A stretch of 64,000 bases of DNA from a virus, in the IMG/VR virus record IMGVR_UViG_3300008110_000034, positions 62,001 through 126,000 of that record, one strand, 5' to 3'. Under the pieces are notes generated by a model. It did not search any database and was not told the origin of the DNA. It saw only the letters and a program-made list of their open reading frames with translations. The position numbers and the translations under genes were made by a program. This document shows positions 1 through 64,000 of this stretch, piece by piece. Each line of letters starts with the position of its first letter. The first letter of the stretch is position 1.

Positions 1-805
1 ATTCTTTCCATAACTCAAATAAATCTTCTCGCCATTCGACTCCGTTACTGTTATAACGAAGTTCTAAATTCTTAGCATGTCCTTGCTTTATACATTCTTC
101 TAAAATTTCGTAATGTTCTTCTATGATTAATGGCTCGCCACCTGCAAAATAAAGCTGTTGCATATTCGGGATTTGTTCATAGAATTGCTGCCAAAAAAGA
201 GGATTATTTTTATGCCAATTAAAACTTGAGCCGTTAACACTGCCCTTGTTTTCCCATGCCATGGTCTTGCTTAATTCTCTATTCTGTATAGTAGGATGGA
301 TCTTATTCCATTCTGGAATCCAATTACTACTATCATGCGGACTGCACATTACACAGGCTAATTGACATTTAGATCCGAATCTAAGATCAATATATTTTAA
401 ATTAGGAGGGACTTGTCCATCATCTGTTGTCTGTGCAATTAACTGATCGATGTCCACACGCTGAGCCCAATAGTTAGTTTCCCATTGTCTTTTGCTTACA
501 TGACCAGATTCTTCTTCTTTATAACATTTTGAACAGCTTTCTGGCTGTCCATTATCTAACATAATTTTTCTTACATTTTTCATGTAAGTGCTGTTCCAGC
601 TTGATTGGAAATCGCTAACATTTAAGTTAGCTGGTTTACCTTCTTCTGTCTTCAACATTCCGACATGACCCCCGGTTTCAGCATTTGTAGATCCAACACC
701 GCTAGCATTAGCAGTGCAACATACTCTCATACTACCGTCAGGTCTTGTACTTAAATGTATCCAAGGAAGAATACAAAATGTGTCTGATGGATATTTTTGT
801 GTCAT
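1..805 (-). CDS. Radical SAM protein with N-terminal twitch/SPASM-like region (3' end cut by window edge)
   Basis: The reading frame opens at ATG 805 on the minus strand and stays open to base 1, giving 268 residues without the C-terminus. It begins MTQKYPSDTFCILPWIHLST, followed by a CC pair (RVCCTANASG) and a CSKC motif. These are typical of the cysteine-rich region that precedes the core in twitch-type radical SAM proteins. The core cluster motif CxxxCxxC is seen as CQLACVMC, followed by the GGEP motif (YFAGGEPLII). The family binds a 4Fe-4S cluster and cleaves S-adenosylmethionine to make a radical; the substrate here is unknown. It resembles the protein at 1988-3262 in motif order. There is no Shine-Dalgarno before the ATG, but a late-promoter-like box ends five bases upstream. 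Last gene visible of the minus-strand radical-SAM/glycosyltransferase cassette. Confidence 0.85.
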   Translation of the reverse strand, partial: MTQKYPSDTFCILPWIHLSTRPDGSMRVCCTANASGVGSTNAETGGHVGMLKTEEGKPANLNVSDFQSSWNSTYMKNVRKIMLDNGQPESCSKCYKEEESGHVSKRQWETNYWAQRVDIDQLIAQTTDDGQVPPNLKYIDLRFGSKCQLACVMCSPHDSSNWIPEWNKIHPTIQNRELSKTMAWENKGSVNGSSFNWHKNNPLFWQQFYEQIPNMQQLYFAGGEPLIIEEHYEILEECIKQGHAKNLELRYNSNGVEWREDLFELWKE

Positions 806-810
806 GGAAA

Positions 811-818
811 TATTTAGT
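811..818 (-). promoter_or_regulatory. Late-promoter-like box (ACTAAATA) abutting the radical SAM start
   Basis: Read on the minus strand the box is ACTAAATA, 6 of 8 matches to the T4 late consensus TATAAATA. It ends exactly 5 nt before ATG 805. With T4 spacing the first transcribed base would be the A of the ATG. By-eye call. Confidence 0.45.
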
Positions 819-825
819 TATTATG

Positions 826-2004
826 TTAATTGGCAAATTGGTTACTGAACATATCGTTTTTTACACCACATGTTTTGGCACAGATTTGTAATTTCCCGTC
901 AGCACAACTAGATTTGGTCCAACTATTAGGAACAATATCTTGAAAATATAATCCATTTACGATTGATTCTAAACTGTGATTTTTGGCATTTAAATTTTCT
1001 TTTCCTACTTTATTAATTGCTTGCCAAATTTGGCCGCCTTCTGGTAACCAATACCAAACATACATTTGTCCGGCGGTCCAACAACAAGGTTGAACAATAC
1101 CTTCAGCTGAAACATAAAGACTTTTTTCTTCTGCTACTTTACATTTTATTGGAACTTCGTCCCAATACTTCTCCATTGGTTTTTTCTTAGAGGGATCAAT
1201 ATGAAATTTTTGTTTACTTTGCACAATGAATGCTTCTTCTGCTTTACTTGGAACAAAAGAAATAGTATCTTCTAGTTTTTTATCAATTTTACTTAATTCT
1301 GCTAATGCTGTATTTTTATACTTGTCATCAGTAGGAGGTTTTAAAAGAGTAGTTGCTTGTCCTTTACGATTGGCCGCTTGATGAGTGTCTTTTGTTGCGC
1401 CCGAGGCATTGCTGAAAAATCTTGCTGATTTTTTAAATTGAAACTTTTCAAACCCCATTTTCCCACTTAATGCTCTGGCCTCGTCGACCTGATGTTCGTT
1501 GTGTTCAAATACAATATAATCCCATCTTGCCCTGCCGCCAGCATTTATAAAAGCCTGAGCATTTTCCATAATTTTAGACCATATAGTATTTTGTCTGTAC
1601 AGATGATTAGTATCTTCTAATCCGTCTAAACTAAACACTACATTAGAATTTTTTCCCATAACTTGAGCAAGACGTGCCCACCAATCCGGTTTCTTCGCAC
1701 TGCCGTTGGTGTGCATACTTAAATTCATTTTAGGATTAGATTGTCTAAAATATTCAAATATTTCTAAAGTATCTCTAGCAGCAATAGGATCTCCATAATT
1801 GCCACACATATATAGTCTGTCTAATTGCTGTATAAACTCAACTGTAAATATTCTTTTAACATCATCAAGATGTAATTCTGTGTTTGGTAACTGAGGATTG
1901 TCTTCGCCACCGTTAATGTTTCTAGCACACATTGGGCAGGCTGCGTTACAGCTATCTGTAACTTCTAAGTGTACAGTTCTAATGTCGTTATAGTGGTATA
2001 TCAT
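826..2004 (-). CDS. Radical SAM protein with C-terminal cysteine-rich (SPASM-like) region
   Basis: Protein of 392 residues if started at ATG 2004; an in-frame TTG three codons upstream (2013) is also possible. The CxxxCxxC cluster motif is near the N-terminus (VTDSCNAACPMCARN), as in classic radical SAM enzymes. The C-terminal third has further cysteines (IVQPCCW, CADGKLQICAKTCG) that could bind auxiliary Fe-S clusters as in SPASM-domain proteins. It differs in architecture from the two flanking radical SAM proteins, where the cysteine-rich part comes first. The start lies inside the 3' end of the upstream gene, so the two are probably translationally coupled. Such enzymes often modify peptides or sugars, but no substrate can be deduced. 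Confidence 0.85.
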   Translation of the reverse strand: MIYHYNDIRTVHLEVTDSCNAACPMCARNINGGEDNPQLPNTELHLDDVKRIFTVEFIQQLDRLYMCGNYGDPIAARDTLEIFEYFRQSNPKMNLSMHTNGSAKKPDWWARLAQVMGKNSNVVFSLDGLEDTNHLYRQNTIWSKIMENAQAFINAGGRARWDYIVFEHNEHQVDEARALSGKMGFEKFQFKKSARFFSNASGATKDTHQAANRKGQATTLLKPPTDDKYKNTALAELSKIDKKLEDTISFVPSKAEEAFIVQSKQKFHIDPSKKKPMEKYWDEVPIKCKVAEEKSLYVSAEGIVQPCCWTAGQMYVWYWLPEGGQIWQAINKVGKENLNAKNHSLESIVNGLYFQDIVPNSWTKSSCADGKLQICAKTCGVKNDMFSNQFAN

Positions 2005-3262
2005 CTTGTTCAAATAGATAACTAAATTGTTTTAAATAATCTTTATTTACTGCTTCTTGAAAATACAGAAATTCTTCTTTTAACTTATTATTTGCTCTTG
2101 TACTAAAATCGTGATTGTCTAATAAATCAAAAACATTTTGAAAGTCTGATTTATAATCTAAATTACAATCGTTAATAACATTAATTAAAGATTGTTTTGA
2201 CTTCATAATATATTTTTTTGGAAGAACATTAATAGACATTGATCGTGGCCAAGTGAGTATAATTGGTTTAATTACACATCTTTTATCTCCAAGTGTTTTT
2301 TTCCACCAATAAATTAAATTATCTAAATATCTTACATTTAACCCGCTGACTACAGGTACTAAAGTAAGTTGGAAATTATCGTCTACATGTTTGACCGCTA
2401 AGTTAACATTTTTTTCAATATTATTCCAATCTGAACTCGTTCTTAAATATTCATTCAATTCGCCATACGCATCAATACTTAAATTTAATTCTACACTTTT
2501 AAAACTTTTAAGAAGATTTAATTGGTATTCGCTAAACTGAGACGTATTTGTATTACACCAGAATACAATGTTTGATGAGTAACCTTGCTCAACAAGAAAG
2601 GTTATAAAGTTCCAAAGAGGTTTAATAATAAAAGGTTCGCCGCCTGTAACATACAGATGCTCTAACTTATTTGCAATGTCTTTAAGCCCTTCCCAAAAAG
2701 TTTCACTTTTATCTAATTGTTCTTCTCCTGGATTATTAGACCACCATCGTTGATTTAACAACATTGTCTTTTTTTCTTCTCCCATTTTTTGCCCTATAGA
2801 AGTAATTAAAGAAGACCAATCTGTAGAACACATAATGCAAGCATAGTTACAAGTTTTAGCTACTTGCAAATTATAATAGCTGGGTACTAACTTTGTATCA
2901 AACTTTTCCCAATTAGAAAAATCTTCAGGTAATGAAGTATCATAATTTTGTTGAAAGACATTCCACTCTTCTAATCGTTTAGAAACTAATCCTTGTTTTT
3001 CTTTGATCCAACAAGATTCACATTCTGAAAGTTTTTCTCCATTTATCATCCGTTTTCTAGATTCGTTGTAGTATGAATTATTAAAAATTTCTATAATCTT
3101 TGTAGACTTACCGTCAACTTTTTCTATGTCAGGATTATACTTTGCTTCGCAACAAAATTTTATTTGTCCTTTAGTTTCTGTACTAAAATGATTGAATAAC
3201 AAAGGACACATTGTTGGATGTGTACCTGGAGAAAATCTATTTAAAAATTCTTCTCGATTCAT
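1988..3262 (-). CDS. Radical SAM protein, twitch-type (cysteine-rich N-terminal region plus core)
   Basis: 424 residues. The N-terminal part has a cysteine pair (KFCCEAKYN) and a CESC motif. The core cluster is CNYACIMC around residue 137, followed by YVTGGEPFII. This is the same motif order as the truncated gene at 1-805 (CC, CxxC, CxxxCxxC, GGEP), so the two look like paralogues. An AAGGA ribosome site precedes ATG 3262. Its 3' end overlaps the next radical SAM gene, and its start overlaps the small gene upstream by 4 nt. It is presumably an iron-sulfur SAM radical enzyme of unknown substrate. Three such genes in a row are unlikely to be a chance gain. Confidence 0.85.
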   Translation of the reverse strand: MNREEFLNRFSPGTHPTMCPLLFNHFSTETKGQIKFCCEAKYNPDIEKVDGKSTKIIEIFNNSYYNESRKRMINGEKLSECESCWIKEKQGLVSKRLEEWNVFQQNYDTSLPEDFSNWEKFDTKLVPSYYNLQVAKTCNYACIMCSTDWSSLITSIGQKMGEEKKTMLLNQRWWSNNPGEEQLDKSETFWEGLKDIANKLEHLYVTGGEPFIIKPLWNFITFLVEQGYSSNIVFWCNTNTSQFSEYQLNLLKSFKSVELNLSIDAYGELNEYLRTSSDWNNIEKNVNLAVKHVDDNFQLTLVPVVSGLNVRYLDNLIYWWKKTLGDKRCVIKPIILTWPRSMSINVLPKKYIMKSKQSLINVINDCNLDYKSDFQNVFDLLDNHDFSTRANNKLKEEFLYFQEAVNKDYLKQFSYLFEQDDIPL

Positions 3263-3630
3263 TGTGTTTCCTTATCCCAATACATTTTATTATTTTTTTG
3301 ATAAAAGTAATCTTTTTGCATTTCATATACATCATCGTAATCTACTCTATAATGAAATGCTTGACTTTTTAAGTATATTGCTATTCTAACATATGCAGCA
3401 GGTTTCGACTCTGGTCTAGGTCCCGAAGTTTTATATTGGATGTGCCAAACTGCATTATCAGTTTGTATTTGACATCCACCTTTTTTATTCCAAAATCCTA
3501 ATATTTTTTCAAAATCTTCCACCTTTAACATGTAAGTGTTTACTGTGTTAGAGCTGACAAGAATACTTAAACTAACTTCGTTAGTTTCTTTAAACAAATA
3601 AATTTTTAATGGCTTGGTAAATTCTAACAT
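3259..3630 (-). CDS. Hypothetical protein, 123 aa
   Basis: Not recognised. A soluble-looking protein rich in aromatic and charged residues, with no signal peptide, membrane segment or cysteine motif. Its ATG overlaps the stop of the upstream gene in a TAATG arrangement, and its own stop overlaps the ATG of the radical SAM gene by 4 nt. This implies one polycistronic message with coupled translation and supports it as a real gene. It could be an accessory or substrate-binding partner of the radical SAM protein, but only position suggests that. Confidence 0.6.
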   Translation of the reverse strand: MLEFTKPLKIYLFKETNEVSLSILVSSNTVNTYMLKVEDFEKILGFWNKKGGCQIQTDNAVWHIQYKTSGPRPESKPAAYVRIAIYLKSQAFHYRVDYDDVYEMQKDYFYQKNNKMYWDKETQ

Positions 3631-3854
3631 TAATTATCCAAAACTAATTTAACATCTTTTCCTGGACCAACATGACTTGGTAATCCACCATACTCGTTGA
3701 TATACCATTCAATTACAGCCTTATACCAATTTTGGCTATCGTGATGAGCCTGCTGGTTAAATTTAAAAATATTATTGTTGGTAGCTTCTATAGCTACTAG
3801 AGCTCTTGCAGATTCTTTTTGAAGAGTTCTTAAATCAAAATCATTTATATCCAA
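3630..3854 (-). CDS. Hypothetical protein, 74 aa, TTG start
   Basis: Not recognised. It begins MDINDFDLRT from a TTG codon at 3854; no ATG occurs in the first 70 codons, so TTG is the only plausible start. An AGGAG element lies about a dozen bases upstream. It overlaps the 3' end of the methyltransferase-like gene by 14 nt and the next gene by 1 nt (TAATG). It is small and mostly helical in appearance, without a membrane segment. Whether it is expressed is supported only by the tight packing of the operon. Confidence 0.5.
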   Translation of the reverse strand: MDINDFDLRTLQKESARALVAIEATNNNIFKFNQQAHHDSQNWYKAVIEWYINEYGGLPSHVGPGKDVKLVLDN

Positions 3855-4950
3855 TTCTCAAAAATCTCCTATATTTTGGTAATTCTAATTCACCTTCGTA
3901 CAGACAATCTCTCATCGGAGTTTTGTCTGTAAAGTCAATCAAAGAACTAGAACAGTTTACGTGATCTTCAATGTCAAAATAATCGTTAGTTTGCAAAATC
4001 ACTAGTGTCCCATCTGGTATACTTTCGTACCATTGATTAAAATTTCCTATATGTTCACAACTAGTATTAATTATCGTATTAGGAATATCTACTAAAGTTA
4101 CTGTTGTTCCGTCTGGCTTAAAAACATCGTAAGTTGTCTTATTATAATTTAAGCTTAAAATGTCAGCAATTCCAGCTTTAAATTTCCACGAATCCATTTC
4201 CCACGGTTTATTAAATCTTTCTGCTATTTTAACACAACTAGGATCAATATCAAAACTTCTAACTTTGTTAATTTTTAAATTGCTTTCGAACATCATTACA
4301 GCAAGAGTACCGTACCAGCCTGCACATAAAAATACCGTTCCTAAATCTAAATCAAGTTTCTTTAGCTCATGTATTAACCACATTTTGCTAGCTAGTTGTC
4401 CTCGAGAAAAACAATCGTCATCATAATTTACTTGTTCAATATAAAAACTTTTAAATGCTGAAACAAACTGTGTTTCTAATTCGTTAGATAAAATCTTCCA
4501 AAGACTCCAAACGTTGTCTTCTAGTACTAATTTTCTTAATTCTTCATTATTACAAATCCTAAAAATACTATATAAATTTTCTTCAACAACTGCCTTTCTT
4601 AATTCTTCATTTTCTACTAATCTAAAAATACTGTGTAAATTTTTTTCAGTTACAGCTTTTCTTAATTCTTCAATTCCATCGTTTTCTAAATTAGGAATAA
4701 CTCTAAAAATACTATACATATTTTCTTCAATGACTGCTTTTCTTATATCCTCAGTATATTCATTCTCATCAAAAAGTCTAAAAATACTGTGTAGATTTTT
4801 CTCCATTACAGCTTTTCTTAATTCTTCATTATCTAATAATCTAAAAATACTAGAAAAGTCTTTATCAGTATAAGACCTGCGTAAATCAGATATTCGTTCA
4901 TTAGTATTGAATAACAGTTCAAATCTATCCAACAAATCTTTAATTTCCAT
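3841..4950 (-). CDS. Tandem-repeat protein with C-terminal methyltransferase-like domain
   Basis: 369 residues from ATG 4950 (a TTG directly before it is in frame). Residues about 23-155 are six tandem copies of a 21-27-residue unit of the form LRKAVxEENLxSIFRLxxNEE, which looks like a pair of short helices per repeat. Residues about 180-369 resemble a Rossmann-fold class I methyltransferase: the glycine loop is FLCAGWYG near 207-214 and the acidic residue ends strand 2 in VRSFDID near 230-236. The family would transfer a methyl group from S-adenosylmethionine; the target is unknown. The repeats probably serve as a binding or spacing arm (inference). It overlaps both neighbours by about 10-14 nt. 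The repeat DNA is also visibly periodic (4514-4873). Confidence 0.7.
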   Translation of the reverse strand: MEIKDLLDRFELLFNTNERISDLRRSYTDKDFSSIFRLLDNEELRKAVMEKNLHSIFRLFDENEYTEDIRKAVIEENMYSIFRVIPNLENDGIEELRKAVTEKNLHSIFRLVENEELRKAVVEENLYSIFRICNNEELRKLVLEDNVWSLWKILSNELETQFVSAFKSFYIEQVNYDDDCFSRGQLASKMWLIHELKKLDLDLGTVFLCAGWYGTLAVMMFESNLKINKVRSFDIDPSCVKIAERFNKPWEMDSWKFKAGIADILSLNYNKTTYDVFKPDGTTVTLVDIPNTIINTSCEHIGNFNQWYESIPDGTLVILQTNDYFDIEDHVNCSSSLIDFTDKTPMRDCLYEGELELPKYRRFLRIGYK

Positions 4951-5620
4951 CAAATTTTTCCTTTAACCATATAAAGTCGTTTATTTTTTTTAAGGCATCA
5001 ACGTTGCCTTTGTTTTCAGTTCCGTAGTTAGTACCCTCATGCGCACCGCGAATTGCATATTCTCCATAAGGCTTATCAGATCCTACTGATCTCCAAACAT
5101 TTAATCTTTCCTCAGTCTCATTAGATTTTTGCCTATCAATTACTTTACTACTTAATTTTACACACTCTCTAAATGCACTTTTCCATGTATTAAACGGATC
5201 AGTATTAAAAACAGTAATATTACTAACCTGGGAAACTGGAACAAAATGTCTACTAATACTAGTTGTCATATCAGGTTTAGAAACATCCATATTTAAAGTT
5301 AGTTTTCTTGGGAGAAGTTTGATTCCTCCGTATCCGTACACTAGTCCGTTAACTGGATTTAGACTTCTCCAGACGTGAACATGTTCTAGATACTGATTAG
5401 AAACATTATAATCAAAATTAAAATCTTCTAACACTTTTGCATCACCATCAACAACCCAAAACATCTTAGTTAAACATTTCTGTGCTGCGGCAATGTGTGC
5501 TTGATGTATTCCTTTAACTCCGTGTACACGTTTTGTCATTGGAAAGTTGTTTAGTAAATTTTTGTAATTTTCCTCAGCATTAGGTTCTTGGTAGCTGATA
5601 AACACAATGTCATACATCAT
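4940..5620 (-). CDS. Glycosyltransferase-like protein (GT-A type), paralogue of the upstream gene
   Basis: 226 residues. The N-terminus reads YDIVFISYQEPNAEENY, followed by KRVHGVKG and then VVDGDAKV. The DGD fits the acidic metal-binding DxD site of GT-A glycosyltransferases. The neighbouring 309-residue protein has the same blocks (LSYDEPNAEKNY, KRVHGVEG, IIDGDN), so the two are paralogues. These enzymes transfer a sugar from a nucleotide-sugar donor; donor and acceptor cannot be read from sequence. Its ATG overlaps the upstream stop (ATGA). Shorter than its paralogue by some 80 residues at the C-terminus. Confidence 0.65.
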   Translation of the reverse strand: MMYDIVFISYQEPNAEENYKNLLNNFPMTKRVHGVKGIHQAHIAAAQKCLTKMFWVVDGDAKVLEDFNFDYNVSNQYLEHVHVWRSLNPVNGLVYGYGGIKLLPRKLTLNMDVSKPDMTTSISRHFVPVSQVSNITVFNTDPFNTWKSAFRECVKLSSKVIDRQKSNETEERLNVWRSVGSDKPYGEYAIRGAHEGTNYGTENKGNVDALKKINDFIWLKEKFDGN

Positions 5621-6546
5621 CGTTTAACAACTCTAGCACCAGTAGTTACTCTAGAAGGGTTAGTAAACACTTCTTTAAAAAATTTACTCTGTATTGGATC
5701 AAGCGGACTACTCACAGGAATATCTAATTCGCTTTTAAGTTTTTCTCCTAAAATTTCTACTTCATCTTTCATACGATCTTCAGTCAGTGTTGCATTTTGA
5801 TCTTCCCAAAATTGATTTAACCATTTAAAATCTCTAACATTTACATAATCCCAATCAGTACAATTTGTCATATAACATCCTTGTCTTGCCCCGAACATTG
5901 CCCAGTAACCGTTTTCTACATCTGATCCAACATTTAACCAGGCTAACAATCTATGATAATTCTTTTTATGTACACTGTGAATAAATTTTTTAGTATTTTC
6001 TAGTTTAACTCCTTGTGTCAAACTCATTTTGACACCTTCACGGAATCCGGCCCGCCATGCTTGCCAAGGTGTAGCATTATTATACACCCAACTCATGCAT
6101 TCGTCTAATGTTATGTAATTAATATCCCAACAAAAATCAACTTGGCTTTGAGGATTATTAGCGTCAGCGTTTTCATGAGTTTTCATGTTCAACACGAACT
6201 CTCTGGGCCAACTTTTGATCCCACCGTTTCCATACATTAATCCGTTTACTACATTTAATGCACACCAAGACACTACACTTCGATTATATAACTCTTCTGA
6301 ATCAATTTCAATTGTTTGTTCAAAAAATTTAGGATTTACTATGTTATCTCCATCAATTATAACGATTCTTTCGGTGTCTGCTAATTTTGCACAGGCCTTG
6401 TGCGCTGAATCAGATCCTTCAACACCGTGTACACGCTTTGCCCACGGGCATTTAGTTAGCAAATCTGCATAATTTTTTTCAGCGTTTGGCTCGTCATAGC
6501 TCAAATATATCACATCGCAATCAATAATGTTAAAAGTTTTAGTCAT
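5617..6546 (-). CDS. Glycosyltransferase-like protein (GT-A type)
   Basis: 309 residues. Conserved blocks are LSYDEPNAEKNY near residue 15, WAKRVHGVEG near 35 and IVIIDGDNIVNP near 61, the DGDN being the likely DxD metal site. The middle region (ALNVVNGLMYGNGGIKSWPR) matches the equivalent part of the 226-residue paralogue. It sits in a run of genes overlapping by 4 nt (ATGA at both ends). The likely role is sugar transfer to a phage or host glycan. The position next to tail-fibre genes hints at fibre or surface modification, which is inference only. Confidence 0.65.
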   Translation of the reverse strand: MTKTFNIIDCDVIYLSYDEPNAEKNYADLLTKCPWAKRVHGVEGSDSAHKACAKLADTERIVIIDGDNIVNPKFFEQTIEIDSEELYNRSVVSWCALNVVNGLMYGNGGIKSWPREFVLNMKTHENADANNPQSQVDFCWDINYITLDECMSWVYNNATPWQAWRAGFREGVKMSLTQGVKLENTKKFIHSVHKKNYHRLLAWLNVGSDVENGYWAMFGARQGCYMTNCTDWDYVNVRDFKWLNQFWEDQNATLTEDRMKDEVEILGEKLKSELDIPVSSPLDPIQSKFFKEVFTNPSRVTTGARVVKR

Positions 6547-7094
6547 AATAATCCATATGTTTTAAAATACTGTTCTGTTACCATTGAAAACTTTGTTAAA
6601 TCGTTTTCGTTTTCGTAAGCATACGGAACTTCGATAAAGTCATTTTCAACTAAATCATATAATTGAAATCTTATTGTTCTAATTAAAAAGTGTATGTCTT
6701 GTTTTTTACAAATATAGAAATTTATATTCCTATTTTGATCTCTTAATATTCTTTTTTTAACTGTAGGCGAAAGTCTAAATCTCCAACAATTGGACATTCT
6801 TTGAATCAAGCACTCTTCACGTGAATCAATCATTGGTCTAATAATGTGAATATAACTGTGTACTGTAGGAGGTATAGATTTTTCAACTTCTTTAATTTCA
6901 TAACTACCGTCATCGGCAAAAGTTATCATACAATTACCAATTTGAAATCCACTACTTGAAAATTTTTGCTGTTCGTCAAAGTCTAAAGCTATAAATTTTT
7001 TAGATTCTTCTAATTCAGGACTTATAGATTCTATAACTCCGCTATCATTAAAATATAAAAATATGTCTGTTGGATTATATTTTTTCTTCGGCAT
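6543..7094 (-). CDS. Hypothetical protein, 183 aa
   Basis: Not recognised. A basic start (MPKKKYNPTD) is followed by an acidic region, then a central part with several arginines and cysteines (MSNCWRFRLSPTVKKRILR). No membrane segment or known motif. It overlaps the upstream glycosyltransferase-like gene by 20 nt and the downstream one by 4 nt, so it belongs to the same message and its presence between glycosyltransferase genes is probably functional. It could be a binding partner for one of them. Confidence 0.6.
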   Translation of the reverse strand: MPKKKYNPTDIFLYFNDSGVIESISPELEESKKFIALDFDEQQKFSSSGFQIGNCMITFADDGSYEIKEVEKSIPPTVHSYIHIIRPMIDSREECLIQRMSNCWRFRLSPTVKKRILRDQNRNINFYICKKQDIHFLIRTIRFQLYDLVENDFIEVPYAYENENDLTKFSMVTEQYFKTYGLL

Positions 7095-7929
7095 TTTTCT
7101 TTAATTTATTTTCAAGTTTTTGAATAATCTCATGTGTTAAAAACTCATCTTCTACATAATGGAATACACCGTTTTGCAAAATATTTCCTATTTTTAATTC
7201 GCATTGATCAGTAAACACACTACTTACAGTATCATACCAAGAAAAGGGCAACAATGACCAATCTTGTAATGCTGGTTTCATATGTGTAAAGGTTGGGATT
7301 GACAGAGTTTTTAGTGTACATTGTTCCTCAACATCTAAAATTTTTAAAATCAATGCCGACGAAACATCCATACTAGCCCAAGTTTGTTGAGTGCTAGGAC
7401 AAAATTTTTGATAAAAGGTCTGATAATTTTTTGTTAAAATTTCTAACCATTTATAAAATTCAAAAGAACTTTCATTTTTTTTGAAATAATGTAATCCAAA
7501 ATATGTATTTGGTAATTTATTTTCTTCAAAAGATTGTCTATAATAATTAGAAGTAATTTTATTACCTCGATAATTAAACACGTTGCTAGATAACACTACA
7601 TCTTTATTTTTTAAAACATTCCACCAATGATCATTAGAATTCAACAATAGCATATCGCTGTCATAAACTAAATTTTCTTTAAACGGTGTTACATAAATTA
7701 TTTTCCATCTATTTTCAATTTTCCAAACACTGTCTTTAGCTTCATCATTCCACGGAATTTCGACTATATAATCAAATACTTTTTTATAGTGCTCGGGTAC
7801 TTTGTCATTAGTAATAACACAAACTTGATTTATTTTATTATGTAATTTTATACTTAATGCAAGTGCGTATGCCTGTCTAAGATAGTTTACATCAGAATTT
7901 TGAGCAAAAATAACATGACCTTTAGACAT
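7075..7929 (-). CDS. Glycosyltransferase-like protein (GT8-like), paralogue of the upstream gene
   Basis: 284 residues starting MSKGHVIFAQNSDVNYLRQA. The early strand plus LALSIKLH and the VYDSDMLLL motif (DxD) near residue 93 are the pattern of GT8-type retaining glycosyltransferases, which bind a nucleotide-sugar and a metal ion at the DxD. The upstream 277-residue protein has the same start (MTKGVLIFAFN) and VIDCDYIIN at the corresponding place, so the two are paralogues. An AAGGAATT element precedes the ATG. It overlaps the upstream gene by 8 nt. Substrate unknown. Confidence 0.65.
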   Translation of the reverse strand: MSKGHVIFAQNSDVNYLRQAYALALSIKLHNKINQVCVITNDKVPEHYKKVFDYIVEIPWNDEAKDSVWKIENRWKIIYVTPFKENLVYDSDMLLLNSNDHWWNVLKNKDVVLSSNVFNYRGNKITSNYYRQSFEENKLPNTYFGLHYFKKNESSFEFYKWLEILTKNYQTFYQKFCPSTQQTWASMDVSSALILKILDVEEQCTLKTLSIPTFTHMKPALQDWSLLPFSWYDTVSSVFTDQCELKIGNILQNGVFHYVEDEFLTHEIIQKLENKLKKNAEEKI

Positions 7930-8755
7930 ATAATTCCTTATTGTCCATTAATCGTAGTAAACTAAGTTTATTCATAACATGCACATCCATACCTTCAGTC
8001 TTGGACACAATGTATTCATTAGCAGACGAGGGATGTTCTAATAAAAATGTCATTTTATTATCTTCAAATGATAAGATATGATCTTTATCTAATACATATG
8101 CTATTTTGGCTGGAAATATTTCTATAAAATTTTCTTTAGAAAACCCATTAAACATATGTATCGCAATACTATACGCGATGTCATTTCGATAATTTGAACT
8201 TAATGTTTGATACATCATCACATAATAGCTCCAATTATCTTTAATATATTCAACTAAATTAAAAAATAATTGATTCTTTTCAGTTTTTCTAAAATAAAAA
8301 ACAGTGGCCCAATAAAAATCAATGCTATATTCACTAATGTGATTAAATTCTTTGATATTTCTCCAACTAGCTAGATCAAAACTATCTTTAAAAATTAAAA
8401 AATCGCTAGTCTTACCCCAGCAACAATTTAAAAAATCAGAGTTAATTATATAATCGCAGTCAATTACTAAAGTTTCATCGTAAGGACTTAGGTCATAACA
8501 GGTGTGTCTAGAAAGATTATTCCACTCATCGACAAAGTTTTTTAAAGACCCGTCATGAAATAATCTTTTTTGACCCAATTCTTTCGCTAAAAGAATAACA
8601 TTGTCAAATAAATTTTCTTTATCAACTTGTACATCAGTAACTAATGTAACAGGTACCTTTAAAAATTGTGCGACTCTACTAGCAGCCAGCTTGGCTAATT
8701 TAACATAATCAATAGTTTCGTTATTGAAGGCAAAGATTAAGACACCCTTAGTCAT
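7922..8755 (-). CDS. Glycosyltransferase-like protein (GT-A fold)
   Basis: 277 residues. It starts MTKGVLIFAFNNETIDYVKLA, has VTLVTDVQ as a second strand and VIDCDYIIN as the acidic DxD-type motif near residue 100. This matches the layout of the 284-residue neighbour. The rest is rich in aromatic residues. It is expected to be a cytoplasmic nucleotide-sugar transferase, but the assignment rests on the short motifs and on paralogy. Start and stop overlap the neighbours by 4 and 8 nt, in line with one coupled operon. Confidence 0.6.
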   Translation of the reverse strand: MTKGVLIFAFNNETIDYVKLAKLAASRVAQFLKVPVTLVTDVQVDKENLFDNVILLAKELGQKRLFHDGSLKNFVDEWNNLSRHTCYDLSPYDETLVIDCDYIINSDFLNCCWGKTSDFLIFKDSFDLASWRNIKEFNHISEYSIDFYWATVFYFRKTEKNQLFFNLVEYIKDNWSYYVMMYQTLSSNYRNDIAYSIAIHMFNGFSKENFIEIFPAKIAYVLDKDHILSFEDNKMTFLLEHPSSANEYIVSKTEGMDVHVMNKLSLLRLMDNKELYV

Positions 8756-9102
8756 AATTGAACTAAACTCTCAACCTTTCTAGAAAGTTTTAATTGTTGA
8801 TATTTGGTTTGATAACTGTTAACTGCCATAAAGTACTGATTTAGAATATCTTCTAAAAACACATTAAGATTTTTGATCTTGATGGGAAGGTCGTTATCAT
8901 CTATAAGCACCACATCTGTATCTTGTTTCAAGTCTATAAGAGTTTTTACAAAAGTTATTAGATCTTTTGATACTTGGAACGTGTGCCCTTGGAAAAAATA
9001 AACTAGATTTTGTTTGAATTCTTGCTTTAAAATTGACTTTTGATTAGCTAAAGTTGTCATATAATTGGCAACTTCATACGCTTTTTGAACTTTGTCGTCC
9101 AT
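8752..9102 (-). CDS. Small conserved phage protein, 116 aa
   Basis: The start is taken at ATG 9102 (MDDKVQKAYEVANYM) because GGAGT lies five to six bases upstream. A longer frame would begin inside the terminator hairpin at 9119-9147. The protein looks helical, with FVKTLIDL and NQYFMAVNSYQTKYQQLK suggesting a C-terminal coiled segment. From memory similar small proteins occur near tail genes of marine T4-like phages, with no known function. First gene of the cassette downstream of the fibre operon terminator; no clear promoter is visible in front of it, so it may depend on read-through. Confidence 0.65.
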   Translation of the reverse strand: MDDKVQKAYEVANYMTTLANQKSILKQEFKQNLVYFFQGHTFQVSKDLITFVKTLIDLKQDTDVVLIDDNDLPIKIKNLNVFLEDILNQYFMAVNSYQTKYQQLKLSRKVESLVQL

Positions 9103-9118
9103 TTTTACTCCAAAAAAA

Positions 9119-9147
9119 TAACTATACTGCCTAAGCAAGTATAGTTA
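9119..9147 (-). terminator. Intrinsic terminator after the fibre operon (bidirectional form)
   Basis: A 9-bp inverted repeat (TAACTATAC/GTATAGTTA) with an 11-nt loop. On the minus strand the stem is followed by a run of T's (ATTTTTTT). On the plus strand it is followed by ATCTTTTTTTT. It lies 33 nt past the stop of the gene at 9180-10235 and ends just before the ribosome site of the next gene. Confidence 0.75.
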
Positions 9148-9179
9148 TCTTTTTTTTAAGCCTTAATCTAAAGTCTTGA

Positions 9180-10235
9180 TTAAGTCATTGTGGATGTAAC
9201 TGTTGGAGCGACAATTGTAACACTGTTAGTTCCGGAAGTTTGAATAGTTCCAACCGGTCTTAATAAAGCACAGTTACTAGCAAATGTTCCGTCAACTTGT
9301 TCATCGTTAGGGCCACCGCCGCCAACTGAAGCATCATTATAAGTGATGATGAATGTCATTCCCGAGTTGTCTGCTGTTTTTTGAGCTGTCATAGTAACAG
9401 AAGCAGTATTGTACGGAGTGTTAGTCGCACCAGTTACAACTGAACCAGCAATAGTAAAGAATGTCTGTGGGCTAGTTGTTAATGTTCTATAATTAACACT
9501 AGTAGTAACTGTACCGCTATACAAACCAGCAGTAGAAACAGTAACAGTATCTCCTCTAAACTCAATTGTTCCAAAATTAAGCAATGCTGTCCAGTAGGTG
9601 TTTTTATTGTTAACTGATCCACCGGTACGACTTGCGCTAAATCTAAAACTTCCGCCTGCATTAAAGAAATGTCTTAGATTAGCAGCGGAGTTAGCTGTTG
9701 TTGACCCTTGATTACCGCTTGCTGGATTAGCAGTACTGCCAGTAACAGTAATAGTATGAACTCTAGTACCATTAAAAGTAGCAGTAGTTGAATTTGAACC
9801 AGCCGCATTTGCTAATGTTGTTAGCGAAAACTGAGCTGGGATCGTTACTGTGTTGTTGATAACTGAAACTATTAAATTAGCCTCAGCTGGTCTAACTAGT
9901 TTGTCTGTTGCAATTTGTCCGGACATGTTGGTATATTGTACTCTAAGCGCATCAGAAATAACAGATGTACTTGTTGGAACAATAAGTTGATTATAGGAAC
10001 CAGCTGGACTACCAGTTGCTCCGGAGCCGTTAGTAATACCCACTCCCTGGTGATTTCTGATTCTTATCAAATCGTTTCGTAGATTTGTAAACTGACTCAA
10101 TCTAATAGTTGATCCTGCCACAACTTGAGAAGAAGCTACTGATTGTCCATAACCAGAATTCCCGCTACCGGTGCCTAAAATAGATGCAACTGAAGATTGA
10201 ATAGCATTATATTGTGCTGCTGTAATTTTTGCCAT
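9180..10235 (-). CDS. Virion structural protein (fibre/baseplate associated)
   Basis: 351 residues starting MAKITAAQYNAIQSSVASIL. The N-terminal ~100 residues look helical and may assemble it (YGQSVASSQ, LRNDLIRIRNHQG). The rest is Gly/Ser/Thr/Asn-rich beta-type sequence typical of phage appendage proteins. From memory, proteins with this start are common next to fibre genes in marine T4-like phages. AAGGA precedes the ATG. It is the last gene before the terminator at 9119-9147. No enzyme motif is seen. Likely a tail or whisker component; the exact site on the virion is unknown. Confidence 0.65.
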   Translation of the reverse strand: MAKITAAQYNAIQSSVASILGTGSGNSGYGQSVASSQVVAGSTIRLSQFTNLRNDLIRIRNHQGVGITNGSGATGSPAGSYNQLIVPTSTSVISDALRVQYTNMSGQIATDKLVRPAEANLIVSVINNTVTIPAQFSLTTLANAAGSNSTTATFNGTRVHTITVTGSTANPASGNQGSTTANSAANLRHFFNAGGSFRFSASRTGGSVNNKNTYWTALLNFGTIEFRGDTVTVSTAGLYSGTVTTSVNYRTLTTSPQTFFTIAGSVVTGATNTPYNTASVTMTAQKTADNSGMTFIITYNDASVGGGGPNDEQVDGTFASNCALLRPVGTIQTSGTNSVTIVAPTVTSTMT

Positions 10236-10247
10236 TTTTTCAATTCC

Positions 10248-11741
10248 TTATAAAATAACTGCTTCGACTAATTTGACACCAGAATCATTGTTTGATTCTA
10301 GGGCAATAGCGAAAATATTAAAAATTCCCTTGCTAATAGTGTTACCTACCGCAACTCTTTCGGCACAACCATCGTTGGCCGCAATTAATCGGTCACCTTT
10401 GTTTACTGGACCAACCACTTTTACTGGCACTCTTCCTTTTAAAGCAATGTATGTGCCGCCTTCTAGTGTACTGTTCATCATATAAGCAGGGTTTCCACTT
10501 ACTACACCTAGTGCTCTGTCACCACTTTGTGATGCAGTCACTTCAGCGTCACCGCCTACAGTAACTACGGTTCCTACAATGTAGTCACTGTCAGCTAGAT
10601 ATTTTTCTGCTAAGTCAGCAAATTGTGCTTGTAAAGCAATACCTGTAAAATATTCGCCTTTGATTGAGCCTGGAGGTATAGTAGTACCATCTATTACTTC
10701 TGAAGTATCGGTTCTACAAACAATCGTTCCGGAAGTGCCGGTAATATCAGCTGCTGCATAACTGCCGCCGGCTTCTCTTAAAGTATTAGATTGTGTAGCA
10801 GTACCATTAAATTGTGTAGCATATACTACAGCATACTTTGCTCCAGGGTCACCAATATCGTACGTATTTCCAACATCGGGCATAATTTTAGTTGGAAATA
10901 TCTGCATAAGTTTTGCATTACCTACACCTAATGTTAAACTTGAGCCAGTAGCTCTTACTGTAGGATCCGACCCTTGCATTAAACATTCAAGTTTAGGAGT
11001 CGAAGTTCCTACAGTAAAACCAGAATTAGAAAATGATGCTACGCTAGTAAACGCTGCATTTACACCGGATTTAGTAACATAATCTGAAGATGGGATTCCA
11101 CCTAACTGATCAGCATCAGATGCTACTCCGTGATACTTATATCCTGCATCGGCACTTAGCGTGAGTCCTGTTTTGATTTCAGTAAAGTATTCTAATTCAG
11201 TAGGTTTATCTGGTTCCGATAATACAAAATCGGCCGAAGAACTTACTGTAAATACTCCAATATCTTCTACGATACCTGCAATAATATATCTTAGAGTATT
11301 GTCATCTGCTGTAACTTCAAGTGCCTTCATTTGAATAGTGCCTTGTCCGGCAATACCCTGTGGCCCAATTAGAACTTTTTCTGTTCCGTTCCAAACATAT
11401 AACAAGTCGTTGTCTGTATCAAACCAAAAATCGCCTGCTACTAATCCCGATGGTTCTTGACCACTAGCAATAGAGCCGCCAGCGACTTTAAATCGTGTAC
11501 CGTCAAAGTAATTAAGTTTTTTAGTGCTAGAATTATACCAAAGTTGTCCGGCAATTTTTCGAGGTGGCTCAGTTCCGCCTGCAAAATTTTCTAGCAAATG
11601 TACAAAGTTTTCATTCTGCACTTCTCCGTATCCGGCATAGTTTTTTCCAACTAACTTGATATCTAAAGTGCTATCAACAGTGCCATCTTCTACGATTATT
11701 GGATCGAAAGCGCCACTGTATCTATCAATTGTGTACGGCAT
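10248..11741 (-). CDS. Tail fibre-like protein with shared N-terminal module
   Basis: 497 residues. The N-terminus (residues ~15-90) contains DGTVDSTLDIKLVGKNYAGY, HLLENFAGG, GQLWYNSS and YFDGTRFKVAGG. A second, related WF/W-type unit follows (GDFWFDTDNDLLYVWNG). This same pair of units opens the next two upstream genes, so it is probably a docking domain that fixes fibres to a common site. The middle is beta-rich. The C-terminus (DLAEKYLADSDYIVGTVVTV, then GRVPVKVVGPVNKGDRLI) matches a C-terminal domain I recall from many marine phage fibres. AAGGGG precedes the ATG, with a late-type box further up. Likely a receptor-binding or decoration fibre. Confidence 0.75.
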   Translation of the reverse strand: MPYTIDRYSGAFDPIIVEDGTVDSTLDIKLVGKNYAGYGEVQNENFVHLLENFAGGTEPPRKIAGQLWYNSSTKKLNYFDGTRFKVAGGSIASGQEPSGLVAGDFWFDTDNDLLYVWNGTEKVLIGPQGIAGQGTIQMKALEVTADDNTLRYIIAGIVEDIGVFTVSSSADFVLSEPDKPTELEYFTEIKTGLTLSADAGYKYHGVASDADQLGGIPSSDYVTKSGVNAAFTSVASFSNSGFTVGTSTPKLECLMQGSDPTVRATGSSLTLGVGNAKLMQIFPTKIMPDVGNTYDIGDPGAKYAVVYATQFNGTATQSNTLREAGGSYAAADITGTSGTIVCRTDTSEVIDGTTIPPGSIKGEYFTGIALQAQFADLAEKYLADSDYIVGTVVTVGGDAEVTASQSGDRALGVVSGNPAYMMNSTLEGGTYIALKGRVPVKVVGPVNKGDRLIAANDGCAERVAVGNTISKGIFNIFAIALESNNDSGVKLVEAVIL

Positions 11742-11762
11742 TAATTACCCCTTTATTCAAAA

Positions 11763-11770
11763 TATTTATC
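11763..11770 (-). promoter_or_regulatory. Late promoter box GATAAATA
   Basis: Minus-strand GATAAATA (7 of 8 to T4 TATAAATA) in the 30-bp gap between two fibre genes. T4 spacing puts the start at about 11757, giving a 15-nt leader that carries AAAGGGG before ATG 11741. Confidence 0.65.
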
Positions 11771-11771
11771 A

Positions 11772-13691
11772 TCAAACGCTACTTGTTAGGTTAGTTACAA
11801 AGGACCAAGCATGTTTTTCGGCAGTTCCTACGACTGAAAATGATCCTTGATCTGTGCCCAGATTACTGTAGGTAAATGAGCTTGGGCCAGTTACTGTAAT
11901 ACTTGTTAAGGCACTAAATGTAGTGTCTGTTGAACAAACAATATCAATTACATTTCCAGTGCTGTATCCATGAGGACTACCAACTGTAATTGTTGCTAAA
12001 TTTGTCGCTCTAGCAGCAGTCGATAATGCAACTGTTGCAGAAGCAGTAACTTGAAATTTCTTTAAAAATCTAGATACAGGATTAATATTATCATCTAAAG
12101 TGCAGTGTACTCTAGCTACAGCACCGACTCGAAATTCATCTTCGGGATAAATGTCATGACAGACTAATGCAATACTGTCATCAGTTGGTGCCGGTAAATC
12201 TGTAATATCTAATGAAAACCCTACAGGTCTAGTATCAACATAAGATCTGTTTGCTGCATCAGTTTGACTTACTGGAGCTGTTACATTCTTAATTAAACTA
12301 GAATTAACATCAACTGATCCTGATCCATTTGGACTAATAATAATATTGCCGTTTGTATCTGTAGAACTTACAGTATTTCCGTTAATGTTTATATTATCAA
12401 TGTTAAGTTGTGCTAGAGTTCCTAAAGAAGTTAAACTTGAACTAACTACAGATGGGCCTAATGTGGTAGAACTTAAAATTAAAGAATTGTCAATTCTGTA
12501 TTCTGTTCCGGTAGGAATATTAATAGTTTGAGATAGTTCCCAAGCATCATTTGACAAGTTGTATAATATAGTTTTGTCTGTTGCTCCGACTAAAATTATT
12601 CCGCCACCGTCGGCACTTAAATCAGTCTGAGCAGTACTATCGCCCAATGCAGGACGATTCAATTCAATATTTTTATCTTCTGAAGTGATAACTGTAGTAT
12701 TCATTGTAACAGTTTCACCTTCGACAATTAAGTCGCCTGTAATTCTTGCATCACCGGTTACATCAAGATTATATTCTGGGTATTCGTTAAAGATACCAAC
12801 TCGACCTTCTAATGTTTCAATTTTTAAAGCAGATATCGGGCCACCGCCCCGTAATGCTTTAATACTAAACCCTTGATTGATCGCATTACTAGAGATTTCA
12901 AATATTGTATCATCTACATATATTTGGCTTTCGTCTGCTTCTCCTAACTTTAAAGGAGTAGAGTTTTGAATAGTTATTGTACCTATTGTCCCAGTGTCTT
13001 GATAGGTTGTCATAAAATTAGACACGGATCTAACTGTACCATTTTCATCAACTAAATTTTCTGCTGCTGAAGCAGTTACATAAAACTTAGGAGAAATAGT
13101 TCCAGGATTGAACCCTTTTCTAATTGTATTTGAAATACCGTTAGTGGAAGGATATCCAGGTATAATTTTCTTTGGTGTGAATTCTGAAGTGTCTTTACTA
13201 AAAATTCCTAATAATATTTGTGCGCACCAGAGATAAACTAAAGTTCTACTTGTTTCAGTTGTATCTAAAATTGTTTCAACTGTAAATCCTGAAAGACCTT
13301 GACTACTTTTATATACTGGTCCAGCTAATACTAAATCTGACCCATCATAAAAATACATTTGATTATCAGTTGGGTTAATCCAAATGTCGCCTTGAGCTAG
13401 TGCAGGTTGTGTAGAACTGACTGTTGAACCGCCAGCTGCTTTAAATCTAGAACCATCATATACTTTTAATTTGTTTACGCTAGTATCGAACCACAACTGT
13501 CCTGTTATTTTGTTCGATGGTTCAGTAGTAGATGCAAAATTTTCTAATAGTTTTAAAAAATTCTCATTGATATATTCACCGTAGCCGGAAACATTTTTAC
13601 CAATTAAGGTAAGATCTGTAGTTTGATCAATGGTTCCATCTATAATTTGAGTAATCTCTACATTTTCTGTGTTATTAATTTTATAGGTCAT
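11772..13691 (-). CDS. Tail fibre-like protein with shared N-terminal module
   Basis: 639 residues. The N-terminal module matches its neighbours: DGTIDQTTDLTLIGKN, NENFLKLLENFAS, GQLWFDTSVNKLKVYDG, then GDIWINPTDNQMYFYDG. The middle has fibre-type blocks seen elsewhere in the window (GDARITGDLIVEGETVTMNT, repeated in style by the plus-strand protein at 56453). The C-terminal ~90 residues (HGYSTGNVIDIVCSTDTTF, FTYSNLGT) match a beta unit that also occurs in the giant plus-strand fibre. It overlaps the upstream collar-domain gene by 4 nt. The function is presumably receptor binding or fibre shaft; no enzymatic motif was seen. Confidence 0.75.
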   Translation of the reverse strand: MTYKINNTENVEITQIIDGTIDQTTDLTLIGKNVSGYGEYINENFLKLLENFASTTEPSNKITGQLWFDTSVNKLKVYDGSRFKAAGGSTVSSTQPALAQGDIWINPTDNQMYFYDGSDLVLAGPVYKSSQGLSGFTVETILDTTETSRTLVYLWCAQILLGIFSKDTSEFTPKKIIPGYPSTNGISNTIRKGFNPGTISPKFYVTASAAENLVDENGTVRSVSNFMTTYQDTGTIGTITIQNSTPLKLGEADESQIYVDDTIFEISSNAINQGFSIKALRGGGPISALKIETLEGRVGIFNEYPEYNLDVTGDARITGDLIVEGETVTMNTTVITSEDKNIELNRPALGDSTAQTDLSADGGGIILVGATDKTILYNLSNDAWELSQTINIPTGTEYRIDNSLILSSTTLGPSVVSSSLTSLGTLAQLNIDNININGNTVSSTDTNGNIIISPNGSGSVDVNSSLIKNVTAPVSQTDAANRSYVDTRPVGFSLDITDLPAPTDDSIALVCHDIYPEDEFRVGAVARVHCTLDDNINPVSRFLKKFQVTASATVALSTAARATNLATITVGSPHGYSTGNVIDIVCSTDTTFSALTSITVTGPSSFTYSNLGTDQGSFSVVGTAEKHAWSFVTNLTSSV

Positions 13692-16036
13692 GCAATTACC
13701 CCAGTAAAGATTATGTAGTTAATTGTTGTAAATGGGTTAGTGACATCAATTGGTTGTCCTAACGAGCCTGTTGTGTCAATTCCGCCACTGTTTGTTAAGT
13801 ATTGTGCTTGCAAAGGTGCAGTGCCTCCTAATCCCGATATCGCATCAAGATCCGGTGGAGTTCCAGCAACTTGTCTTACAGCATAATATTGATTTCCTGC
13901 ACCACCTTTTAGATTGTGGCTATGCTGTGGAAGTTGGCTTACAGCTATCGAAACCTCCGGATTACCACTTGATTTTCCAATAGTTGTACTAAACGGAGTT
14001 TCGACACTACCATCAATGATAGGTCTAGCTCCAGAAAATCCTGTTATTGGTAACGTTACTGTTACAAATATTACTGCCGGTGACACCGGAGTTGGTAATG
14101 AAGGTATACCTGATCCAACAACAAGTGCCCCGGTAAATGTACCTTCAGTGAACTCTGTTCCTTTGGCATTAAGAACTACCGATGTTACCTGTCCAAGAGA
14201 ATTTACTATCACATCAACAGTTAATCCTACGCCGTCTCCGCCGCTAATTTGAACATTAGTATAAGTTGTTGATACTGCTGCGTAACCATCGCCCGGATCG
14301 TCTATCACAAAATCAAACTGAGTAGATCTAGTAATAAAGGTCTGATTGTCCATACTATCTCTACCTAGTGCGAATCTTCCTCGCATATCCGGTAAGGCAA
14401 ATGTATTGATACCAATTAAAAGAGTTTGTTCTTTATATTTGTATCCAATGACTGCAAATAAATCAGGATAAGCACCAATGGTTATCTCGCTACCGTCGCA
14501 AAATAAATATCCGCTTGGAGGAGTTTCTCCAGCATATGGTAGAATAGTTCCGGCTGGTATAATAGGAACATTGTTTAGAAGATTTGCTTTAGTTACTTTT
14601 CTTAAACCCGTATTAGGTCTGTGTATTAATAGTTCATCAGTAAACTCGGAACTAAAAATTTCAGTTTTATTTGTTACAAGGTTTTGGCTTAATGTTGCTT
14701 GGAATTGTACATTCCCTCCAACAGTCTCGCCATTAAACGCAATAGCAGGAGCTGAAATATCCCCTGTGATACTAAAGTTAGTAGTACCAACTAACCTAAT
14801 AGCCGAAGTTGCTGTTCCAGTTAAACTACCGGTCACGGGACCTATAAATTCTCCTGAATATACTTTATCAGCATAGACATTCCTCCATGCTTTTCCGCCA
14901 GATACTGACGGATTAGTTCCTAAATCATAAGAACTATCTAAGTTTGGTATAATACTATTTGAGGTAATTTGCCCAGCAACACTAAGATTTTCTCCTACTG
15001 TTACTGATTTTTCTACGCTTATGCCGCCAGCGGTTGCAATAGATAATGCGCCCGTTCCTGATACAGTTAAGCTATTACTAATCTTAGCTGATCCTGTTAC
15101 ATCTAATTCTGTATCAGGAGATAAATTATTAATTCCAACTCTAGGACCTGTTGCTAAAATTCTTAATGCAACTGAATCTGTTCCGCCGTTATTAACTACA
15201 AAGTCAATACTTGATCCAGATGTTTTGTGATATATCTTTGCTGATCCAGCAGTATCTGTACTAATAGATGTAGATGCATTTGCTCCTACACTAATGCCTC
15301 CATCATTTCTAACAGAAAAAGAATAGTTAGTATAGGATGCTACATCTGACCGCAAAAAATTCGCCGCTGGTATAATCTTATTAGATACTACTAGCCCGTC
15401 AGCTGCTTCCGCTGTTCCCCAAAGTTTATTAGTTTCAGTGTTATCGTTAAAGTTTAAAGCAGAAACATTAATACCTTGTTTTATTTCTGTAAACCCAAGA
15501 ATTGCTGCCTTAGGTGAAAATCTATCTTTACTAATGATTGCTACACGATTACCGTTTGAAAACATTGTAACAACATTATAATCTTGGCCATCTTTACCTG
15601 TTATTGTTTCGCCTTCAGCACCAGTCTTATTGACTTCGTTAAAGTTTGGTCCTATTAATGCCCAAGATGAACCGTTGTATAGGTACAACTGTTGATTTTC
15701 AGTATCAACCCATAAATCGCCTGGACGTCCTGAGGTCGGAGTTGCGCTTGCTCTAAAAATATTTCCAGCAGGAACAAAATTTTCTCCATCAAAAACTTGT
15801 AATTGTTGGGTGCTAGGACTTGCATCAAACCAAAGTTGTCCGGTAACTGGGTTTTCTGGCTGGGCGTTGCTGGCAAAATTTTCTAATAAGTGTAAGAAGT
15901 TTTCAGCTATGTCAACACCGTAAGAGGTAGTATTCCTTCCGGTAAATTTTATACTAGTGGAGTTATCCCCAATCTGGTCTTGTACCTGTATTGGTTCCTT
16001 GTTAGTATCAGTGTAATTAACTAGGTAGTATCCCAT
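13688..16036 (-). CDS. Short tail fibre-like protein with split phage tail collar domain
   Basis: 782 residues from ATG 16036, chosen over an in-frame GTG at 16048 because GAGGTG lies just before it. The N-terminal module is shared with the next two genes (GDNSTSIKFTGRN, HLLENFASN, GQLWFDAS). Residues ~494-565 are a tail collar domain (ILPYAGETPPSGYLFCDG, LPDMRGRFALGRDSM). The second half of the domain follows at ~690-782 and contains QLPQHSHN, an HxH like the metal-binding histidines of T4 gp12. Between the halves, residues ~569-690 are an inserted Gly-rich beta module (DDPGDGYAAVSTTY, GQVTSVVLNAKGTEF). By analogy with gp12, it likely contacts the host surface. It is separated by one base from the upstream stop. 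Confidence 0.8.
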   Translation of the reverse strand: MGYYLVNYTDTNKEPIQVQDQIGDNSTSIKFTGRNTTSYGVDIAENFLHLLENFASNAQPENPVTGQLWFDASPSTQQLQVFDGENFVPAGNIFRASATPTSGRPGDLWVDTENQQLYLYNGSSWALIGPNFNEVNKTGAEGETITGKDGQDYNVVTMFSNGNRVAIISKDRFSPKAAILGFTEIKQGINVSALNFNDNTETNKLWGTAEAADGLVVSNKIIPAANFLRSDVASYTNYSFSVRNDGGISVGANASTSISTDTAGSAKIYHKTSGSSIDFVVNNGGTDSVALRILATGPRVGINNLSPDTELDVTGSAKISNSLTVSGTGALSIATAGGISVEKSVTVGENLSVAGQITSNSIIPNLDSSYDLGTNPSVSGGKAWRNVYADKVYSGEFIGPVTGSLTGTATSAIRLVGTTNFSITGDISAPAIAFNGETVGGNVQFQATLSQNLVTNKTEIFSSEFTDELLIHRPNTGLRKVTKANLLNNVPIIPAGTILPYAGETPPSGYLFCDGSEITIGAYPDLFAVIGYKYKEQTLLIGINTFALPDMRGRFALGRDSMDNQTFITRSTQFDFVIDDPGDGYAAVSTTYTNVQISGGDGVGLTVDVIVNSLGQVTSVVLNAKGTEFTEGTFTGALVVGSGIPSLPTPVSPAVIFVTVTLPITGFSGARPIIDGSVETPFSTTIGKSSGNPEVSIAVSQLPQHSHNLKGGAGNQYYAVRQVAGTPPDLDAISGLGGTAPLQAQYLTNSGGIDTTGSLGQPIDVTNPFTTINYIIFTGVIA

Positions 16037-16037
16037 A

Positions 16038-16646
16038 TTACACCTCACTTAAACCAGTTAGACTTTGAATTCTAACGGTGTAGTCTACTTGAATTACCCT
16101 ATTCAGTGATTTCTGTACGGGATGGAATATTACGTGAGTTAACAATCTTCCAGTACCTGTTGCACTGTACGCTCTAAGACCAAGTTCATCAAAAACGAAA
16201 TCTCCGTTATTATTCGACGTATTATCAAATGCTTCTTGTCCGGCTGGCTCACCGTAATCTAAAAAACAAGTTACAAAAACATCTGTATAATTAGTTCCTG
16301 TAACATGTCTAGTCTCGACCCTATTTCTCGTAGGGTCTATATTTGTTCTTTGTCTATCGTTAACGACTTTAGAGAATTTTTCATTATACAAAGTTGCATT
16401 AGTGCCTGTTGAATTTGGTGTCAAATATGTAATAATTCCGGTAGGATCAATTGTAGTTCCCCCGTTACCAAATACCATTTCTTGTATAAATCCTTGCCCT
16501 TCGTTCGCAATACTTTCAGCAAGGGCAATGCTAATGTTTTCATAATGAATAGCATTTCTTTTATTCACAACGATTTCGCCCGTGTCTGGGTGCCATATTT
16601 TTATATGGCCTTCTATATGTAATCCTGAATGATCTTTACCTTGCAT
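16038..16646 (-). CDS. Conserved virion structural protein, 202 aa
   Basis: Starts MQGKDHSGLHIEGHIKIWHP. Blocks such as NKRNAIHYENISIALAESIA, FGNGGTTIDPTGIITYL, VTCFLDYGEPAGQEAFDN and VIFHPVQKSLNRVIQVDYTV are, from memory, well conserved in marine T4-like phages, always beside baseplate and fibre genes. No known T4 counterpart can be named. A late-type box with a 14-nt leader lies upstream. It probably links fibres to the baseplate. Good confidence as a gene, low for function. Confidence 0.7.
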   Translation of the reverse strand: MQGKDHSGLHIEGHIKIWHPDTGEIVVNKRNAIHYENISIALAESIANEGQGFIQEMVFGNGGTTIDPTGIITYLTPNSTGTNATLYNEKFSKVVNDRQRTNIDPTRNRVETRHVTGTNYTDVFVTCFLDYGEPAGQEAFDNTSNNNGDFVFDELGLRAYSATGTGRLLTHVIFHPVQKSLNRVIQVDYTVRIQSLTGLSEV

Positions 16647-16665
16647 AATAATCTCGCTAATAAAT

Positions 16666-16673
16666 TATTTATC
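16666..16673 (-). promoter_or_regulatory. Late promoter box GATAAATA
   Basis: Minus-strand GATAAATA, 7 of 8 to the T4 late consensus, 20 nt upstream of ATG 16646. The predicted start is near 16660. It opens the fibre operon separately from the giant baseplate gene. Confidence 0.65.
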
Positions 16674-16695
16674 AACACGCATAATACACTATTTT

Positions 16696-16713
16696 AATAA
16701 CATATCTGTTATT
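16696..16713 (-). terminator. Weak hairpin after the giant gene
   Basis: A 7-bp inverted repeat (AATAACA/TGTTATT) with a 4-nt loop, 9 nt past the stop of the 4,599-residue gene. On the minus strand it is followed by AAAATAG rather than a T run, so termination would be weak. It may only protect the 3' end. Confidence 0.3.
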
Positions 16714-16721
16714 TTTTAAGA

Positions 16722-19700
16722 TTATGGTGTTTTATTAGGCCATGCTCCTTCGTATCTTTTTAAAAATTTTGCTATTGGAGTATTAGAGAACGATAAGGAT
16801 TTCCCTGGCTCATTCCAAATCTTCCCTTGTCGTTTAACTATACTAATCTTAGTTCCAATACTTGGAATTTCGCTTAACAATACACCCTTTGTAGTGCCAT
16901 CGACTGCAAAATCTGCATCAAATTCAACATCTGCTCCAGGACTTTCGGGTCCGTTATCTAAGCAGTGTACTTCATAAGGATGTTTCTTTAATCTTCTGTT
17001 TCCAGTAAAGAATTTCCACTTATCTGAATCATTAAAAAAGCTATCAGAGCTTATATGATCGCTTGTACATCTATAGTTATAGCTACCATAAATTACAATA
17101 TCTCCTAAATTGTAACTTGTATCTGATGTCCAATCTCCCATTACTAGCCAACCCCCGACAAACACTTCAACATCATCGCACTGTCCAAACTGTGTTGGGG
17201 TTGATGATCGGCGCCATCCAGTATATAAAGTACTTCCGTCGGCTACGGTTCCTGATGTTAATGCTGGAGTAAACTCTAACGGTACTAATTTAGTGCTACC
17301 GTCGCTATAATGATTTTCTATAATTAACTCATCATTATAAGGAATAGTTTCTGAAAAACTAATATCTTGTACAAGCATACCAAAACTATGTAATGTAGGT
17401 ACACCTGTACCTAAAGTTCCTCTTCTTAACTGACCTAGAATATTTCCATTTTTATAAAGATATTCTATACGTTCTCCGTTAATTTCAATAATTCCTGGAA
17501 TATTTTTTAAACTTAATGGATCTGCTAACACACTTCCATTAGTAACTTCAATTTCTGAATCATAATAATTTAATTCTCTTGCTAAGGAAGTTTGCTTGTC
17601 AGAGCGTAATCTCTTATAATGCACCCTATTTAAAATATCTTTAAATTGCATGTAACTAATTGCTTGCTCAGTTACTTGATCATTGAATACTATAATCTCA
17701 ACTATATCGCTAGATATTAGATCTTCAGACAGCATTATTGATTGTTTTAAAGGATGTAAAGAATAATCTACACTATGAGTTAATAATTTTCTATTCTTAG
17801 TTACCCATACATAATCGTCTGAAGACACTGGTGCCTTTAAAGAAAACATACCGGCAGTATTTTTCTTAAATTCATAATAGTCTGCAGACATTGGAACTAT
17901 TGTACCTTGGGATTCTAATTTGTTATTTGTTCTTTCTACATTAAGGATATCATGATTGTAGTATGTAATAACTTCAACCTCAGTACCTGTTGGATATGAC
18001 TCTGTAAGTATTAAGTTAGTTACGCCACCACTGTCAATTTCAATTCTGTAATCAGCATCAGTTAAAATTGCAATAGATAGCACTGTTCCTTCGACATACG
18101 AAGAACTTAACAATGTAACCGATATTCCTGCACCATTAAAAGTATAATCAATCACAGGAGATAGCAGCTTACCATCAACATACACTGATAAATTAGAGAC
18201 AGTTAATGTACTTGGAGTTAACTGATATTGAGGAATATTGTAAGTTAACTGACCTCCACTTAATGTAAAATAAAATGTTCTAGGAGATCTTAAAACTTCT
18301 TGTCCTACTCTTACAATTGAATTTCTTCCAAACGGTAATTTTTTACCTATAGGAATAGTAAGAGTATAACTAAACACTTCTTCTTCTGCTTCAAAAGATT
18401 CAGATCGAATAATTGACATCTTATCAAGTACTGGTGTTCCTTCGATAATAGGAGTAATTGCATAGGTAATCACAGAATCTAATTCAGGCGGTGCTGCAAA
18501 TTTTATTCCTAATTTACCTATACTAGATTCTCCATATGATTCATCAGTTTCAAATAAAACATAGTCTATTGCTTCGCCGTTAACTAGAACGAATCCTTCA
18601 AAATTACTTGACCAAGATGCTCTAGTTATGAATTCTGTCGAAACACCGTCAGCTATAAAATAATCTAAATCAACTACATTAGATGAATTTAATCCAAAAG
18701 ATGTAATGTTAACTATCTGTGTATTAGACGCTGCTGCTGTTAACTTAACTTCATTTAGTTTCCAATCGTACTGATAATCAACACCTCTGGTTAAAATTTG
18801 ATCGTCCAATTTTACAATTAATACAGCATTTCCATTTGGAATCTGATCAAGGGTAAAACTAGATGTTGAATTGTCTCCTTTGTAATTTTTAGAGATAATT
18901 TTTGCAGACCCGCTTGTTGGTCTATTATAAACTTTAATTGCTACAGTGTCAGAAATATGTCCTGGTACAACTTCTTCGGGTGCCGAACTTGACGTTGGTG
19001 TAACGAATCCGTCACCGTCAATAATAATATCATCTGCATTTAACCCTGTAGCAGATGAATAATCAATTGGTCCTCCGTCAAGACGTATGTCATAGTTAGT
19101 TTCTAAAGGTTTATAGCTGCCATCGCTTGTTGATCGTCTTACAATAACAATATCATTGCTGTTAATTGTAATTTTATCTTCGGGGATCACCACTGTTTGA
19201 TTTACTCCGTCTCCTACAAATGTAGCCATTACTGCATCAGGGTATCCAGGAATAGGAACACCTTCATAATCATAGTTGTCGATTCTAACAGGCGGCAAAT
19301 AACCGTTCACAGACCTTAGGTCCTCAGGATCGTACCTACTAATATAAACGTTAATTTCTTCATTTAATGCAGGAACATAATCTAAAACTACTTCATAATT
19401 CGCACCGGTATAGACATAATCATCAAAAGAATCATCAAATGTGTCCCACGGAATTGTCATCCAAGGTAAGTTATCCCAGCCGTATTGTATATTGAAATCA
19501 AGACCAACTATGTTTACGCCACCGTAGTCAACGCCTGTCATTAATTGACTTAGTTGCTTACCTAATTGAGCAGTCTGAGGATCGTAATAAAAATTAATTC
19601 TATCCGCAGCATTAAGATGTATAGATGATTTATTATATCTAATAACTACAGTTGCACCTTTTGTTGGCGGAGTTTCAAAAATTACAGATCCGTAGTACTG

Positions 19701-22700
19701 TGTAAATCCATTTATTTGTGTATTCTTAACAACTAATCTATAATCATCTCTTAATATTTCAACATTATTAATTGTAATTAAAGTTTTCCCAACCTCAGTA
19801 TTTGGTGCCCATTTTAGATCAAATTGTAATCTCTTTCCTGTTACTTGAATGTCGCCAGAGAATGTTTCTGTTTCAAGAATACTAGTTACTGCATATGTTC
19901 TAGTTGTTCTATCAAATCTCATTTTAATCATAGAACTTCTAACGACACCATTTTCAATAATTGCTACAGCTCTAGCATAATTGTCTGATAAGGCTGTTCC
20001 TCCAGAAAGAGTTACAATTGGTGCTTTAAGGAATCTAGTTCCGGAATTTATTATTCGAATTTTAGACACCTGTCCGTTTGAAATAAATGCTTTTGCTGAT
20101 GCTTTTACTCCATAACTATCTTCTATAATAACGGTTGGGGCTGTTATATATCCAGAACCTCCATCTACGATTTCAATCGAACTTAGTGTAAATCCAACAT
20201 TATCATACCAATGTTTCCACGGATATTCCGATAATACACTAGTACCACTAATCTCTGTTACAGGAGGAACCGCATTTACGGTCTCAGAAACCCTAACATT
20301 TACTGGAATAATTGTATCCTGATTACTAATAGTAGATTGTAAATCAAAGTCTGTTAGACTTAACGGAGTATTTTGAACTGTATTATATGTACTGATAAAT
20401 TCTCTAATTTTAGTTCTATAAGGTTTAACTTCATTAATATAATCTTCAAAATTATCTAAGTTATCATTATTGTAGGTAACTTTTTGTTTTAAACTACCTA
20501 CATTATGTTTTGCCTTTACAAAACTAGTTTTAAATACCCAATCAACTAATGTTTGCTCCGATAGTACATATCTAATACTTGAGAAGAACAGTTTTAAATA
20601 TTCAACTCTTAATGTATCGACAAAAATTTTATCTTTAAAAGAATTTAAAATTACTCTTAATTCGACTGAGGCAAATTCATCGTACCCGTCAGAATCAAAT
20701 AAACTTCCATCGTAGCCAACACCACCTTCTTTATATTTGTAAAGATTATCTTTAAATTGTATAGTTCCTTGATAACGACCAACGACACTATAACTTTGAG
20801 TATAATCAACACTTGTACTATCTGCATATTTTTCAAGGATTATCCAGCCGCCTGATCCTATATTGTTAACTTTAACTGTGTCTCCAATTTTGGTTTTAAG
20901 TAATGGTAGCTGATAAGTACCGTCTACTGCATAATCTACTTTAGTAAATTGGTTGTAACCTGTAGCATAATAATCAATATAATCCCAATATTGAGTTACA
21001 TCGTATGTTTGAGTTTTTGCTCTAAACCAGGAAACATTATCCCACTGATAAATGCTCCATCGATTAAGAGCAGCAGAATCACTATTAACAAGTACGCTAT
21101 AATATCTTACTGTTAATCGTGTACCATCTGAATATCCTTGTCCAGGATTATTAATTAAAACTTCAGTAATTTGGCCTTTTGAGTTTATTACTGGTAGTAT
21201 ATCTGCATTTTTTCCTGATCCGTATATTTTAATAGACGGTGCAGTTGTATATCCATATCCAGAATTACTAATAACTACTTCAGTAATTCGTCCATCAGTA
21301 ATAACAGGAGTTAATATTGCCTGGCGGAGACTATCAGTATTAATAAATCTTAATTCTAATTCTGTATCGATAACTCTATCGTAAAGTCTAGAAACAGACG
21401 AGGGCTTTGGTTCAGTCATTAACAAATCGCTCAAGTCATAATCATCTGCTATTAGATTTTTAGCTAGTACAGAATTTGCACGTTCAAATAGTTGTTTTAA
21501 TGCTTCTAATCTATTAACAAACATACTCTGTCTTGGCCTAGATTCAATACCATATCGTAATTTAATAGGTAAATTTAAATCCGGTAGAGGTCTATCATTA
21601 GCATCCTTGCCTACTAAACTGTAAAACCATTTTTCTTCAATCTCTTTAGGAATAGATGTATTCTCGTTTTCAGAAATAATTTTCCACTGATAATGTGAAT
21701 TGTTATCTGTCTTATCAATTATCCAATACTGGAAATTTAGATTTACATCATTATTCTCAAGTAATGATTTAAAATTATAAAGATTTATACTGTTCTTTGA
21801 TAAGAAAGAAACAAACTGATATCCCTGAGCTTTTGGATCTGAAATTAAATTTGCAACATCAGTAGCACTGATATTTCTTCCTGCTACTGATGGCACTGTA
21901 ACTTTGTTTTTAACCCAAAAATAGTAAGTGTTCTTAAATGTTTTTGAAATACTATCGTATCGTTTCTTAATACTGTAGGCATTATCGCCGTATAAACTTT
22001 GACCGCTTATTCCTTGACTTAAACCGGATTCAGTATCTGCAATATCGTCCCATGCAGATGGTAAAATCTTTGATTCTACCCATTCGTAGATATCAATACT
22101 TGCATTTTTATGCAAGGTATTCCATGTGCTTGATCTGTATATTAGGTCTTCAACATAGCTGTCTAAAAATTTTGCGTTGGTTAAGTCCCACCATAATACG
22201 CCAACCTGTTCCGACGTCCAGTCTAAACCTTCATCTACGTTTAAGTCGTTATTACTATAAGAATAGATCGCAGGATCAAAATAGGTTTTAAATTTAATTT
22301 CTTGATCAGCAGGTCCGGCAATCTTTCCTTGCACAGGATCTATTACGTCTAGGTAATTTAATAATGTATTTGTTCTTGAATTATAAACGAATAATTTTTT
22401 AATTTTTTCAACGTCTACTACTGCAGACTCTTGATAAAGTTTTTTCCAACTGTATTGAGTTTTTAGTTTTTTAAATGAATATACAATTCCTGTATTTTCA
22501 ACGTAGCTATCGTCATACTCTGGTGCCGAAACTAGTATAGTACTATCGGCTACCGCAATACTTTCTCCGTATTTTAGTAAGGAAGAATCATTAAACGTTA
22601 AACTTTCTCCATATATGAAGTTAGTATAATACTTGTCAAATATATCTATTCTTCCGTTATCTAGAATAACAGTGCTGCCGTCTTGGAAGGTGTCGCCTTT

Positions 22701-25700
22701 CTTACTAAACACTAATAGTGTTTTATCATCATTCATGAATTCAATAGTTGACCCAAATCTTTCGTCAATCTCATCACTGATACTACGAATAGTTTGAGCT
22801 TTTTCATAGGTTTCGCTAGTTAAATCATAGACAAATATTTTTCCGTTGTTGGAAGCGCCTACTATGTCTGTAATTCCAATGGCTAGAGAATCTCCAGTAC
22901 TGCTTAATGCTACACTGGCACCAAATCTTGTGTTTGCTTCAAGATCGCCTGTTGCCGGTTCTAATACTGGTAAAATAAGATCGTAGCTATTGCCATTATA
23001 CTGATATACAAATACCTTGTCTGCATTAGGGGCTGATATCGCTAAACGATCCCCTGAGGAAGAAAAATCAAAATCATAAGCAAACTTATCAGAAGCAGGG
23101 CTAGTGTCCTCAATGTTTAATACATCGTTGGGGAAATATCCTAATATATTTTTATCAGTTACTACTGTCCATTGATCAATATCAAATGCACCGGCAGATA
23201 AATCCTCAATTGCTTCATATATACTTTGATTATAAAATACTAAATCTCCCTGGTAATACTCAATTAAACTGCTAAAGGCGCCACGATACCTTCTATCATA
23301 ATCCATGTGCCACTCAATGCCGCTATCGTCACTTACGTTAGAGTATCTATACAGATATAATTTTCCAGATAGAGGACTTGTTATACCAAGAATATACTCT
23401 CCATTAGACTGAGAGAACTTCATCTTTGTACCAAATTCTTCGTTGTTTAATACAGGATGAGGGCTAGTAAATGATGTTACTACTCTGTATGTTCCATCAG
23501 CAATTCTTTTGTATAAAACAACCAATCCTTGACCAACATAGCCAGAAGGTGTTCCTGATTTAGTTGCTTCGATTAATCTTGCGGGAGTCCAGTCTTGAGC
23601 AAATTGATCAATAGTTGATGTTTCAGCATCTAATAAGTTAGTTGCAGCTTGCCAATGAACATTTCCAACTCGAACAATGTCGTTTTCATTATAATTTGCT
23701 GTTGAATTATAATTGCCGCGGTAAGTTGTTTTAATGTTAGAAGCACGAGGAGCAGCAATAGCTAACCACTCTGCATCTTCTGACATTGCCAATTTAGTTC
23801 CAAAGCCGCTATTTGTAAAATCTGCTATAGGACCTAAGGCTGACACAGTAAGTTCTTGTAGTCTTCCCCAAGTTCCATTGAATACATTGTATATTAATAC
23901 TTTATTTTGTTCTGTTCCTACAGCCAAAGTAGTTCCAAGCTTGTTTGTAGCTAGGGCAATACCAAATTTTTCTTCGGTTCTTGGCTCATCATTTTTTAAT
24001 TCTACTTTAGCATATACTGGAGAATTTTTCCAAACTGCCCAGTTGTTAGACTGTTCATTTGAATCTGCCCATATCAGTTCTCCGGCTTTAATATTTGTAG
24101 ATAAAATTTCATTAGCTAAATCAATACTTTCAAGTCTCTGACTAACAAAAATCAATTCTCTAGTTGCGCCTGATAATCCTTGAAAGTTTGGAATTTCTTT
24201 TTCTACAACTATAGTATCGTCTATTAGATCAGACACTGTATAAAATCCGTCAGCGTCGCCTGACGATTGTAATCCAAATACATCCCCAATAGATAAATTA
24301 GGAGTTATATCACATTCAAATGTTAAGATTCCGTTGTCATATGTTGCACCTATAATAGTAAATGGTGCTCGAGTAATTCTATAAACATTCCAATAATCGC
24401 CGCCTGCATTTAATGTTTCAAAGGCGCACCAAATGTAATCTCCTATTGAAAATTCATTTGGATTTTGATCTAAAAGGTCAAGTAAAGAATCAACACTAAG
24501 TGTTACGTCGTCGTATCTTACATACCCTGGAGTTCTTAAAAATCTTGTTTTATGAGATCTTATTGGCCAAGGATTACTAGAATAATTAACTGTTCTAACA
24601 ACAAGGTCTGTTGGCACTTGTCTGTAAACAGAGTCAACAATATTAGAATCAATAGAATTAACAAATTCAATTGGCTGTGGATTAATTTTAAAATTATCTT
24701 CTTTTAGTTTAATTTCAATTTCATCAAACGCTGCACTTGCACCGTATTCTCCTACTCTAACAGCCCATTCTTCATCAAACACAAGACTATCTTGGTCGTT
24801 TGCACTTAAAACGTCAAACAGTTTGTTTAAAACATTCTTTGTGCCCTTCTCAATAATCATACCTTGATAAAACTTATACTGACTTACGTCGTCTCGAATA
24901 ATATTTTCAAGGTACTGTCTATTTTGATATCCAATTAAATGTTGCGCTACTTTTTGTTGGCCTGCATCAAAATTATCTGTGTCTAAATCATAGAAATCAG
25001 TAAACTGTTCTGCTTTATAATCCCAGTTAGGAATTAACCTAGGTGTAGGTTTTTCTAATAGTAGCTTCCACTCATTACTATTAAACAGTTCTACTCCGGG
25101 AATAAATTTGTTTGCACTATAATAAAATTCTTTAAACTTTACAATTGTTCCTAACGAGTAATCTGTCCAAGGCTCCCAATCTTTAATTACTGCTTCATCA
25201 TAGATAAATCCTGGAATACTAAATCCGCCTGTCCAGCTTTGAGTAAGGTAGCCGTTTATTTTAATTCTTTCTTGACGATACCCTGGTTCTAAATCATAGA
25301 TAACATCATTAAACATTGTTCTATTATCTATAACAACTACATGTTCTTTTTGTATTAGATAAAAAGTAGCTGAATAAATTCCGTGGCTAGTGTTTGCAGG
25401 ACTTACTGAATAATTGTTATCTGTTCTATAAATGCTTGTTAGATCAGGATCTAATTTTTGCCCGTCAACTCTTAAAATGTTATATCCGTAAAAACTATCT
25501 TTAATATCATTAACTACTGAAAACTCAGTATTAAGAGTAATTTTTTCTGCTGCAGGACTTAGAGAGATAACTGCTCCAGTTTTCCATTTCTGAGTAGCCC
25601 AGAACATAAATTCTTTTAAGCTGGTGTTCCAATTAGAAATACTTTCAGTGTTAGTATTAAAGTCGTCAAATACAAATCCTTGGTCTTCTAAATAGATACC

Positions 25701-28700
25701 GTATCCTTCTAAAAAACTTACCACTTCTTGTATTGTACTAAGTGTAGTTCCGTAACTTAATTTTAATACTTTACGTTTTTCCCAAACTTTACCAAGAGTG
25801 GCAACTACTCCGCCTGTTTCTGGGAGACTTGGTAATAAGACATAAAGATCTTTATCAAAAGTATCTCCGCTTATGTGATTAGTTTTTACTCTATAATATC
25901 TTCCGTTGTATCTAATTACTTTTCCAGCTACATAAGTTTGGTTAGTATCAAAATCTGTAAATGATTCGCTTATTCCGCCAATTCTAATAGTAGGACCGTC
26001 TTGTAATTTAGAATAGTAACTAAAATACGGTTCGTCTTGATTATACCCTGCAATATTAAATCCGTCAGACACTTTAACAATAATAACTCCACTATAAGAA
26101 ATTTTTCTAATTGGAGAGCTAGTGTTAAGAACAATGTTATAATTCTCCTGCGGAACAAATACATTATTTTTAGAAGTTGGAGATTTAGAATCAAGAATTA
26201 ATCTAAATTTTTCCTTACTGGTAAATCCGCCAAGTTTGCTGACTATTCTATTTGTTAAAGACGACAAGTCACTCTTATAACTAGAAATATTATAATTGTT
26301 GATAGTAAAAATATGATCAGAGATATAATTTATTAATCCGCTGGAATATTCTCGAGTAGCATCATTAACATTCGAAGGTAAAATTATATCCTGAAGTCTT
26401 ATACGAAGATTGGTGTCTTTGTATACTAACTGATTGGCTTTATTTTTTACAATTCTACTTCTATCAAAGCAAGTTCCTAATGTTTTGTTAGGAGATAAGG
26501 TTAAGAAGGCTAGAAGCGCAGCAAACGGATAAAGACTTGATCTTCTCCATGCTGTCTCAACTGGACCTTGATCTCCAAATTCTAAATATCCGGCTGGGCT
26601 TGGATTTATTACGCCAGTGACCATTCCGGTTTCGTACGGACTTATTAATCTTCCTTGATGGTCAACAGGAATCATATCTATCAGTCCTGGCCGCTTGTAG
26701 TGCAACTTTCTAGTTACTGGTTTTCCTGGCTCTCGAACTGCACCGTCATTTAAATCTTGCCAAAGAATTCTATTATTAGCAGTGTATGGCGCTGGTCCAT
26801 ATACTGATTCCCACCATACAGGTTTAATAGTAAATCCTAAAACCTCCCAAGGATGTGAATGCGGTCTGTCTGTATCAAGGAGCCATTTATAAATTGCTCT
26901 CCAGTGTGCTGGCACGGGTCTTCCGTCAGGTGCAATGTTTCCTCTATAATTGAAAGTAAAGCCGTTAGTTCTGTCATACGTTGGTAATCTAGTGTAATCT
27001 TGATCTATTTGGCTTGACCAGTAATAAAAATATTTTGATAGGACTTGATTGTATTCATCTAAATCATAGTCTGTATTTCTAAAGTAACCTGGGATAGTAT
27101 CTTCAATGTTAAAAATTTCTGGATTGTAAGAGATTTTTATATTATTATAAATTCTTTTTTCTAACTCTAGAAGCAATTCATCTCTATAATCACCAAATGC
27201 AATAGTAATACTTCCGTCGTGTCCTTGTATAACATCTGTAGGTTCAATATAAGTTGTATCTTGAAAAATTTCAGGAACAAACTTTGGCCAGATGCCTAAT
27301 TTTGTTGGTGTAGGAGGTACGAAAGTTCCGTCAGTTGACTCGTACTCATATACTTCAATCAAGTCATCCTCGTTGATGTCTAAGATGATTTCTAAATATC
27401 CTGAAGAAGTAAAGGTATAATTCAATCCGTAAAGTAGTTGTTCACCATTTAGATAAACTAAAACTGACTTATTTGATAATGCTGACATATCAAATACATC
27501 AGAAATTGGGTACATCTTTACACGAGAATCCAACACAGGATATTCAGTTTTTTTACTTGGTCCATAGGCAAACATATCGCTTAGATAATAAGGATTTGTT
27601 TTAGGAGTCTGTTGATTTATTTGATATAAAATCTCATCAACATGGTCCCTAATATTGCTGCCAGAACCTGATTCTTCGGCTAGTCTTAAAAATAATCTTT
27701 TGAATGTTGCATACGTTTCTTTAGCGTCTTCAACAGATTTTAGAACATTAGCAGTTTTTGAACCAAGATGATAAAGGCTAAAATTTAACGGACATGTGTG
27801 CTGAACGAACCGTGTACCGTACGAGGATGTGTCTCCTAAGTCTCTAAGATTACCTTGTCCAATATAATTTCCTACAAATCCTGGAATATTTTCAGAGATT
27901 GAAGATACATGATCAATAACTTCGCCTAAAGTAAAGTATTGTAAATTATTGTTTAAAGGATTATTTTGTAAACTTAAAGGTATTTCGTAATATCCTTTTT
28001 TATTCTTAGCTTGTTTTGCAAAGCATTTTAAGGTTATTACATCTGAATCTGTAATTGTTATTCTACTGTTTTGATTAAGCGATACGTATTTGTAGTTTAT
28101 TCCTGTTTCTACAGTAAACGCAGTCTTTGGAATTCTTTTACCGTTAATTAAAACTCTAACTTCAAGATCTAATAAATCGTTTGCATTATCGTATACGTCA
28201 ATAGGAAAGTTATTCTTATATTCTGTACCTTCGTAAATTCTAATAATAGGTTGAGCATTAGTAATTAAATTCTTACACCATCCATTAGAATATTCTTCAA
28301 GATTATATCCGTGAATAATTTTTAAAAATCCAGTATCTGTATTTTTTGATAGTGTAACAAAGTTTTCTTTATATTGAAAATAATCTGTTAATAGATTAAA
28401 TTCAAATAATATGTCTCCTACATTTGCTATATTTTGATAAGATAACCCGAACCCTAATTCAGAGTCGGCACTAAGTGAAGAAGTTTTATATGAAAAAATC
28501 TTATTTCCTGCAAAACTTGATCCGTCGTAAACAGAAATGTCTGCAAAGCTATTTCCATCCTCGTCAAATAAATCAAATAAAGGAGACTGATTTACTGTTA
28601 TTTTTTGCTGGCCTTTGTTCCAAATGGATCCATTATAATAATACATTGATCCTTGATTTTCTTGGCCGAACTTTACAAGAACTGTTTCTCCGTTAATAGG

Positions 28701-30521
28701 AACAGTATCGTCAGTTTCAATTAGAGTAATTTGATCTTGTGCTACCGTTACTATATCAAGCAAGTGATTTCCTTCACTTTGCGAGGTTAAGGTAACAACT
28801 TGTGTTAGATTTTTATCTGAATATAGTCTAATTCTTTTATTATCAACTACGTAAACATAATAAACTTGGCGATTAACTAGTCCACCAATTGCAGTGTTAC
28901 CGTTTGACAAATATTCTACTCGTCTTCCGTTAACTAATCCGTGATCAATATCAAGATTAAGGTGGTTAGTCGGAATTTCTACATTTGTAATTCCGTTAAA
29001 TTCAACTTGTCGATTGGCTGGCTTTACGTTGATAAACTTAACTTCAAAAATTTTCCCTTGAACTCGTATATCTGTATCAGCTGTGAACAGAATTCTCTGG
29101 CCGTTTACTAGATCTACATTATCAATATTATAACCTAAACTTCCTTCAATAGTACTAAAAACGTCAGTAGTAAATGTATCTACTAAATCTACATTTTTCT
29201 TTGCAACTGATCCAAAATTATATAATTTTACACCTGCATCAAATTCAATAATTGGTCTTTTTGCTCTTCCGCTCTGATCAATATCTGGCGCTAAAGAATT
29301 TAATTCATAACTAGTTTTAATCACATCTTCGTGGAACCATCGATTATATCTAGCCCACGGATTTCTATCTGGACTTGATCTATTGATAGTAATATAATCT
29401 TTTGATGCAGCTAAACTATTTGCATCACTAAAAGGTAAAAAATCAAAAGGAGTGTCATCGAACAACACCTGACTATCAGAAGTATATGTGCTGATGATTT
29501 CTAAATCTTTTTCGCTTACTAATGTAATTTTATTTCCTACACCCTCAACATACCAAATAGAATTAGAATACTTTTCAGGAGATACAGTTCCAGTAAATTT
29601 AATTTTCATTCCGTTACTAAAAGAAACACCATTAGACATAGTATAAGTCTTTTTGCCTAGGATGTCTTTTTCAACATCTAAAAATGTGTTTTCTGTAATG
29701 TCTTGTATTTTAAATATGCCCGAAGTATCAATATTATTTTCACTTGTGTAAAATAAAAAGTCCGGTGCGTCCTCAGGAATTGAAAATTTAATTTCTCCTA
29801 CTTCTACAGCATTTTGACTTACACCCTGCAAGTAACGATCTGTTGAGCCAATAGTTCGTTCAGTTTTAATACTGAATGGTTCTCCTGGAGAATTAATTAT
29901 AAAATTATAAGTTTGTCCTCTGTATAATGTTAAAGAAGGATTTTTACTTAATCCGTCTGGTGTGAAAACAAAAGACCGGTTATCTCCCTCGTCAACAGTA
30001 ACAACAGTATAAGTGCTTTCTATTGCTAGTTGTTGTCCTGCTACAGAAATAACAGGAGGGCCATAGGGTAACCAAAAATACTGTTGAAAATTAGCAAATT
30101 TGTCCCAGCAGATATGAGGTTCCCAAGAATAAAATTCTTGCTTGTTTAATCTCTCATGGTTATCAACGATTCCGTTGTTGATCTTAACATGATTAATGTG
30201 ATCTATATAATCTTTTAAAAATGATACATTGCCTAAGTAGTCTTGAATAATTGCTGCAGGTTCAAGTTGATAATTAGATCTATCAATATCCGATGCTTCA
30301 ATAAAAATATCGCTAGCCGTGACTGCTTTGGCGTTTTTTCTTCCAATGTAGCCATTTACTTTTTTAACTTTTCCAGGCTGTGTTAGTTGATCTATAGTGG
30401 CTTCGGTAAATTTTTTGTTAGCATCTGTTCTATAAAATCTAGGAAGAAGACTTGACGATCTTCTTTTTTCGTTTGAATTTATAGGGACACCGTTCTCATT
30501 TTGATTTTTATCGTATGCCAT
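16722..30521 (-). CDS. Giant baseplate/tail structural protein, 4,599 aa
   Basis: One uninterrupted frame of 13.8 kb directly after gp6 (TAATG overlap, GGGAG ribosome site). T4 has gene 7 (about 1,030 aa) here, so it probably takes the place of baseplate wedge protein gp7 and perhaps others; no clear gp7 similarity is visible. I recall marine T4-like phages carrying a very large 'VrlC-like' virion gene in this place. Modules seen: five short aromatic units of the form YxxGDxVxYxxxxYxxxxxx (about residues 1522-1565, 1777-1822, 2262-2312, 2409-2454 and 4460-4505) that resemble CBM5/12 carbohydrate-binding domains; an FG-GAP/WD-like beta-propeller region around 2170-2685 (GIALATNKLGTTLAVG, GSTIEFMNDDKTLLVFS); and GxGY Gly-rich beta units around 3077-3140 and 3445-3507. 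No protease or lysin motif was seen. It is cytoplasmic until assembled into virions. Confidence 0.8.
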   Translation of the reverse strand: MAYDKNQNENGVPINSNEKRRSSSLLPRFYRTDANKKFTEATIDQLTQPGKVKKVNGYIGRKNAKAVTASDIFIEASDIDRSNYQLEPAAIIQDYLGNVSFLKDYIDHINHVKINNGIVDNHERLNKQEFYSWEPHICWDKFANFQQYFWLPYGPPVISVAGQQLAIESTYTVVTVDEGDNRSFVFTPDGLSKNPSLTLYRGQTYNFIINSPGEPFSIKTERTIGSTDRYLQGVSQNAVEVGEIKFSIPEDAPDFLFYTSENNIDTSGIFKIQDITENTFLDVEKDILGKKTYTMSNGVSFSNGMKIKFTGTVSPEKYSNSIWYVEGVGNKITLVSEKDLEIISTYTSDSQVLFDDTPFDFLPFSDANSLAASKDYITINRSSPDRNPWARYNRWFHEDVIKTSYELNSLAPDIDQSGRAKRPIIEFDAGVKLYNFGSVAKKNVDLVDTFTTDVFSTIEGSLGYNIDNVDLVNGQRILFTADTDIRVQGKIFEVKFINVKPANRQVEFNGITNVEIPTNHLNLDIDHGLVNGRRVEYLSNGNTAIGGLVNRQVYYVYVVDNKRIRLYSDKNLTQVVTLTSQSEGNHLLDIVTVAQDQITLIETDDTVPINGETVLVKFGQENQGSMYYYNGSIWNKGQQKITVNQSPLFDLFDEDGNSFADISVYDGSSFAGNKIFSYKTSSLSADSELGFGLSYQNIANVGDILFEFNLLTDYFQYKENFVTLSKNTDTGFLKIIHGYNLEEYSNGWCKNLITNAQPIIRIYEGTEYKNNFPIDVYDNANDLLDLEVRVLINGKRIPKTAFTVETGINYKYVSLNQNSRITITDSDVITLKCFAKQAKNKKGYYEIPLSLQNNPLNNNLQYFTLGEVIDHVSSISENIPGFVGNYIGQGNLRDLGDTSSYGTRFVQHTCPLNFSLYHLGSKTANVLKSVEDAKETYATFKRLFLRLAEESGSGSNIRDHVDEILYQINQQTPKTNPYYLSDMFAYGPSKKTEYPVLDSRVKMYPISDVFDMSALSNKSVLVYLNGEQLLYGLNYTFTSSGYLEIILDINEDDLIEVYEYESTDGTFVPPTPTKLGIWPKFVPEIFQDTTYIEPTDVIQGHDGSITIAFGDYRDELLLELEKRIYNNIKISYNPEIFNIEDTIPGYFRNTDYDLDEYNQVLSKYFYYWSSQIDQDYTRLPTYDRTNGFTFNYRGNIAPDGRPVPAHWRAIYKWLLDTDRPHSHPWEVLGFTIKPVWWESVYGPAPYTANNRILWQDLNDGAVREPGKPVTRKLHYKRPGLIDMIPVDHQGRLISPYETGMVTGVINPSPAGYLEFGDQGPVETAWRRSSLYPFAALLAFLTLSPNKTLGTCFDRSRIVKNKANQLVYKDTNLRIRLQDIILPSNVNDATREYSSGLINYISDHIFTINNYNISSYKSDLSSLTNRIVSKLGGFTSKEKFRLILDSKSPTSKNNVFVPQENYNIVLNTSSPIRKISYSGVIIVKVSDGFNIAGYNQDEPYFSYYSKLQDGPTIRIGGISESFTDFDTNQTYVAGKVIRYNGRYYRVKTNHISGDTFDKDLYVLLPSLPETGGVVATLGKVWEKRKVLKLSYGTTLSTIQEVVSFLEGYGIYLEDQGFVFDDFNTNTESISNWNTSLKEFMFWATQKWKTGAVISLSPAAEKITLNTEFSVVNDIKDSFYGYNILRVDGQKLDPDLTSIYRTDNNYSVSPANTSHGIYSATFYLIQKEHVVVIDNRTMFNDVIYDLEPGYRQERIKINGYLTQSWTGGFSIPGFIYDEAVIKDWEPWTDYSLGTIVKFKEFYYSANKFIPGVELFNSNEWKLLLEKPTPRLIPNWDYKAEQFTDFYDLDTDNFDAGQQKVAQHLIGYQNRQYLENIIRDDVSQYKFYQGMIIEKGTKNVLNKLFDVLSANDQDSLVFDEEWAVRVGEYGASAAFDEIEIKLKEDNFKINPQPIEFVNSIDSNIVDSVYRQVPTDLVVRTVNYSSNPWPIRSHKTRFLRTPGYVRYDDVTLSVDSLLDLLDQNPNEFSIGDYIWCAFETLNAGGDYWNVYRITRAPFTIIGATYDNGILTFECDITPNLSIGDVFGLQSSGDADGFYTVSDLIDDTIVVEKEIPNFQGLSGATRELIFVSQRLESIDLANEILSTNIKAGELIWADSNEQSNNWAVWKNSPVYAKVELKNDEPRTEEKFGIALATNKLGTTLAVGTEQNKVLIYNVFNGTWGRLQELTVSALGPIADFTNSGFGTKLAMSEDAEWLAIAAPRASNIKTTYRGNYNSTANYNENDIVRVGNVHWQAATNLLDAETSTIDQFAQDWTPARLIEATKSGTPSGYVGQGLVVLYKRIADGTYRVVTSFTSPHPVLNNEEFGTKMKFSQSNGEYILGITSPLSGKLYLYRYSNVSDDSGIEWHMDYDRRYRGAFSSLIEYYQGDLVFYNQSIYEAIEDLSAGAFDIDQWTVVTDKNILGYFPNDVLNIEDTSPASDKFAYDFDFSSSGDRLAISAPNADKVFVYQYNGNSYDLILPVLEPATGDLEANTRFGASVALSSTGDSLAIGITDIVGASNNGKIFVYDLTSETYEKAQTIRSISDEIDERFGSTIEFMNDDKTLLVFSKKGDTFQDGSTVILDNGRIDIFDKYYTNFIYGESLTFNDSSLLKYGESIAVADSTILVSAPEYDDSYVENTGIVYSFKKLKTQYSWKKLYQESAVVDVEKIKKLFVYNSRTNTLLNYLDVIDPVQGKIAGPADQEIKFKTYFDPAIYSYSNNDLNVDEGLDWTSEQVGVLWWDLTNAKFLDSYVEDLIYRSSTWNTLHKNASIDIYEWVESKILPSAWDDIADTESGLSQGISGQSLYGDNAYSIKKRYDSISKTFKNTYYFWVKNKVTVPSVAGRNISATDVANLISDPKAQGYQFVSFLSKNSINLYNFKSLLENNDVNLNFQYWIIDKTDNNSHYQWKIISENENTSIPKEIEEKWFYSLVGKDANDRPLPDLNLPIKLRYGIESRPRQSMFVNRLEALKQLFERANSVLAKNLIADDYDLSDLLMTEPKPSSVSRLYDRVIDTELELRFINTDSLRQAILTPVITDGRITEVVISNSGYGYTTAPSIKIYGSGKNADILPVINSKGQITEVLINNPGQGYSDGTRLTVRYYSVLVNSDSAALNRWSIYQWDNVSWFRAKTQTYDVTQYWDYIDYYATGYNQFTKVDYAVDGTYQLPLLKTKIGDTVKVNNIGSGGWIILEKYADSTSVDYTQSYSVVGRYQGTIQFKDNLYKYKEGGVGYDGSLFDSDGYDEFASVELRVILNSFKDKIFVDTLRVEYLKLFFSSIRYVLSEQTLVDWVFKTSFVKAKHNVGSLKQKVTYNNDNLDNFEDYINEVKPYRTKIREFISTYNTVQNTPLSLTDFDLQSTISNQDTIIPVNVRVSETVNAVPPVTEISGTSVLSEYPWKHWYDNVGFTLSSIEIVDGGSGYITAPTVIIEDSYGVKASAKAFISNGQVSKIRIINSGTRFLKAPIVTLSGGTALSDNYARAVAIIENGVVRSSMIKMRFDRTTRTYAVTSILETETFSGDIQVTGKRLQFDLKWAPNTEVGKTLITINNVEILRDDYRLVVKNTQINGFTQYYGSVIFETPPTKGATVVIRYNKSSIHLNAADRINFYYDPQTAQLGKQLSQLMTGVDYGGVNIVGLDFNIQYGWDNLPWMTIPWDTFDDSFDDYVYTGANYEVVLDYVPALNEEINVYISRYDPEDLRSVNGYLPPVRIDNYDYEGVPIPGYPDAVMATFVGDGVNQTVVIPEDKITINSNDIVIVRRSTSDGSYKPLETNYDIRLDGGPIDYSSATGLNADDIIIDGDGFVTPTSSSAPEEVVPGHISDTVAIKVYNRPTSGSAKIISKNYKGDNSTSSFTLDQIPNGNAVLIVKLDDQILTRGVDYQYDWKLNEVKLTAAASNTQIVNITSFGLNSSNVVDLDYFIADGVSTEFITRASWSSNFEGFVLVNGEAIDYVLFETDESYGESSIGKLGIKFAAPPELDSVITYAITPIIEGTPVLDKMSIIRSESFEAEEEVFSYTLTIPIGKKLPFGRNSIVRVGQEVLRSPRTFYFTLSGGQLTYNIPQYQLTPSTLTVSNLSVYVDGKLLSPVIDYTFNGAGISVTLLSSSYVEGTVLSIAILTDADYRIEIDSGGVTNLILTESYPTGTEVEVITYYNHDILNVERTNNKLESQGTIVPMSADYYEFKKNTAGMFSLKAPVSSDDYVWVTKNRKLLTHSVDYSLHPLKQSIMLSEDLISSDIVEIIVFNDQVTEQAISYMQFKDILNRVHYKRLRSDKQTSLARELNYYDSEIEVTNGSVLADPLSLKNIPGIIEINGERIEYLYKNGNILGQLRRGTLGTGVPTLHSFGMLVQDISFSETIPYNDELIIENHYSDGSTKLVPLEFTPALTSGTVADGSTLYTGWRRSSTPTQFGQCDDVEVFVGGWLVMGDWTSDTSYNLGDIVIYGSYNYRCTSDHISSDSFFNDSDKWKFFTGNRRLKKHPYEVHCLDNGPESPGADVEFDADFAVDGTTKGVLLSEIPSIGTKISIVKRQGKIWNEPGKSLSFSNTPIAKFLKRYEGAWPNKTP

Positions 30522-33500
30522 TAAACACTCCCAATCGTGCTGCTAAGAATATTTTGTTCATTTAGTGTTGTTGATTGTATAAAGATTTCACCAGAGCTCT
30601 TAATTTTTGTTGCAGTAATTGCGGAAATAATTTCAATATTATCCACAGATGCTCCGCTTACAAATATTTGATCTCTTTCTGCTTGAATTTCATATAAGCT
30701 ACCAAAAAATAAATTTGATTTATTAGGTACAATAATAAAATTTACAATATCTGGTGCTAATTGATTCATCACATATGTTGCTAGTTCTGTAAAGTAAAAA
30801 CTATCTCCGAAGTCCCAATTTTCCAAAGAGAAAAATTGATTTATTGCAGATAACGCTCTTGATTTAATATCATTATCACTTACTACCTTTTCAGAATTTT
30901 TAACAATTTTAAAGGTTGCTTGAAGGTCCGGAGATGCCTTATTTCCAAATAAAATTTTATATTTGACAGGATGGTAGATAATTTCATCGCTAATAGATTT
31001 TATTTTATTAAGATCTGTAGATAATAAATTAAACAACTCATCGCTGCTTGGTGGTAGTGGTTCGGTCGTTAAACTTCCTTGTAGGTATCTTCGATATTCT
31101 TTATCGTAGTTTTTAGTTAAAACAAAAATGTCTACAATATTAGTAAGGCCTGGATCAATTCTAGATTCGTAATCAGCATTATGAATATACTGAAAATTTA
31201 AATTATCTCTTCCTTGAAATACTCGATATGAATCACTAAAACTTAATTTTCCTTGGGATAGATTTAATTTTTTAACTACATCCGTATCAACAAAATAAAA
31301 ATGCTGACTGTCGTTGTAGTCATTAAAATTAATCACAGAACTTTCTGAGGGTAGAATTATTACTTCTCCCGTATTTGAAAGATATCTATAATCTTCTTGC
31401 CCTTGTGCGATTGAATATTTTTCAAGTACTACATAGTACTTTGAACTGCTTTTGTTAATAAGTTGTTCAAATAATTCTGGGTTATCTACTACACTATCTT
31501 CATCAGTGTCAGTAAATGTAATTTGAATCTTTTTAGTATCTACGTAACCATCTAATCCTTTAAACTCTTCAGAAATTTCCCAATCTAAATCTAATGTATA
31601 GGGAATAGTTAACGACGGTCGTGTATTAATTCGTAAAATTTTTATTTTATCCTTGATTGTAGTATTTGATTTCACATCATATACTTTATCCGAAGCATCA
31701 AAATAAAAACGTATCTGTTTATCACTTTCGAAGATGTATCTTAGTTGTCTATATTGGACAGTATAGTACTCGGTGTCAGTTGTGAATAAAAATATCCAAC
31801 TGTTATCTAATTTTGAATTTCCAATATCTCCAGCCTTGCCTAAACTAAATGTTGTGCTTTGGTTAAGATTGGCTTCAAAAATAATTTTCCAGGTCTTTGT
31901 ATTAACATCGTATCGAAGTCCAAATGGTTTATTAGAATAAATTAAATCAACCATTGTACTGACTACAGTAGTCTCAAGAGAAGTGCGCCATCTAGGGATA
32001 ATTTGTTGTAACACTGCGTTTGACGGTATTACATCGTTCAATAGTACTGTTCCAGCACCATCTGGCTTAATACCAGTATTATTATTTGTGCCGTCACCGT
32101 ATACGCTAACAACCTTAGTCCATAGCACCGATGATGCATTAGGAATTAGGCTGGTGTTTTCAGTAGTAGTAACAATTTTATTGCTATCGGATGTGTCAAA
32201 ATATTGTGTTGCAGAATTAGGTACTACAAATTTTAATAAGGCTCCAAATTCTATATGTTTTAACTCAGTAGTTGTAAATGCTCCTGTTTTAAAAGGAATA
32301 ATTTCAGATAGGTCGGTAAAATATCCGGTAGACTGATTAGTATCAGAAGTTACGTTTATCCACTTAACATCAACCGGTGCGGTATCTACATTTGGAAATT
32401 CTGAATAGTAAAAATCTCTTAATGTATTTTTTTCTAAGATAGATGAAATTTCATTATAAATGACACTCTCAATATCTGTTCTAGTCAAATAACTGAATTT
32501 AAAATTGTCAATAAATTTTTCAATATACACAGCCCCATCGTCGGCAAATAAATTAGTCTTACTATACTTCCCGGTTGGATCAACTAGATCAAAATATCGA
32601 CTTATGCCACTGCTAGATCTATTGATTGATTTTATTTTTGCTACACTTTGACTTACTGATAAAGGACTAATATTATAATCCTCAGCTGTAATCATTCTAT
32701 TTTGTGTGTAATATGTAGCCGGTGCATTATTTTTAATTTCTGCATTTGTTTCCGATGCTGCGGAATTCGCCACACTTGTTTGTAATGACATTGTAATTGT
32801 CAGTGTTTCAACTTGACCAATATTAGAAACGTAAGGAATATCAATAGTGATTCCTCTAACATCTTTTGGATTAATTGTATAATTTAATCCGTTACTAATT
32901 CTATAGTATACTCTAAATGTGCCAAGCGGTAAGTTTCCAAATGTACCGTCACTAAACGATAAACTTACGCGATCACTTGATCGTGTAATAACAGTAAAAA
33001 TATTTTTAATATTTTTTTGCAGACTGTTATAAATGATATTGTTACCCTCTAATGAAGGAACTTTAGCCCACTGCTCTGTTTCAAATCCATTGTTATCAAT
33101 TTTATAAAGCCACATGTCGCTGTTGTTAACATTAACAGCGTCAAGGTCAACTACTTCGTTAGTTGAAGGTTGAGTAATTGTAAACGTTCCTTGATTTAAT
33201 GTACCTTGTCTAAAATGTAAAAAGAATCCAGTTGAATTACTTGCTGGGCCTTTTCCGTCTTCTCTATAAAGGAAAGCAAGATTGTTTGCGACGCTAGGGG
33301 ACTCTTCGTATATTTCGTCAGCTCCAGTAAACACAGTGCTAACTATTTCAAAATCCATGTTACGGCCGTCTACTGTTTTTGTAAACGAGTAAACCGGAAC
33401 ATCTGCATTTACGCTCTGAAATCTATATTGTTCAGTTGGGACTCCGTATACTGTCTTTTTATCGTCCGGATTTCCAAACTGTTTACTTGCAGGTATAGCT

Positions 33501-33985
33501 GCATTTATTATTTTAATAAATTGATCGTACCAATTAGTATTAGCAGGATCATTCCACAATACAGTTTGTCCGGATAAATTTCGTCCGTTACTATCAACAA
33601 CTGTTTGTGTAGTGCTTACGCTAGTGAACTTTAGTAATCCGCTAGCAGGAATATTCCTTTTTGGCGTGTAGCTTAGTAATCTAGCTAGACGTAGGACACT
33701 ATCTCTGCGTTCTGCAAGTTCTAAAAAGTTTTCTCTAGCATTTAAATCAACCCTAAATGCAACATTTTGTCCCAAAAATGCTATTAGATCAATTAATGCA
33801 AGGTACTCGCTAGATTCAATATAATCATTGAAATCTTCTGGATAATTTTCTCGAAGATAGCTAATCATAGTTCTACGAAGATTTTCAAAATCGTAACTTT
33901 GAAAGTCTGCGTTTCTATAACTTTGGTATATTCTTTTCCAGTCTTCTGCGACTAAAAGTCTATTTTGTCTATCAGTTGCTGACAT
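30521..33985 (-). CDS. gp6: Baseplate wedge protein gp6
   Basis: 1,154 residues, longer than T4 gp6 (about 660). The N-terminus is characteristic: WKRIYQSYRNADFQSYDFEN, LRENYPEDFNDYIESSEYLA, FLGQNVAFRVDLNARENFL, RRDSVLRLARLLSYTPKRN. The gp6/gpJ-like baseplate family forms the iris-like ring that joins the wedges. The extra length appears as beta-rich sequence in the C-terminal half. The gene lies in the order gp25-gp6-giant protein, matching baseplate assembly. The start codon and AGGA ribosome site are within an inverted repeat, and a late box lies just upstream (separate entries). Confidence 0.92.
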   Translation of the reverse strand: MSATDRQNRLLVAEDWKRIYQSYRNADFQSYDFENLRRTMISYLRENYPEDFNDYIESSEYLALIDLIAFLGQNVAFRVDLNARENFLELAERRDSVLRLARLLSYTPKRNIPASGLLKFTSVSTTQTVVDSNGRNLSGQTVLWNDPANTNWYDQFIKIINAAIPASKQFGNPDDKKTVYGVPTEQYRFQSVNADVPVYSFTKTVDGRNMDFEIVSTVFTGADEIYEESPSVANNLAFLYREDGKGPASNSTGFFLHFRQGTLNQGTFTITQPSTNEVVDLDAVNVNNSDMWLYKIDNNGFETEQWAKVPSLEGNNIIYNSLQKNIKNIFTVITRSSDRVSLSFSDGTFGNLPLGTFRVYYRISNGLNYTINPKDVRGITIDIPYVSNIGQVETLTITMSLQTSVANSAASETNAEIKNNAPATYYTQNRMITAEDYNISPLSVSQSVAKIKSINRSSSGISRYFDLVDPTGKYSKTNLFADDGAVYIEKFIDNFKFSYLTRTDIESVIYNEISSILEKNTLRDFYYSEFPNVDTAPVDVKWINVTSDTNQSTGYFTDLSEIIPFKTGAFTTTELKHIEFGALLKFVVPNSATQYFDTSDSNKIVTTTENTSLIPNASSVLWTKVVSVYGDGTNNNTGIKPDGAGTVLLNDVIPSNAVLQQIIPRWRTSLETTVVSTMVDLIYSNKPFGLRYDVNTKTWKIIFEANLNQSTTFSLGKAGDIGNSKLDNSWIFLFTTDTEYYTVQYRQLRYIFESDKQIRFYFDASDKVYDVKSNTTIKDKIKILRINTRPSLTIPYTLDLDWEISEEFKGLDGYVDTKKIQITFTDTDEDSVVDNPELFEQLINKSSSKYYVVLEKYSIAQGQEDYRYLSNTGEVIILPSESSVINFNDYNDSQHFYFVDTDVVKKLNLSQGKLSFSDSYRVFQGRDNLNFQYIHNADYESRIDPGLTNIVDIFVLTKNYDKEYRRYLQGSLTTEPLPPSSDELFNLLSTDLNKIKSISDEIIYHPVKYKILFGNKASPDLQATFKIVKNSEKVVSDNDIKSRALSAINQFFSLENWDFGDSFYFTELATYVMNQLAPDIVNFIIVPNKSNLFFGSLYEIQAERDQIFVSGASVDNIEIISAITATKIKSSGEIFIQSTTLNEQNILSSTIGSV

Positions 33986-34008
33986 ATCTGTTTCCTATTA
34001 ACAGATAT
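33984..34008 (-). promoter_or_regulatory. Hairpin enclosing the gp6 ribosome site and start
   Basis: Perfect 9-bp inverted repeat (ATATCTGTT/AACAGATAT). The 7-nt loop holds AGGA, and the right arm includes the first two bases of the gp6 ATG. Transcripts reading in from gp25 would fold and mask the start. A transcript from the late box at 34008-34015 would begin inside the left arm and could not form it. Confidence 0.6.
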
Positions 34009-34015
34009 ATTTATT
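34008..34015 (-). promoter_or_regulatory. Late promoter box AATAAATA before gp6
   Basis: Minus-strand AATAAATA, 7 of 8 to T4 TATAAATA. T4 spacing gives a start near 34002 and a 17-nt leader carrying AGGA before ATG 33985. Confidence 0.6.
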
Positions 34016-34035
34016 GGAATTTATTATCTGGGTGT

Positions 34036-34479
34036 TTAATTGATAAGCCCGTTATCCTGGTCAAATTTAAATCTTAGGGCTTCGGAAATGTTATAAGGCA
34101 AGTAAGTCAGTGAACACTCAATTTGAATACCTGTTTCGTACTGTGTTACAATTATTTGATCTGCTCTAACACGCGGATCATAGTTAATGATAGTTTCAAC
34201 ATTTTTTGTTATCAAGTTTTTCACTTGATCAGTTAATGGTTCAAACAATAAATCCCAAATTACAGTACCAAATTCGGGCTGCTCTAATCGTTCACCTTGT
34301 CTGATATGGAAATGATTAATGATATCCTGTTTAATCAAGTTAAGATCATAGAGAGTATATGAGTTAGTATCACTAGAAAGTGTACTGAACCCACGATATG
34401 TCCGTGCGCCAGGGATAAAGTTAGCCTGCTTAGGAGCAGGTAAAGTTATATTTTCATATAATCTGTTTCCAGTAACCAT
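34036..34479 (-). CDS. gp25: Baseplate wedge protein gp25
   Basis: 147 residues with the gp25-like core: LIKQDIINHFHIRQGERLEQ followed by FGTVIWDLLFEPLT and the C-terminal INYDPRVR. This family (gp25/TssE-like) bridges the wedge and sheath initiation. The length matches T4 gp25 (132 aa) closely. GGGAG precedes the ATG at about 11 nt. It lies between gp5 and gp6 in the baseplate operon. Confidence 0.92.
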   Translation of the reverse strand: MVTGNRLYENITLPAPKQANFIPGARTYRGFSTLSSDTNSYTLYDLNLIKQDIINHFHIRQGERLEQPEFGTVIWDLLFEPLTDQVKNLITKNVETIINYDPRVRADQIIVTQYETGIQIECSLTYLPYNISEALRFKFDQDNGLIN

Positions 34480-34486
34480 AAACTAT

Positions 34487-36064
34487 TTAACTCCCTTTTC
34501 TAAATGTATCAACAATGCTTAGTTTTTTCCACTGTGGTGCTGCTGATGATAGAGATGTTGATTGTCCTTCGTATCTACCGTCAACATCTCTATCAGTTTT
34601 TGTAGGTTTAACTTCAGTAGGATTTAAATTTTCGTGTTGAGGATATGGTTCATGCGTTGGCATTCTTCGCATAATCATGTTTCCTTTACTACCAGTATCA
34701 GTAGGCAACAGATGTGTTTTTAATTCTTTAGGAACTTGAGCTTCAACGGCGGCTGTTGCAGATGGTCCGTTCATATGAATTTTGCTTGCTGTTTCAATAT
34801 GTTGGCTTCCACTCTTAATATAAGTGTAAGCTCCGGCAGTAAATGCATTATTTTTTGTAGTTTTCCAATCAACATTGCCTTTTGTAGTGTGTTTAAAATT
34901 TTCATTAACTGTAGACTCAACGTTCTTTTTAACTAAAATTCGTTGATTCTCATCTACAATTAATACACTATCTTTATTGACATGTGTGTGCATTTCACCT
35001 GCAACCTTAGTATTAAAATTGCGTCCGGCCTGCATATTAATATCACGCTCTGCAAAGAAATTTAAATCCTGTGCAGTATGTACACTTATACTATCTTCAG
35101 CATAGATATCAATTTTTCCATCACTTGATAACTCAATCCAGCTGGTTCCTCTAGCATTACCAATGTAGATTAAATCTTCACTATTATGTAATAGTATTTG
35201 ATGCCCAGTTCGAGTGCGAATTCTAATCAATTCATTATGTGGAATTTTTTTGTCGCCGTCTGTTTCATCTGCTTCTACATTTGCATATTCAGGAGGGCCT
35301 TCACTAGCAGTTTTTTTTCTTAAAAACTTATCGTCGCCATCATCCATGACTAAAGTTGACCCGCCTAATCTACTGACAAATGCTCCTGCAATCTTATGTT
35401 CAAATTTTCCAACTTTGCCTCTTTTTCCGGACTTATCTACTGGTCCGGGGGTTGACACTCCAAATACTGCACTAGGAACTTCTCGGCGGGCACTAGATGT
35501 TGTAAGACCTCTAATATCATCTTCTAATAACCCTTGAGTTTCTAAAACATCTTGCAGATAAGTGTGTACTGGTTTTTTAATTTTAGTTGGATCTTGAACT
35601 GCTTCGTTTATATCTTTGTTATATTCTGCAACCGGCACTGTAGGTTTCTTGCCATCTTTACTATAGCTTGTTGATGCCATTCCTGGCACCATAAAATTCA
35701 TATATCTGTCTTGAACACAGCCTATCCAGAATCCTTTTTTAGGATCACCGTTGGCAAATATAACCATTACTGTAGTTCCTATGTCCGGTGGAATCATCCA
35801 CCAGCCATAACTTTTTTGAGTTTCATCGTAAGTATCGTTGTCAGAATCTTTTCCTAAAAAATCTGCACTAGTGACTCCATAAAAAGGACTTAGATATTTG
35901 ACTTGGAATACCTGTCCTTCCCTTGAATCACTGTTTCCCACAGGATGTAATAGTTCTACTTCTAATGTCCCCATGTACTCTGTATCGAGGTGGCTGACAA
36001 TTTTTGCCAGAAACGGTCCTGGATTTGGTAATGATTCTTGCGATGATCTAGTTAACTCTGGCAT
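34487..36064 (-). CDS. gp5: Baseplate hub/spike protein gp5 (no lysozyme domain)
   Basis: 525 residues. The N-terminal ~150 residues form a gp5/VgrG-type OB fold: PGPFLAKIVSHLDTEYMGTL, GWWMIPPDIGTTVMVIFANG, KKGFWIGCVQD. A later region has the beta-helix spike style (ARGTSWIELSSDGKIDIYAE, AQDLNFFAERDINMQAGR), fitting the needle-like C-terminus. T4 gp5 has a lysozyme domain between these parts. No lysozyme motif is seen here; instead there is a linker around residues 150-260. The protein would puncture the outer membrane but not cut peptidoglycan itself. It starts 3 nt after the upstream hub-like gene, so it is coupled. Confidence 0.9.
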   Translation of the reverse strand: MPELTRSSQESLPNPGPFLAKIVSHLDTEYMGTLEVELLHPVGNSDSREGQVFQVKYLSPFYGVTSADFLGKDSDNDTYDETQKSYGWWMIPPDIGTTVMVIFANGDPKKGFWIGCVQDRYMNFMVPGMASTSYSKDGKKPTVPVAEYNKDINEAVQDPTKIKKPVHTYLQDVLETQGLLEDDIRGLTTSSARREVPSAVFGVSTPGPVDKSGKRGKVGKFEHKIAGAFVSRLGGSTLVMDDGDDKFLRKKTASEGPPEYANVEADETDGDKKIPHNELIRIRTRTGHQILLHNSEDLIYIGNARGTSWIELSSDGKIDIYAEDSISVHTAQDLNFFAERDINMQAGRNFNTKVAGEMHTHVNKDSVLIVDENQRILVKKNVESTVNENFKHTTKGNVDWKTTKNNAFTAGAYTYIKSGSQHIETASKIHMNGPSATAAVEAQVPKELKTHLLPTDTGSKGNMIMRRMPTHEPYPQHENLNPTEVKPTKTDRDVDGRYEGQSTSLSSAAPQWKKLSIVDTFRKGS

Positions 36065-36067
36065 ATT

Positions 36068-38542
36068 TTAAATTGTAAATGGTTGTCTAACTGGCGGTGT
36101 TACAGGTACTACAGTTCCTTTATTATCTACTACATTTTTCTCACCAGTTTGGTTAGTTTTAGTAATAGCAGCAAGAACATTAGCTTGTGTCTGTTCCCAT
36201 GTGGGAGGATTATCCGAAGCAACTGCAAGAGAAGGTGTAGCAGGAGCTTCATCTTTAAGTTCTTGTATCATTCTTCGTGTCATACTTAATTGCTGTACAA
36301 ATTTACCCCTAGAAAAATTACTAACAATAGTTTGAACTTTATAAAGTCCGCTGTACTCTGCTACTAATTTATCCGGACCAAATTCGTAAAATCCGGTATT
36401 TTCATTCAAATCAACTGGTGTTCTAAAATTTAAAACTAAATCTACTTCGCCACTTTGATAATCTATAGTACCGTCTGCATTAATATTAATTAAGCTTGTT
36501 TCTGGTGCAGTATAATTACCCATTCCACTATCACCAAGATAGTACGGATCTCCGATAATTTCCATATCAACAGCAAGCATGTCTGCGCCTTCAGTTAAAA
36601 TATCATGGAACTGTCTGGCGATTCGTGTTTCTACAGTTTCAATTCCGCCACCGCCGGCGTTATCAGTACGAGTACTAATTGCATCGTATCTTCGTTGAGT
36701 GCCCATTGAGTTATCTGGTATCACTGTATTCCCAGTAGAATTTTGTGCTCTTTCTACTGTTTCGTCAACTGCGCCGCTTTCTTGTGTTTGTTTTTTAACA
36801 TCTTGATTAAGAATACCAGAATCAGCAGTATAACTTTGATAAAAGCCTGCGTTAAAGTGCATGTTAAAACTTAAAACATCTAGATTTTTACCGGTAAACA
36901 CATAGTTGTATTCTTTAATTGCTTGTTTTTTAAGTTTATCAATCCCTGGAGGAGGTGTATTAGGTGGCATAAATCTACTCGAGTGTACTAGATACGGCAC
37001 TATCCTATATACTATTATTTTAGGTTTCTCTCCAGTTTGTCCTAAGTTAGCATCAGTTGATTTATTGTAAACTTGTGTTTCAATTCTCCACCAAGGAATC
37101 ATTCCTTCATTAGTAATTTGATTATTACTAGTTGCTTGTCTAGCATAATCGCTTTGTAAAATAACTTGATTGATTACATTGGTTATATTGCTACCCTGTT
37201 TAAATCTAAAATCAGAAGTGTTTACTGGACTTACAACTCCTGCTCGATTATAATATCCGCTTGATTCATTGTATGCAGCATTATCTTTGGCAAATTCTTT
37301 ATCAGCTGCTCGAGAACTATCAAATGCCATCTGAGCTGATCCAATTTTGTTTACTGAGGATTGAGTGTAATATGCAGAATCCCCTCCCTTGCTAATTCCT
37401 AATTTGTTTTCAATAGTAGTTGCAGCACCTACTTGATTAGGATTCGTTGTAGCAGAGGTTGTTGATGTTGTTGATACGTTGCCTGTTGTTTTTAAATCTG
37501 TAGGAAATAAAATTACAACTTCATCAGGAACAGAAACCTGAGCTTGTGTGTCTTTATTTGCAGTTTCTCTAATTCTATCATTTATTTGTTTTTGAAGACT
37601 CTTTGGTCCTGATTGCAACATTTCTTGTACTGTTGCTCCAGCAATGTTAACTTCTGTCAGTAGCATTGAGTAAGAATCTGCGAACCCTTGTTCGTTCCAT
37701 GGGTATGCTTCAACTGCATATGTTGCACCTTTAGCATCAACTGCCATCTCAACTTCTCTTAATTTTAAAGGAATATATCGAGTAGTTCCTGGTATATTAA
37801 CTGATGTATTATCGCTGTCTACATGCCCTGCAAATTCAATTTTAAGTAAAAAAGGTGCTGTAAGATAATTTTGATGTCCGGCATTTTTAGCTGCAATTTG
37901 GATAGCCTGCATAAACAATCCCATGCTATAAGTTTCTGTAATTTGAAAACTTAATCCAGTAGCATTTGTATTTCCTGTAGTTTTATCAAACCCCATTGCG
38001 CCTTCGATACGCAAATTATCCATAAAGAAATCAAATTTTCCCGAAGGGTTATTCTGTGTTGTTATAGCTGTAGGGATTCTGTTATCCGGAAGTCCGCTAC
38101 CGCTTCTAAGGACGATAGTGTTTGGACGAAATATTCCTTTTCGATATGTTTCATCAGGAAAATTAATTTCTTCATCAGTCAATACCGACAGGGTAAAAAT
38201 GTAGTTTACTGTAGAGTAAACACCTAAAATGTTAGGAAACGGTGGCGTTTCATTTATAGGGACTATAGTTTTTTCTGCTGCGCTGTATTCTGATAACTTT
38301 CCAACATCTGCTAACTCTGAAATTTTAACATTAGGTAAGGAAGGAATCCCTGGTAAATTATTAGCTGCTATCTGCTTTAATGCATTGCCGCCGGCTGATA
38401 CTAGATCTTTAACATTTCCAGAAACTGACAGATTCTTTGCTAGTCCTGTATTGCCTACTGTAGTATTACTGCCAGTTGATGCTGTAGTTGCACCTGGGTA
38501 ATTAGGGCTTGTATAGCCTGGAGGGAAAAAACCTGGTGGCAT
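36068..38542 (-). CDS. Large baseplate hub-like structural protein (candidate gp27 role)
   Basis: 824 residues, starting MPPGFFPPGYTSPNYPGATT after TAGGAGT. An unordered Gly/Ser/Thr-rich N-terminus is followed by VNYIFTLSVLTDEEINFPDE and FFMDNLRIEGAMGFDKTTGN, then SFQITETYSMGLFMQAIQIA and LLKIEFAGHVDSDNTSVNIP. A hydrophilic region follows, then PYLVHSSRFMPPNTPPPGID and LDVLSFNMHFNAGFYQSYTA. Immediately next to gp5, its place and size suggest the hub trimer that holds gp5 (T4 gp27). That is inferred from position; I do not see a clear gp27 motif. No enzymatic site. Confidence 0.6.
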   Translation of the reverse strand: MPPGFFPPGYTSPNYPGATTASTGSNTTVGNTGLAKNLSVSGNVKDLVSAGGNALKQIAANNLPGIPSLPNVKISELADVGKLSEYSAAEKTIVPINETPPFPNILGVYSTVNYIFTLSVLTDEEINFPDETYRKGIFRPNTIVLRSGSGLPDNRIPTAITTQNNPSGKFDFFMDNLRIEGAMGFDKTTGNTNATGLSFQITETYSMGLFMQAIQIAAKNAGHQNYLTAPFLLKIEFAGHVDSDNTSVNIPGTTRYIPLKLREVEMAVDAKGATYAVEAYPWNEQGFADSYSMLLTEVNIAGATVQEMLQSGPKSLQKQINDRIRETANKDTQAQVSVPDEVVILFPTDLKTTGNVSTTSTTSATTNPNQVGAATTIENKLGISKGGDSAYYTQSSVNKIGSAQMAFDSSRAADKEFAKDNAAYNESSGYYNRAGVVSPVNTSDFRFKQGSNITNVINQVILQSDYARQATSNNQITNEGMIPWWRIETQVYNKSTDANLGQTGEKPKIIVYRIVPYLVHSSRFMPPNTPPPGIDKLKKQAIKEYNYVFTGKNLDVLSFNMHFNAGFYQSYTADSGILNQDVKKQTQESGAVDETVERAQNSTGNTVIPDNSMGTQRRYDAISTRTDNAGGGGIETVETRIARQFHDILTEGADMLAVDMEIIGDPYYLGDSGMGNYTAPETSLININADGTIDYQSGEVDLVLNFRTPVDLNENTGFYEFGPDKLVAEYSGLYKVQTIVSNFSRGKFVQQLSMTRRMIQELKDEAPATPSLAVASDNPPTWEQTQANVLAAITKTNQTGEKNVVDNKGTVVPVTPPVRQPFTI

Positions 38543-38543
38543 A

Positions 38544-38843
38544 TTATACTCCTAACACTGCTTTTAAACTTGACCCTTTAGGTATATAAATTTGTTTTCC
38601 TGGAGTAAAATCAAATATAGGGTCTTGTAAAATATCTAAATTTCTTTGTATAAAGACCCACCACAATCTTGGAGTGCCGTATAGGTCATAAGCTAATAAA
38701 TCTGGTCGGTGTGTATATTGACTTTCAATGGTATAAAGAAAGTCATCGGGTTCGGCACTTACTGGACGTATTGCTAGTAAATCTAAATAACCATTAGTAA
38801 ACGATGTAGTAAACCAAGGACTGGTAGTAGAATATTTGGCCAT
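38544..38843 (-). CDS. gp53: Baseplate wedge protein gp53
   Basis: 99 residues. The blocks YLDLLAIRPVSAEPDDFLYT, YTHRPDLLAYDLYGTPRLWW and DFTPGKQIYIP are the gp53 signature, including the LysM-like part. T4 gp53 is about 196 aa, so this is a short form as in other marine T4-like phages. It overlaps the upstream gp48/54-like stop by 1 nt (TAATG). gp53 binds wedge tips during baseplate assembly. Confidence 0.85.
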   Translation of the reverse strand: MAKYSTTSPWFTTSFTNGYLDLLAIRPVSAEPDDFLYTIESQYTHRPDLLAYDLYGTPRLWWVFIQRNLDILQDPIFDFTPGKQIYIPKGSSLKAVLGV

Positions 38844-39793
38844 TATACGAATCCTACAGGGTTATTAACATATTCACCGTTAACAAATTTTTGTAAACTA
38901 AATTGTCTAACAGTTTCTCTACTGTAAACAGGTTGTAGAGTTATTGTTATCTCACTCTTAGTAGGAACATGTGTTGTTCCCATCGGAGGACCTTGATTAG
39001 TTAAAGAAGAACTAGAAGGAAGAGGTGGTGCTCCAAAGGCTCCGCCAACTATATTATTTTGTAGTCCAGGAATTGACAACGAAGGTCTTGAGCTTGTTTG
39101 GGAGCCCGGGGCTCCTACTTTTGTAGTAATGTAGTTAACATCGGCAGGTAATCCTATTTGAAAACTTTTTACCACCACAGGAATATTCTTAAATACGTAA
39201 TCTCCATAGCCATTAAGCTTTAAAATTACAGGAGGATTACCAGCATTTTCACTCTGTCCTGAAAACATTTTTGTAGCACTCCGTAAAAAATGTACCACAG
39301 CAAGCCAATACGCTGCCTGTACGCCATCTTCGGAATAGAATGTACCTTGAATAGATATCTGATCAACCTTTGAATTTTCATATGCAAAAAATCCAAAGTT
39401 TTGATGCACTGGAGATTGATCGCCGTAACTGGCAGCACCGGACATTGTTATACTAGGAGTATAAGGAAAAATTAGCCCGCCAGCATCAATTAACGGTTTC
39501 AGTACCGGACTTTTATCAAAAAATGTACCTGGCGGTAGGCTAAGACGAACACGCCAGTCTTGTCCATCACTAAAGCTAGCACTTGCTCCGCCAAACGATC
39601 CTAGGATATTTCCACCTGGTGGTAATCCTATACTTCGAAGACTTGATAGTAGCTTTTGTGGATCGGATATGTTGTTAAGTGCTGCGCCTAAGTTAGCAGC
39701 TAGTCCGAGTCCAGCAGAAATACCGGACCCAATAGTTCTTGCAGTTGTACCGGCAGTTCTTGCAATTGATGCCGGATCAAAATTTGTTGGCAT
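38843..39793 (-). CDS. Baseplate tail-tube cap/initiator, gp48/gp54-like
   Basis: 316 residues from ATG 39793, selected because AAGGAGAA lies 7 nt before it; a longer frame to 39838 would run through the promoter. A hydrophobic, Gly/Ala-rich N-terminus (RTIGSGISAGLGLAANLGAA) is followed by DGQDWRVRLSLPPGTFF, YTPSITMSGAASYGDQS, NFGFFAYENSKVDQISIQGT and AYWLAVVHFLRSATKMFSGQ. This matches what I recall as the gp48-type tube-cap protein of cyanophages; gp54 is the alternative. It forms the platform for the tail tube. First gene of the baseplate operon, driven by the late box at 39814-39821. Confidence 0.65.
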   Translation of the reverse strand: MPTNFDPASIARTAGTTARTIGSGISAGLGLAANLGAALNNISDPQKLLSSLRSIGLPPGGNILGSFGGASASFSDGQDWRVRLSLPPGTFFDKSPVLKPLIDAGGLIFPYTPSITMSGAASYGDQSPVHQNFGFFAYENSKVDQISIQGTFYSEDGVQAAYWLAVVHFLRSATKMFSGQSENAGNPPVILKLNGYGDYVFKNIPVVVKSFQIGLPADVNYITTKVGAPGSQTSSRPSLSIPGLQNNIVGGAFGAPPLPSSSSLTNQGPPMGTTHVPTKSEITITLQPVYSRETVRQFSLQKFVNGEYVNNPVGFV

Positions 39794-39813
39794 TCGACGT
39801 TCTCCTTGTCCAT

Positions 39814-39821
39814 TATTTATT
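39814..39821 (-). promoter_or_regulatory. Late promoter box AATAAATA for the baseplate operon
   Basis: Minus-strand AATAAATA, 7 of 8 to T4 TATAAATA. The expected start is near 39808, giving a leader with AAGGAGAA before ATG 39793. It shares bases 39820-39821 with the -35 of the divergent gp55 promoter. Confidence 0.65.
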
Positions 39822-39848
39822 GACAAAATTAAGTGCATAGTTTATAAT
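39820..39848 (+). promoter_or_regulatory. Perfect consensus sigma70 promoter for gp55
   Basis: TTGACA at 39820-39825 and TATAAT at 39843-39848 with a 17-bp spacer, an exact match to the bacterial housekeeping consensus in all 12 bases and in spacing. The expected start is near 39855, about 14 nt upstream of the gp55 ATG, leaving AAGGA in the leader. Confidence 0.85.
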
Positions 39849-39868
39849 TTTACAACAAAGGATTCATA

Positions 39869-40696
39869 ATGACCGTAAAAATCAATTATCTTAACAATAA
39901 AGACTTATTAGACGAAATACACAAATCAAAAAATACATATTCCAGCTATTCTAAACCAGAATATCACAGATATGATATAATTTTACCGCATGTTGACAAA
40001 ATTAATATTCGAACAATCGCAGAAGCTAAACGTAACCAAGCGAAAAGACTTGGTCAAATAGAATATGAACGACGTAAAGCTGCCAAGGAAAAAGTAAAAC
40101 AAGCCGACTGCGAAGTTGATTACAAAAAAATTCTGAAAACTGATTTGGTTTTTAGAATCATGACTTACGATCATATTCCATTAAACGCCACTAGAAAAAA
40201 GAATCCTAAAACAACTGCTGATGGCAGGGACAAAGTAAACTTTCCTCCATTCCAACACTGGAAATTTGACGAAAACGACATACTAGTGTGTGTAGGAAAA
40301 AGCCACTGGAAGGGCGATCTAGAAAAAGGAAAGTTCAGTAAGGATCATGGACAAATAACAAATACCCTAGCCCGAATGTATATTAAACTTTGCGAACGTT
40401 ACGCCACACGAGGTAATGTTAGAGGTTATACATACAACGATGAAATGCGCGGACAGGCTATTTTACAACTAACACAGATAGGACTACAATTCGATGAGTC
40501 AAAGTCAGATAATCCTTTTGCTTATTTCACTGCTGCTGTTACTAATAGCTTCGTTCGAATAATCAATATTGAAAAAAGAAATCAAAGTATTAGAGACGAC
40601 ATACTGGAAATAAACGGAATGAATCCTAGTTATACTAGAACGGGGCAGGCAGAGTATGCTGCTGCTTCAAAGCGAAACGAGGGGTACGATGACTAA
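39869..40696 (+). CDS. gp55: Late-transcription sigma factor gp55
   Basis: 275 residues. The C-terminal half carries the sigma region 2-like stretch: ITNTLARMYIKLCERYATRG, GYTYNDEMRGQAILQLTQIG, NPFAYFTAAVTNSFVRIINI, KRNQSIRDDILEING. This is the gp55 family, which replaces host sigma on RNA polymerase to read TATAAATA late promoters. It is longer than T4 gp55 (185 aa) because of an N-terminal charged region (residues 1-100, KRNQAKRLGQIEYERRKAAK). AAGGA precedes the ATG. Expressed from the perfect sigma70 promoter just upstream, so early after infection. The stop overlaps the gp47 start by 8 nt. Confidence 0.92.
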   Translation: MTVKINYLNNKDLLDEIHKSKNTYSSYSKPEYHRYDIILPHVDKINIRTIAEAKRNQAKRLGQIEYERRKAAKEKVKQADCEVDYKKILKTDLVFRIMTYDHIPLNATRKKNPKTTADGRDKVNFPPFQHWKFDENDILVCVGKSHWKGDLEKGKFSKDHGQITNTLARMYIKLCERYATRGNVRGYTYNDEMRGQAILQLTQIGLQFDESKSDNPFAYFTAAVTNSFVRIINIEKRNQSIRDDILEINGMNPSYTRTGQAEYAAASKRNEGYDD

Positions 40697-41702
40697 CCTG
40701 TTTAAGAAAGCAGCGTGTTTCACTGACATACATTTTGGGTTAAAATCAAATAGCAGCATACACAATCAAGACTGCGAAGATTTTGTAGACTGGTATATTA
40801 CTAAAGCAAAGGAGGAAGGCTGTGATACTGGAATTTTTCTCGGCGATTGGCATCATAATCGCAACAGTCTTAATATCACTACGATGGATTATAGCCTTAG
40901 AGCCCTTGAAAAACTGGGCCAAGCTTTTGATCAATTTTATTTTTTTCCTGGTAATCACGATCTTTATTACAAAGATAAACGGGATATACATAGTGTAGAA
41001 TTTGGAAAGTACATTCCTGGTATTACAGTTGTACACAAACCAGTAACCATAGGTGATGTAACAATGTGTCCGTGGTTAGTAGGCGATGAATGGAAAACTA
41101 TTGGCAAGTCAGGGGGCAAATACATCTTTGGCCACTTTGAATTGCCGACGTTTTTTATGAATGCCATGGTGCAGATGCCGGACCACGGAGACATTAAATT
41201 AAGCGATTTTCAAAACTATGAATTAGGATTCAGCGGACATTTTCATAAACGTCAGCAACAAAAGAATATGATTTATATTGGCAATGCATTCCCGCACAAT
41301 TACGCAGATAACTGGGACGACGATCGTGGAATGATGGTACTTGAATGGGGTAAGCAACCTGAATACCATACATGGCCAGGGCAACCTACATTTAGAACTA
41401 CTAAGCTTAGTGACTTGATTGATCGTGCAGAAGATATTATACTACCTAAAGCACATCTTCGTGTTAGCTTAGACATTGACATCAGCTACGAAGAAGCTAG
41501 TTTTATTAAAGAAAAATTTATGGGCGATTATGACATTAGAGAACTTACTCTAATTCCCGAAAAGAAAGAAATTGAAATCAATACCAATATTGATATTCGA
41601 GCATTTGAATCAGTAGATCAAATAGTGTCCAGTCAACTAGTAAACATAGAAAGCGAGACATATGATTCAAAAGTTTTACTATCAATCTACAATAATCTAT
41701 GA
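40689..41702 (+). CDS. gp47: Recombination endonuclease subunit gp47 (Mre11-like)
   Basis: 337 residues from ATG 40689 (GAGGGG ribosome site in front; an upstream in-frame start at 40656 lies well inside gp55). The metallophosphoesterase motifs are all present: DIHFG (D13, H15), GDWHHN (~52), GNHD (~88), GHFELP (~151) and GHFHKR (~185). With gp46 it forms the SbcCD/Mre11-Rad50-type nuclease that processes DNA ends for recombination-dependent replication and helps degrade host DNA. The downstream gp46 ATG overlaps by 4 nt. Confidence 0.93.
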   Translation: MTNLFKKAACFTDIHFGLKSNSSIHNQDCEDFVDWYITKAKEEGCDTGIFLGDWHHNRNSLNITTMDYSLRALEKLGQAFDQFYFFPGNHDLYYKDKRDIHSVEFGKYIPGITVVHKPVTIGDVTMCPWLVGDEWKTIGKSGGKYIFGHFELPTFFMNAMVQMPDHGDIKLSDFQNYELGFSGHFHKRQQQKNMIYIGNAFPHNYADNWDDDRGMMVLEWGKQPEYHTWPGQPTFRTTKLSDLIDRAEDIILPKAHLRVSLDIDISYEEASFIKEKFMGDYDIRELTLIPEKKEIEINTNIDIRAFESVDQIVSSQLVNIESETYDSKVLLSIYNNL

Positions 41703-43480
41703 TTAAAATAAAAAATCTAACTGTTAAAAATTTTATGAGTGTGGGTAATCAAACCCAAGCTGTAGATTTTGAACGAGAGCAATTAACACTTGTACTAGGC
41801 GAAAATCTAGACATGGGCGGCGACGATGGTGGCAGTCGCAACGGAACTGGTAAAACTACTATTGTCAACGCCTTAAGCTATGCATTATTTGGTCAAGCAT
41901 TGACAAATATTAAAAAAGACAATCTAATTAATAAAATTAACAATAAGAATATGTTAGTTACCCTGTCTTTTGAAAAAGATGGAATAGATTATAGGATTGA
42001 ACGAGGACGTAAACCTAATATCTTAAAGTTTTATATCAACGATGTAGAACAAGAAGGCGATGAAACCGACGACGCTCAAGGAGATATGCGCGAAACGCAA
42101 AAAGATTTAGACGATCTTTTAGGTATGAGTCACGATATGTTTAAACATATTGTAGCTCTTAATACCTACACTGAGCCGTTTTTAAGTATGCGAGCTAATG
42201 ATCAGAGATCAATTATTGAGCAACTATTAGGTATAACTCTTCTAAGTGAAAAAGCAGAGTCGCTAAAAGAGCAGATACGAGAAACTAAAGAACAAGTGCA
42301 GCAAGAAAACGCAAACATTGAAGCTGCAAAAAAGTCAAACGAAAAAATTGAACAAAGCATTGCTGGGTTAGAGACTAGAAAGTCAGCTTGGCATAATCAA
42401 AGAGAGATTGATTGTCTTAAACTAGCTGAAAAAATTGTTGAACTACAGTCAGTTGATATAGAAAAAGAACTAGAGCAACATGCAAAATTAAAAAGTTATG
42501 ACGAACTGGCAGCAAAAATAAAAAGTTTAAACAAAGAAAAGGCTACGCTAGAAACTGCAATTATACAGGCAGATAAGACTGTTAAAAAATATGAAAAAGA
42601 AGTAGAAAAACTTAAAGATCATAAATGTCCATCATGCGAACAAATGCTGCAAGATCACAAGCATGACGAAATGAAAATTTTAGCAGAAAAAAATCTAGAA
42701 GATGCGTGTACTTACTTAGAAAGTGTATCTAACAATTATGCACAGACTGTAAAAGAACTTGAAGAGATAGGTGATATTAACGGCAGACCTTCAACTTTTT
42801 ACGATACTATTGAAGAAGCACTTAAACATCAAAACAATCTTGAAAGTTTAATAGAATCTTTAGGTAAAAGACAACAGGAGACTGATCCCTATACTGAACA
42901 AATTGAAGATTTAAAAAATACTGCCTTACAAGAAATTACTTGGGATCAAATAAACGTCTTGAATAATCTTAAAGAGCACCAAGAGTTTCTGTTAAAATTA
43001 CTGACTAACAAAGATTCTTTTATTCGTAAAAAAATTATAGATCAGAATTTAGCTTATCTAAACAACAGGTTGTCGTTCTACTTAGACAAAATGGGCTTAC
43101 CGCATCAAGTAACATTCTTAAATGACTTAAATGTAGAAATTACACAACTAGGTCAAGATTTAGATTTTGATAATTTAAGTAGAGGCGAACGAAATAGACT
43201 TATACTAGGCCTAAGTTGGAGCTTCCGAGATGTATGGGAAAGCTTATATCAGAATATTAATCTGTTATTTGTTGATGAACTTATTGACAACGGTCTAGAT
43301 GCAATAGGTGTTGAAAATGCTCTTGGCGTCTTAAAGAAGATGGCTAGGGAACGTAATAAAAACATCTATCTAATCAGTCATAAGGATGAGTTAGTAGGGC
43401 GTGTAAACAATGTTTTAAAAGTTATTAAAGAAAACGGGTTCACATCTTATTCTTCAGATTTAGAGATTTTAAATGACTAG
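41699..43480 (+). CDS. gp46: Recombination endonuclease subunit gp46 (Rad50-like ATPase)
   Basis: 593 residues, near T4 gp46 (560). Walker A is SRNGTGKTTI at ~46-55. Two long coiled-coil arms (~170-300 and ~330-420) flank a zinc hook CPSC at ~309. The ABC signature is LSRGERNRLILG at ~493 and Walker B is LLFVDELID at ~522. The family uses ATP to move and tether DNA ends for gp47. Coupled to gp47 by a 4-nt overlap. Confidence 0.94.
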   Translation: MIKIKNLTVKNFMSVGNQTQAVDFEREQLTLVLGENLDMGGDDGGSRNGTGKTTIVNALSYALFGQALTNIKKDNLINKINNKNMLVTLSFEKDGIDYRIERGRKPNILKFYINDVEQEGDETDDAQGDMRETQKDLDDLLGMSHDMFKHIVALNTYTEPFLSMRANDQRSIIEQLLGITLLSEKAESLKEQIRETKEQVQQENANIEAAKKSNEKIEQSIAGLETRKSAWHNQREIDCLKLAEKIVELQSVDIEKELEQHAKLKSYDELAAKIKSLNKEKATLETAIIQADKTVKKYEKEVEKLKDHKCPSCEQMLQDHKHDEMKILAEKNLEDACTYLESVSNNYAQTVKELEEIGDINGRPSTFYDTIEEALKHQNNLESLIESLGKRQQETDPYTEQIEDLKNTALQEITWDQINVLNNLKEHQEFLLKLLTNKDSFIRKKIIDQNLAYLNNRLSFYLDKMGLPHQVTFLNDLNVEITQLGQDLDFDNLSRGERNRLILGLSWSFRDVWESLYQNINLLFVDELIDNGLDAIGVENALGVLKKMARERNKNIYLISHKDELVGRVNNVLKVIKENGFTSYSSDLEILND

Positions 43481-43718
43481 TGATATTCACGAACAAATAA
43501 TTAGAACCTTTATAAAATATTTTGAGGCGAATCAGCGTTGGGAAACTAAACAGACGCATACTTCAGGCATTGAAGCTAGGGCACTGCTATCTGAAATTAG
43601 AAGATTAGCTACAATTAGACGAGTAGAAATAGGCGAAGTAAGAAAAAACAAACCAAAAATTAAATCACCAAAATACAAACAATCACTTTTACAGGACAAA
43701 CAAGACGACGAGGCATAA
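43473..43718 (+). CDS. Small hypothetical protein, 81 aa
   Basis: Overlaps gp46 by 8 nt and starts MTSDIHEQIIRTFIKYFEAN. Mostly helical and strongly basic towards the C-terminus (VRKNKPKIKSPKYKQSLLQ), ending acidic. It could bind nucleic acid or the gp46/47 complex. No family recognised. Its real-gene status rests on coupling and codon-like composition. Confidence 0.6.
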   Translation: MTSDIHEQIIRTFIKYFEANQRWETKQTHTSGIEARALLSEIRRLATIRRVEIGEVRKNKPKIKSPKYKQSLLQDKQDDEA

Positions 43719-43726
43719 ACAAGTTG

Positions 43727-44188
43727 ATGTCATGGTATTATCAAAATCAACTTGTTACAGAATTGCCTGAAGACTGTGTGGGATTCGTGTATCTTATCAC
43801 TAATACAGCTACAGGCAGAAAATATATAGGCAAAAAACTGGCAAAATTCAGTAAAACTAGCTATAAAACAGTAACACTTAAAAACGGTACTAAAAAAAAG
43901 AAACGCATTAAGTCAAAAATAGACTCCGATTGGCAAAAATACTATGGCTCAAACGACAGGCTCAATCAAGATGTTACAACATTAGGTCCTGATCGCTTTC
44001 TCAGAGAAATTCTCTTTTACTGTAAAAGCAAGTCAGAATGTAGTTATATTGAAGCAAGAGAACAATTTGATCGTAGAGTTCTCGAAACTGACGACTACTA
44101 TAATGGCATAATCAATGTACGTGTAGGCAGTTCACCATCGCTTAGACAGGCTCTTCTAGAACACAATTTAAAATCATCTAACACTTAA
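43727..44188 (+). CDS. GIY-YIG-like endonuclease domain protein
   Basis: 153 residues from ATG 43727 (a TTG just before is in frame). GFVYLITNTATGRKYIGKK fits the GIY-YIG core (YLI ... KYIG), followed by a basic segment (NGTKKKKRIKSKI) and WQKYYGS. A glutamate in the middle (IEAREQFD) could complete the active site. The family makes DNA cuts and is used by homing endonucleases and phage Seg proteins, but related small proteins also sit beside gp46 in marine T4-like phages without homing. It precedes the structured gene-free region at 44190, which would fit an intron-linked nuclease, although no group I core was found there. Confidence 0.65.
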   Translation: MSWYYQNQLVTELPEDCVGFVYLITNTATGRKYIGKKLAKFSKTSYKTVTLKNGTKKKKRIKSKIDSDWQKYYGSNDRLNQDVTTLGPDRFLREILFYCKSKSECSYIEAREQFDRRVLETDDYYNGIINVRVGSSPSLRQALLEHNLKSSNT

Positions 44189-44189
44189 G

Positions 44190-44590
44190 GTTAGCGGGCC
44201 AGTTTGTAATACCGCTGTGGAAAAACCGACGTAAGAAATCGGACACGTAACATATTGATGCACTCCCGTGGAGTTAATCCACTATCCTGAAAAATTGGAA
44301 GCGAGTCAGAGGGTTCGAACCATATGCCCAACGCATTGATATAGTATGAATGTTAGCATACGAAAAACCGTGCTATAAAAACTTAGACACTAGGAACGAG
44401 GTCTAAGGCGCTTTTTAAGCGTATCGACGTAGGTTGGGAAAGGTCAGAGCCCATTAGTACACGGTAAAAACACCTACTTCCACGTATGGCTGGGGCAACT
44501 CACATGAAAATTGGAACCTGTAGGAGGTTCCGTTTGACCTAAACAATCTACATGAATTTTAAACAGTTATCACATACGTGATAACTTCTA
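44190..44590 (+). ncRNA. Candidate large structured non-coding RNA (no known family recognised)
   Basis: No open frame of note on either strand from 44189 to 44680. G+C is visibly higher (about 43-47% in sampled 60-nt lines) than in the flanking genes. Stems seen on the plus strand: 44193-97/44212-16, 44262-66/44270-74 or the exclusive alternative 44268-72/44278-82, 44344-48/44357-61, 44382-88/44401-07 (7 bp), 44409-13/44417-21, 44429-34/44472-77, 44513-18/44526-31 (6 bp, loop TGTAGGA) and 44565-73/44578-86 (9 bp, 4-nt loop). A-rich joints such as GAAAAACCG recur between stems. It could be a riboregulator, RNA scaffold or intron remnant. Ends are estimated. Confidence 0.45.
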
Positions 44591-44613
44591 ATTATATCAT
44601 TAAATAAAGAAAA

Positions 44614-44653
44614 GCTCGAGCGTTAGCGAAGAGCAGATGAACGCAGTTCATCT
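44614..44653 (+). repeat. Two adjacent hairpins before the 44681 gene
   Basis: GCTC...GAGC (44614-44634) encloses CGTTAGCG, followed at once by a perfect 8-bp stem AGATGAAC/GTTCATCT with a GCA loop (44635-44653). No T run follows. They may end the RNA upstream or insulate the promoter-like AT stretch at 44664-44673. Confidence 0.5.
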
Positions 44654-44665
44654 TAAATCATTCTA

Positions 44666-44673
44666 AATAAATA
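44666..44673 (+). promoter_or_regulatory. Late promoter-like box AATAAATA
   Basis: 7 of 8 to T4 TATAAATA. T4 spacing puts the first base at about 44679, only 2 nt before ATG 44681, so the message would be nearly leaderless. There is no Shine-Dalgarno. Confidence 0.45.
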
Positions 44674-44680
44674 AAATATC

Positions 44681-44980
44681 ATGAGAATTTCTGATCTTAT
44701 CGCTGAAGCTGGTCCTACTAGTTATGTACCCGCTAGTCCTGGAAGCCCTATTGTGGTGCCTACTCCACTAACACCACCAGCTACACCTACACCAAGTCCT
44801 AGTGCGCCTGCACCAACACCTTCAGGTCCTGATCCTGATAAAAGAGCAGAACGTCGCAGTAAGGTAGAGCGAGGTAGAAAAATACAGAGAAAAATACAGT
44901 CAGGTAAAAATTATCTAATTGATCTAATTCAAGAACGTAGGAACGAGCCTGCATACAATAAGCTGGGCAGAGCTATTTAA
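44681..44980 (+). CDS. Proline-rich protein, N-terminal part of an apparently frameshifted gene
   Basis: 99 residues: MRISDLIAEAG, a proline/threonine/serine-rich linker (residues ~15-52, PTPLTPPATPTPSPSAPAPT), then a basic helix (KRAERRSKVERGRKIQRKIQ) and YLIDLIQERRNEPAYNKLGR. It ends at TAA 44978-44980. The reading continues sensibly in the frame one base back (LRWLVRAFGLVETAATGGLG) into the ORF at 45067, so the two were probably one protein of about 247 residues. A single missing T in the TTT run at 44976-44978 would restore the frame. No family recognised. Confidence 0.6.
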   Translation: MRISDLIAEAGPTSYVPASPGSPIVVPTPLTPPATPTPSPSAPAPTPSGPDPDKRAERRSKVERGRKIQRKIQSGKNYLIDLIQERRNEPAYNKLGRAI

Positions 44981-45066
44981 GATGGCTAGTTCGTGCGTTT
45001 GGTCTAGTAGAAACTGCTGCCACTGGCGGTCTCGGAATTGGATTATTAATTGCTTCTGAAATTGCT

Positions 45067-45423
45067 ATGACTTATTTTATGACTTGGGCCACCAGTGATG
45101 AAGGCAAGAAAACTATAGCAGAGATTATTACCTATCCAATCATTGGAGATATTAAAGCCAGCGATGCAATTGGCTTCCTAGCAACTGCACCAATTGACAA
45201 AGTCAAATCACTATTCAGTACATGGACTAAGAGTGATGCAAAGCCTAACAAGCCTGGAGATCCTGCAAAACCAGATCAAGGACAGGGAACACAGCCAGCT
45301 GATGGTAAATGGAAACCTAATGGTCCTAAACCAGATCCTGCTAAACCCGGAGAACCAGGTTCCTACAGTCAGTTTGCAACAGATCCAGAACTGAAAAAAG
45401 CTCTACAGGCTGCTGGTCTTTAA
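45067..45423 (+). CDS. C-terminal part of the frameshifted Pro-rich/membrane protein
   Basis: 118 residues from the first ATG in this frame, but the frame is open from 44962 and the missing 29 codons encode a coherent hydrophobic stretch (LVETAATGGLGIGLLIASEI) that would join to it. Residues ~1-55 (MTYFMTWATSDEGKKTIAEI, IGFLATAPIDKVKSLFSTW) look membrane-associated. The rest is a Lys/Pro/Gly/Asp linker ending in FATDPELKKALQAAGL. No ribosome site lies before ATG 45067, which also argues that it is not an independent gene. The stop lies in a hairpin shared with the convergent gene. Confidence 0.5.
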   Translation: MTYFMTWATSDEGKKTIAEIITYPIIGDIKASDAIGFLATAPIDKVKSLFSTWTKSDAKPNKPGDPAKPDQGQGTQPADGKWKPNGPKPDPAKPGEPGSYSQFATDPELKKALQAAGL

Positions 45424-45440
45424 ATTAAAGGAAGACCAGC
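45412..45440. terminator. Stem-loop over two convergent stop codons
   Basis: A perfect 9-bp inverted repeat (GCTGGTCTT/AAGACCAGC) with an 11-nt AT-rich loop that contains the stops of both the plus gene (45423) and the minus gene (45420). No T run on either side, so it is perhaps a barrier or 3'-end stabiliser rather than a strong terminator. Confidence 0.5.
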
Positions 45441-45644
45441 TTCTTGGCTGGCTTTGAGATTTTCATCAATGATGTTGGCCAGTATTTCTCTATCTTCATA
45501 ACTGTAGAGATAGAACAGGTCAGTGCTGCTGACACCTCCCCGCATATACCAACTTATTCTAAAAATTTCGTGTTTTATCTGCTTGATTTGATTTTCAAAG
45601 CGGCTGATCAGTTTTTCAATGTCAGAGTTTGATTTAGTGATCAA
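45420..45644 (-). CDS. Small baseplate hub assembly protein (gp51-like candidate)
   Basis: 74 residues. The helical N-terminus (SDIEKLISRFENQIKQIKHE) is followed by RISWYMRGGVSSTDLFYLYS and EDREILANIIDENLKAS. The YMRGG...DREI pattern is one I recall from small hub-assembly proteins of marine T4-like phages. In T4, gene 51 directly follows 26; here the gene directly follows gp26 with a 4-nt overlap. T4 gp51 is much longer (about 250 aa), so the name is by position and motif only. Its stop overlaps that of the convergent gene. Confidence 0.5.
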   Translation of the reverse strand: MITKSNSDIEKLISRFENQIKQIKHEIFRISWYMRGGVSSTDLFYLYSYEDREILANIIDENLKASQEAGLPLI

Positions 45645-46465
45645 GCTTGATCGAAAAAATTTGCTTGATCCAATGTGATTTCAAGATCTACTTGATGTCC
45701 GCAATTAGAACACTTAGCAGGAAATTTAGGAATCTCTAATGCTGCCTGTGCTCGATCAAAGAATTCAGTGACCTTGGCAAACAGTTCTCTATCTGAATTT
45801 CTAATCCATTCAGTAATGTGTTCAACATTATCAACAACATTTTCTAATGTTTCTACACTTTCTATACGAGCAATTATAGATTCAGCTTTGATTGCAGCCA
45901 TTTCTTCGTAGACTGTATCAACAATTTTTTGCTGTTCTTCTTGATCTTGAAGTTCTAGTGCTTGATATAATTGCCTACGAATTGCAAAATTTCTTAGATT
46001 AATTTCGGTGATTTGTTTGTAATTTAAAGGTCTAATATTAATTTTTATAGGGTCAATTATTAGAGTATTTTCTGCTTTAATGGCGCCTAAATGATCAATT
46101 ATTGTTTTCAAATCAGCTTCGTAACTATTTTCATGCTGGCATTCACTACAGGTATGATCTATAGTCATTTTGTCCCCATAGGTTGCAATTCTAATGGCCA
46201 CTAATAATAATTCTAGATCAAGACTAGGAACATTCCAAGCACTTTTAATATAAGGACAACAGCTTTCTATAATTTTTACAGTAGCCTCACCGTTCAACAG
46301 CGCATCAGGGGTTTTGGCTAATACTTCATCCATGCCTGTCATGCCCATAATTGGTACATTATTAGAATCGCCGATAAACGAACCATTAGGATAATACATG
46401 CCTCTGCTGGGCAGTGACACAAATACTTTAGGTTGTCTAAAGTATTTTTGTAGCGGATTACTCAT
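45641..46465 (-). CDS. gp26: Baseplate hub subunit gp26
   Basis: 274 residues, with the T4 baseplate protein pattern: QPKVFVSLPSRGMYYPNGSF near the N-terminus, MTGMDEVLAKTPDALLNGEA, then VKIIESCCPYIKSAWNVPSL. Two CxxC pairs (TCSECQ near 125 and KCSNCG near 254) suggest a bound zinc, as I recall from cyanophage homologues. GGAG lies six bases before ATG 46465 in a leader from a perfect late box at 46495-46502. It works in hub assembly with the neighbouring small protein. Confidence 0.8.
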   Translation of the reverse strand: MSNPLQKYFRQPKVFVSLPSRGMYYPNGSFIGDSNNVPIMGMTGMDEVLAKTPDALLNGEATVKIIESCCPYIKSAWNVPSLDLELLLVAIRIATYGDKMTIDHTCSECQHENSYEADLKTIIDHLGAIKAENTLIIDPIKINIRPLNYKQITEINLRNFAIRRQLYQALELQDQEEQQKIVDTVYEEMAAIKAESIIARIESVETLENVVDNVEHITEWIRNSDRELFAKVTEFFDRAQAALEIPKFPAKCSNCGHQVDLEITLDQANFFDQA

Positions 46466-46477
46466 TTTTTACTCCAG

Positions 46478-46485
46478 ATAAATAT
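46478..46485 (+). promoter_or_regulatory. Late promoter box GATAAATA (rightward)
   Basis: Plus-strand GATAAATA, 7 of 8 to T4 TATAAATA. The expected start is near 46491, with AGGAAAA in the leader before ATG 46526. It lies inside the region transcribed from the opposing late box. Confidence 0.6.
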
Positions 46486-46494
46486 AATACGAGT

Positions 46495-46502
46495 ATTTAT
46501 AT
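46495..46502 (-). promoter_or_regulatory. Late promoter box TATAAATA (leftward), perfect match
   Basis: Minus-strand TATAAATA followed by CT, an exact match to the T4 late promoter core. It is part of a palindrome (GAGTAT TTAT ATACTC). Expected start near 46489, leading to gp26. Confidence 0.75.
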
Positions 46503-46525
46503 ACTCATATTTTAGGAAAAAATAA

Positions 46526-48877
46526 ATGCCTTTAGACCGCGGCGACATAGACATTATAAGCGAAGCATTTAAACGTGCTATGAAAGATGGCGGGCCGTCA
46601 ATGCCTTCGGCTCCGTCTGTTCCAGGCGGAAAACCTCCTTCGCAGTGGACCAAAACAATAGATGCAGTAGGCGGTGAATTACTAGGATTAGGTAAAGCAG
46701 CTACTGGTATTGCGTCTGAAGGATTTGGCAAAATGCTGCAGGGCGGCGTTAAAGTATCTGATGGATTTAACATTGTCAGTCAAAATCTTATAGCATCAGA
46801 CAGCCACATAGGTAAAGCACTTGGCGGTATAGCAAAAGTGGGCGGTAACATTGTTACTTCGCTTGAAGACACTATAACCACATTAGACGGACTCAGTAAC
46901 ACCGGTGCTTCTTTTGGAAATAGTCTAGTAGAATTAAGAATGGCCAGTGCAGGTACAAGATTACCTCTTAGAGAGTTTAGTGAGGTAATTGCTAAGAACA
47001 GTACAGCATTTGCAAAACTACCAGGTGGTGTTAATGAAGGAGCAAAGTTATTTGCTAAAGCTAGTGAGGAGATGTTTGACAAAAGCGGTCTAATTGATAA
47101 TTTGACCAAAATGGGATATACCTCTACAGATTTGAACAGTATCCTAAGCTACACAATTAGTCAACAAAAACGCTTAAATTTAAATGACGCTGAAGCAACA
47201 GCTAATGCTATAAAACAAGCAGAATCATTAGCGTTTGAGATGGATGCTATTGCCAAGATAACAGGCAAAAGTCGTAAAGAACAAGAAGACGAGTTAAGAA
47301 AACAAAAAGAAAACGGACAAGTAAGAGCAGCAGTTGACCTTGCCTTAAGAAAAGGTGGCGAAGGTGTAAAAACAGCATTTGATTCTATGACCGCAGCCAG
47401 TAAAATAGCAGGACCAGACTTTGCTAAACTACAAGAACAGATGTTTGCTATGGGTCGTCCTTCTAAAGACATGGCAGAAAAGTTCGCTATGGCCGGAGGT
47501 GAAGCTCAAAGATTAATGAAAGCATCAGCTGATGCAGCTAAACGCGGCGACGAAGCTACTGCTAAACGTCTGACACAAGAAGCTGCTATAGCCTACGCTG
47601 CGAATCAAAGATCAGAAGCTATGATGACTCTAGCATCGCAAGGAAATCAGTCTGCTATAGAATCTAATCAGAATGTAGCAGCGTTTTCTGATCGGATGGC
47701 AGCTACTGCTAAAGAACTTAAAGTTGATCTTAACACTCGAGAAGGTCAAAGAAAAGTTTTAGAAAAGATTAATGCAGATACTGCTAAAGAGCAAAAGTCA
47801 AACGGCGACGGTGTAACTAGGACAACAAAAGCTGTAACCAACAATCTAAACGATCTTTCTGCAGGCGTACAAAAAGCAACTTACGGACAATTACAGAATA
47901 ACAAAGTTATTGGCAAAGCATTTGACGATTATTACAAGACTCTAGATGCTGCAAAAGGTAAAGATAATAAAATACGAGCAGAAGCCGAACAAAAAACTGA
48001 TAAAGCACTTACAAACTTGTTAGGTATGATTTCTGATCAAAGACCAGACAGTAAATCAATGATAGACGCAATACAAAAGGGGCTAGCTGAGTCAAAAGAA
48101 CGAGGTACAGGACTAACTGCTGACTCTGCAGAGATGAGAGGCTTACTGGCGTTCTTGAAAAATGATAAAAGTAAAGATGCATTAATGGCTACAATGGAAA
48201 AACAAGCCAAGGCTCAAAATATGGATACTAATAAGTATCTTCAAAACATATTAGCACAAGGTCCTGGTGCAACTAAACAACTTGTTGACGCTGCTCTATC
48301 TGAAAGTAACAGACGGACTGCCGAAGAGCAAAGAAAAGCTCGACAGACTCCTGGAGAAAGTAGATTAGAAGACGTTCAAAATAGACGAAGAAAGAAAGAA
48401 GAAGCGGCTGCTGAGGAAGCAGAAGGTGGCGGAGATACAGTGTCGTCACTTATGAGACTAGCAACTGGCAATCAAGGATTAAACGTTCGAGTATTAAGTA
48501 TGCCAGGAATGCCTCAAAGACAAAACGGATCTGTAGGCAGTGTAGGTAAACTTATAGAAGATTTTGGCTCAGGTACTATGGCAATGCTGCACGGTAAAGA
48601 AACTGTTATGACTGAAAATCAATTGGCTAATCTTGCCAAGGGTATTAGTAAAATGAATATGGCCGAAGTGCCTCAGCCTACCAAAAAGGCAGATACGCCA
48701 TCAGAAACAACTGCAATAAATTCTGGAACTGCTACTCTTAACGACCTCAATACATCACTACAAAGCTTAAATATGCTAATGGCACAGATGCTTTCAAGTA
48801 CTAATAACATGGTCGACAATACTAAGCGACAGATTAAAGCAACCAAAGGACTAAATGGCAACATTTACGCTAGATAA
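46526..48877 (+). CDS. Large helical virion protein, candidate tape measure
   Basis: 783 residues, almost wholly helical and Ala/Lys/Glu-rich, with a hydrophobic Gly-rich segment around residues 45-115 (GGELLGLGKAATGIASEGFG, ALGGIAKVGGNIVTSLEDTI). The C-terminus has GSGTMAMLHGKETVMTENQL, a pattern often found at the ends of tape-measure proteins, followed by a coiled tail. T4 gp29 (590 aa) is the tape measure and lies in the hub cluster; this gene lies beside gp26 and the portal. It could instead be an internal or ejected protein. AGGAAAA precedes the ATG. The start of gp20 is 3 nt downstream. Confidence 0.55.
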   Translation: MPLDRGDIDIISEAFKRAMKDGGPSMPSAPSVPGGKPPSQWTKTIDAVGGELLGLGKAATGIASEGFGKMLQGGVKVSDGFNIVSQNLIASDSHIGKALGGIAKVGGNIVTSLEDTITTLDGLSNTGASFGNSLVELRMASAGTRLPLREFSEVIAKNSTAFAKLPGGVNEGAKLFAKASEEMFDKSGLIDNLTKMGYTSTDLNSILSYTISQQKRLNLNDAEATANAIKQAESLAFEMDAIAKITGKSRKEQEDELRKQKENGQVRAAVDLALRKGGEGVKTAFDSMTAASKIAGPDFAKLQEQMFAMGRPSKDMAEKFAMAGGEAQRLMKASADAAKRGDEATAKRLTQEAAIAYAANQRSEAMMTLASQGNQSAIESNQNVAAFSDRMAATAKELKVDLNTREGQRKVLEKINADTAKEQKSNGDGVTRTTKAVTNNLNDLSAGVQKATYGQLQNNKVIGKAFDDYYKTLDAAKGKDNKIRAEAEQKTDKALTNLLGMISDQRPDSKSMIDAIQKGLAESKERGTGLTADSAEMRGLLAFLKNDKSKDALMATMEKQAKAQNMDTNKYLQNILAQGPGATKQLVDAALSESNRRTAEEQRKARQTPGESRLEDVQNRRRKKEEAAAEEAEGGGDTVSSLMRLATGNQGLNVRVLSMPGMPQRQNGSVGSVGKLIEDFGSGTMAMLHGKETVMTENQLANLAKGISKMNMAEVPQPTKKADTPSETTAINSGTATLNDLNTSLQSLNMLMAQMLSSTNNMVDNTKRQIKATKGLNGNIYAR

Positions 48878-48880
48878 TAT

Positions 48881-50611
48881 ATGAGTTGGAAAAAATACTT
48901 TACACCGGTACCGGCCGGATCTCAACAAGGAACCTACAGCCCTTTGACGCTGTCGTCTAATCGTGCAGGTCCAGCTAAAACTAATTACAGTTCGTACCTT
49001 CCAGATGTATACGTTGGCGCTCCTAATCGTATTGAGCGTTATCTTCAATACGATACTATGGATATGGATTCAGAGGTCAACGCAGCCTTAGATATTCTAG
49101 CAGATTTCTGTAGCCAAAAAGACAAGTCTAATCATACACCGTTTTTTATATATTATAAGAATAAAGCCACTAACACTGAAGTTAGGATTCTAAAAGAATA
49201 CCTGCAACACTGGTCAAAAATGCAAAAATTTGAGACTAGAATTTTTAGAATCATGCGAAATCTTTTTAAATTTGGAGATGTATTCTTTGTTAGAGATCCA
49301 GAAGACGGCAAATGGCACTATGTAGATGCTGGGAAAGTTGTTAAAGTTATAGTCAACGAAAGCGAAGGCAAAAAGCCCGAGCAGTATGTAGTTAAAGATT
49401 TGAATATTAATTTTCAAAACTTAGTTACAACACAAATAAGTCCAAATACAACTAGTACTAACAATAGAGGAACAGCATACGTAGCAGGTGGCGCAGCCGT
49501 TCGAGGCATGGTAGGATCTTACCCACAAAGCTCAGGTACACGATTTTTTAATAACGACAACGAATTTGCAATTGATGCAACACATGTAGTGCATCTAAGT
49601 CTTAGTGAAGGTTTAGACAATAACTTTCCTTTTGGTAATAGTTTATTAGAAAATATTTTTAAAGTTTATAAACAAAAAGAATTACTTGAAGACGCTATTA
49701 TTATCTATCGAGTGCAACGTGCTCCAGAGCGTAGAGTTTTTTATATTGATGTAGGTAACATGCCCAGTCACTTGGCCATGGGATTTGTTGAAAGAGTAAA
49801 GAACGAAATCCATCAACGAAGAATTCCTAGTCAAACTGGCGGCGGCACAAATGTTGTAGACTCGGCATATAATCCATTAAGCATCAATGAAGACTTCTTT
49901 TTCCCTCAGACTGCTGAAGGTAGAGGTTCAAAAGTAGAAACGTTACCTGGCGGCACTAACTTGGGCGAAATTGACGATTTAAAATATTTTACTAATAAAC
50001 TATTCCGCGGCTTACGTATTCCAAGTAGCTATCTACCTACTGGTGCAGACGACAGTCAAGCACAGTATAATGATGGTCGTGTGGGAACTGCTTACATACA
50101 GGAACTTAGATTTAATAGATATTGCGAACGACTACAGAGTCTAGTTCAAGATATGTTTGATCAAGAATTTAAACGATACCTACATAAGAGAGGTGTTAAT
50201 ATTGATTCTGCATTATTTGAATTAAAGTTTCAGCCTCCACAAAATTTTGCCAGCTATCGACAAGCAGAATTGGATACACAACGAATTAGTACATTTGCTC
50301 AGTTATCGCAAGTACCGTTTATGTCAAAACGTTTTGCATTAAAACGATTCTTAGGAATGAACGAAGAAGAAATTGCAGAAAACGAACGTTTATGGGCTGA
50401 AGAAAACGGTAAAGCTAATCCTATACCTACTGACAGTTCGGCAGAAATGCGGGGCGCAGGAGTAAGTCAAGCCGGCCTAAGCGCAGACATGGGCGCACTA
50501 GCAGATCAACCGGTTCCACCTGAAATGGCACCTGCAGAAGCAACACCAGCAGCAGCAGTTCCGGGCGCTGGTGCAGCACCAGCAGCACCAGCAGCTCCAC
50601 CGGCAGCATAA
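48881..50611 (+). CDS. gp20: Portal vertex protein gp20
   Basis: 576 residues, near T4 gp20 (524). Marker blocks are DMDSEVNAALDILADFCSQK, FKFGDVFFVRD, VVHLSLSEGLDNNFPFGNSL, LLEDAIIIYRVQRAPERRVF, and LPGGTNLGEIDDLKYFTNKL with LRIPSSYL. The C-terminus has an Ala/Pro-rich tail (~525-576) absent from T4. It forms the dodecameric DNA gate, the docking site of terminase and neck. No clear Shine-Dalgarno; it starts 3 nt after the preceding stop. Confidence 0.95.
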   Translation: MSWKKYFTPVPAGSQQGTYSPLTLSSNRAGPAKTNYSSYLPDVYVGAPNRIERYLQYDTMDMDSEVNAALDILADFCSQKDKSNHTPFFIYYKNKATNTEVRILKEYLQHWSKMQKFETRIFRIMRNLFKFGDVFFVRDPEDGKWHYVDAGKVVKVIVNESEGKKPEQYVVKDLNINFQNLVTTQISPNTTSTNNRGTAYVAGGAAVRGMVGSYPQSSGTRFFNNDNEFAIDATHVVHLSLSEGLDNNFPFGNSLLENIFKVYKQKELLEDAIIIYRVQRAPERRVFYIDVGNMPSHLAMGFVERVKNEIHQRRIPSQTGGGTNVVDSAYNPLSINEDFFFPQTAEGRGSKVETLPGGTNLGEIDDLKYFTNKLFRGLRIPSSYLPTGADDSQAQYNDGRVGTAYIQELRFNRYCERLQSLVQDMFDQEFKRYLHKRGVNIDSALFELKFQPPQNFASYRQAELDTQRISTFAQLSQVPFMSKRFALKRFLGMNEEEIAENERLWAEENGKANPIPTDSSAEMRGAGVSQAGLSADMGALADQPVPPEMAPAEATPAAAVPGAGAAPAAPAAPPAA

Positions 50612-50614
50612 ATA
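50607..50614 (+). promoter_or_regulatory. Late promoter box CATAAATA abutting the 50620 gene
   Basis: CATAAATA, 7 of 8 to T4 TATAAATA, overlaps the gp20 stop and ends exactly 5 nt before ATG 50620. With T4 spacing the first base of the RNA is the A of the ATG. No Shine-Dalgarno precedes this start. Confidence 0.55.
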
Positions 50615-50619
50615 TTATT

Positions 50620-50859
50620 ATGATATTGCGAGAATTATTTTATATTGATCCAGACATCAAAGGTCTTGGTAATGACATGAGATATGATCCTTCTAAGGAT
50701 GAAAGCGTACTCTCGCGACAAGACACAAGAAAAACAAGATTAACACTAAAACAAATTAATGAATTAAGAAAAAGCTCTGAACAGCATATATTAGAACAGG
50801 AAGAAGAGCTTGAATTCATTACTGACATGTACAAAGTTCCTGAAGCACCACCTGCATAA
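50620..50859 (+). CDS. Small protein between portal and core genes, 79 aa
   Basis: Sequence MILRELFYIDPDIKGLGNDM, then a charged helical region (TRKTRLTLKQINELRKSSEQ, LEQEEELEFITDMYKV) likely to form a coiled coil. From memory a small gene of this kind follows gp20 in marine T4-like phages, perhaps in the position of the T4 head genes 67/68, but I do not see proof of a core role. Start set by the ATG directly downstream of the late box. Confidence 0.6.
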   Translation: MILRELFYIDPDIKGLGNDMRYDPSKDESVLSRQDTRKTRLTLKQINELRKSSEQHILEQEEELEFITDMYKVPEAPPA

Positions 50860-50866
50860 CAAATAA

Positions 50867-51442
50867 ATGAGAAGTTTTGTACTTGGAAACGGGCGCAGCC
50901 GCCTCTGCATTCAACCAGAAGAACTTAGACCCCACGGGACAATTTACGGGTGCAACGCCCTATATAGAACCTTTAACCCGGATTATCTAATAGCTGTAGA
51001 TGTTAAAATGATATTAGAAATTTCTAAAACAGGGTACCAACTAAACAATCAAGTTTGGACAAATAACAGTGCTCGATTTAAAGATATTCAAGGATTGAAC
51101 TTTTTTAAACCTAGTCTAGGATGGAGTTCTGGACCAACTGCACTGCAATTGGCCTGTACTCACGGAGCAGATGAAGTGTTTATTTTAGGGTTTGATTTTA
51201 CAGGAACCGAAACTCATTTTAATAATGTATATGCAGATACAGAAAATTATAAACGCTCTACAGATCATGCTACATACTATGGAAATTGGCTTAGACAAAC
51301 AGAAAATGTTATAAAAAAACATCCACATACAAAGTTTTATAGACTAGTTTTAGAAAAATATCACGATCCATTGTGGAAGTTTAAAAATTTTAAACACATG
51401 CAGTATTCTGAATTTCGAAGACTAATGCAAGTATGGAATTAA
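50867..51442 (+). CDS. GT42/DUF115-like glycosyltransferase-type protein
   Basis: 191 residues. It starts FVLGNGRSRLCI (nucleotide-binding type GNG loop), followed by GCNALYR, PDYLIAVDVKM, WTNNSARF, SSGPTALQLACTHGADEVFI and LGFDFTGTETHFNN. This order (GNGxS, CN, later GxxALxxAxxxGxxxIxLxGxDF) is the frame of GT42 sialyltransferases and the DUF115/MptE-like family. The likely reaction is transfer to a sugar or pterin-like acceptor; the catalytic histidine of GT42 is not identified with certainty. It is unusual to find it between portal and core genes. No Shine-Dalgarno is visible. Confidence 0.6.
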   Translation: MRSFVLGNGRSRLCIQPEELRPHGTIYGCNALYRTFNPDYLIAVDVKMILEISKTGYQLNNQVWTNNSARFKDIQGLNFFKPSLGWSSGPTALQLACTHGADEVFILGFDFTGTETHFNNVYADTENYKRSTDHATYYGNWLRQTENVIKKHPHTKFYRLVLEKYHDPLWKFKNFKHMQYSEFRRLMQVWN

Positions 51443-51488
51443 AAAACTTAATTTTTACACCATTATAGTACTATTTTTTGAAATATCA

Positions 51489-51496
51489 CGTAAATA
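51489..51496 (+). promoter_or_regulatory. Late promoter-like box CGTAAATA for the head operon
   Basis: 6 of 8 to T4 TATAAATA. The expected start is near 51502, giving a ~29-nt leader with CAGGAGA before ATG 51531. It could serve core protein, gp21, gp22 and gp23, as no other box was seen before the terminators at 55334-55389. Confidence 0.5.
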
Positions 51497-51530
51497 AATC
51501 GACAGCCTTTTAACTTACAGGAGACCTAAT

Positions 51531-52397
51531 ATGACTGATCGCGCTAAATTCGAGCAGATGCTTGAATACCTAATTAACGAAGACCAAGAAAAAGCCAAAG
51601 AAATTTTTCACACTATTGTAGTAGAAAAATCTCGCGAAATCTATGAAAATCTTTTAGCAGAAGACTTTGACGATATTGAAGAAGCTAAAGATGAAGACGA
51701 CGAAGAAGTAGACGAGTCTACTGGCGACGAAGACGACGAAGAAATGGAAGAAAATTTTGCGTTTGACGAAGCAGGCGACGACATGGAAATGAGCATGGAC
51801 GACGAAGATGATGATTCAATGGATGCTACAGATGATTTCATGGGCGATATTGAAGCAGGCGACGACATGGACGGCGAAGGCGATGTAGAAGATCGCGTAC
51901 AAGATTTAGAAGATGCTCTAGAAGATCTAAAAGCAGAATTTGAAAAACTAATGTCCGATGACGACATGGGTGACGACATGGGCGGTGACGACATGGGCGA
52001 CGACGACATGGATATGGGCATGGACGACGAAGAAGATTCAAAAATGGAAGATGATATGTTTATGCGTGAGTACGTAGAAAAAGTACCAGCAGGACATGGC
52101 GCTGAAAAGAAAGGCGCAGGCGAAAAAGCTGACAACACAAAAAGCATTGTAGCTGGTAAAAATAATATGGGCGGAACAACTGCTAATATTACAAAAGGCG
52201 GAGTAGAACCTGAAAGTGCAAGCACCAAAGGTGGACTATTAAATCCTTCAACCAAAGAAAACAATGCAGGTAATGTTAACACTCCAGGCAGCAAAAGTGC
52301 TACCAAGTGGAACAATACCAAAGGTCACGGCGCAGAAAAAAAGGGCGCAGGTGAAGTAGGCGGAACAAATACAAAAAGTATTATTGGCCGCCGTTAA
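51531..52397 (+). CDS. Acidic prohead core protein (gp67/gp68-like)
   Basis: 288 residues. The N-terminal helix FEQMLEYLINEDQEKAKEIF followed by VVEKSREIYENLLAEDFDD resembles prohead core proteins of T4-like phages as I recall them. Residues ~45-185 are extremely acidic with Asp/Glu/Met runs (DDMDGEGDVE, DDMGGDDMGDDDMDMGMDD). The C-terminal 100 residues have two copies of GHGAEKKGAGE followed by NTKSI. Such acidic proteins fill the prohead and are cut to peptides by gp21. CAGGAGA precedes the ATG, and the operon continues with gp21. Alternative: an internal virion protein. Confidence 0.65.
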   Translation: MTDRAKFEQMLEYLINEDQEKAKEIFHTIVVEKSREIYENLLAEDFDDIEEAKDEDDEEVDESTGDEDDEEMEENFAFDEAGDDMEMSMDDEDDDSMDATDDFMGDIEAGDDMDGEGDVEDRVQDLEDALEDLKAEFEKLMSDDDMGDDMGGDDMGDDDMDMGMDDEEDSKMEDDMFMREYVEKVPAGHGAEKKGAGEKADNTKSIVAGKNNMGGTTANITKGGVEPESASTKGGLLNPSTKENNAGNVNTPGSKSATKWNNTKGHGAEKKGAGEVGGTNTKSIIGRR

Positions 52398-52409
52398 TAG
52401 GATCGTTAG

Positions 52410-53045
52410 ATGACAATAACATCATACCTAAGAGAAAATTTATCGTTTGATCAGGCGAAGATTATCGTTGAGTCTGATCCGCACGATGGCAAAAATCTTT
52501 ACATGAAAGGTATTTGCATTCAGGGCGGAATTAGAAATCAAAATCAACGAGTTTATCCTGTAAACGAGATCGGCAAGGCTGTCAAGACCCTCAATGATCA
52601 AATCGGCGGTGGATATTCGGTTTTAGGTGAAGTTGATCATCCTGACGATTTGAAAGTAAATTTGGACAGAGTTAGCCACATGATTACTGAGATGTGGATG
52701 GACGGTCCAAATGGTTATGGAAAATTAAAGATTCTACCTACCCCAATGGGCCAATTAGTTAAGACCATGTTGGAGAGTGGAGTCAAATTAGGAGTATCGA
52801 GTCGCGGATCCGGAAACGTCAAAGAAGACGGTTCCGGTGAAGTGTCAGATTTTGAGATCATCACAGTTGATGTGGTGGCTCAACCAAGTGCTCCAGGCGC
52901 TTACCCTACACCAATTTATGAACATTTGATGAATACCCGAGGAGGGTATCGCAGCATACGTGTTGCTAAAGAGGTGCAAGGTGACCCTAGAGCGCAGCAG
53001 TATCTCAAAGAGAGCTTATTAGGTATAATAAGCAAACTCCAATAA
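52410..53045 (+). CDS. gp21: Prohead core protease gp21
   Basis: 211 residues, the size of T4 gp21 (212). Conserved blocks: SDPHDGKNLYMKGICIQGGI, RVYPVNEIGKAVKTLN, GYSVLGEVDHPDDLKVN (likely catalytic H77) and LGVSSRGSG (likely nucleophile S130/S131), then DFEIITVDVVAQPSAPGAYP. It belongs to the S77-type serine protease family that matures the prohead by cutting core and capsid proteins at E-rich sites. Placed between core and scaffold, as in T4. AGGA lies before the ATG. Confidence 0.93.
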   Translation: MTITSYLRENLSFDQAKIIVESDPHDGKNLYMKGICIQGGIRNQNQRVYPVNEIGKAVKTLNDQIGGGYSVLGEVDHPDDLKVNLDRVSHMITEMWMDGPNGYGKLKILPTPMGQLVKTMLESGVKLGVSSRGSGNVKEDGSGEVSDFEIITVDVVAQPSAPGAYPTPIYEHLMNTRGGYRSIRVAKEVQGDPRAQQYLKESLLGIISKLQ

Positions 53046-53057
53046 AAGGAGAATCAC

Positions 53058-54152
53058 ATGTTGGAAGCACTAAAAACCCTGATGGAAAACAATGTGATTT
53101 CGGAAGAGATCAAAGCAGAGATTGAGGCTGCTTGGGATGCGAGACTTACAGAGAATCGCGAACAAGTAACCCAACAACTACGCGAAGAATTTGCACAACG
53201 CTATGAGCATGACAAAGAAGTTATGGTGGAAGCCATTGACCGTATGTTAACTGATAGACTAGCAGAAGAAATCGCAGAGTTTGAAGATGATCGCAGAGGC
53301 TTAGCAGAAGCAAAAGCCAAGTATGCAGTTAAAATGAAAAAAGATGCTGAAAAAGTGAAAGAGTTTATTGCTCGTCAACTAGCAGCTGAAGTTCGTGAAT
53401 TGCATGAAGATCAAGTTCAAATGGCTGACAAGTTTATGAAACTTGAAAGCTTTGTTGTCGAAGCTTTGGCTCAAGAAATTGCAGAATTTTACGCAGACAA
53501 ACAAGACCTAGCAGAGACTAAAGTACGAGTAGTACGCGAAGGTCGTGAGCAATTTGAAAAGATTAAAGAGGCATTTATTAAGAGAGCAGCAAAATTAGTT
53601 GAAGCTACAGTTGAAAAAGGTCTAACTCAAGAACTAAAACAACTGAAAGAAGATATCGATGTTGCTCGTAAAAATGATTTTGGACGTAAAGTGTTTGAAG
53701 CATTCGCTAGCGAATACCAAACAAGTTACCTAAGCGAAAAATCAGAAACATCAAAACTGCTAAAAATCGTAGACAAAAAAGATTTAGAAGTTGCTGAAGC
53801 TAAAGCAAGAGCAGCAGAAGCACAAAAAATTGTCGAAGGTAAAAATGCAGAAATTAAAGCTCTTATGGAGAGCAAAGAACGTCAATCAGCAATGAACGAA
53901 TTATTAAGTCCGCTAAGTGCAGACCATAAAGAAATCATGGTTGAATTGTTAGAAAGCGTACAGACATCAAAACTACATGATAGTTTTAATAAGTACCTAC
54001 CAGCCGTAATAGCTGGCAATGCTCCACAGAAGAAACAGGCACTTGTCGAGGCAAAAGAAGTTACAGGTAACAAAAACGAAAATCAATTCGGTAGTAGCGA
54101 GAACGACTCAAATATTGTAGATATACGACGTCTCGCTGGATTAAAAATTTAA
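53058..54152 (+). CDS. gp22: Prohead scaffold protein gp22
   Basis: 364 residues (T4 gp22 is 269), nearly all helical and charged, with long coiled coils (KAKYAVKMKKDAEKVKEFIA, ARAAEAQKIVEGKNAEIKAL). The C-terminal QSAMNELLSPLSADHKEIMV region is typical of the family. It forms the scaffold inside the prohead and is degraded by gp21 before packaging. AAAAGGAGA precedes the ATG. Flanked by gp21 and gp23 in T4 order. Confidence 0.85.
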   Translation: MLEALKTLMENNVISEEIKAEIEAAWDARLTENREQVTQQLREEFAQRYEHDKEVMVEAIDRMLTDRLAEEIAEFEDDRRGLAEAKAKYAVKMKKDAEKVKEFIARQLAAEVRELHEDQVQMADKFMKLESFVVEALAQEIAEFYADKQDLAETKVRVVREGREQFEKIKEAFIKRAAKLVEATVEKGLTQELKQLKEDIDVARKNDFGRKVFEAFASEYQTSYLSEKSETSKLLKIVDKKDLEVAEAKARAAEAQKIVEGKNAEIKALMESKERQSAMNELLSPLSADHKEIMVELLESVQTSKLHDSFNKYLPAVIAGNAPQKKQALVEAKEVTGNKNENQFGSSENDSNIVDIRRLAGLKI

Positions 54153-54163
54153 GGAGAAATTAA

Positions 54164-55330
54164 ATGTCAGAACTACTACACGGCCGTTGGAATGAAACAA
54201 GAGAGGCCCTTTTAGAAGGTCTTTCCGGCACTCGTAGATCAACAATGTCAATCACTCTTGAGAATACTCGTAAGTATTTGATGGAGAGTCCTTCTGCTGG
54301 TGCTACTTCTGCTGGAAACGTTGCAACACTGAATCGCGTTATTCTACCGGTTATCCGCCGAGTAATGCCAACAGTTATTGCTAACGAACTAGTTGGTGTA
54401 CAACCAATGACTGGACCTGTTGGTCAAATTCACACTTTACGTGTTCGCTATGCTACAACTTCAGCAGGTGCTGGTGTTGTTGCTGGTGAAGAAGCATTAA
54501 GCCCATTCAAGATTGCTGAAGCATATTCCGGTAACGAAAGTACCGGTAAAGGTGCATCAACAGCAACTCTAGAAGGTGCTGCTGGAAACAAACTAAGCAT
54601 CCAAATCCTAAAGCAAACTGTCGAGGCAAAAACTCGTAAGTTAAGTGCTCGTTGGACTTTTGAAGCTGCTCAAGATGCACAAGCTCAACAAGGCATTGAC
54701 ATCGAAGCAGAAATCATGGCTGCTTTAGCACAAGAAATTACCGCTGAAATCGATCAAGAAGTTCTAGCTAGTCTAACAACTCTTGCTGGTTCAGCTGTTG
54801 AAACATACAACCAAGCTGCTGTATCAGGTACAGCTACATTCGTTGGTGACGAACACGCTGCATTAGCTGTTCAAATCAATCGTGTTGCTAACTTGATCGC
54901 TCAGCGTACACGTCGCGGTGCTGGTAACTGGGCAGTTGTTAGCCCAACAGCATTAACAATCCTTCAAAGTGCTACAACTTCTGCGTTCGCAAGAACAACA
55001 GAAGGTACATTCGAAGCACCTACAAACACTAAGTTTGTTGGTACATTGAACAGTGCAATGAAGATCTATGTAAACAGCTATGCAACTACTGATAACGTTC
55101 TAGTTGGTTACAAAGGTACAAGCGAAAGTGATGCTGCTGCATTCTACTGCCCATATATTCCATTAATGAGCAGTGGTGTTGTTCTAGATCCAGCAACATT
55201 CGAACCAGTCGTAAGCTTTATGACTCGTTATGGATATGTTGAATTAAGCAACACAGCAAGTTCTTTAGGTAACGCAGCTGACTACCTAGGTCTTGTTAAC
55301 ATCACTACAGCTAACGTTAAGTTTAGCTAA
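54164..55330 (+). CDS. gp23: Major capsid protein gp23
   Basis: 388 residues, shorter than T4 gp23 (521) and the lengths I recall for cyanophages. Family blocks: TLENTRKYLMES near residue 31, LNRVILPVIRRVMPTVIANE, VGVQPMTGPVGQIHTLRVRY, LSARWTFEAAQDAQAQQGID, INRVANLIAQRTRRGAGNW and NVLVGYKGTSESDAAAFYCP. LME near residue 39 could be a gp21 cleavage site (T4 cuts after LxE/IxE). The shortness is in the middle or C-terminal part; the T4 insertion domain is probably absent. AAGGAGA precedes the ATG, and tandem terminators follow. Confidence 0.95.
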   Translation: MSELLHGRWNETREALLEGLSGTRRSTMSITLENTRKYLMESPSAGATSAGNVATLNRVILPVIRRVMPTVIANELVGVQPMTGPVGQIHTLRVRYATTSAGAGVVAGEEALSPFKIAEAYSGNESTGKGASTATLEGAAGNKLSIQILKQTVEAKTRKLSARWTFEAAQDAQAQQGIDIEAEIMAALAQEITAEIDQEVLASLTTLAGSAVETYNQAAVSGTATFVGDEHAALAVQINRVANLIAQRTRRGAGNWAVVSPTALTILQSATTSAFARTTEGTFEAPTNTKFVGTLNSAMKIYVNSYATTDNVLVGYKGTSESDAAAFYCPYIPLMSSGVVLDPATFEPVVSFMTRYGYVELSNTASSLGNAADYLGLVNITTANVKFS

Positions 55331-55333
55331 TCT

Positions 55334-55389
55334 AAAAACTTTACAAAAGTTTTTAATTTTAAAAAGGGCTCTTCGGAGTCCTTTTTTTT
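55334..55389 (+). terminator. Tandem terminators after gp23
   Basis: The first stem is AAAAACTTT/AAAGTTTTT at 55334-55354 (9 bp, loop ACA). The second, at 55361-55389, is AAAGGGCTC-TTCG-GAGTCCTTT with a UUCG tetraloop, followed by an eight-base T run. A classic intrinsic terminator ending the head operon. Confidence 0.88.
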
Positions 55390-55390
55390 A

Positions 55391-55398
55391 GGTAAATA
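55391..55398 (+). promoter_or_regulatory. Late promoter-like box GGTAAATA abutting the 55404 gene
   Basis: 6 of 8 to T4 TATAAATA. It ends 5 nt before ATG 55404, so the RNA should start at the ATG itself. No Shine-Dalgarno. Directly downstream of the tandem terminators, where a new promoter is expected. Confidence 0.5.
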
Positions 55399-55403
55399 TT
55401 TTT

Positions 55404-55916
55404 ATGCTTACTGAAATTAGAAAAACCCCACAAACTATTTTTCAAATGCCAACCGGCGACGACAATGTAAATTGGACAAACTTAGATGCAATAAAAAGAC
55501 CTGATGGGTTTGCACTTACTGATAAAGAATTATACTATATTTCTGGAGTCACTAATGTAAGTTTTAGAAATTCTGCAGCACAAGTCTGGGCAACAGAATT
55601 TAATTTTGAAAATTTAGGTACTATTTTAGGAATAGAAGTTCAACTAGTTACACAACGTCTTTCAAGAATACAAGATAAACTTATATCTTTATGTTATCAA
55701 GATCAAATCATAGAGGAAAACAAGTTTAATCTTAAAGCTGAAAATGATCAAACTTACGGATCAAATAACGATCTATGGGGCAGAGTTTGGACAGCCGAAG
55801 AAATCCAAGATCCATCGTTTGGTGTAGTAATAGAACTACAACCTCATTTATTTTACCCCCACAGTGAGCTAGGTCTAATAGATTTTATAGCTATTAAAAT
55901 ATACCACGATTCGTAG
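55404..55916 (+). CDS. Hypothetical virion-associated protein, 170 aa
   Basis: Sequence starts MLTEIRKTPQTIFQMPTGDD; later WATEFNFENLGTILGIEVQL and VVIELQPHLFYPHSELGLID suggest an all-beta protein of structural type (jelly-roll-like appearance). First gene of the right-hand fibre block. No enzymatic motif. Probably a decoration or fibre-attachment protein; that is inference from place. Confidence 0.6.
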   Translation: MLTEIRKTPQTIFQMPTGDDNVNWTNLDAIKRPDGFALTDKELYYISGVTNVSFRNSAAQVWATEFNFENLGTILGIEVQLVTQRLSRIQDKLISLCYQDQIIEENKFNLKAENDQTYGSNNDLWGRVWTAEEIQDPSFGVVIELQPHLFYPHSELGLIDFIAIKIYHDS

Positions 55917-55929
55917 AAATCTCCGCACG

Positions 55930-55937
55930 GATAAATA
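55930..55937 (+). promoter_or_regulatory. Late promoter box GATAAATA
   Basis: 7 of 8 to T4 TATAAATA, followed by CT. The expected start is near 55943, which lies after the nearby ATG 55940. It gives an 80-nt leader with AAAGGAGA before ATG 56023. Confidence 0.6.
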
Positions 55938-56022
55938 CTATGTCTATTATAGAACTCAGCAATGAGACTTATGCGGTAGCCCGCCGCGTAGACTTAGAAC
56001 GTCAACATAAAGGAGAAAACAA

Positions 56023-56439
56023 ATGGGACGCCCTCTTAACAAAAGACACTTCGGGTCTTTAAGCAACGAAAATCCAGATCAATCAATCAAATGTAACTTC
56101 CACGATGGAACTGCTATTAGACAGGATAGAAATATTCTAAAGCAGACAAGTCGTAATAAATTTGCTTGTAAAAACAATACCACAGGTTCTAACTCAGCCG
56201 TTACTACAATTGAAGCAGAAATAACTGCTGGTACAGCATTTGTCTGTACTAATGTTGACGTAGCAACTGGTTCATTAACTGCTGGACAAATGAATATTAT
56301 TGGTGCCGTAGTTGGCGCAGGATCTGTTAGAGTTAAAAGACTAACAGCGCACTATGCATACGACTGGAGTGACAATCGTTATACATGGACTGTTGACGAC
56401 GATTCAACATCGACACAGTTAACATTAACCGCAGTATAA
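56023..56439 (+). CDS. Conserved virion structural protein, 138 aa
   Basis: Starts MGRPLNKRHFGSL after AAAGGAGA. The rest is Thr/Ala/Gly-rich beta sequence (VTTIEAEITAGTAFVCTNVD) ending YTWTVDDDSTSTQLTLTAV. From memory, proteins that start MGRPLNKR occur next to fibres in marine T4-like phages. Function unknown; likely a small virion component. Confidence 0.65.
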   Translation: MGRPLNKRHFGSLSNENPDQSIKCNFHDGTAIRQDRNILKQTSRNKFACKNNTTGSNSAVTTIEAEITAGTAFVCTNVDVATGSLTAGQMNIIGAVVGAGSVRVKRLTAHYAYDWSDNRYTWTVDDDSTSTQLTLTAV

Positions 56440-56452
56440 TTAGGAAATAAAC

Positions 56453-57445
56453 ATGTCAAAGATAGTTAGAGTAACTGGCGGCGACTACAAAATAGTCGTT
56501 GATAATGGTAGTAGTATATTTTTAGATACGTCGGACGGAAATGGGCTTATTACCGTAAACGGCGATCTATTAGTTACCGGATCAACGACTACAGTTCAGT
56601 CAACTAATCTAACTGTCACTGACAATGTTATTGAAATTAATGCCGGCGAACAAGGTAACGGAGTTTCTCAAAACGGGAACTCTGCCGGTGTTAATATTCA
56701 ACGTGGTGCGTACAGCGATGCAAGATTATTGTTTAAAGAAACAGAATCTCATTACGATCCTTCAACTGCTCTAACTACTTTTGGTACATGGGTTTTTGAG
56801 GAAGCTGACGGATCTTTATTAGGTATTAAAACTAACAGCATTAAAACAGGAACCAATCAAGATCTAAATCTTATAGGTAACGGTACTGGAGTTATAACAG
56901 TTAAAAATACAGTTAACTACGAACAACAAGTTATTAACTATAGTGCGATTCCGTATACAAGTAAAGGCGATGATATAGTTCCAAACATGAAAGCATTAGT
57001 AGATTATGTACAATCTTATGTAACTAATACTACTAGTGATAGAATAAAATCAGGAAGCAATCCGTTAATTACATCAGTTCAAGTAACAGATACTGGCGCA
57101 GTATCTTTAGCAAATAAAGTTGATTTTCTAGTACACGGAGTACAGAAAGCCTTTATTAACTCAACTGGTCTTAATGTAAACAATTTAAATTTATCTAGCA
57201 GTACTGTTACAACTACTACAGGTAATTTAATTATTACAGCAACTACAAATAATATTGATTTTGATGCTTATATGAATTTAGAAAATCAAGCATCTGACCC
57301 TGCACTAAGAGCTGGCTACAAAAAGATTTACGCAAAAGCAGGAGAAGGCAACGGCGGCACAGGATTATATTTTATTAACGAAGGCGGAACAACAGATGAA
57401 TTAATCAGTAAAACAAAATCTTTGTTGTACTCATTAATTTTATAA
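56453..57445 (+). CDS. Tail fibre-like protein, 330 aa
   Basis: Residues ~28-75 have the phage-fibre repeat style (ITVNGDLLVTGSTTTVQSTN, LTVTDNVIEINAGE). The same motif appears in the minus-strand fibre at 11772-13691 (GDLIVEGETVTMNT), so the parts are related. The C-terminus is YIYAKAG-like: RAGYKKIYAKAGEGNGGTGL. Beta-rich, without enzymatic motif. AGGA precedes the ATG. Part of a run of fibre genes. Confidence 0.7.
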   Translation: MSKIVRVTGGDYKIVVDNGSSIFLDTSDGNGLITVNGDLLVTGSTTTVQSTNLTVTDNVIEINAGEQGNGVSQNGNSAGVNIQRGAYSDARLLFKETESHYDPSTALTTFGTWVFEEADGSLLGIKTNSIKTGTNQDLNLIGNGTGVITVKNTVNYEQQVINYSAIPYTSKGDDIVPNMKALVDYVQSYVTNTTSDRIKSGSNPLITSVQVTDTGAVSLANKVDFLVHGVQKAFINSTGLNVNNLNLSSSTVTTTTGNLIITATTNNIDFDAYMNLENQASDPALRAGYKKIYAKAGEGNGGTGLYFINEGGTTDELISKTKSLLYSLIL

Positions 57446-57454
57446 GGAATTCAA

Positions 57455-57772
57455 ATGGCAATTAAAAACACACTTTTAACTGGAAGTAATCAAAACATAA
57501 TTCCTACAATTGCAGCAGGTACTAGTATTGCAGTGACTACAGTATTTTTATGTAATAATAGTGGTGCAGGTGTAACCGTAGACTTATATGTTTGCGAGCC
57601 ATCAGCATCACCTAGTGCAACTAATATAGTATTGAGTGCTGTACCAATTGATCCAAACGATACATTTGTGTTTTCAGCAGAAAGAATGATTTTATCAACC
57701 AACAGTTCTATTCAAGCTAGTTGTTCAACACCTAGCGTAGTAGCAGCGACAGTGAGTTATGTGGATATTTAA
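57455..57772 (+). CDS. Small virion protein, 105 aa
   Basis: Starts MAIKNTLLTGSNQNIIPTIA after AAGGAATT. A beta-sandwich-like pattern (GTSIAVTTVFLCNNSGAGVT) with VSYVDI at the end. It lies between two fibre genes with 9- and 2-nt gaps. It could be a fibre cap or connector. Not recognised. Confidence 0.6.
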   Translation: MAIKNTLLTGSNQNIIPTIAAGTSIAVTTVFLCNNSGAGVTVDLYVCEPSASPSATNIVLSAVPIDPNDTFVFSAERMILSTNSSIQASCSTPSVVAATVSYVDI

Positions 57773-57774
57773 TT

Positions 57775-58269
57775 ATGGCAGGTACACTATTAAGACAAAG
57801 TTTAAGTGGTAATTTAATAACTGCTAACAGACTAGTAGTTACGTCTGACGGCAATATTGAGCTAAATCCAACTTCAACAGTAACAGTAAATGGCGGTTTA
57901 CTAGTTGCAAACACTATTCAAGCATCATCATTAACTTTATCTGGGACAATATCTGCAACTGGCGGACTGATTGGAGACTTAATAGGTTCAGTATTTGCTG
58001 ACGATTCAACTACAATTATTGACGGACTGACCGGTAATGTATATGCAACCGAATTAAGTTTAGGAACAGATTTAGCAGTGCAATATGGAGGCACTGGCGC
58101 TGGAACATTTACAGCGAACGGTATAATATTTGGAAACACTACTGGCGCATTACAAGTTACTGCCGCTAGTAATCCAGGATCAAATGCCACAACAAGTTAT
58201 GGAATTTTAACCACTGACGGTTCAAACATACCAACATGGACAGACGTCATTGACGGAGGAACAATTTAA
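57775..58269 (+). CDS. Tail fibre-like protein, 164 aa
   Basis: MAGTLLRQSLSGNLITANRL, then SDGNIELNPTSTVTVNGGLL, typical of the repeating shaft region of phage fibres. VQYGGTGAGTFTANGIIFGN followed by NPGSNATTSYGILTTDGSNI is the GGTG unit often found at the ends of fibre stalks. The stop overlaps the next ATG (TAATG), so the two are coupled. Possibly the proximal piece of the giant fibre. Confidence 0.65.
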   Translation: MAGTLLRQSLSGNLITANRLVVTSDGNIELNPTSTVTVNGGLLVANTIQASSLTLSGTISATGGLIGDLIGSVFADDSTTIIDGLTGNVYATELSLGTDLAVQYGGTGAGTFTANGIIFGNTTGALQVTAASNPGSNATTSYGILTTDGSNIPTWTDVIDGGTI

Positions 58270-61200
58270 TGTCAACTCGTATTAGACACAAACGGTCAAC
58301 AACATCTGGTGTAGCTCCCACAGGCGTGCAACTTGACACTGGAGAATTTGTAATTAATACGGCTGACGGTAAAGTTTTCATTAAAAAAGAAGATACAACT
58401 GTTAGTGATATTACAAAACGATCATTCCAAGGCGACACAAAAATAGAAGCTTACGATGATGGTGTTACAACAAGCAATATTAAGGCTACAATTGACGGCG
58501 CTGATCAACTTATCATAACCCCAACAGAAGTCCAATCGCACGGCGACATTGTAGTCGAAAATGCCAACAGTATAAAATTAAGTGAACTTACTGCCAATGG
58601 CTCCAATTATATAGGCATCAAAGCACCTGACACTCTTATTGCAGATTACACCTTAACATTACCTACAGCAACAGGATCTATTGGACAAGTATTAGGAACT
58701 GATGGATCAGGTAATCTTAGTTTTAGAGATGTAGATACATTTGGCGGTAATAGAATTTATGTGTCAGATGCTAAAGGTAACGATTTAAATGACGGAGTTA
58801 GTGCTCCGGTTAAAACTGTTAAACGTGCGCTACAACTAGCTTCGGCACTTGTTTACACGTCGGGGGGAGCAGTTAACGGTACTAGAGTAATTGTTTCAGT
58901 AGCAGCCGGCGACTATTCTGAAGACAACCCAATTATTGTACCAGACAATGTTGTTGTTAAAGGTGACGGTCTAAGAAGTTGTATTATTAGACCACTGAAT
59001 GCAAATAAAGATATGTTACGTGTGCGTAACGGTTGTTATTTTGCAGAAATGACATTTAGAGATGCAGTTGATGCCAGCTTTGTTCCGCAATTTACATGGG
59101 ACTATACAGTATCGTTTGACGATTACACCGATGCAGGTACTAGCAGAGTAGGTTACACATATCTACCAAGCACAAAACCAGTTATTACAACTTCTCCATA
59201 CATTCAGAACTGTTCTATTATCAGTTTCTTAGGCGGTAATGGTGTATTGATTGACGGTAGTAAAGTTATAGATCCTAACACTTCACCGACCCAGTTAGAA
59301 GTTGAAAATCCCGTAAGCGGTCCGGCACCAAGTCAAGGTAAATCCATGGTTGCTAATGCGTTTACCATGTTAAGTTTTGGCGGTACAGGTTGGCGAGTTA
59401 TTAACGATGCATACTCTCAGATTGTTAGCTGTTTCCAAATTTTCTTACTTAACGGTGTTTACTGTCAAAGCGGCGGCTATGTTTCGATCACTAACTCTGC
59501 TACTAACTTTGGTCTATATGCCTTAAGATCTAGCGGTTACAGTCCTAGTGCATTTGATTTTGATAAGTCGATAGCAGTTGCTACAGGTACAGTTGACGGT
59601 TTTCAGACTTTAGAAATAATCGGGTTAGGACGAGCAGGTCCTCCAATTGAACAATTTGTAATCAGAGTCAGAGACGGCTCAAATGTTGACATTACCAGCA
59701 GTTTTGCACCAGCAACTACTACAGTGTCATTTAATTCTGCTACTGCTGTAGATACTGTAACAAATATTTTTACAATTAACAGTCACGGATTTTTAAACAC
59801 TGATGCAGTAGTATACGACGCCAATGGCGGAACTATAATTAGTGGGCTTGACGACGAACAAACATATTATATAGGGTATTTGACTGCTAATACATTTAAA
59901 TTATTTTATGATGAAAGTTTAGCATTTGAAGTTAATGTTCTAGCAGTAGGATCAGGAACCCAATACTTTATTACAGGTGTTGAAGAGTTCTTCGTAAATG
60001 ATATCATTGAAGATCATACCACTTATCAAACACTTACACTAGCAGCTGGAGTGTATAATTTTGTTCCAGGAAGAGCAATTACCGGAGTAACCGGAGCCGA
60101 TCCAAACAGTGCATATGTTTATAGTTATGATCCTTTGACCTATGAACTGGTAGTTTCTATTAATAATGTTATCATCGGCTCTAGTACTGTAAGAAAATTA
60201 TTCACAGGATCTAGTACAATTGACGCTGATCATACTAACCCTACTCCAGTGACTTCTATTGGGGTATCGTCAGTTGTGTCAAAAACTGATTTAGGTAGTG
60301 CAAGATTTTCAATTAATTGTACACAAGTTGGCGGAGTATTAACTAATCTAAGCAATTTACCAGAAAATCAAATCTGGTTCCATAGACCAAGTATTGTTAA
60401 TAGTTCAGGACACACCTGGGAATACGCTGGTTCAGGAACAGACTATAATGCGTTACCACAAAACGGCGGTGAAGGCAGAGCAGAATATGAACAAGTTCGA
60501 GAATTACCTGGACGAGTTTATACTTCAGGTACTAACGAACTAGGCGACTTTAAAGTTGGTGATTTTATTACAGCGTTTAACAGAACAGGTAATATTACAT
60601 TTAATAATAAAGTTACTGTAGGTACTTTAGATACTTTAAGATTAAGTTTATCAAATGTTATTATTACAGCGATTTCAACAGATCCTGATTTAGGCGACAA
60701 TGATCCAGGCGGTGCTAGCGACAGTAGACTTAATACTCAGTTAGCTGCTAGATCGTTCATGAACAATAGACTAGGTCCGTTTATTGACCAAAGCGTAAGC
60801 ACAAATGCAATTCCGGGAGCATTAATTCAATTAAATGCTAACGGATTGATCAACAGCGATTTATTACCAGCTACACGAACATTTGTAAGTACAACCGTGC
60901 TTGGTTACGGAGAAAGAGTAAATCAGTGGGAAGATGTTCCTCCGTCAGATTTGTTAAACGGTGATATTACTAGCGAAGAATACGAACAAAGAAATTTAAC
61001 TCTAAGTTCTGCAATAACAGCATCTGATGGTGCAGTAATTACACAGGCAGTTACTGGAGCAACAGGATATTTAAAAGGGTCAGTAACTAGTTCGACTAGC
61101 ATTGTAGTTGCAAGTACAAGAGATACTTTTAATGCAACATTTAATGCTGTAAACAATTTAACTATTAACGGGGATGCAACTCCGTCAGATACTAACACTG

Positions 61201-64000
61201 CGGTTAATCCTACCGTTGTGGGATCAACAAGTGCAACGGTTGACAATTATTTCTTAGCCTATAGCTTAGAAAGTCAGTTCTTAAAACTTAATACATCGGG
61301 CACTTATAATTTTACTAACGTATCTATTAGCACCGTTGCTAGAAATGGTAGTAATGTAGCTACCATTGTTACTGCTACAAATCATAATTTAGCTAACGAT
61401 AGTTTTGTAAAGATTGTATGTAGTGATTCAACATTTGACAGTGTTGCGGAAATTACAGTCGTTGATCCAACAACATTTACCTACACTAATGCAGGAAGTG
61501 TAGTAACAACAACCGCAGCCACAGGAACTGTTCGAAGCGTTATTACTAGTGCATCAACTGGAGCACAGGGCGTACTAACTGAATATAGACCAGGCGCAGT
61601 TGCAACAGTTAACAATGCAGGCTTAACAGCAGGTTCAGGATATTTAACTGCCGGAATTTATAGAAGTGTATCATTAACTACTAGCGGAGCAGGAACCGGA
61701 GCAAAAGCCGATATTACTGTATCTGCCGGTGGCGCAGTTACTAGTGTTGATATAGTCAGAAGCGGTAGCGGATATATTGTTGGTGATACACTGTCAGCGG
61801 CTGATGCAGATATTGGCGGAAGAAGCGGCGGAACAGCATTTAGTATTACAATATCTCAAATTGAAAAAAGAGCATATGTTGACTTAATTGGCGGCCAAAC
61901 GTTTATTGCAAGCTCAGGAAGTCCAGACTTTGTTGCAGATAACAATGCAACTGTAAACACTATTACATTAACCGGCTCTTTAGCAATTTCTTTCAACGCA
62001 GCGGATATAGGTACAGGTGGCGATGTAACATATGCTACTAGCAAAATTACAAAAACTGGACACGGATTCAATAATGGGGATCCATTAAGATATATAAGTG
62101 CTCCTAATGTCGCTATTGGCGGATTAACAAACAATACCGTTGTATACGCAAAAAGATTAGATGCAGATAATTTAGAATTATACTCAGATTATAATTTATC
62201 AACACAGATTACGTTTACATCATCTAGTAGCGGTACACACAGTCTTACTCGATATGTGATTGATACAGTAAGCAACACAATTGTAATATCATCACACGGG
62301 TTAAGCACAGGCAATGCTATTCAAATTACTGGTGCTAGTCTTTTTAGTATTGATGGTGTTGCAATTAGTTCTGATACTTATTATTTTGTAGGTAGTATAA
62401 CTACAAACAGCTTTACTATTCATACTTTAAGATCCGATGCTTTAATTAGTACCGGTGGATTAGTAACTAATCCTCTAAATATAACTGCGCAAGGCAGCAG
62501 CACTGCACACATAATCACACAAAATGTTCAAGTGGTTGCAATTGTTAATACTAGTTCTAGAACAGCAGGAAACTGGAATAGTTTATCAGCAAGTACTATT
62601 GATGCAAGTAATATTGTAAGCGGAGTAGTAAGTACTTCTAGGCTAGCATCAGCAGGAACTGCTAATAGCTCAACATTCTTAAGAGGCGATAGTTCTTGGG
62701 CCCCAGTTGTACAAAGCGTAGATAAAGCATTAAACAGTCCTTTAACAGTCACTGGCACTGGATCTGGTCCTTATACTGGAACAGTTACATTAGATGTAAA
62801 CAGAGTTGACCTTGCCTTAGCCAGCGGAAACTATTCAAACGAAGGTGTGGCTAGTTTTAATACAGATCAATTTAATGTTGGTACCGTTGGAACTGTTGGT
62901 AAGGTATTCATCAAGGCAGGTGTTATTGACGCTGGCACATTAGACACCTACGACAGCAGTTATTTCTTGGATCCGGGTAATTTAACCAGTGCAGTTCCTA
63001 CATCTAAAGGTGGTACTGCTCTAACCAGTTATGCAACTGGCGATATAATTTATTCTAGCGCAACTAATGTTCTAAGTAAGTTAGCCATTGGTGCTACTGG
63101 AACAGTGCTTGATAGTTCTGGTACCGCACCCCAGTGGAGTCCAAACTTAACGCTAGCAAAAGGACTAACAGTAAATAGCAACTCTATAACAGTTGGCTCA
63201 GTATCAAAAGCATCAATATTTGATACCAATGCTCGGACTGTTAGTGTTGGATCGGCTGCAGGTTCGACCTTTATCGGCGAGTCAAGTACAAGTATTGATT
63301 TAGCATCAGATGTGGTCAGCTATACGGCAGCAACTAGTGTATATGTATCAGTTAACTTAGCAACATTTACAAAAGCCACTAGCGCAACTTCAGGCAACGG
63401 AACTGCAATTTTATTTTTTGCGGATACCACTAGCATACGAGTTGGACAGGTAGTAACAGTAGCAGCAGGTACTATACCAGCAAGTACAACTGTTACTGGA
63501 TTTGGATCCGCCGGGGAAGTTTATCTAAGTGCAACCATTACCAGTTCAATACTGTCAGCGGTAACAGTTACATTCCAAGAAACTCCTGTTAGTGTTGGTA
63601 TAAGCGAGGGCGATTATGTTACGATTGCAGGTTCTACTCTTACTAATTTAGACGGAACATGGCCAGTATACGGTGCATCTGCAGCAGCAAACAGTTTTGT
63701 AATTAATACAAGTAATGTTGTTACTGCATCGGCAGTAACACAACTTGGAACTATTGTTAGAATAAATTCAATTGTATTAAGGACTAGTAGATTAGTAGTA
63801 GGAGCATCGGGAGCAGCAGCGCCTGCATTTGGTGCAACAATCAGAGGTTGCGACGCCATGGGTGTTAACGTCACAGCATCTGATCTAGTAATACAACCAG
63901 GACTAGCAACCGGCTCGGGCACTAGCGGAAATTTTGTTGTTAAAGTTGGTACTGGCGGAGTCACAGGGTTTACACAACATCCTACTGGTACTGCTCGACT
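58269..64000 (+). CDS. Giant tail fibre/adhesin, >1,910 aa (runs off the window)
   Basis: The frame opens at ATG 58269 (GGAGG 8 nt upstream) and has no stop I could find to the right edge. It starts MSTRIRHKRSTTSGVAPTGV. The early part has GDIVVENANSIKLSELTANG and YTLTLPTATGSIGQVLGTDG. Residues ~160-270 look like a right-handed beta-helix (GNRIYVSDAKGNDLNDGVSA, IVVPDNVVVKGDGLRSCIIR), as in tailspikes. Later come Gly-rich units (SGAGTGAKADITVSAGGAV, VTSVDIVRSGSGYIVGDTLS) shared with the collar-domain fibre and the giant baseplate protein, and HGxxxGD/N-type units (KTGHGFNNGDPLRYIS, SHGLSTGNAIQITGASL). Likely a receptor-binding fibre; the host receptor is unknown. Confidence 0.85.
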   Translation, partial: MSTRIRHKRSTTSGVAPTGVQLDTGEFVINTADGKVFIKKEDTTVSDITKRSFQGDTKIEAYDDGVTTSNIKATIDGADQLIITPTEVQSHGDIVVENANSIKLSELTANGSNYIGIKAPDTLIADYTLTLPTATGSIGQVLGTDGSGNLSFRDVDTFGGNRIYVSDAKGNDLNDGVSAPVKTVKRALQLASALVYTSGGAVNGTRVIVSVAAGDYSEDNPIIVPDNVVVKGDGLRSCIIRPLNANKDMLRVRNGCYFAEMTFRDAVDASFVPQFTWDYTVSFDDYTDAGTSRVGYTYLPSTKPVITTSPYIQNCSIISFLGGNGVLIDGSKVIDPNTSPTQLEVENPVSGPAPSQGKSMVANAFTMLSFGGTGWRVINDAYSQIVSCFQIFLLNGVYCQSGGYVSITNSATNFGLYALRSSGYSPSAFDFDKSIAVATGTVDGFQTLEIIGLGRAGPPIEQFVIRVRDGSNVDITSSFAPATTTVSFNSATAVDTVTNIFTINSHGFLNTDAVVYDANGGTIISGLDDEQTYYIGYLTANTFKLFYDESLAFEVNVLAVGSGTQYFITGVEEFFVNDIIEDHTTYQTLTLAAGVYNFVPGRAITGVTGADPNSAYVYSYDPLTYELVVSINNVIIGSSTVRKLFTGSSTIDADHTNPTPVTSIGVSSVVSKTDLGSARFSINCTQVGGVLTNLSNLPENQIWFHRPSIVNSSGHTWEYAGSGTDYNALPQNGGEGRAEYEQVRELPGRVYTSGTNELGDFKVGDFITAFNRTGNITFNNKVTVGTLDTLRLSLSNVIITAISTDPDLGDNDPGGASDSRLNTQLAARSFMNNRLGPFIDQSVSTNAIPGALIQLNANGLINSDLLPATRTFVSTTVLGYGERVNQWEDVPPSDLLNGDITSEEYEQRNLTLSSAITASDGAVITQAVTGATGYLKGSVTSSTSIVVASTRDTFNATFNAVNNLTINGDATPSDTNTAVNPTVVGSTSATVDNYFLAYSLESQFLKLNTSGTYNFTNVSISTVARNGSNVATIVTATNHNLANDSFVKIVCSDSTFDSVAEITVVDPTTFTYTNAGSVVTTTAATGTVRSVITSASTGAQGVLTEYRPGAVATVNNAGLTAGSGYLTAGIYRSVSLTTSGAGTGAKADITVSAGGAVTSVDIVRSGSGYIVGDTLSAADADIGGRSGGTAFSITISQIEKRAYVDLIGGQTFIASSGSPDFVADNNATVNTITLTGSLAISFNAADIGTGGDVTYATSKITKTGHGFNNGDPLRYISAPNVAIGGLTNNTVVYAKRLDADNLELYSDYNLSTQITFTSSSSGTHSLTRYVIDTVSNTIVISSHGLSTGNAIQITGASLFSIDGVAISSDTYYFVGSITTNSFTIHTLRSDALISTGGLVTNPLNITAQGSSTAHIITQNVQVVAIVNTSSRTAGNWNSLSASTIDASNIVSGVVSTSRLASAGTANSSTFLRGDSSWAPVVQSVDKALNSPLTVTGTGSGPYTGTVTLDVNRVDLALASGNYSNEGVASFNTDQFNVGTVGTVGKVFIKAGVIDAGTLDTYDSSYFLDPGNLTSAVPTSKGGTALTSYATGDIIYSSATNVLSKLAIGATGTVLDSSGTAPQWSPNLTLAKGLTVNSNSITVGSVSKASIFDTNARTVSVGSAAGSTFIGESSTSIDLASDVVSYTAATSVYVSVNLATFTKATSATSGNGTAILFFADTTSIRVGQVVTVAAGTIPASTTVTGFGSAGEVYLSATITSSILSAVTVTFQETPVSVGISEGDYVTIAGSTLTNLDGTWPVYGASAAANSFVINTSNVVTASAVTQLGTIVRINSIVLRTSRLVVGASGAAAPAFGATIRGCDAMGVNVTASDLVIQPGLATGSGTSGNFVVKVGTGGVTGFTQHPTGTAR

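Follow-up and report, generated by a model that had tools for sequence, protein, structure and literature searches.

Leaderless phage messages are already known, the classic one being that of lambda cI, a single repressor gene whose leaderless mRNA is transcribed from a host sigma-70 promoter. In the Thermus phage phiYS40, many middle and late mRNAs are leaderless (PMC3594737). Among bacterial 'TA-led' genes, the leaderless state is conventionally recognised by a -10-like box lying about 10 bp ahead of the start codon (PMC3160421), and leader lengths in Lactococcus cremoris are bimodal, with none of 4–14 nt (PMC10986495). A search of the open-access literature found no report of late genes without leaders in T4-like phages. 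The late box of T4 comprises 8 bp beginning at -13, and late transcription is described as starting about one helical turn from the box (PMC2988020). The same motif as that reported here precedes structural genes in the cyanophages and in CBB/GAP32 (NATAAATA or ATAAATA); a leaderless layout is not mentioned in the passages describing the motif (PMC2984593, PMC5259590).

The phage described here resembles T4, whose late promoters (TATAAATA) are served by gp55, gp33 and gp45, in the sequence of its late box and in possessing a gp55-type sigma factor. It differs in the position of the box: at a set of genes here only 2–7 nt separate it from the ATG, whereas no such box in the T4 regions examined came closer than 12 nt. 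The other precedents differ as well: phiYS40 is another phage on another host, and most of its middle and late messages are leaderless, whereas a subset of genes behind a T4-type late box is concerned here; the TA-led bacterial genes, those of L. cremoris included, have host promoters rather than a phage late-sigma box; and lambda cI is one repressor gene, while the leaderless candidates here are several virion genes.

Results

The window, a stretch of 64,000 nt, belongs to an IMG/VR phage record of 181 kb, which was read in stretches with G000:60001-62000 left out. Its relevant features are collected in Table 1. The first-pass annotation had placed a late box 5 nt before the ATG of the gene that follows gp20, reusing the gp20 stop region and lacking a ribosome site, and had expected a leaderless mRNA. 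The box was found in that position; its sequence, CATAAATA, is of the T4 late promoter type (TATAAATA or a close variant), and the gp20 stop codon lies within it. The 20 nt upstream of the 79-aa gene consist of Ala/Pro-rich gp20 codons, and a Shine-Dalgarno (SD) sequence is absent. By tblastn the portal ORF was closest to those of jumbo phages, such as Phosso (53.5% identity) and Atu_ph07 (49.5%); the phage is not T4.

Table 1. Positions, within the window, of the portal junction and of the other promoters, genes and terminator discussed in the text
Feature	Position	Strand	Remarks
gp55-type late sigma factor ORF, 275 aa	39869..40696	+	T4 gp55 query, E = 5e-7
Late box ATAAATA	44667..44673	+	7 nt before ATG 44681 (99 aa); near-leaderless candidate
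Upstream late box	46478..46484	+	41-nt ordinary leader with AGGAAAA, then ORF 46526-48877
gp20-type portal protein ORF, 576 aa	48881..50611	+	TAA stop (50609-50611) inside late box
T4-type late promoter box CATAAATA	50607..50614	+	-13 to -6 if +1 is the A of ATG
5-nt spacer TTATT	50615..50619	+	Between CATAAATA and ATG 50620
79-aa late gene, phrog_13986 (family without assigned function)	50620..50859	+	ATG is the predicted transcription start
Intrinsic terminator	55362..55389	+	10-bp hairpin (-12.4 kcal/mol), then T run; adjoins variant late box
Variant late box GTAAATA	55392..55398	+	Spacer TTTTT, ATG 55404; 170-aa ORF 55404-55916; second leaderless candidate
Variant late box CTAAATA	811..817	-	Spacer TTTCC, ATG at 805; third leaderless candidate

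The late sigma factor ORF matched two PHROG families (phrog_12791, E = 4e-77; phrog_234, E = 1e-24). A T4 gp45 query produced no match in the record, although this search was run without a positive control and shows little. Given an 8-bp box beginning at -13, a 5-nt gap would place +1 on the A of the ATG, while the 4-nt gap seen in a third of relatives would shift the start by one base or place it 1–3 nt upstream. Transcription starts generally prefer a pyrimidine at -1 and a purine at +1. A pyrimidine directly preceded the ATG in 75 of 77 genes with a short gap but in only 47 of 87 with a long one (Fisher, p = 1e-11), which fits a transcription start at the ATG.

The junction was compared among 80 IMG/VR loci with a homologue of the 79-aa gene, out of 343 relatives reported, and 50 distinct junctions remained after duplicates were removed. 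The gap between box and ATG was 5 nt in 30 of these, 4 nt in 18, and 6 nt and 7 nt in one each. All 50 carried NTAAATA (ATAAATA in 48, CTAAATA in two), the search pattern having demanded TAAATA; when the starts at the 80 loci were viewed separately and unfiltered, the same layout was seen almost throughout. The spacer varied in sequence while keeping a length of 4–5 nt in 48 of 50 junctions, and its final base was T or C in 48 of 50. The start codon was ATG in the window and in the relatives listed, in which the beginning of the 79-aa protein, MILREL, was also kept, with synonymous changes.

The same junctions bear on the view that a polycistronic gp20 message is the sole source of the 79-aa protein, made by ribosomes that terminate at the TAA and restart 8 nt past it, the box being a by-product of the stop codon or a promoter for genes further downstream. 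This would suit the distance from stop to ATG, which was 7–8 nt in 44 of 50 junctions. However, three loci (L020, L046 and L075) had the gp20 stop displaced, at distances of 11, 12 or 16 nt upstream of the ATG, and still kept a gap of 5 nt between box and ATG. Moreover, the final gp20 codon was GCA in 26 of 26 cases where it encoded Ala and GTA in 13 of 13 where it encoded Val, although A occupied the wobble position of only 56% of Ala and 48% of Val codons elsewhere in the gp20 tail. The probability of such A-ending final codons by chance was about 1.5e-11 if the sequences were independent; the public contigs are mutually related, so that counts are not independent events and P-values throughout overstate the evidence. 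The wobble bias implies that the box has been selected apart from coding and, with the displaced stops, argues that box and ATG, rather than stop and ATG, are held together. The pyrimidine at -1 would also be left unexplained by reinitiation, and equal spacing occurs at unrelated genes with terminators directly upstream (see below). Reinitiation as the sole source of the protein was thus considered unlikely.

This does not apply to a gp20 message as an additional source. A terminator was looked for just 5' of ATG 50620 and not found, and the late box at 46478, with its ordinary leader, probably begins a polycistronic message running through gp20 into the 79-aa gene. Both facts favour the reinitiation view; they also make a read-through message likely for the 79-aa gene, and part of its translation could come from ribosomes that reinitiate beyond the gp20 stop.

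The absence of a ribosome site extended to the relatives. Duplex energies with the E. coli anti-SD sequence, which may not be that of the host, had a median of +0.5 kcal/mol at the gp20 junction among 44 non-redundant relatives, only two of which fell below -4.5 kcal/mol; for longer-leader genes behind the same box, the median was -5.9, and 67% of long-gap genes fell below -4.5 kcal/mol. Every one of 61 box-N5-NTG cases had ATG, in a sample drawn largely from loci of genes already known to start with ATG.

Since the window is AT-rich, it was considered whether base composition might simply make ATAAATA common near ATG. Late boxes with one mismatch were not more frequent in the window than expected by chance; a single case is therefore weak, and the motif by itself is no evidence. 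Within the 181-kb record, the permuted word AATTAAA came close, with four occurrences at gaps of 4–6 nt against five for ATAAATA. In a reverse-pattern control, short gaps were not clearly enriched among whole isolate records W01-W07 (76 versus 69). In environmental records, gaps of 2–8 nt were enriched (31 versus 18, with 26 of the 31 at 4–5 nt), these records having been chosen for holding the gp20 junction, which itself gives about half of the matches.

In the 181-kb record, ATAAATA lay 2–7 nt from the ATG or else 16 nt and more away, the latter usually with an SD sequence, and never at 8–15 nt; a similar empty zone, at 9–17 nt, was seen among related loci. TAAATA stood exactly 5 nt before the ATG of ORFs of at least 60 aa eight times in the record, where the other gaps averaged 1.3 (Poisson, p = 6e-5 before multiple-test correction). 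When about 65,000 word-gap pairs were ordered, this combination ranked 13th, in the company of real SD words and of some words resembling repeats. In T4 (90 kb, including a large part of the late region) and in Syn9 (95 kb), ORFs of at least 60 aa never had ATAAATA within 9 nt of their ATG; in Syn9 the variant boxes near an ATG were one TTAAATA-N2-ATG and one GTAAATA-N9-ATG. These T4 and Syn9 regions contain such boxes, yet without the short gap, and a gap of 4–5 nt is kept in nearly all distinct relatives. The comparative evidence across relatives and gene families removes chance as an explanation, which was judged highly improbable. The 90 kb examined are consistent with an earlier remark that T4 is not described as having this layout, with the proviso that the phage is not itself T4.

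The short gap was also found at other genes. The first-pass annotation had noted identical spacing at 805 and 55404 and had suggested a class of leaderless late genes on the basis of three cases. Both further genes do have a 5-nt gap, but behind variant boxes, and the class, which is supported across families, extends beyond three members, its spacing being 4–5 nt and not always 5. In the tail tube family (phrog_13438, phrog_4542), the gap was 5 nt in 20 of 24 non-redundant box-bearing relatives, down to 31% identity, and part of the wider family (29 loci) was without the short-gap layout. A gap of 4–5 nt was present in 9 of 9 cases of the 762-aa head protein, and the terminase large subunit of the 181-kb record had TTAAATA-N5-ATG. 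For the 99-aa gene at 44681, the alignable 5' regions come from near-identical contigs.

At several short-gap genes, intrinsic terminator hairpins ended 18–23 nt before the ATG, making supply by an upstream message unlikely. These were 55404 in the window, where the terminator follows ORF 54164-55330 (gp23-type by gene order), the terminase (L095:1053), L096:14364, and the tail tube gene at L140, L144, L157, L163 and L177.

A real promoter might still serve downstream genes only, or start transcription a few nt inside the ORF, so that its proximity to the 79-aa start is incidental. Further late genes do lie downstream, and T4 late starts have been placed only at about one helical turn from the box. 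Nevertheless, spacing was kept within 1–2 nt across several gene families, and the N-terminus of the 79-aa protein was conserved at the protein level; incidental proximity was regarded as very unlikely. Like TA-led genes, the short-gap genes carry a promoter element at a fixed spacing of about 10 bp from the start.

Homologues of the 79-aa gene in Phosso, Atu_ph07, RaK2, 121Q, XaC1 and Vibrio 2.275 were mostly SD-led when inspected by eye (Callisto was ambiguous). In RaK2 (L097, 2489), AATAAATA precedes a leader of about 28 nt that contains AGGA; by its sequence, this is the same promoter type in SD-led form. The 268-aa gene had a 4-nt gap in the clade of the present phage (L096:6327), while ATAAATA in its relatives (L178-L195) stood before a longer leader, in several cases one with AAGG-like signals; judged from these layouts, the family seems to have switched from SD-led to leaderless.

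Some further genes were recorded in passing. A 113-aa ORF, HNH-like by eye, showed ATAAATA-N5-ATG on the minus strand (L094:12243), and a Dps-like gene of 144 aa (L092:6322), whose best matches were about 40–45% identical and came from many bacterial groups, mainly Proteobacteria, a spread that pointed to no single host, began 7 nt downstream of an ATAAATA box. Near gp20, the products of several genes with short-gap boxes start with M[KR][IV]xx[IL]I..E (L052:122, L055:357, L066:103, L071:346, L075:128 and 44681 in the window); these starts presumably resemble T4 capsid-targeting sequences with a gp21-type cleavage site. A 154-aa ORF in the window (43724-44185) matched a PHROG family annotated as NAD synthetase; its matches to homing endonuclease families were weaker.

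Discussion

The observations are best explained by a class of leaderless or near-leaderless late mRNAs, with the 79-aa gene probably also carried on a gp20 read-through message (probability about 0.82). Under this explanation, the box would be a late promoter recognised by the phage gp55-type sigma on host RNA polymerase, and its distance from the gene would set the transcription start on, or within 1–2 bases of, the A of the AUG. The late mRNA of the 79-aa gene would then have neither leader nor SD sequence, and ribosomes would start at the 5'-terminal AUG; gp20 read-through probably provides a second message. The tail tube, the 762-aa head protein and the terminase large subunit would belong to the same class. 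Start site, leaderless initiation and late timing are predicted from sequence layout and the position of the box; the leaderless late mRNA first proposed for this gene is supported by conserved spacing, SD absence, bimodal gaps and the pyrimidine before the ATG.

A broader interpretation is offered tentatively, at somewhat less than even odds. In a large and mostly uncultured T4-type clade, core virion genes (the portal-adjacent head gene, tail tube, head protein and terminase) may have exchanged SD-led for leaderless expression as the late promoter was drawn close to their start codons. Late in infection, their messages might thereby gain an advantage or a timing of their own, for instance where the phage alters the balance of initiation factors.

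If the leaderless class is real, late virion proteins of an abundant phage group would be made without the Shine-Dalgarno step. Transcription start sites would be predictable from sequence, and start-codon annotation in uncultured phages would improve. Leaderless and leader-bearing genes behind one promoter type would offer a natural comparison, and the 268-aa family, with its short gap in one clade and a leader in relatives, suggests that such switches may be traceable in evolution.
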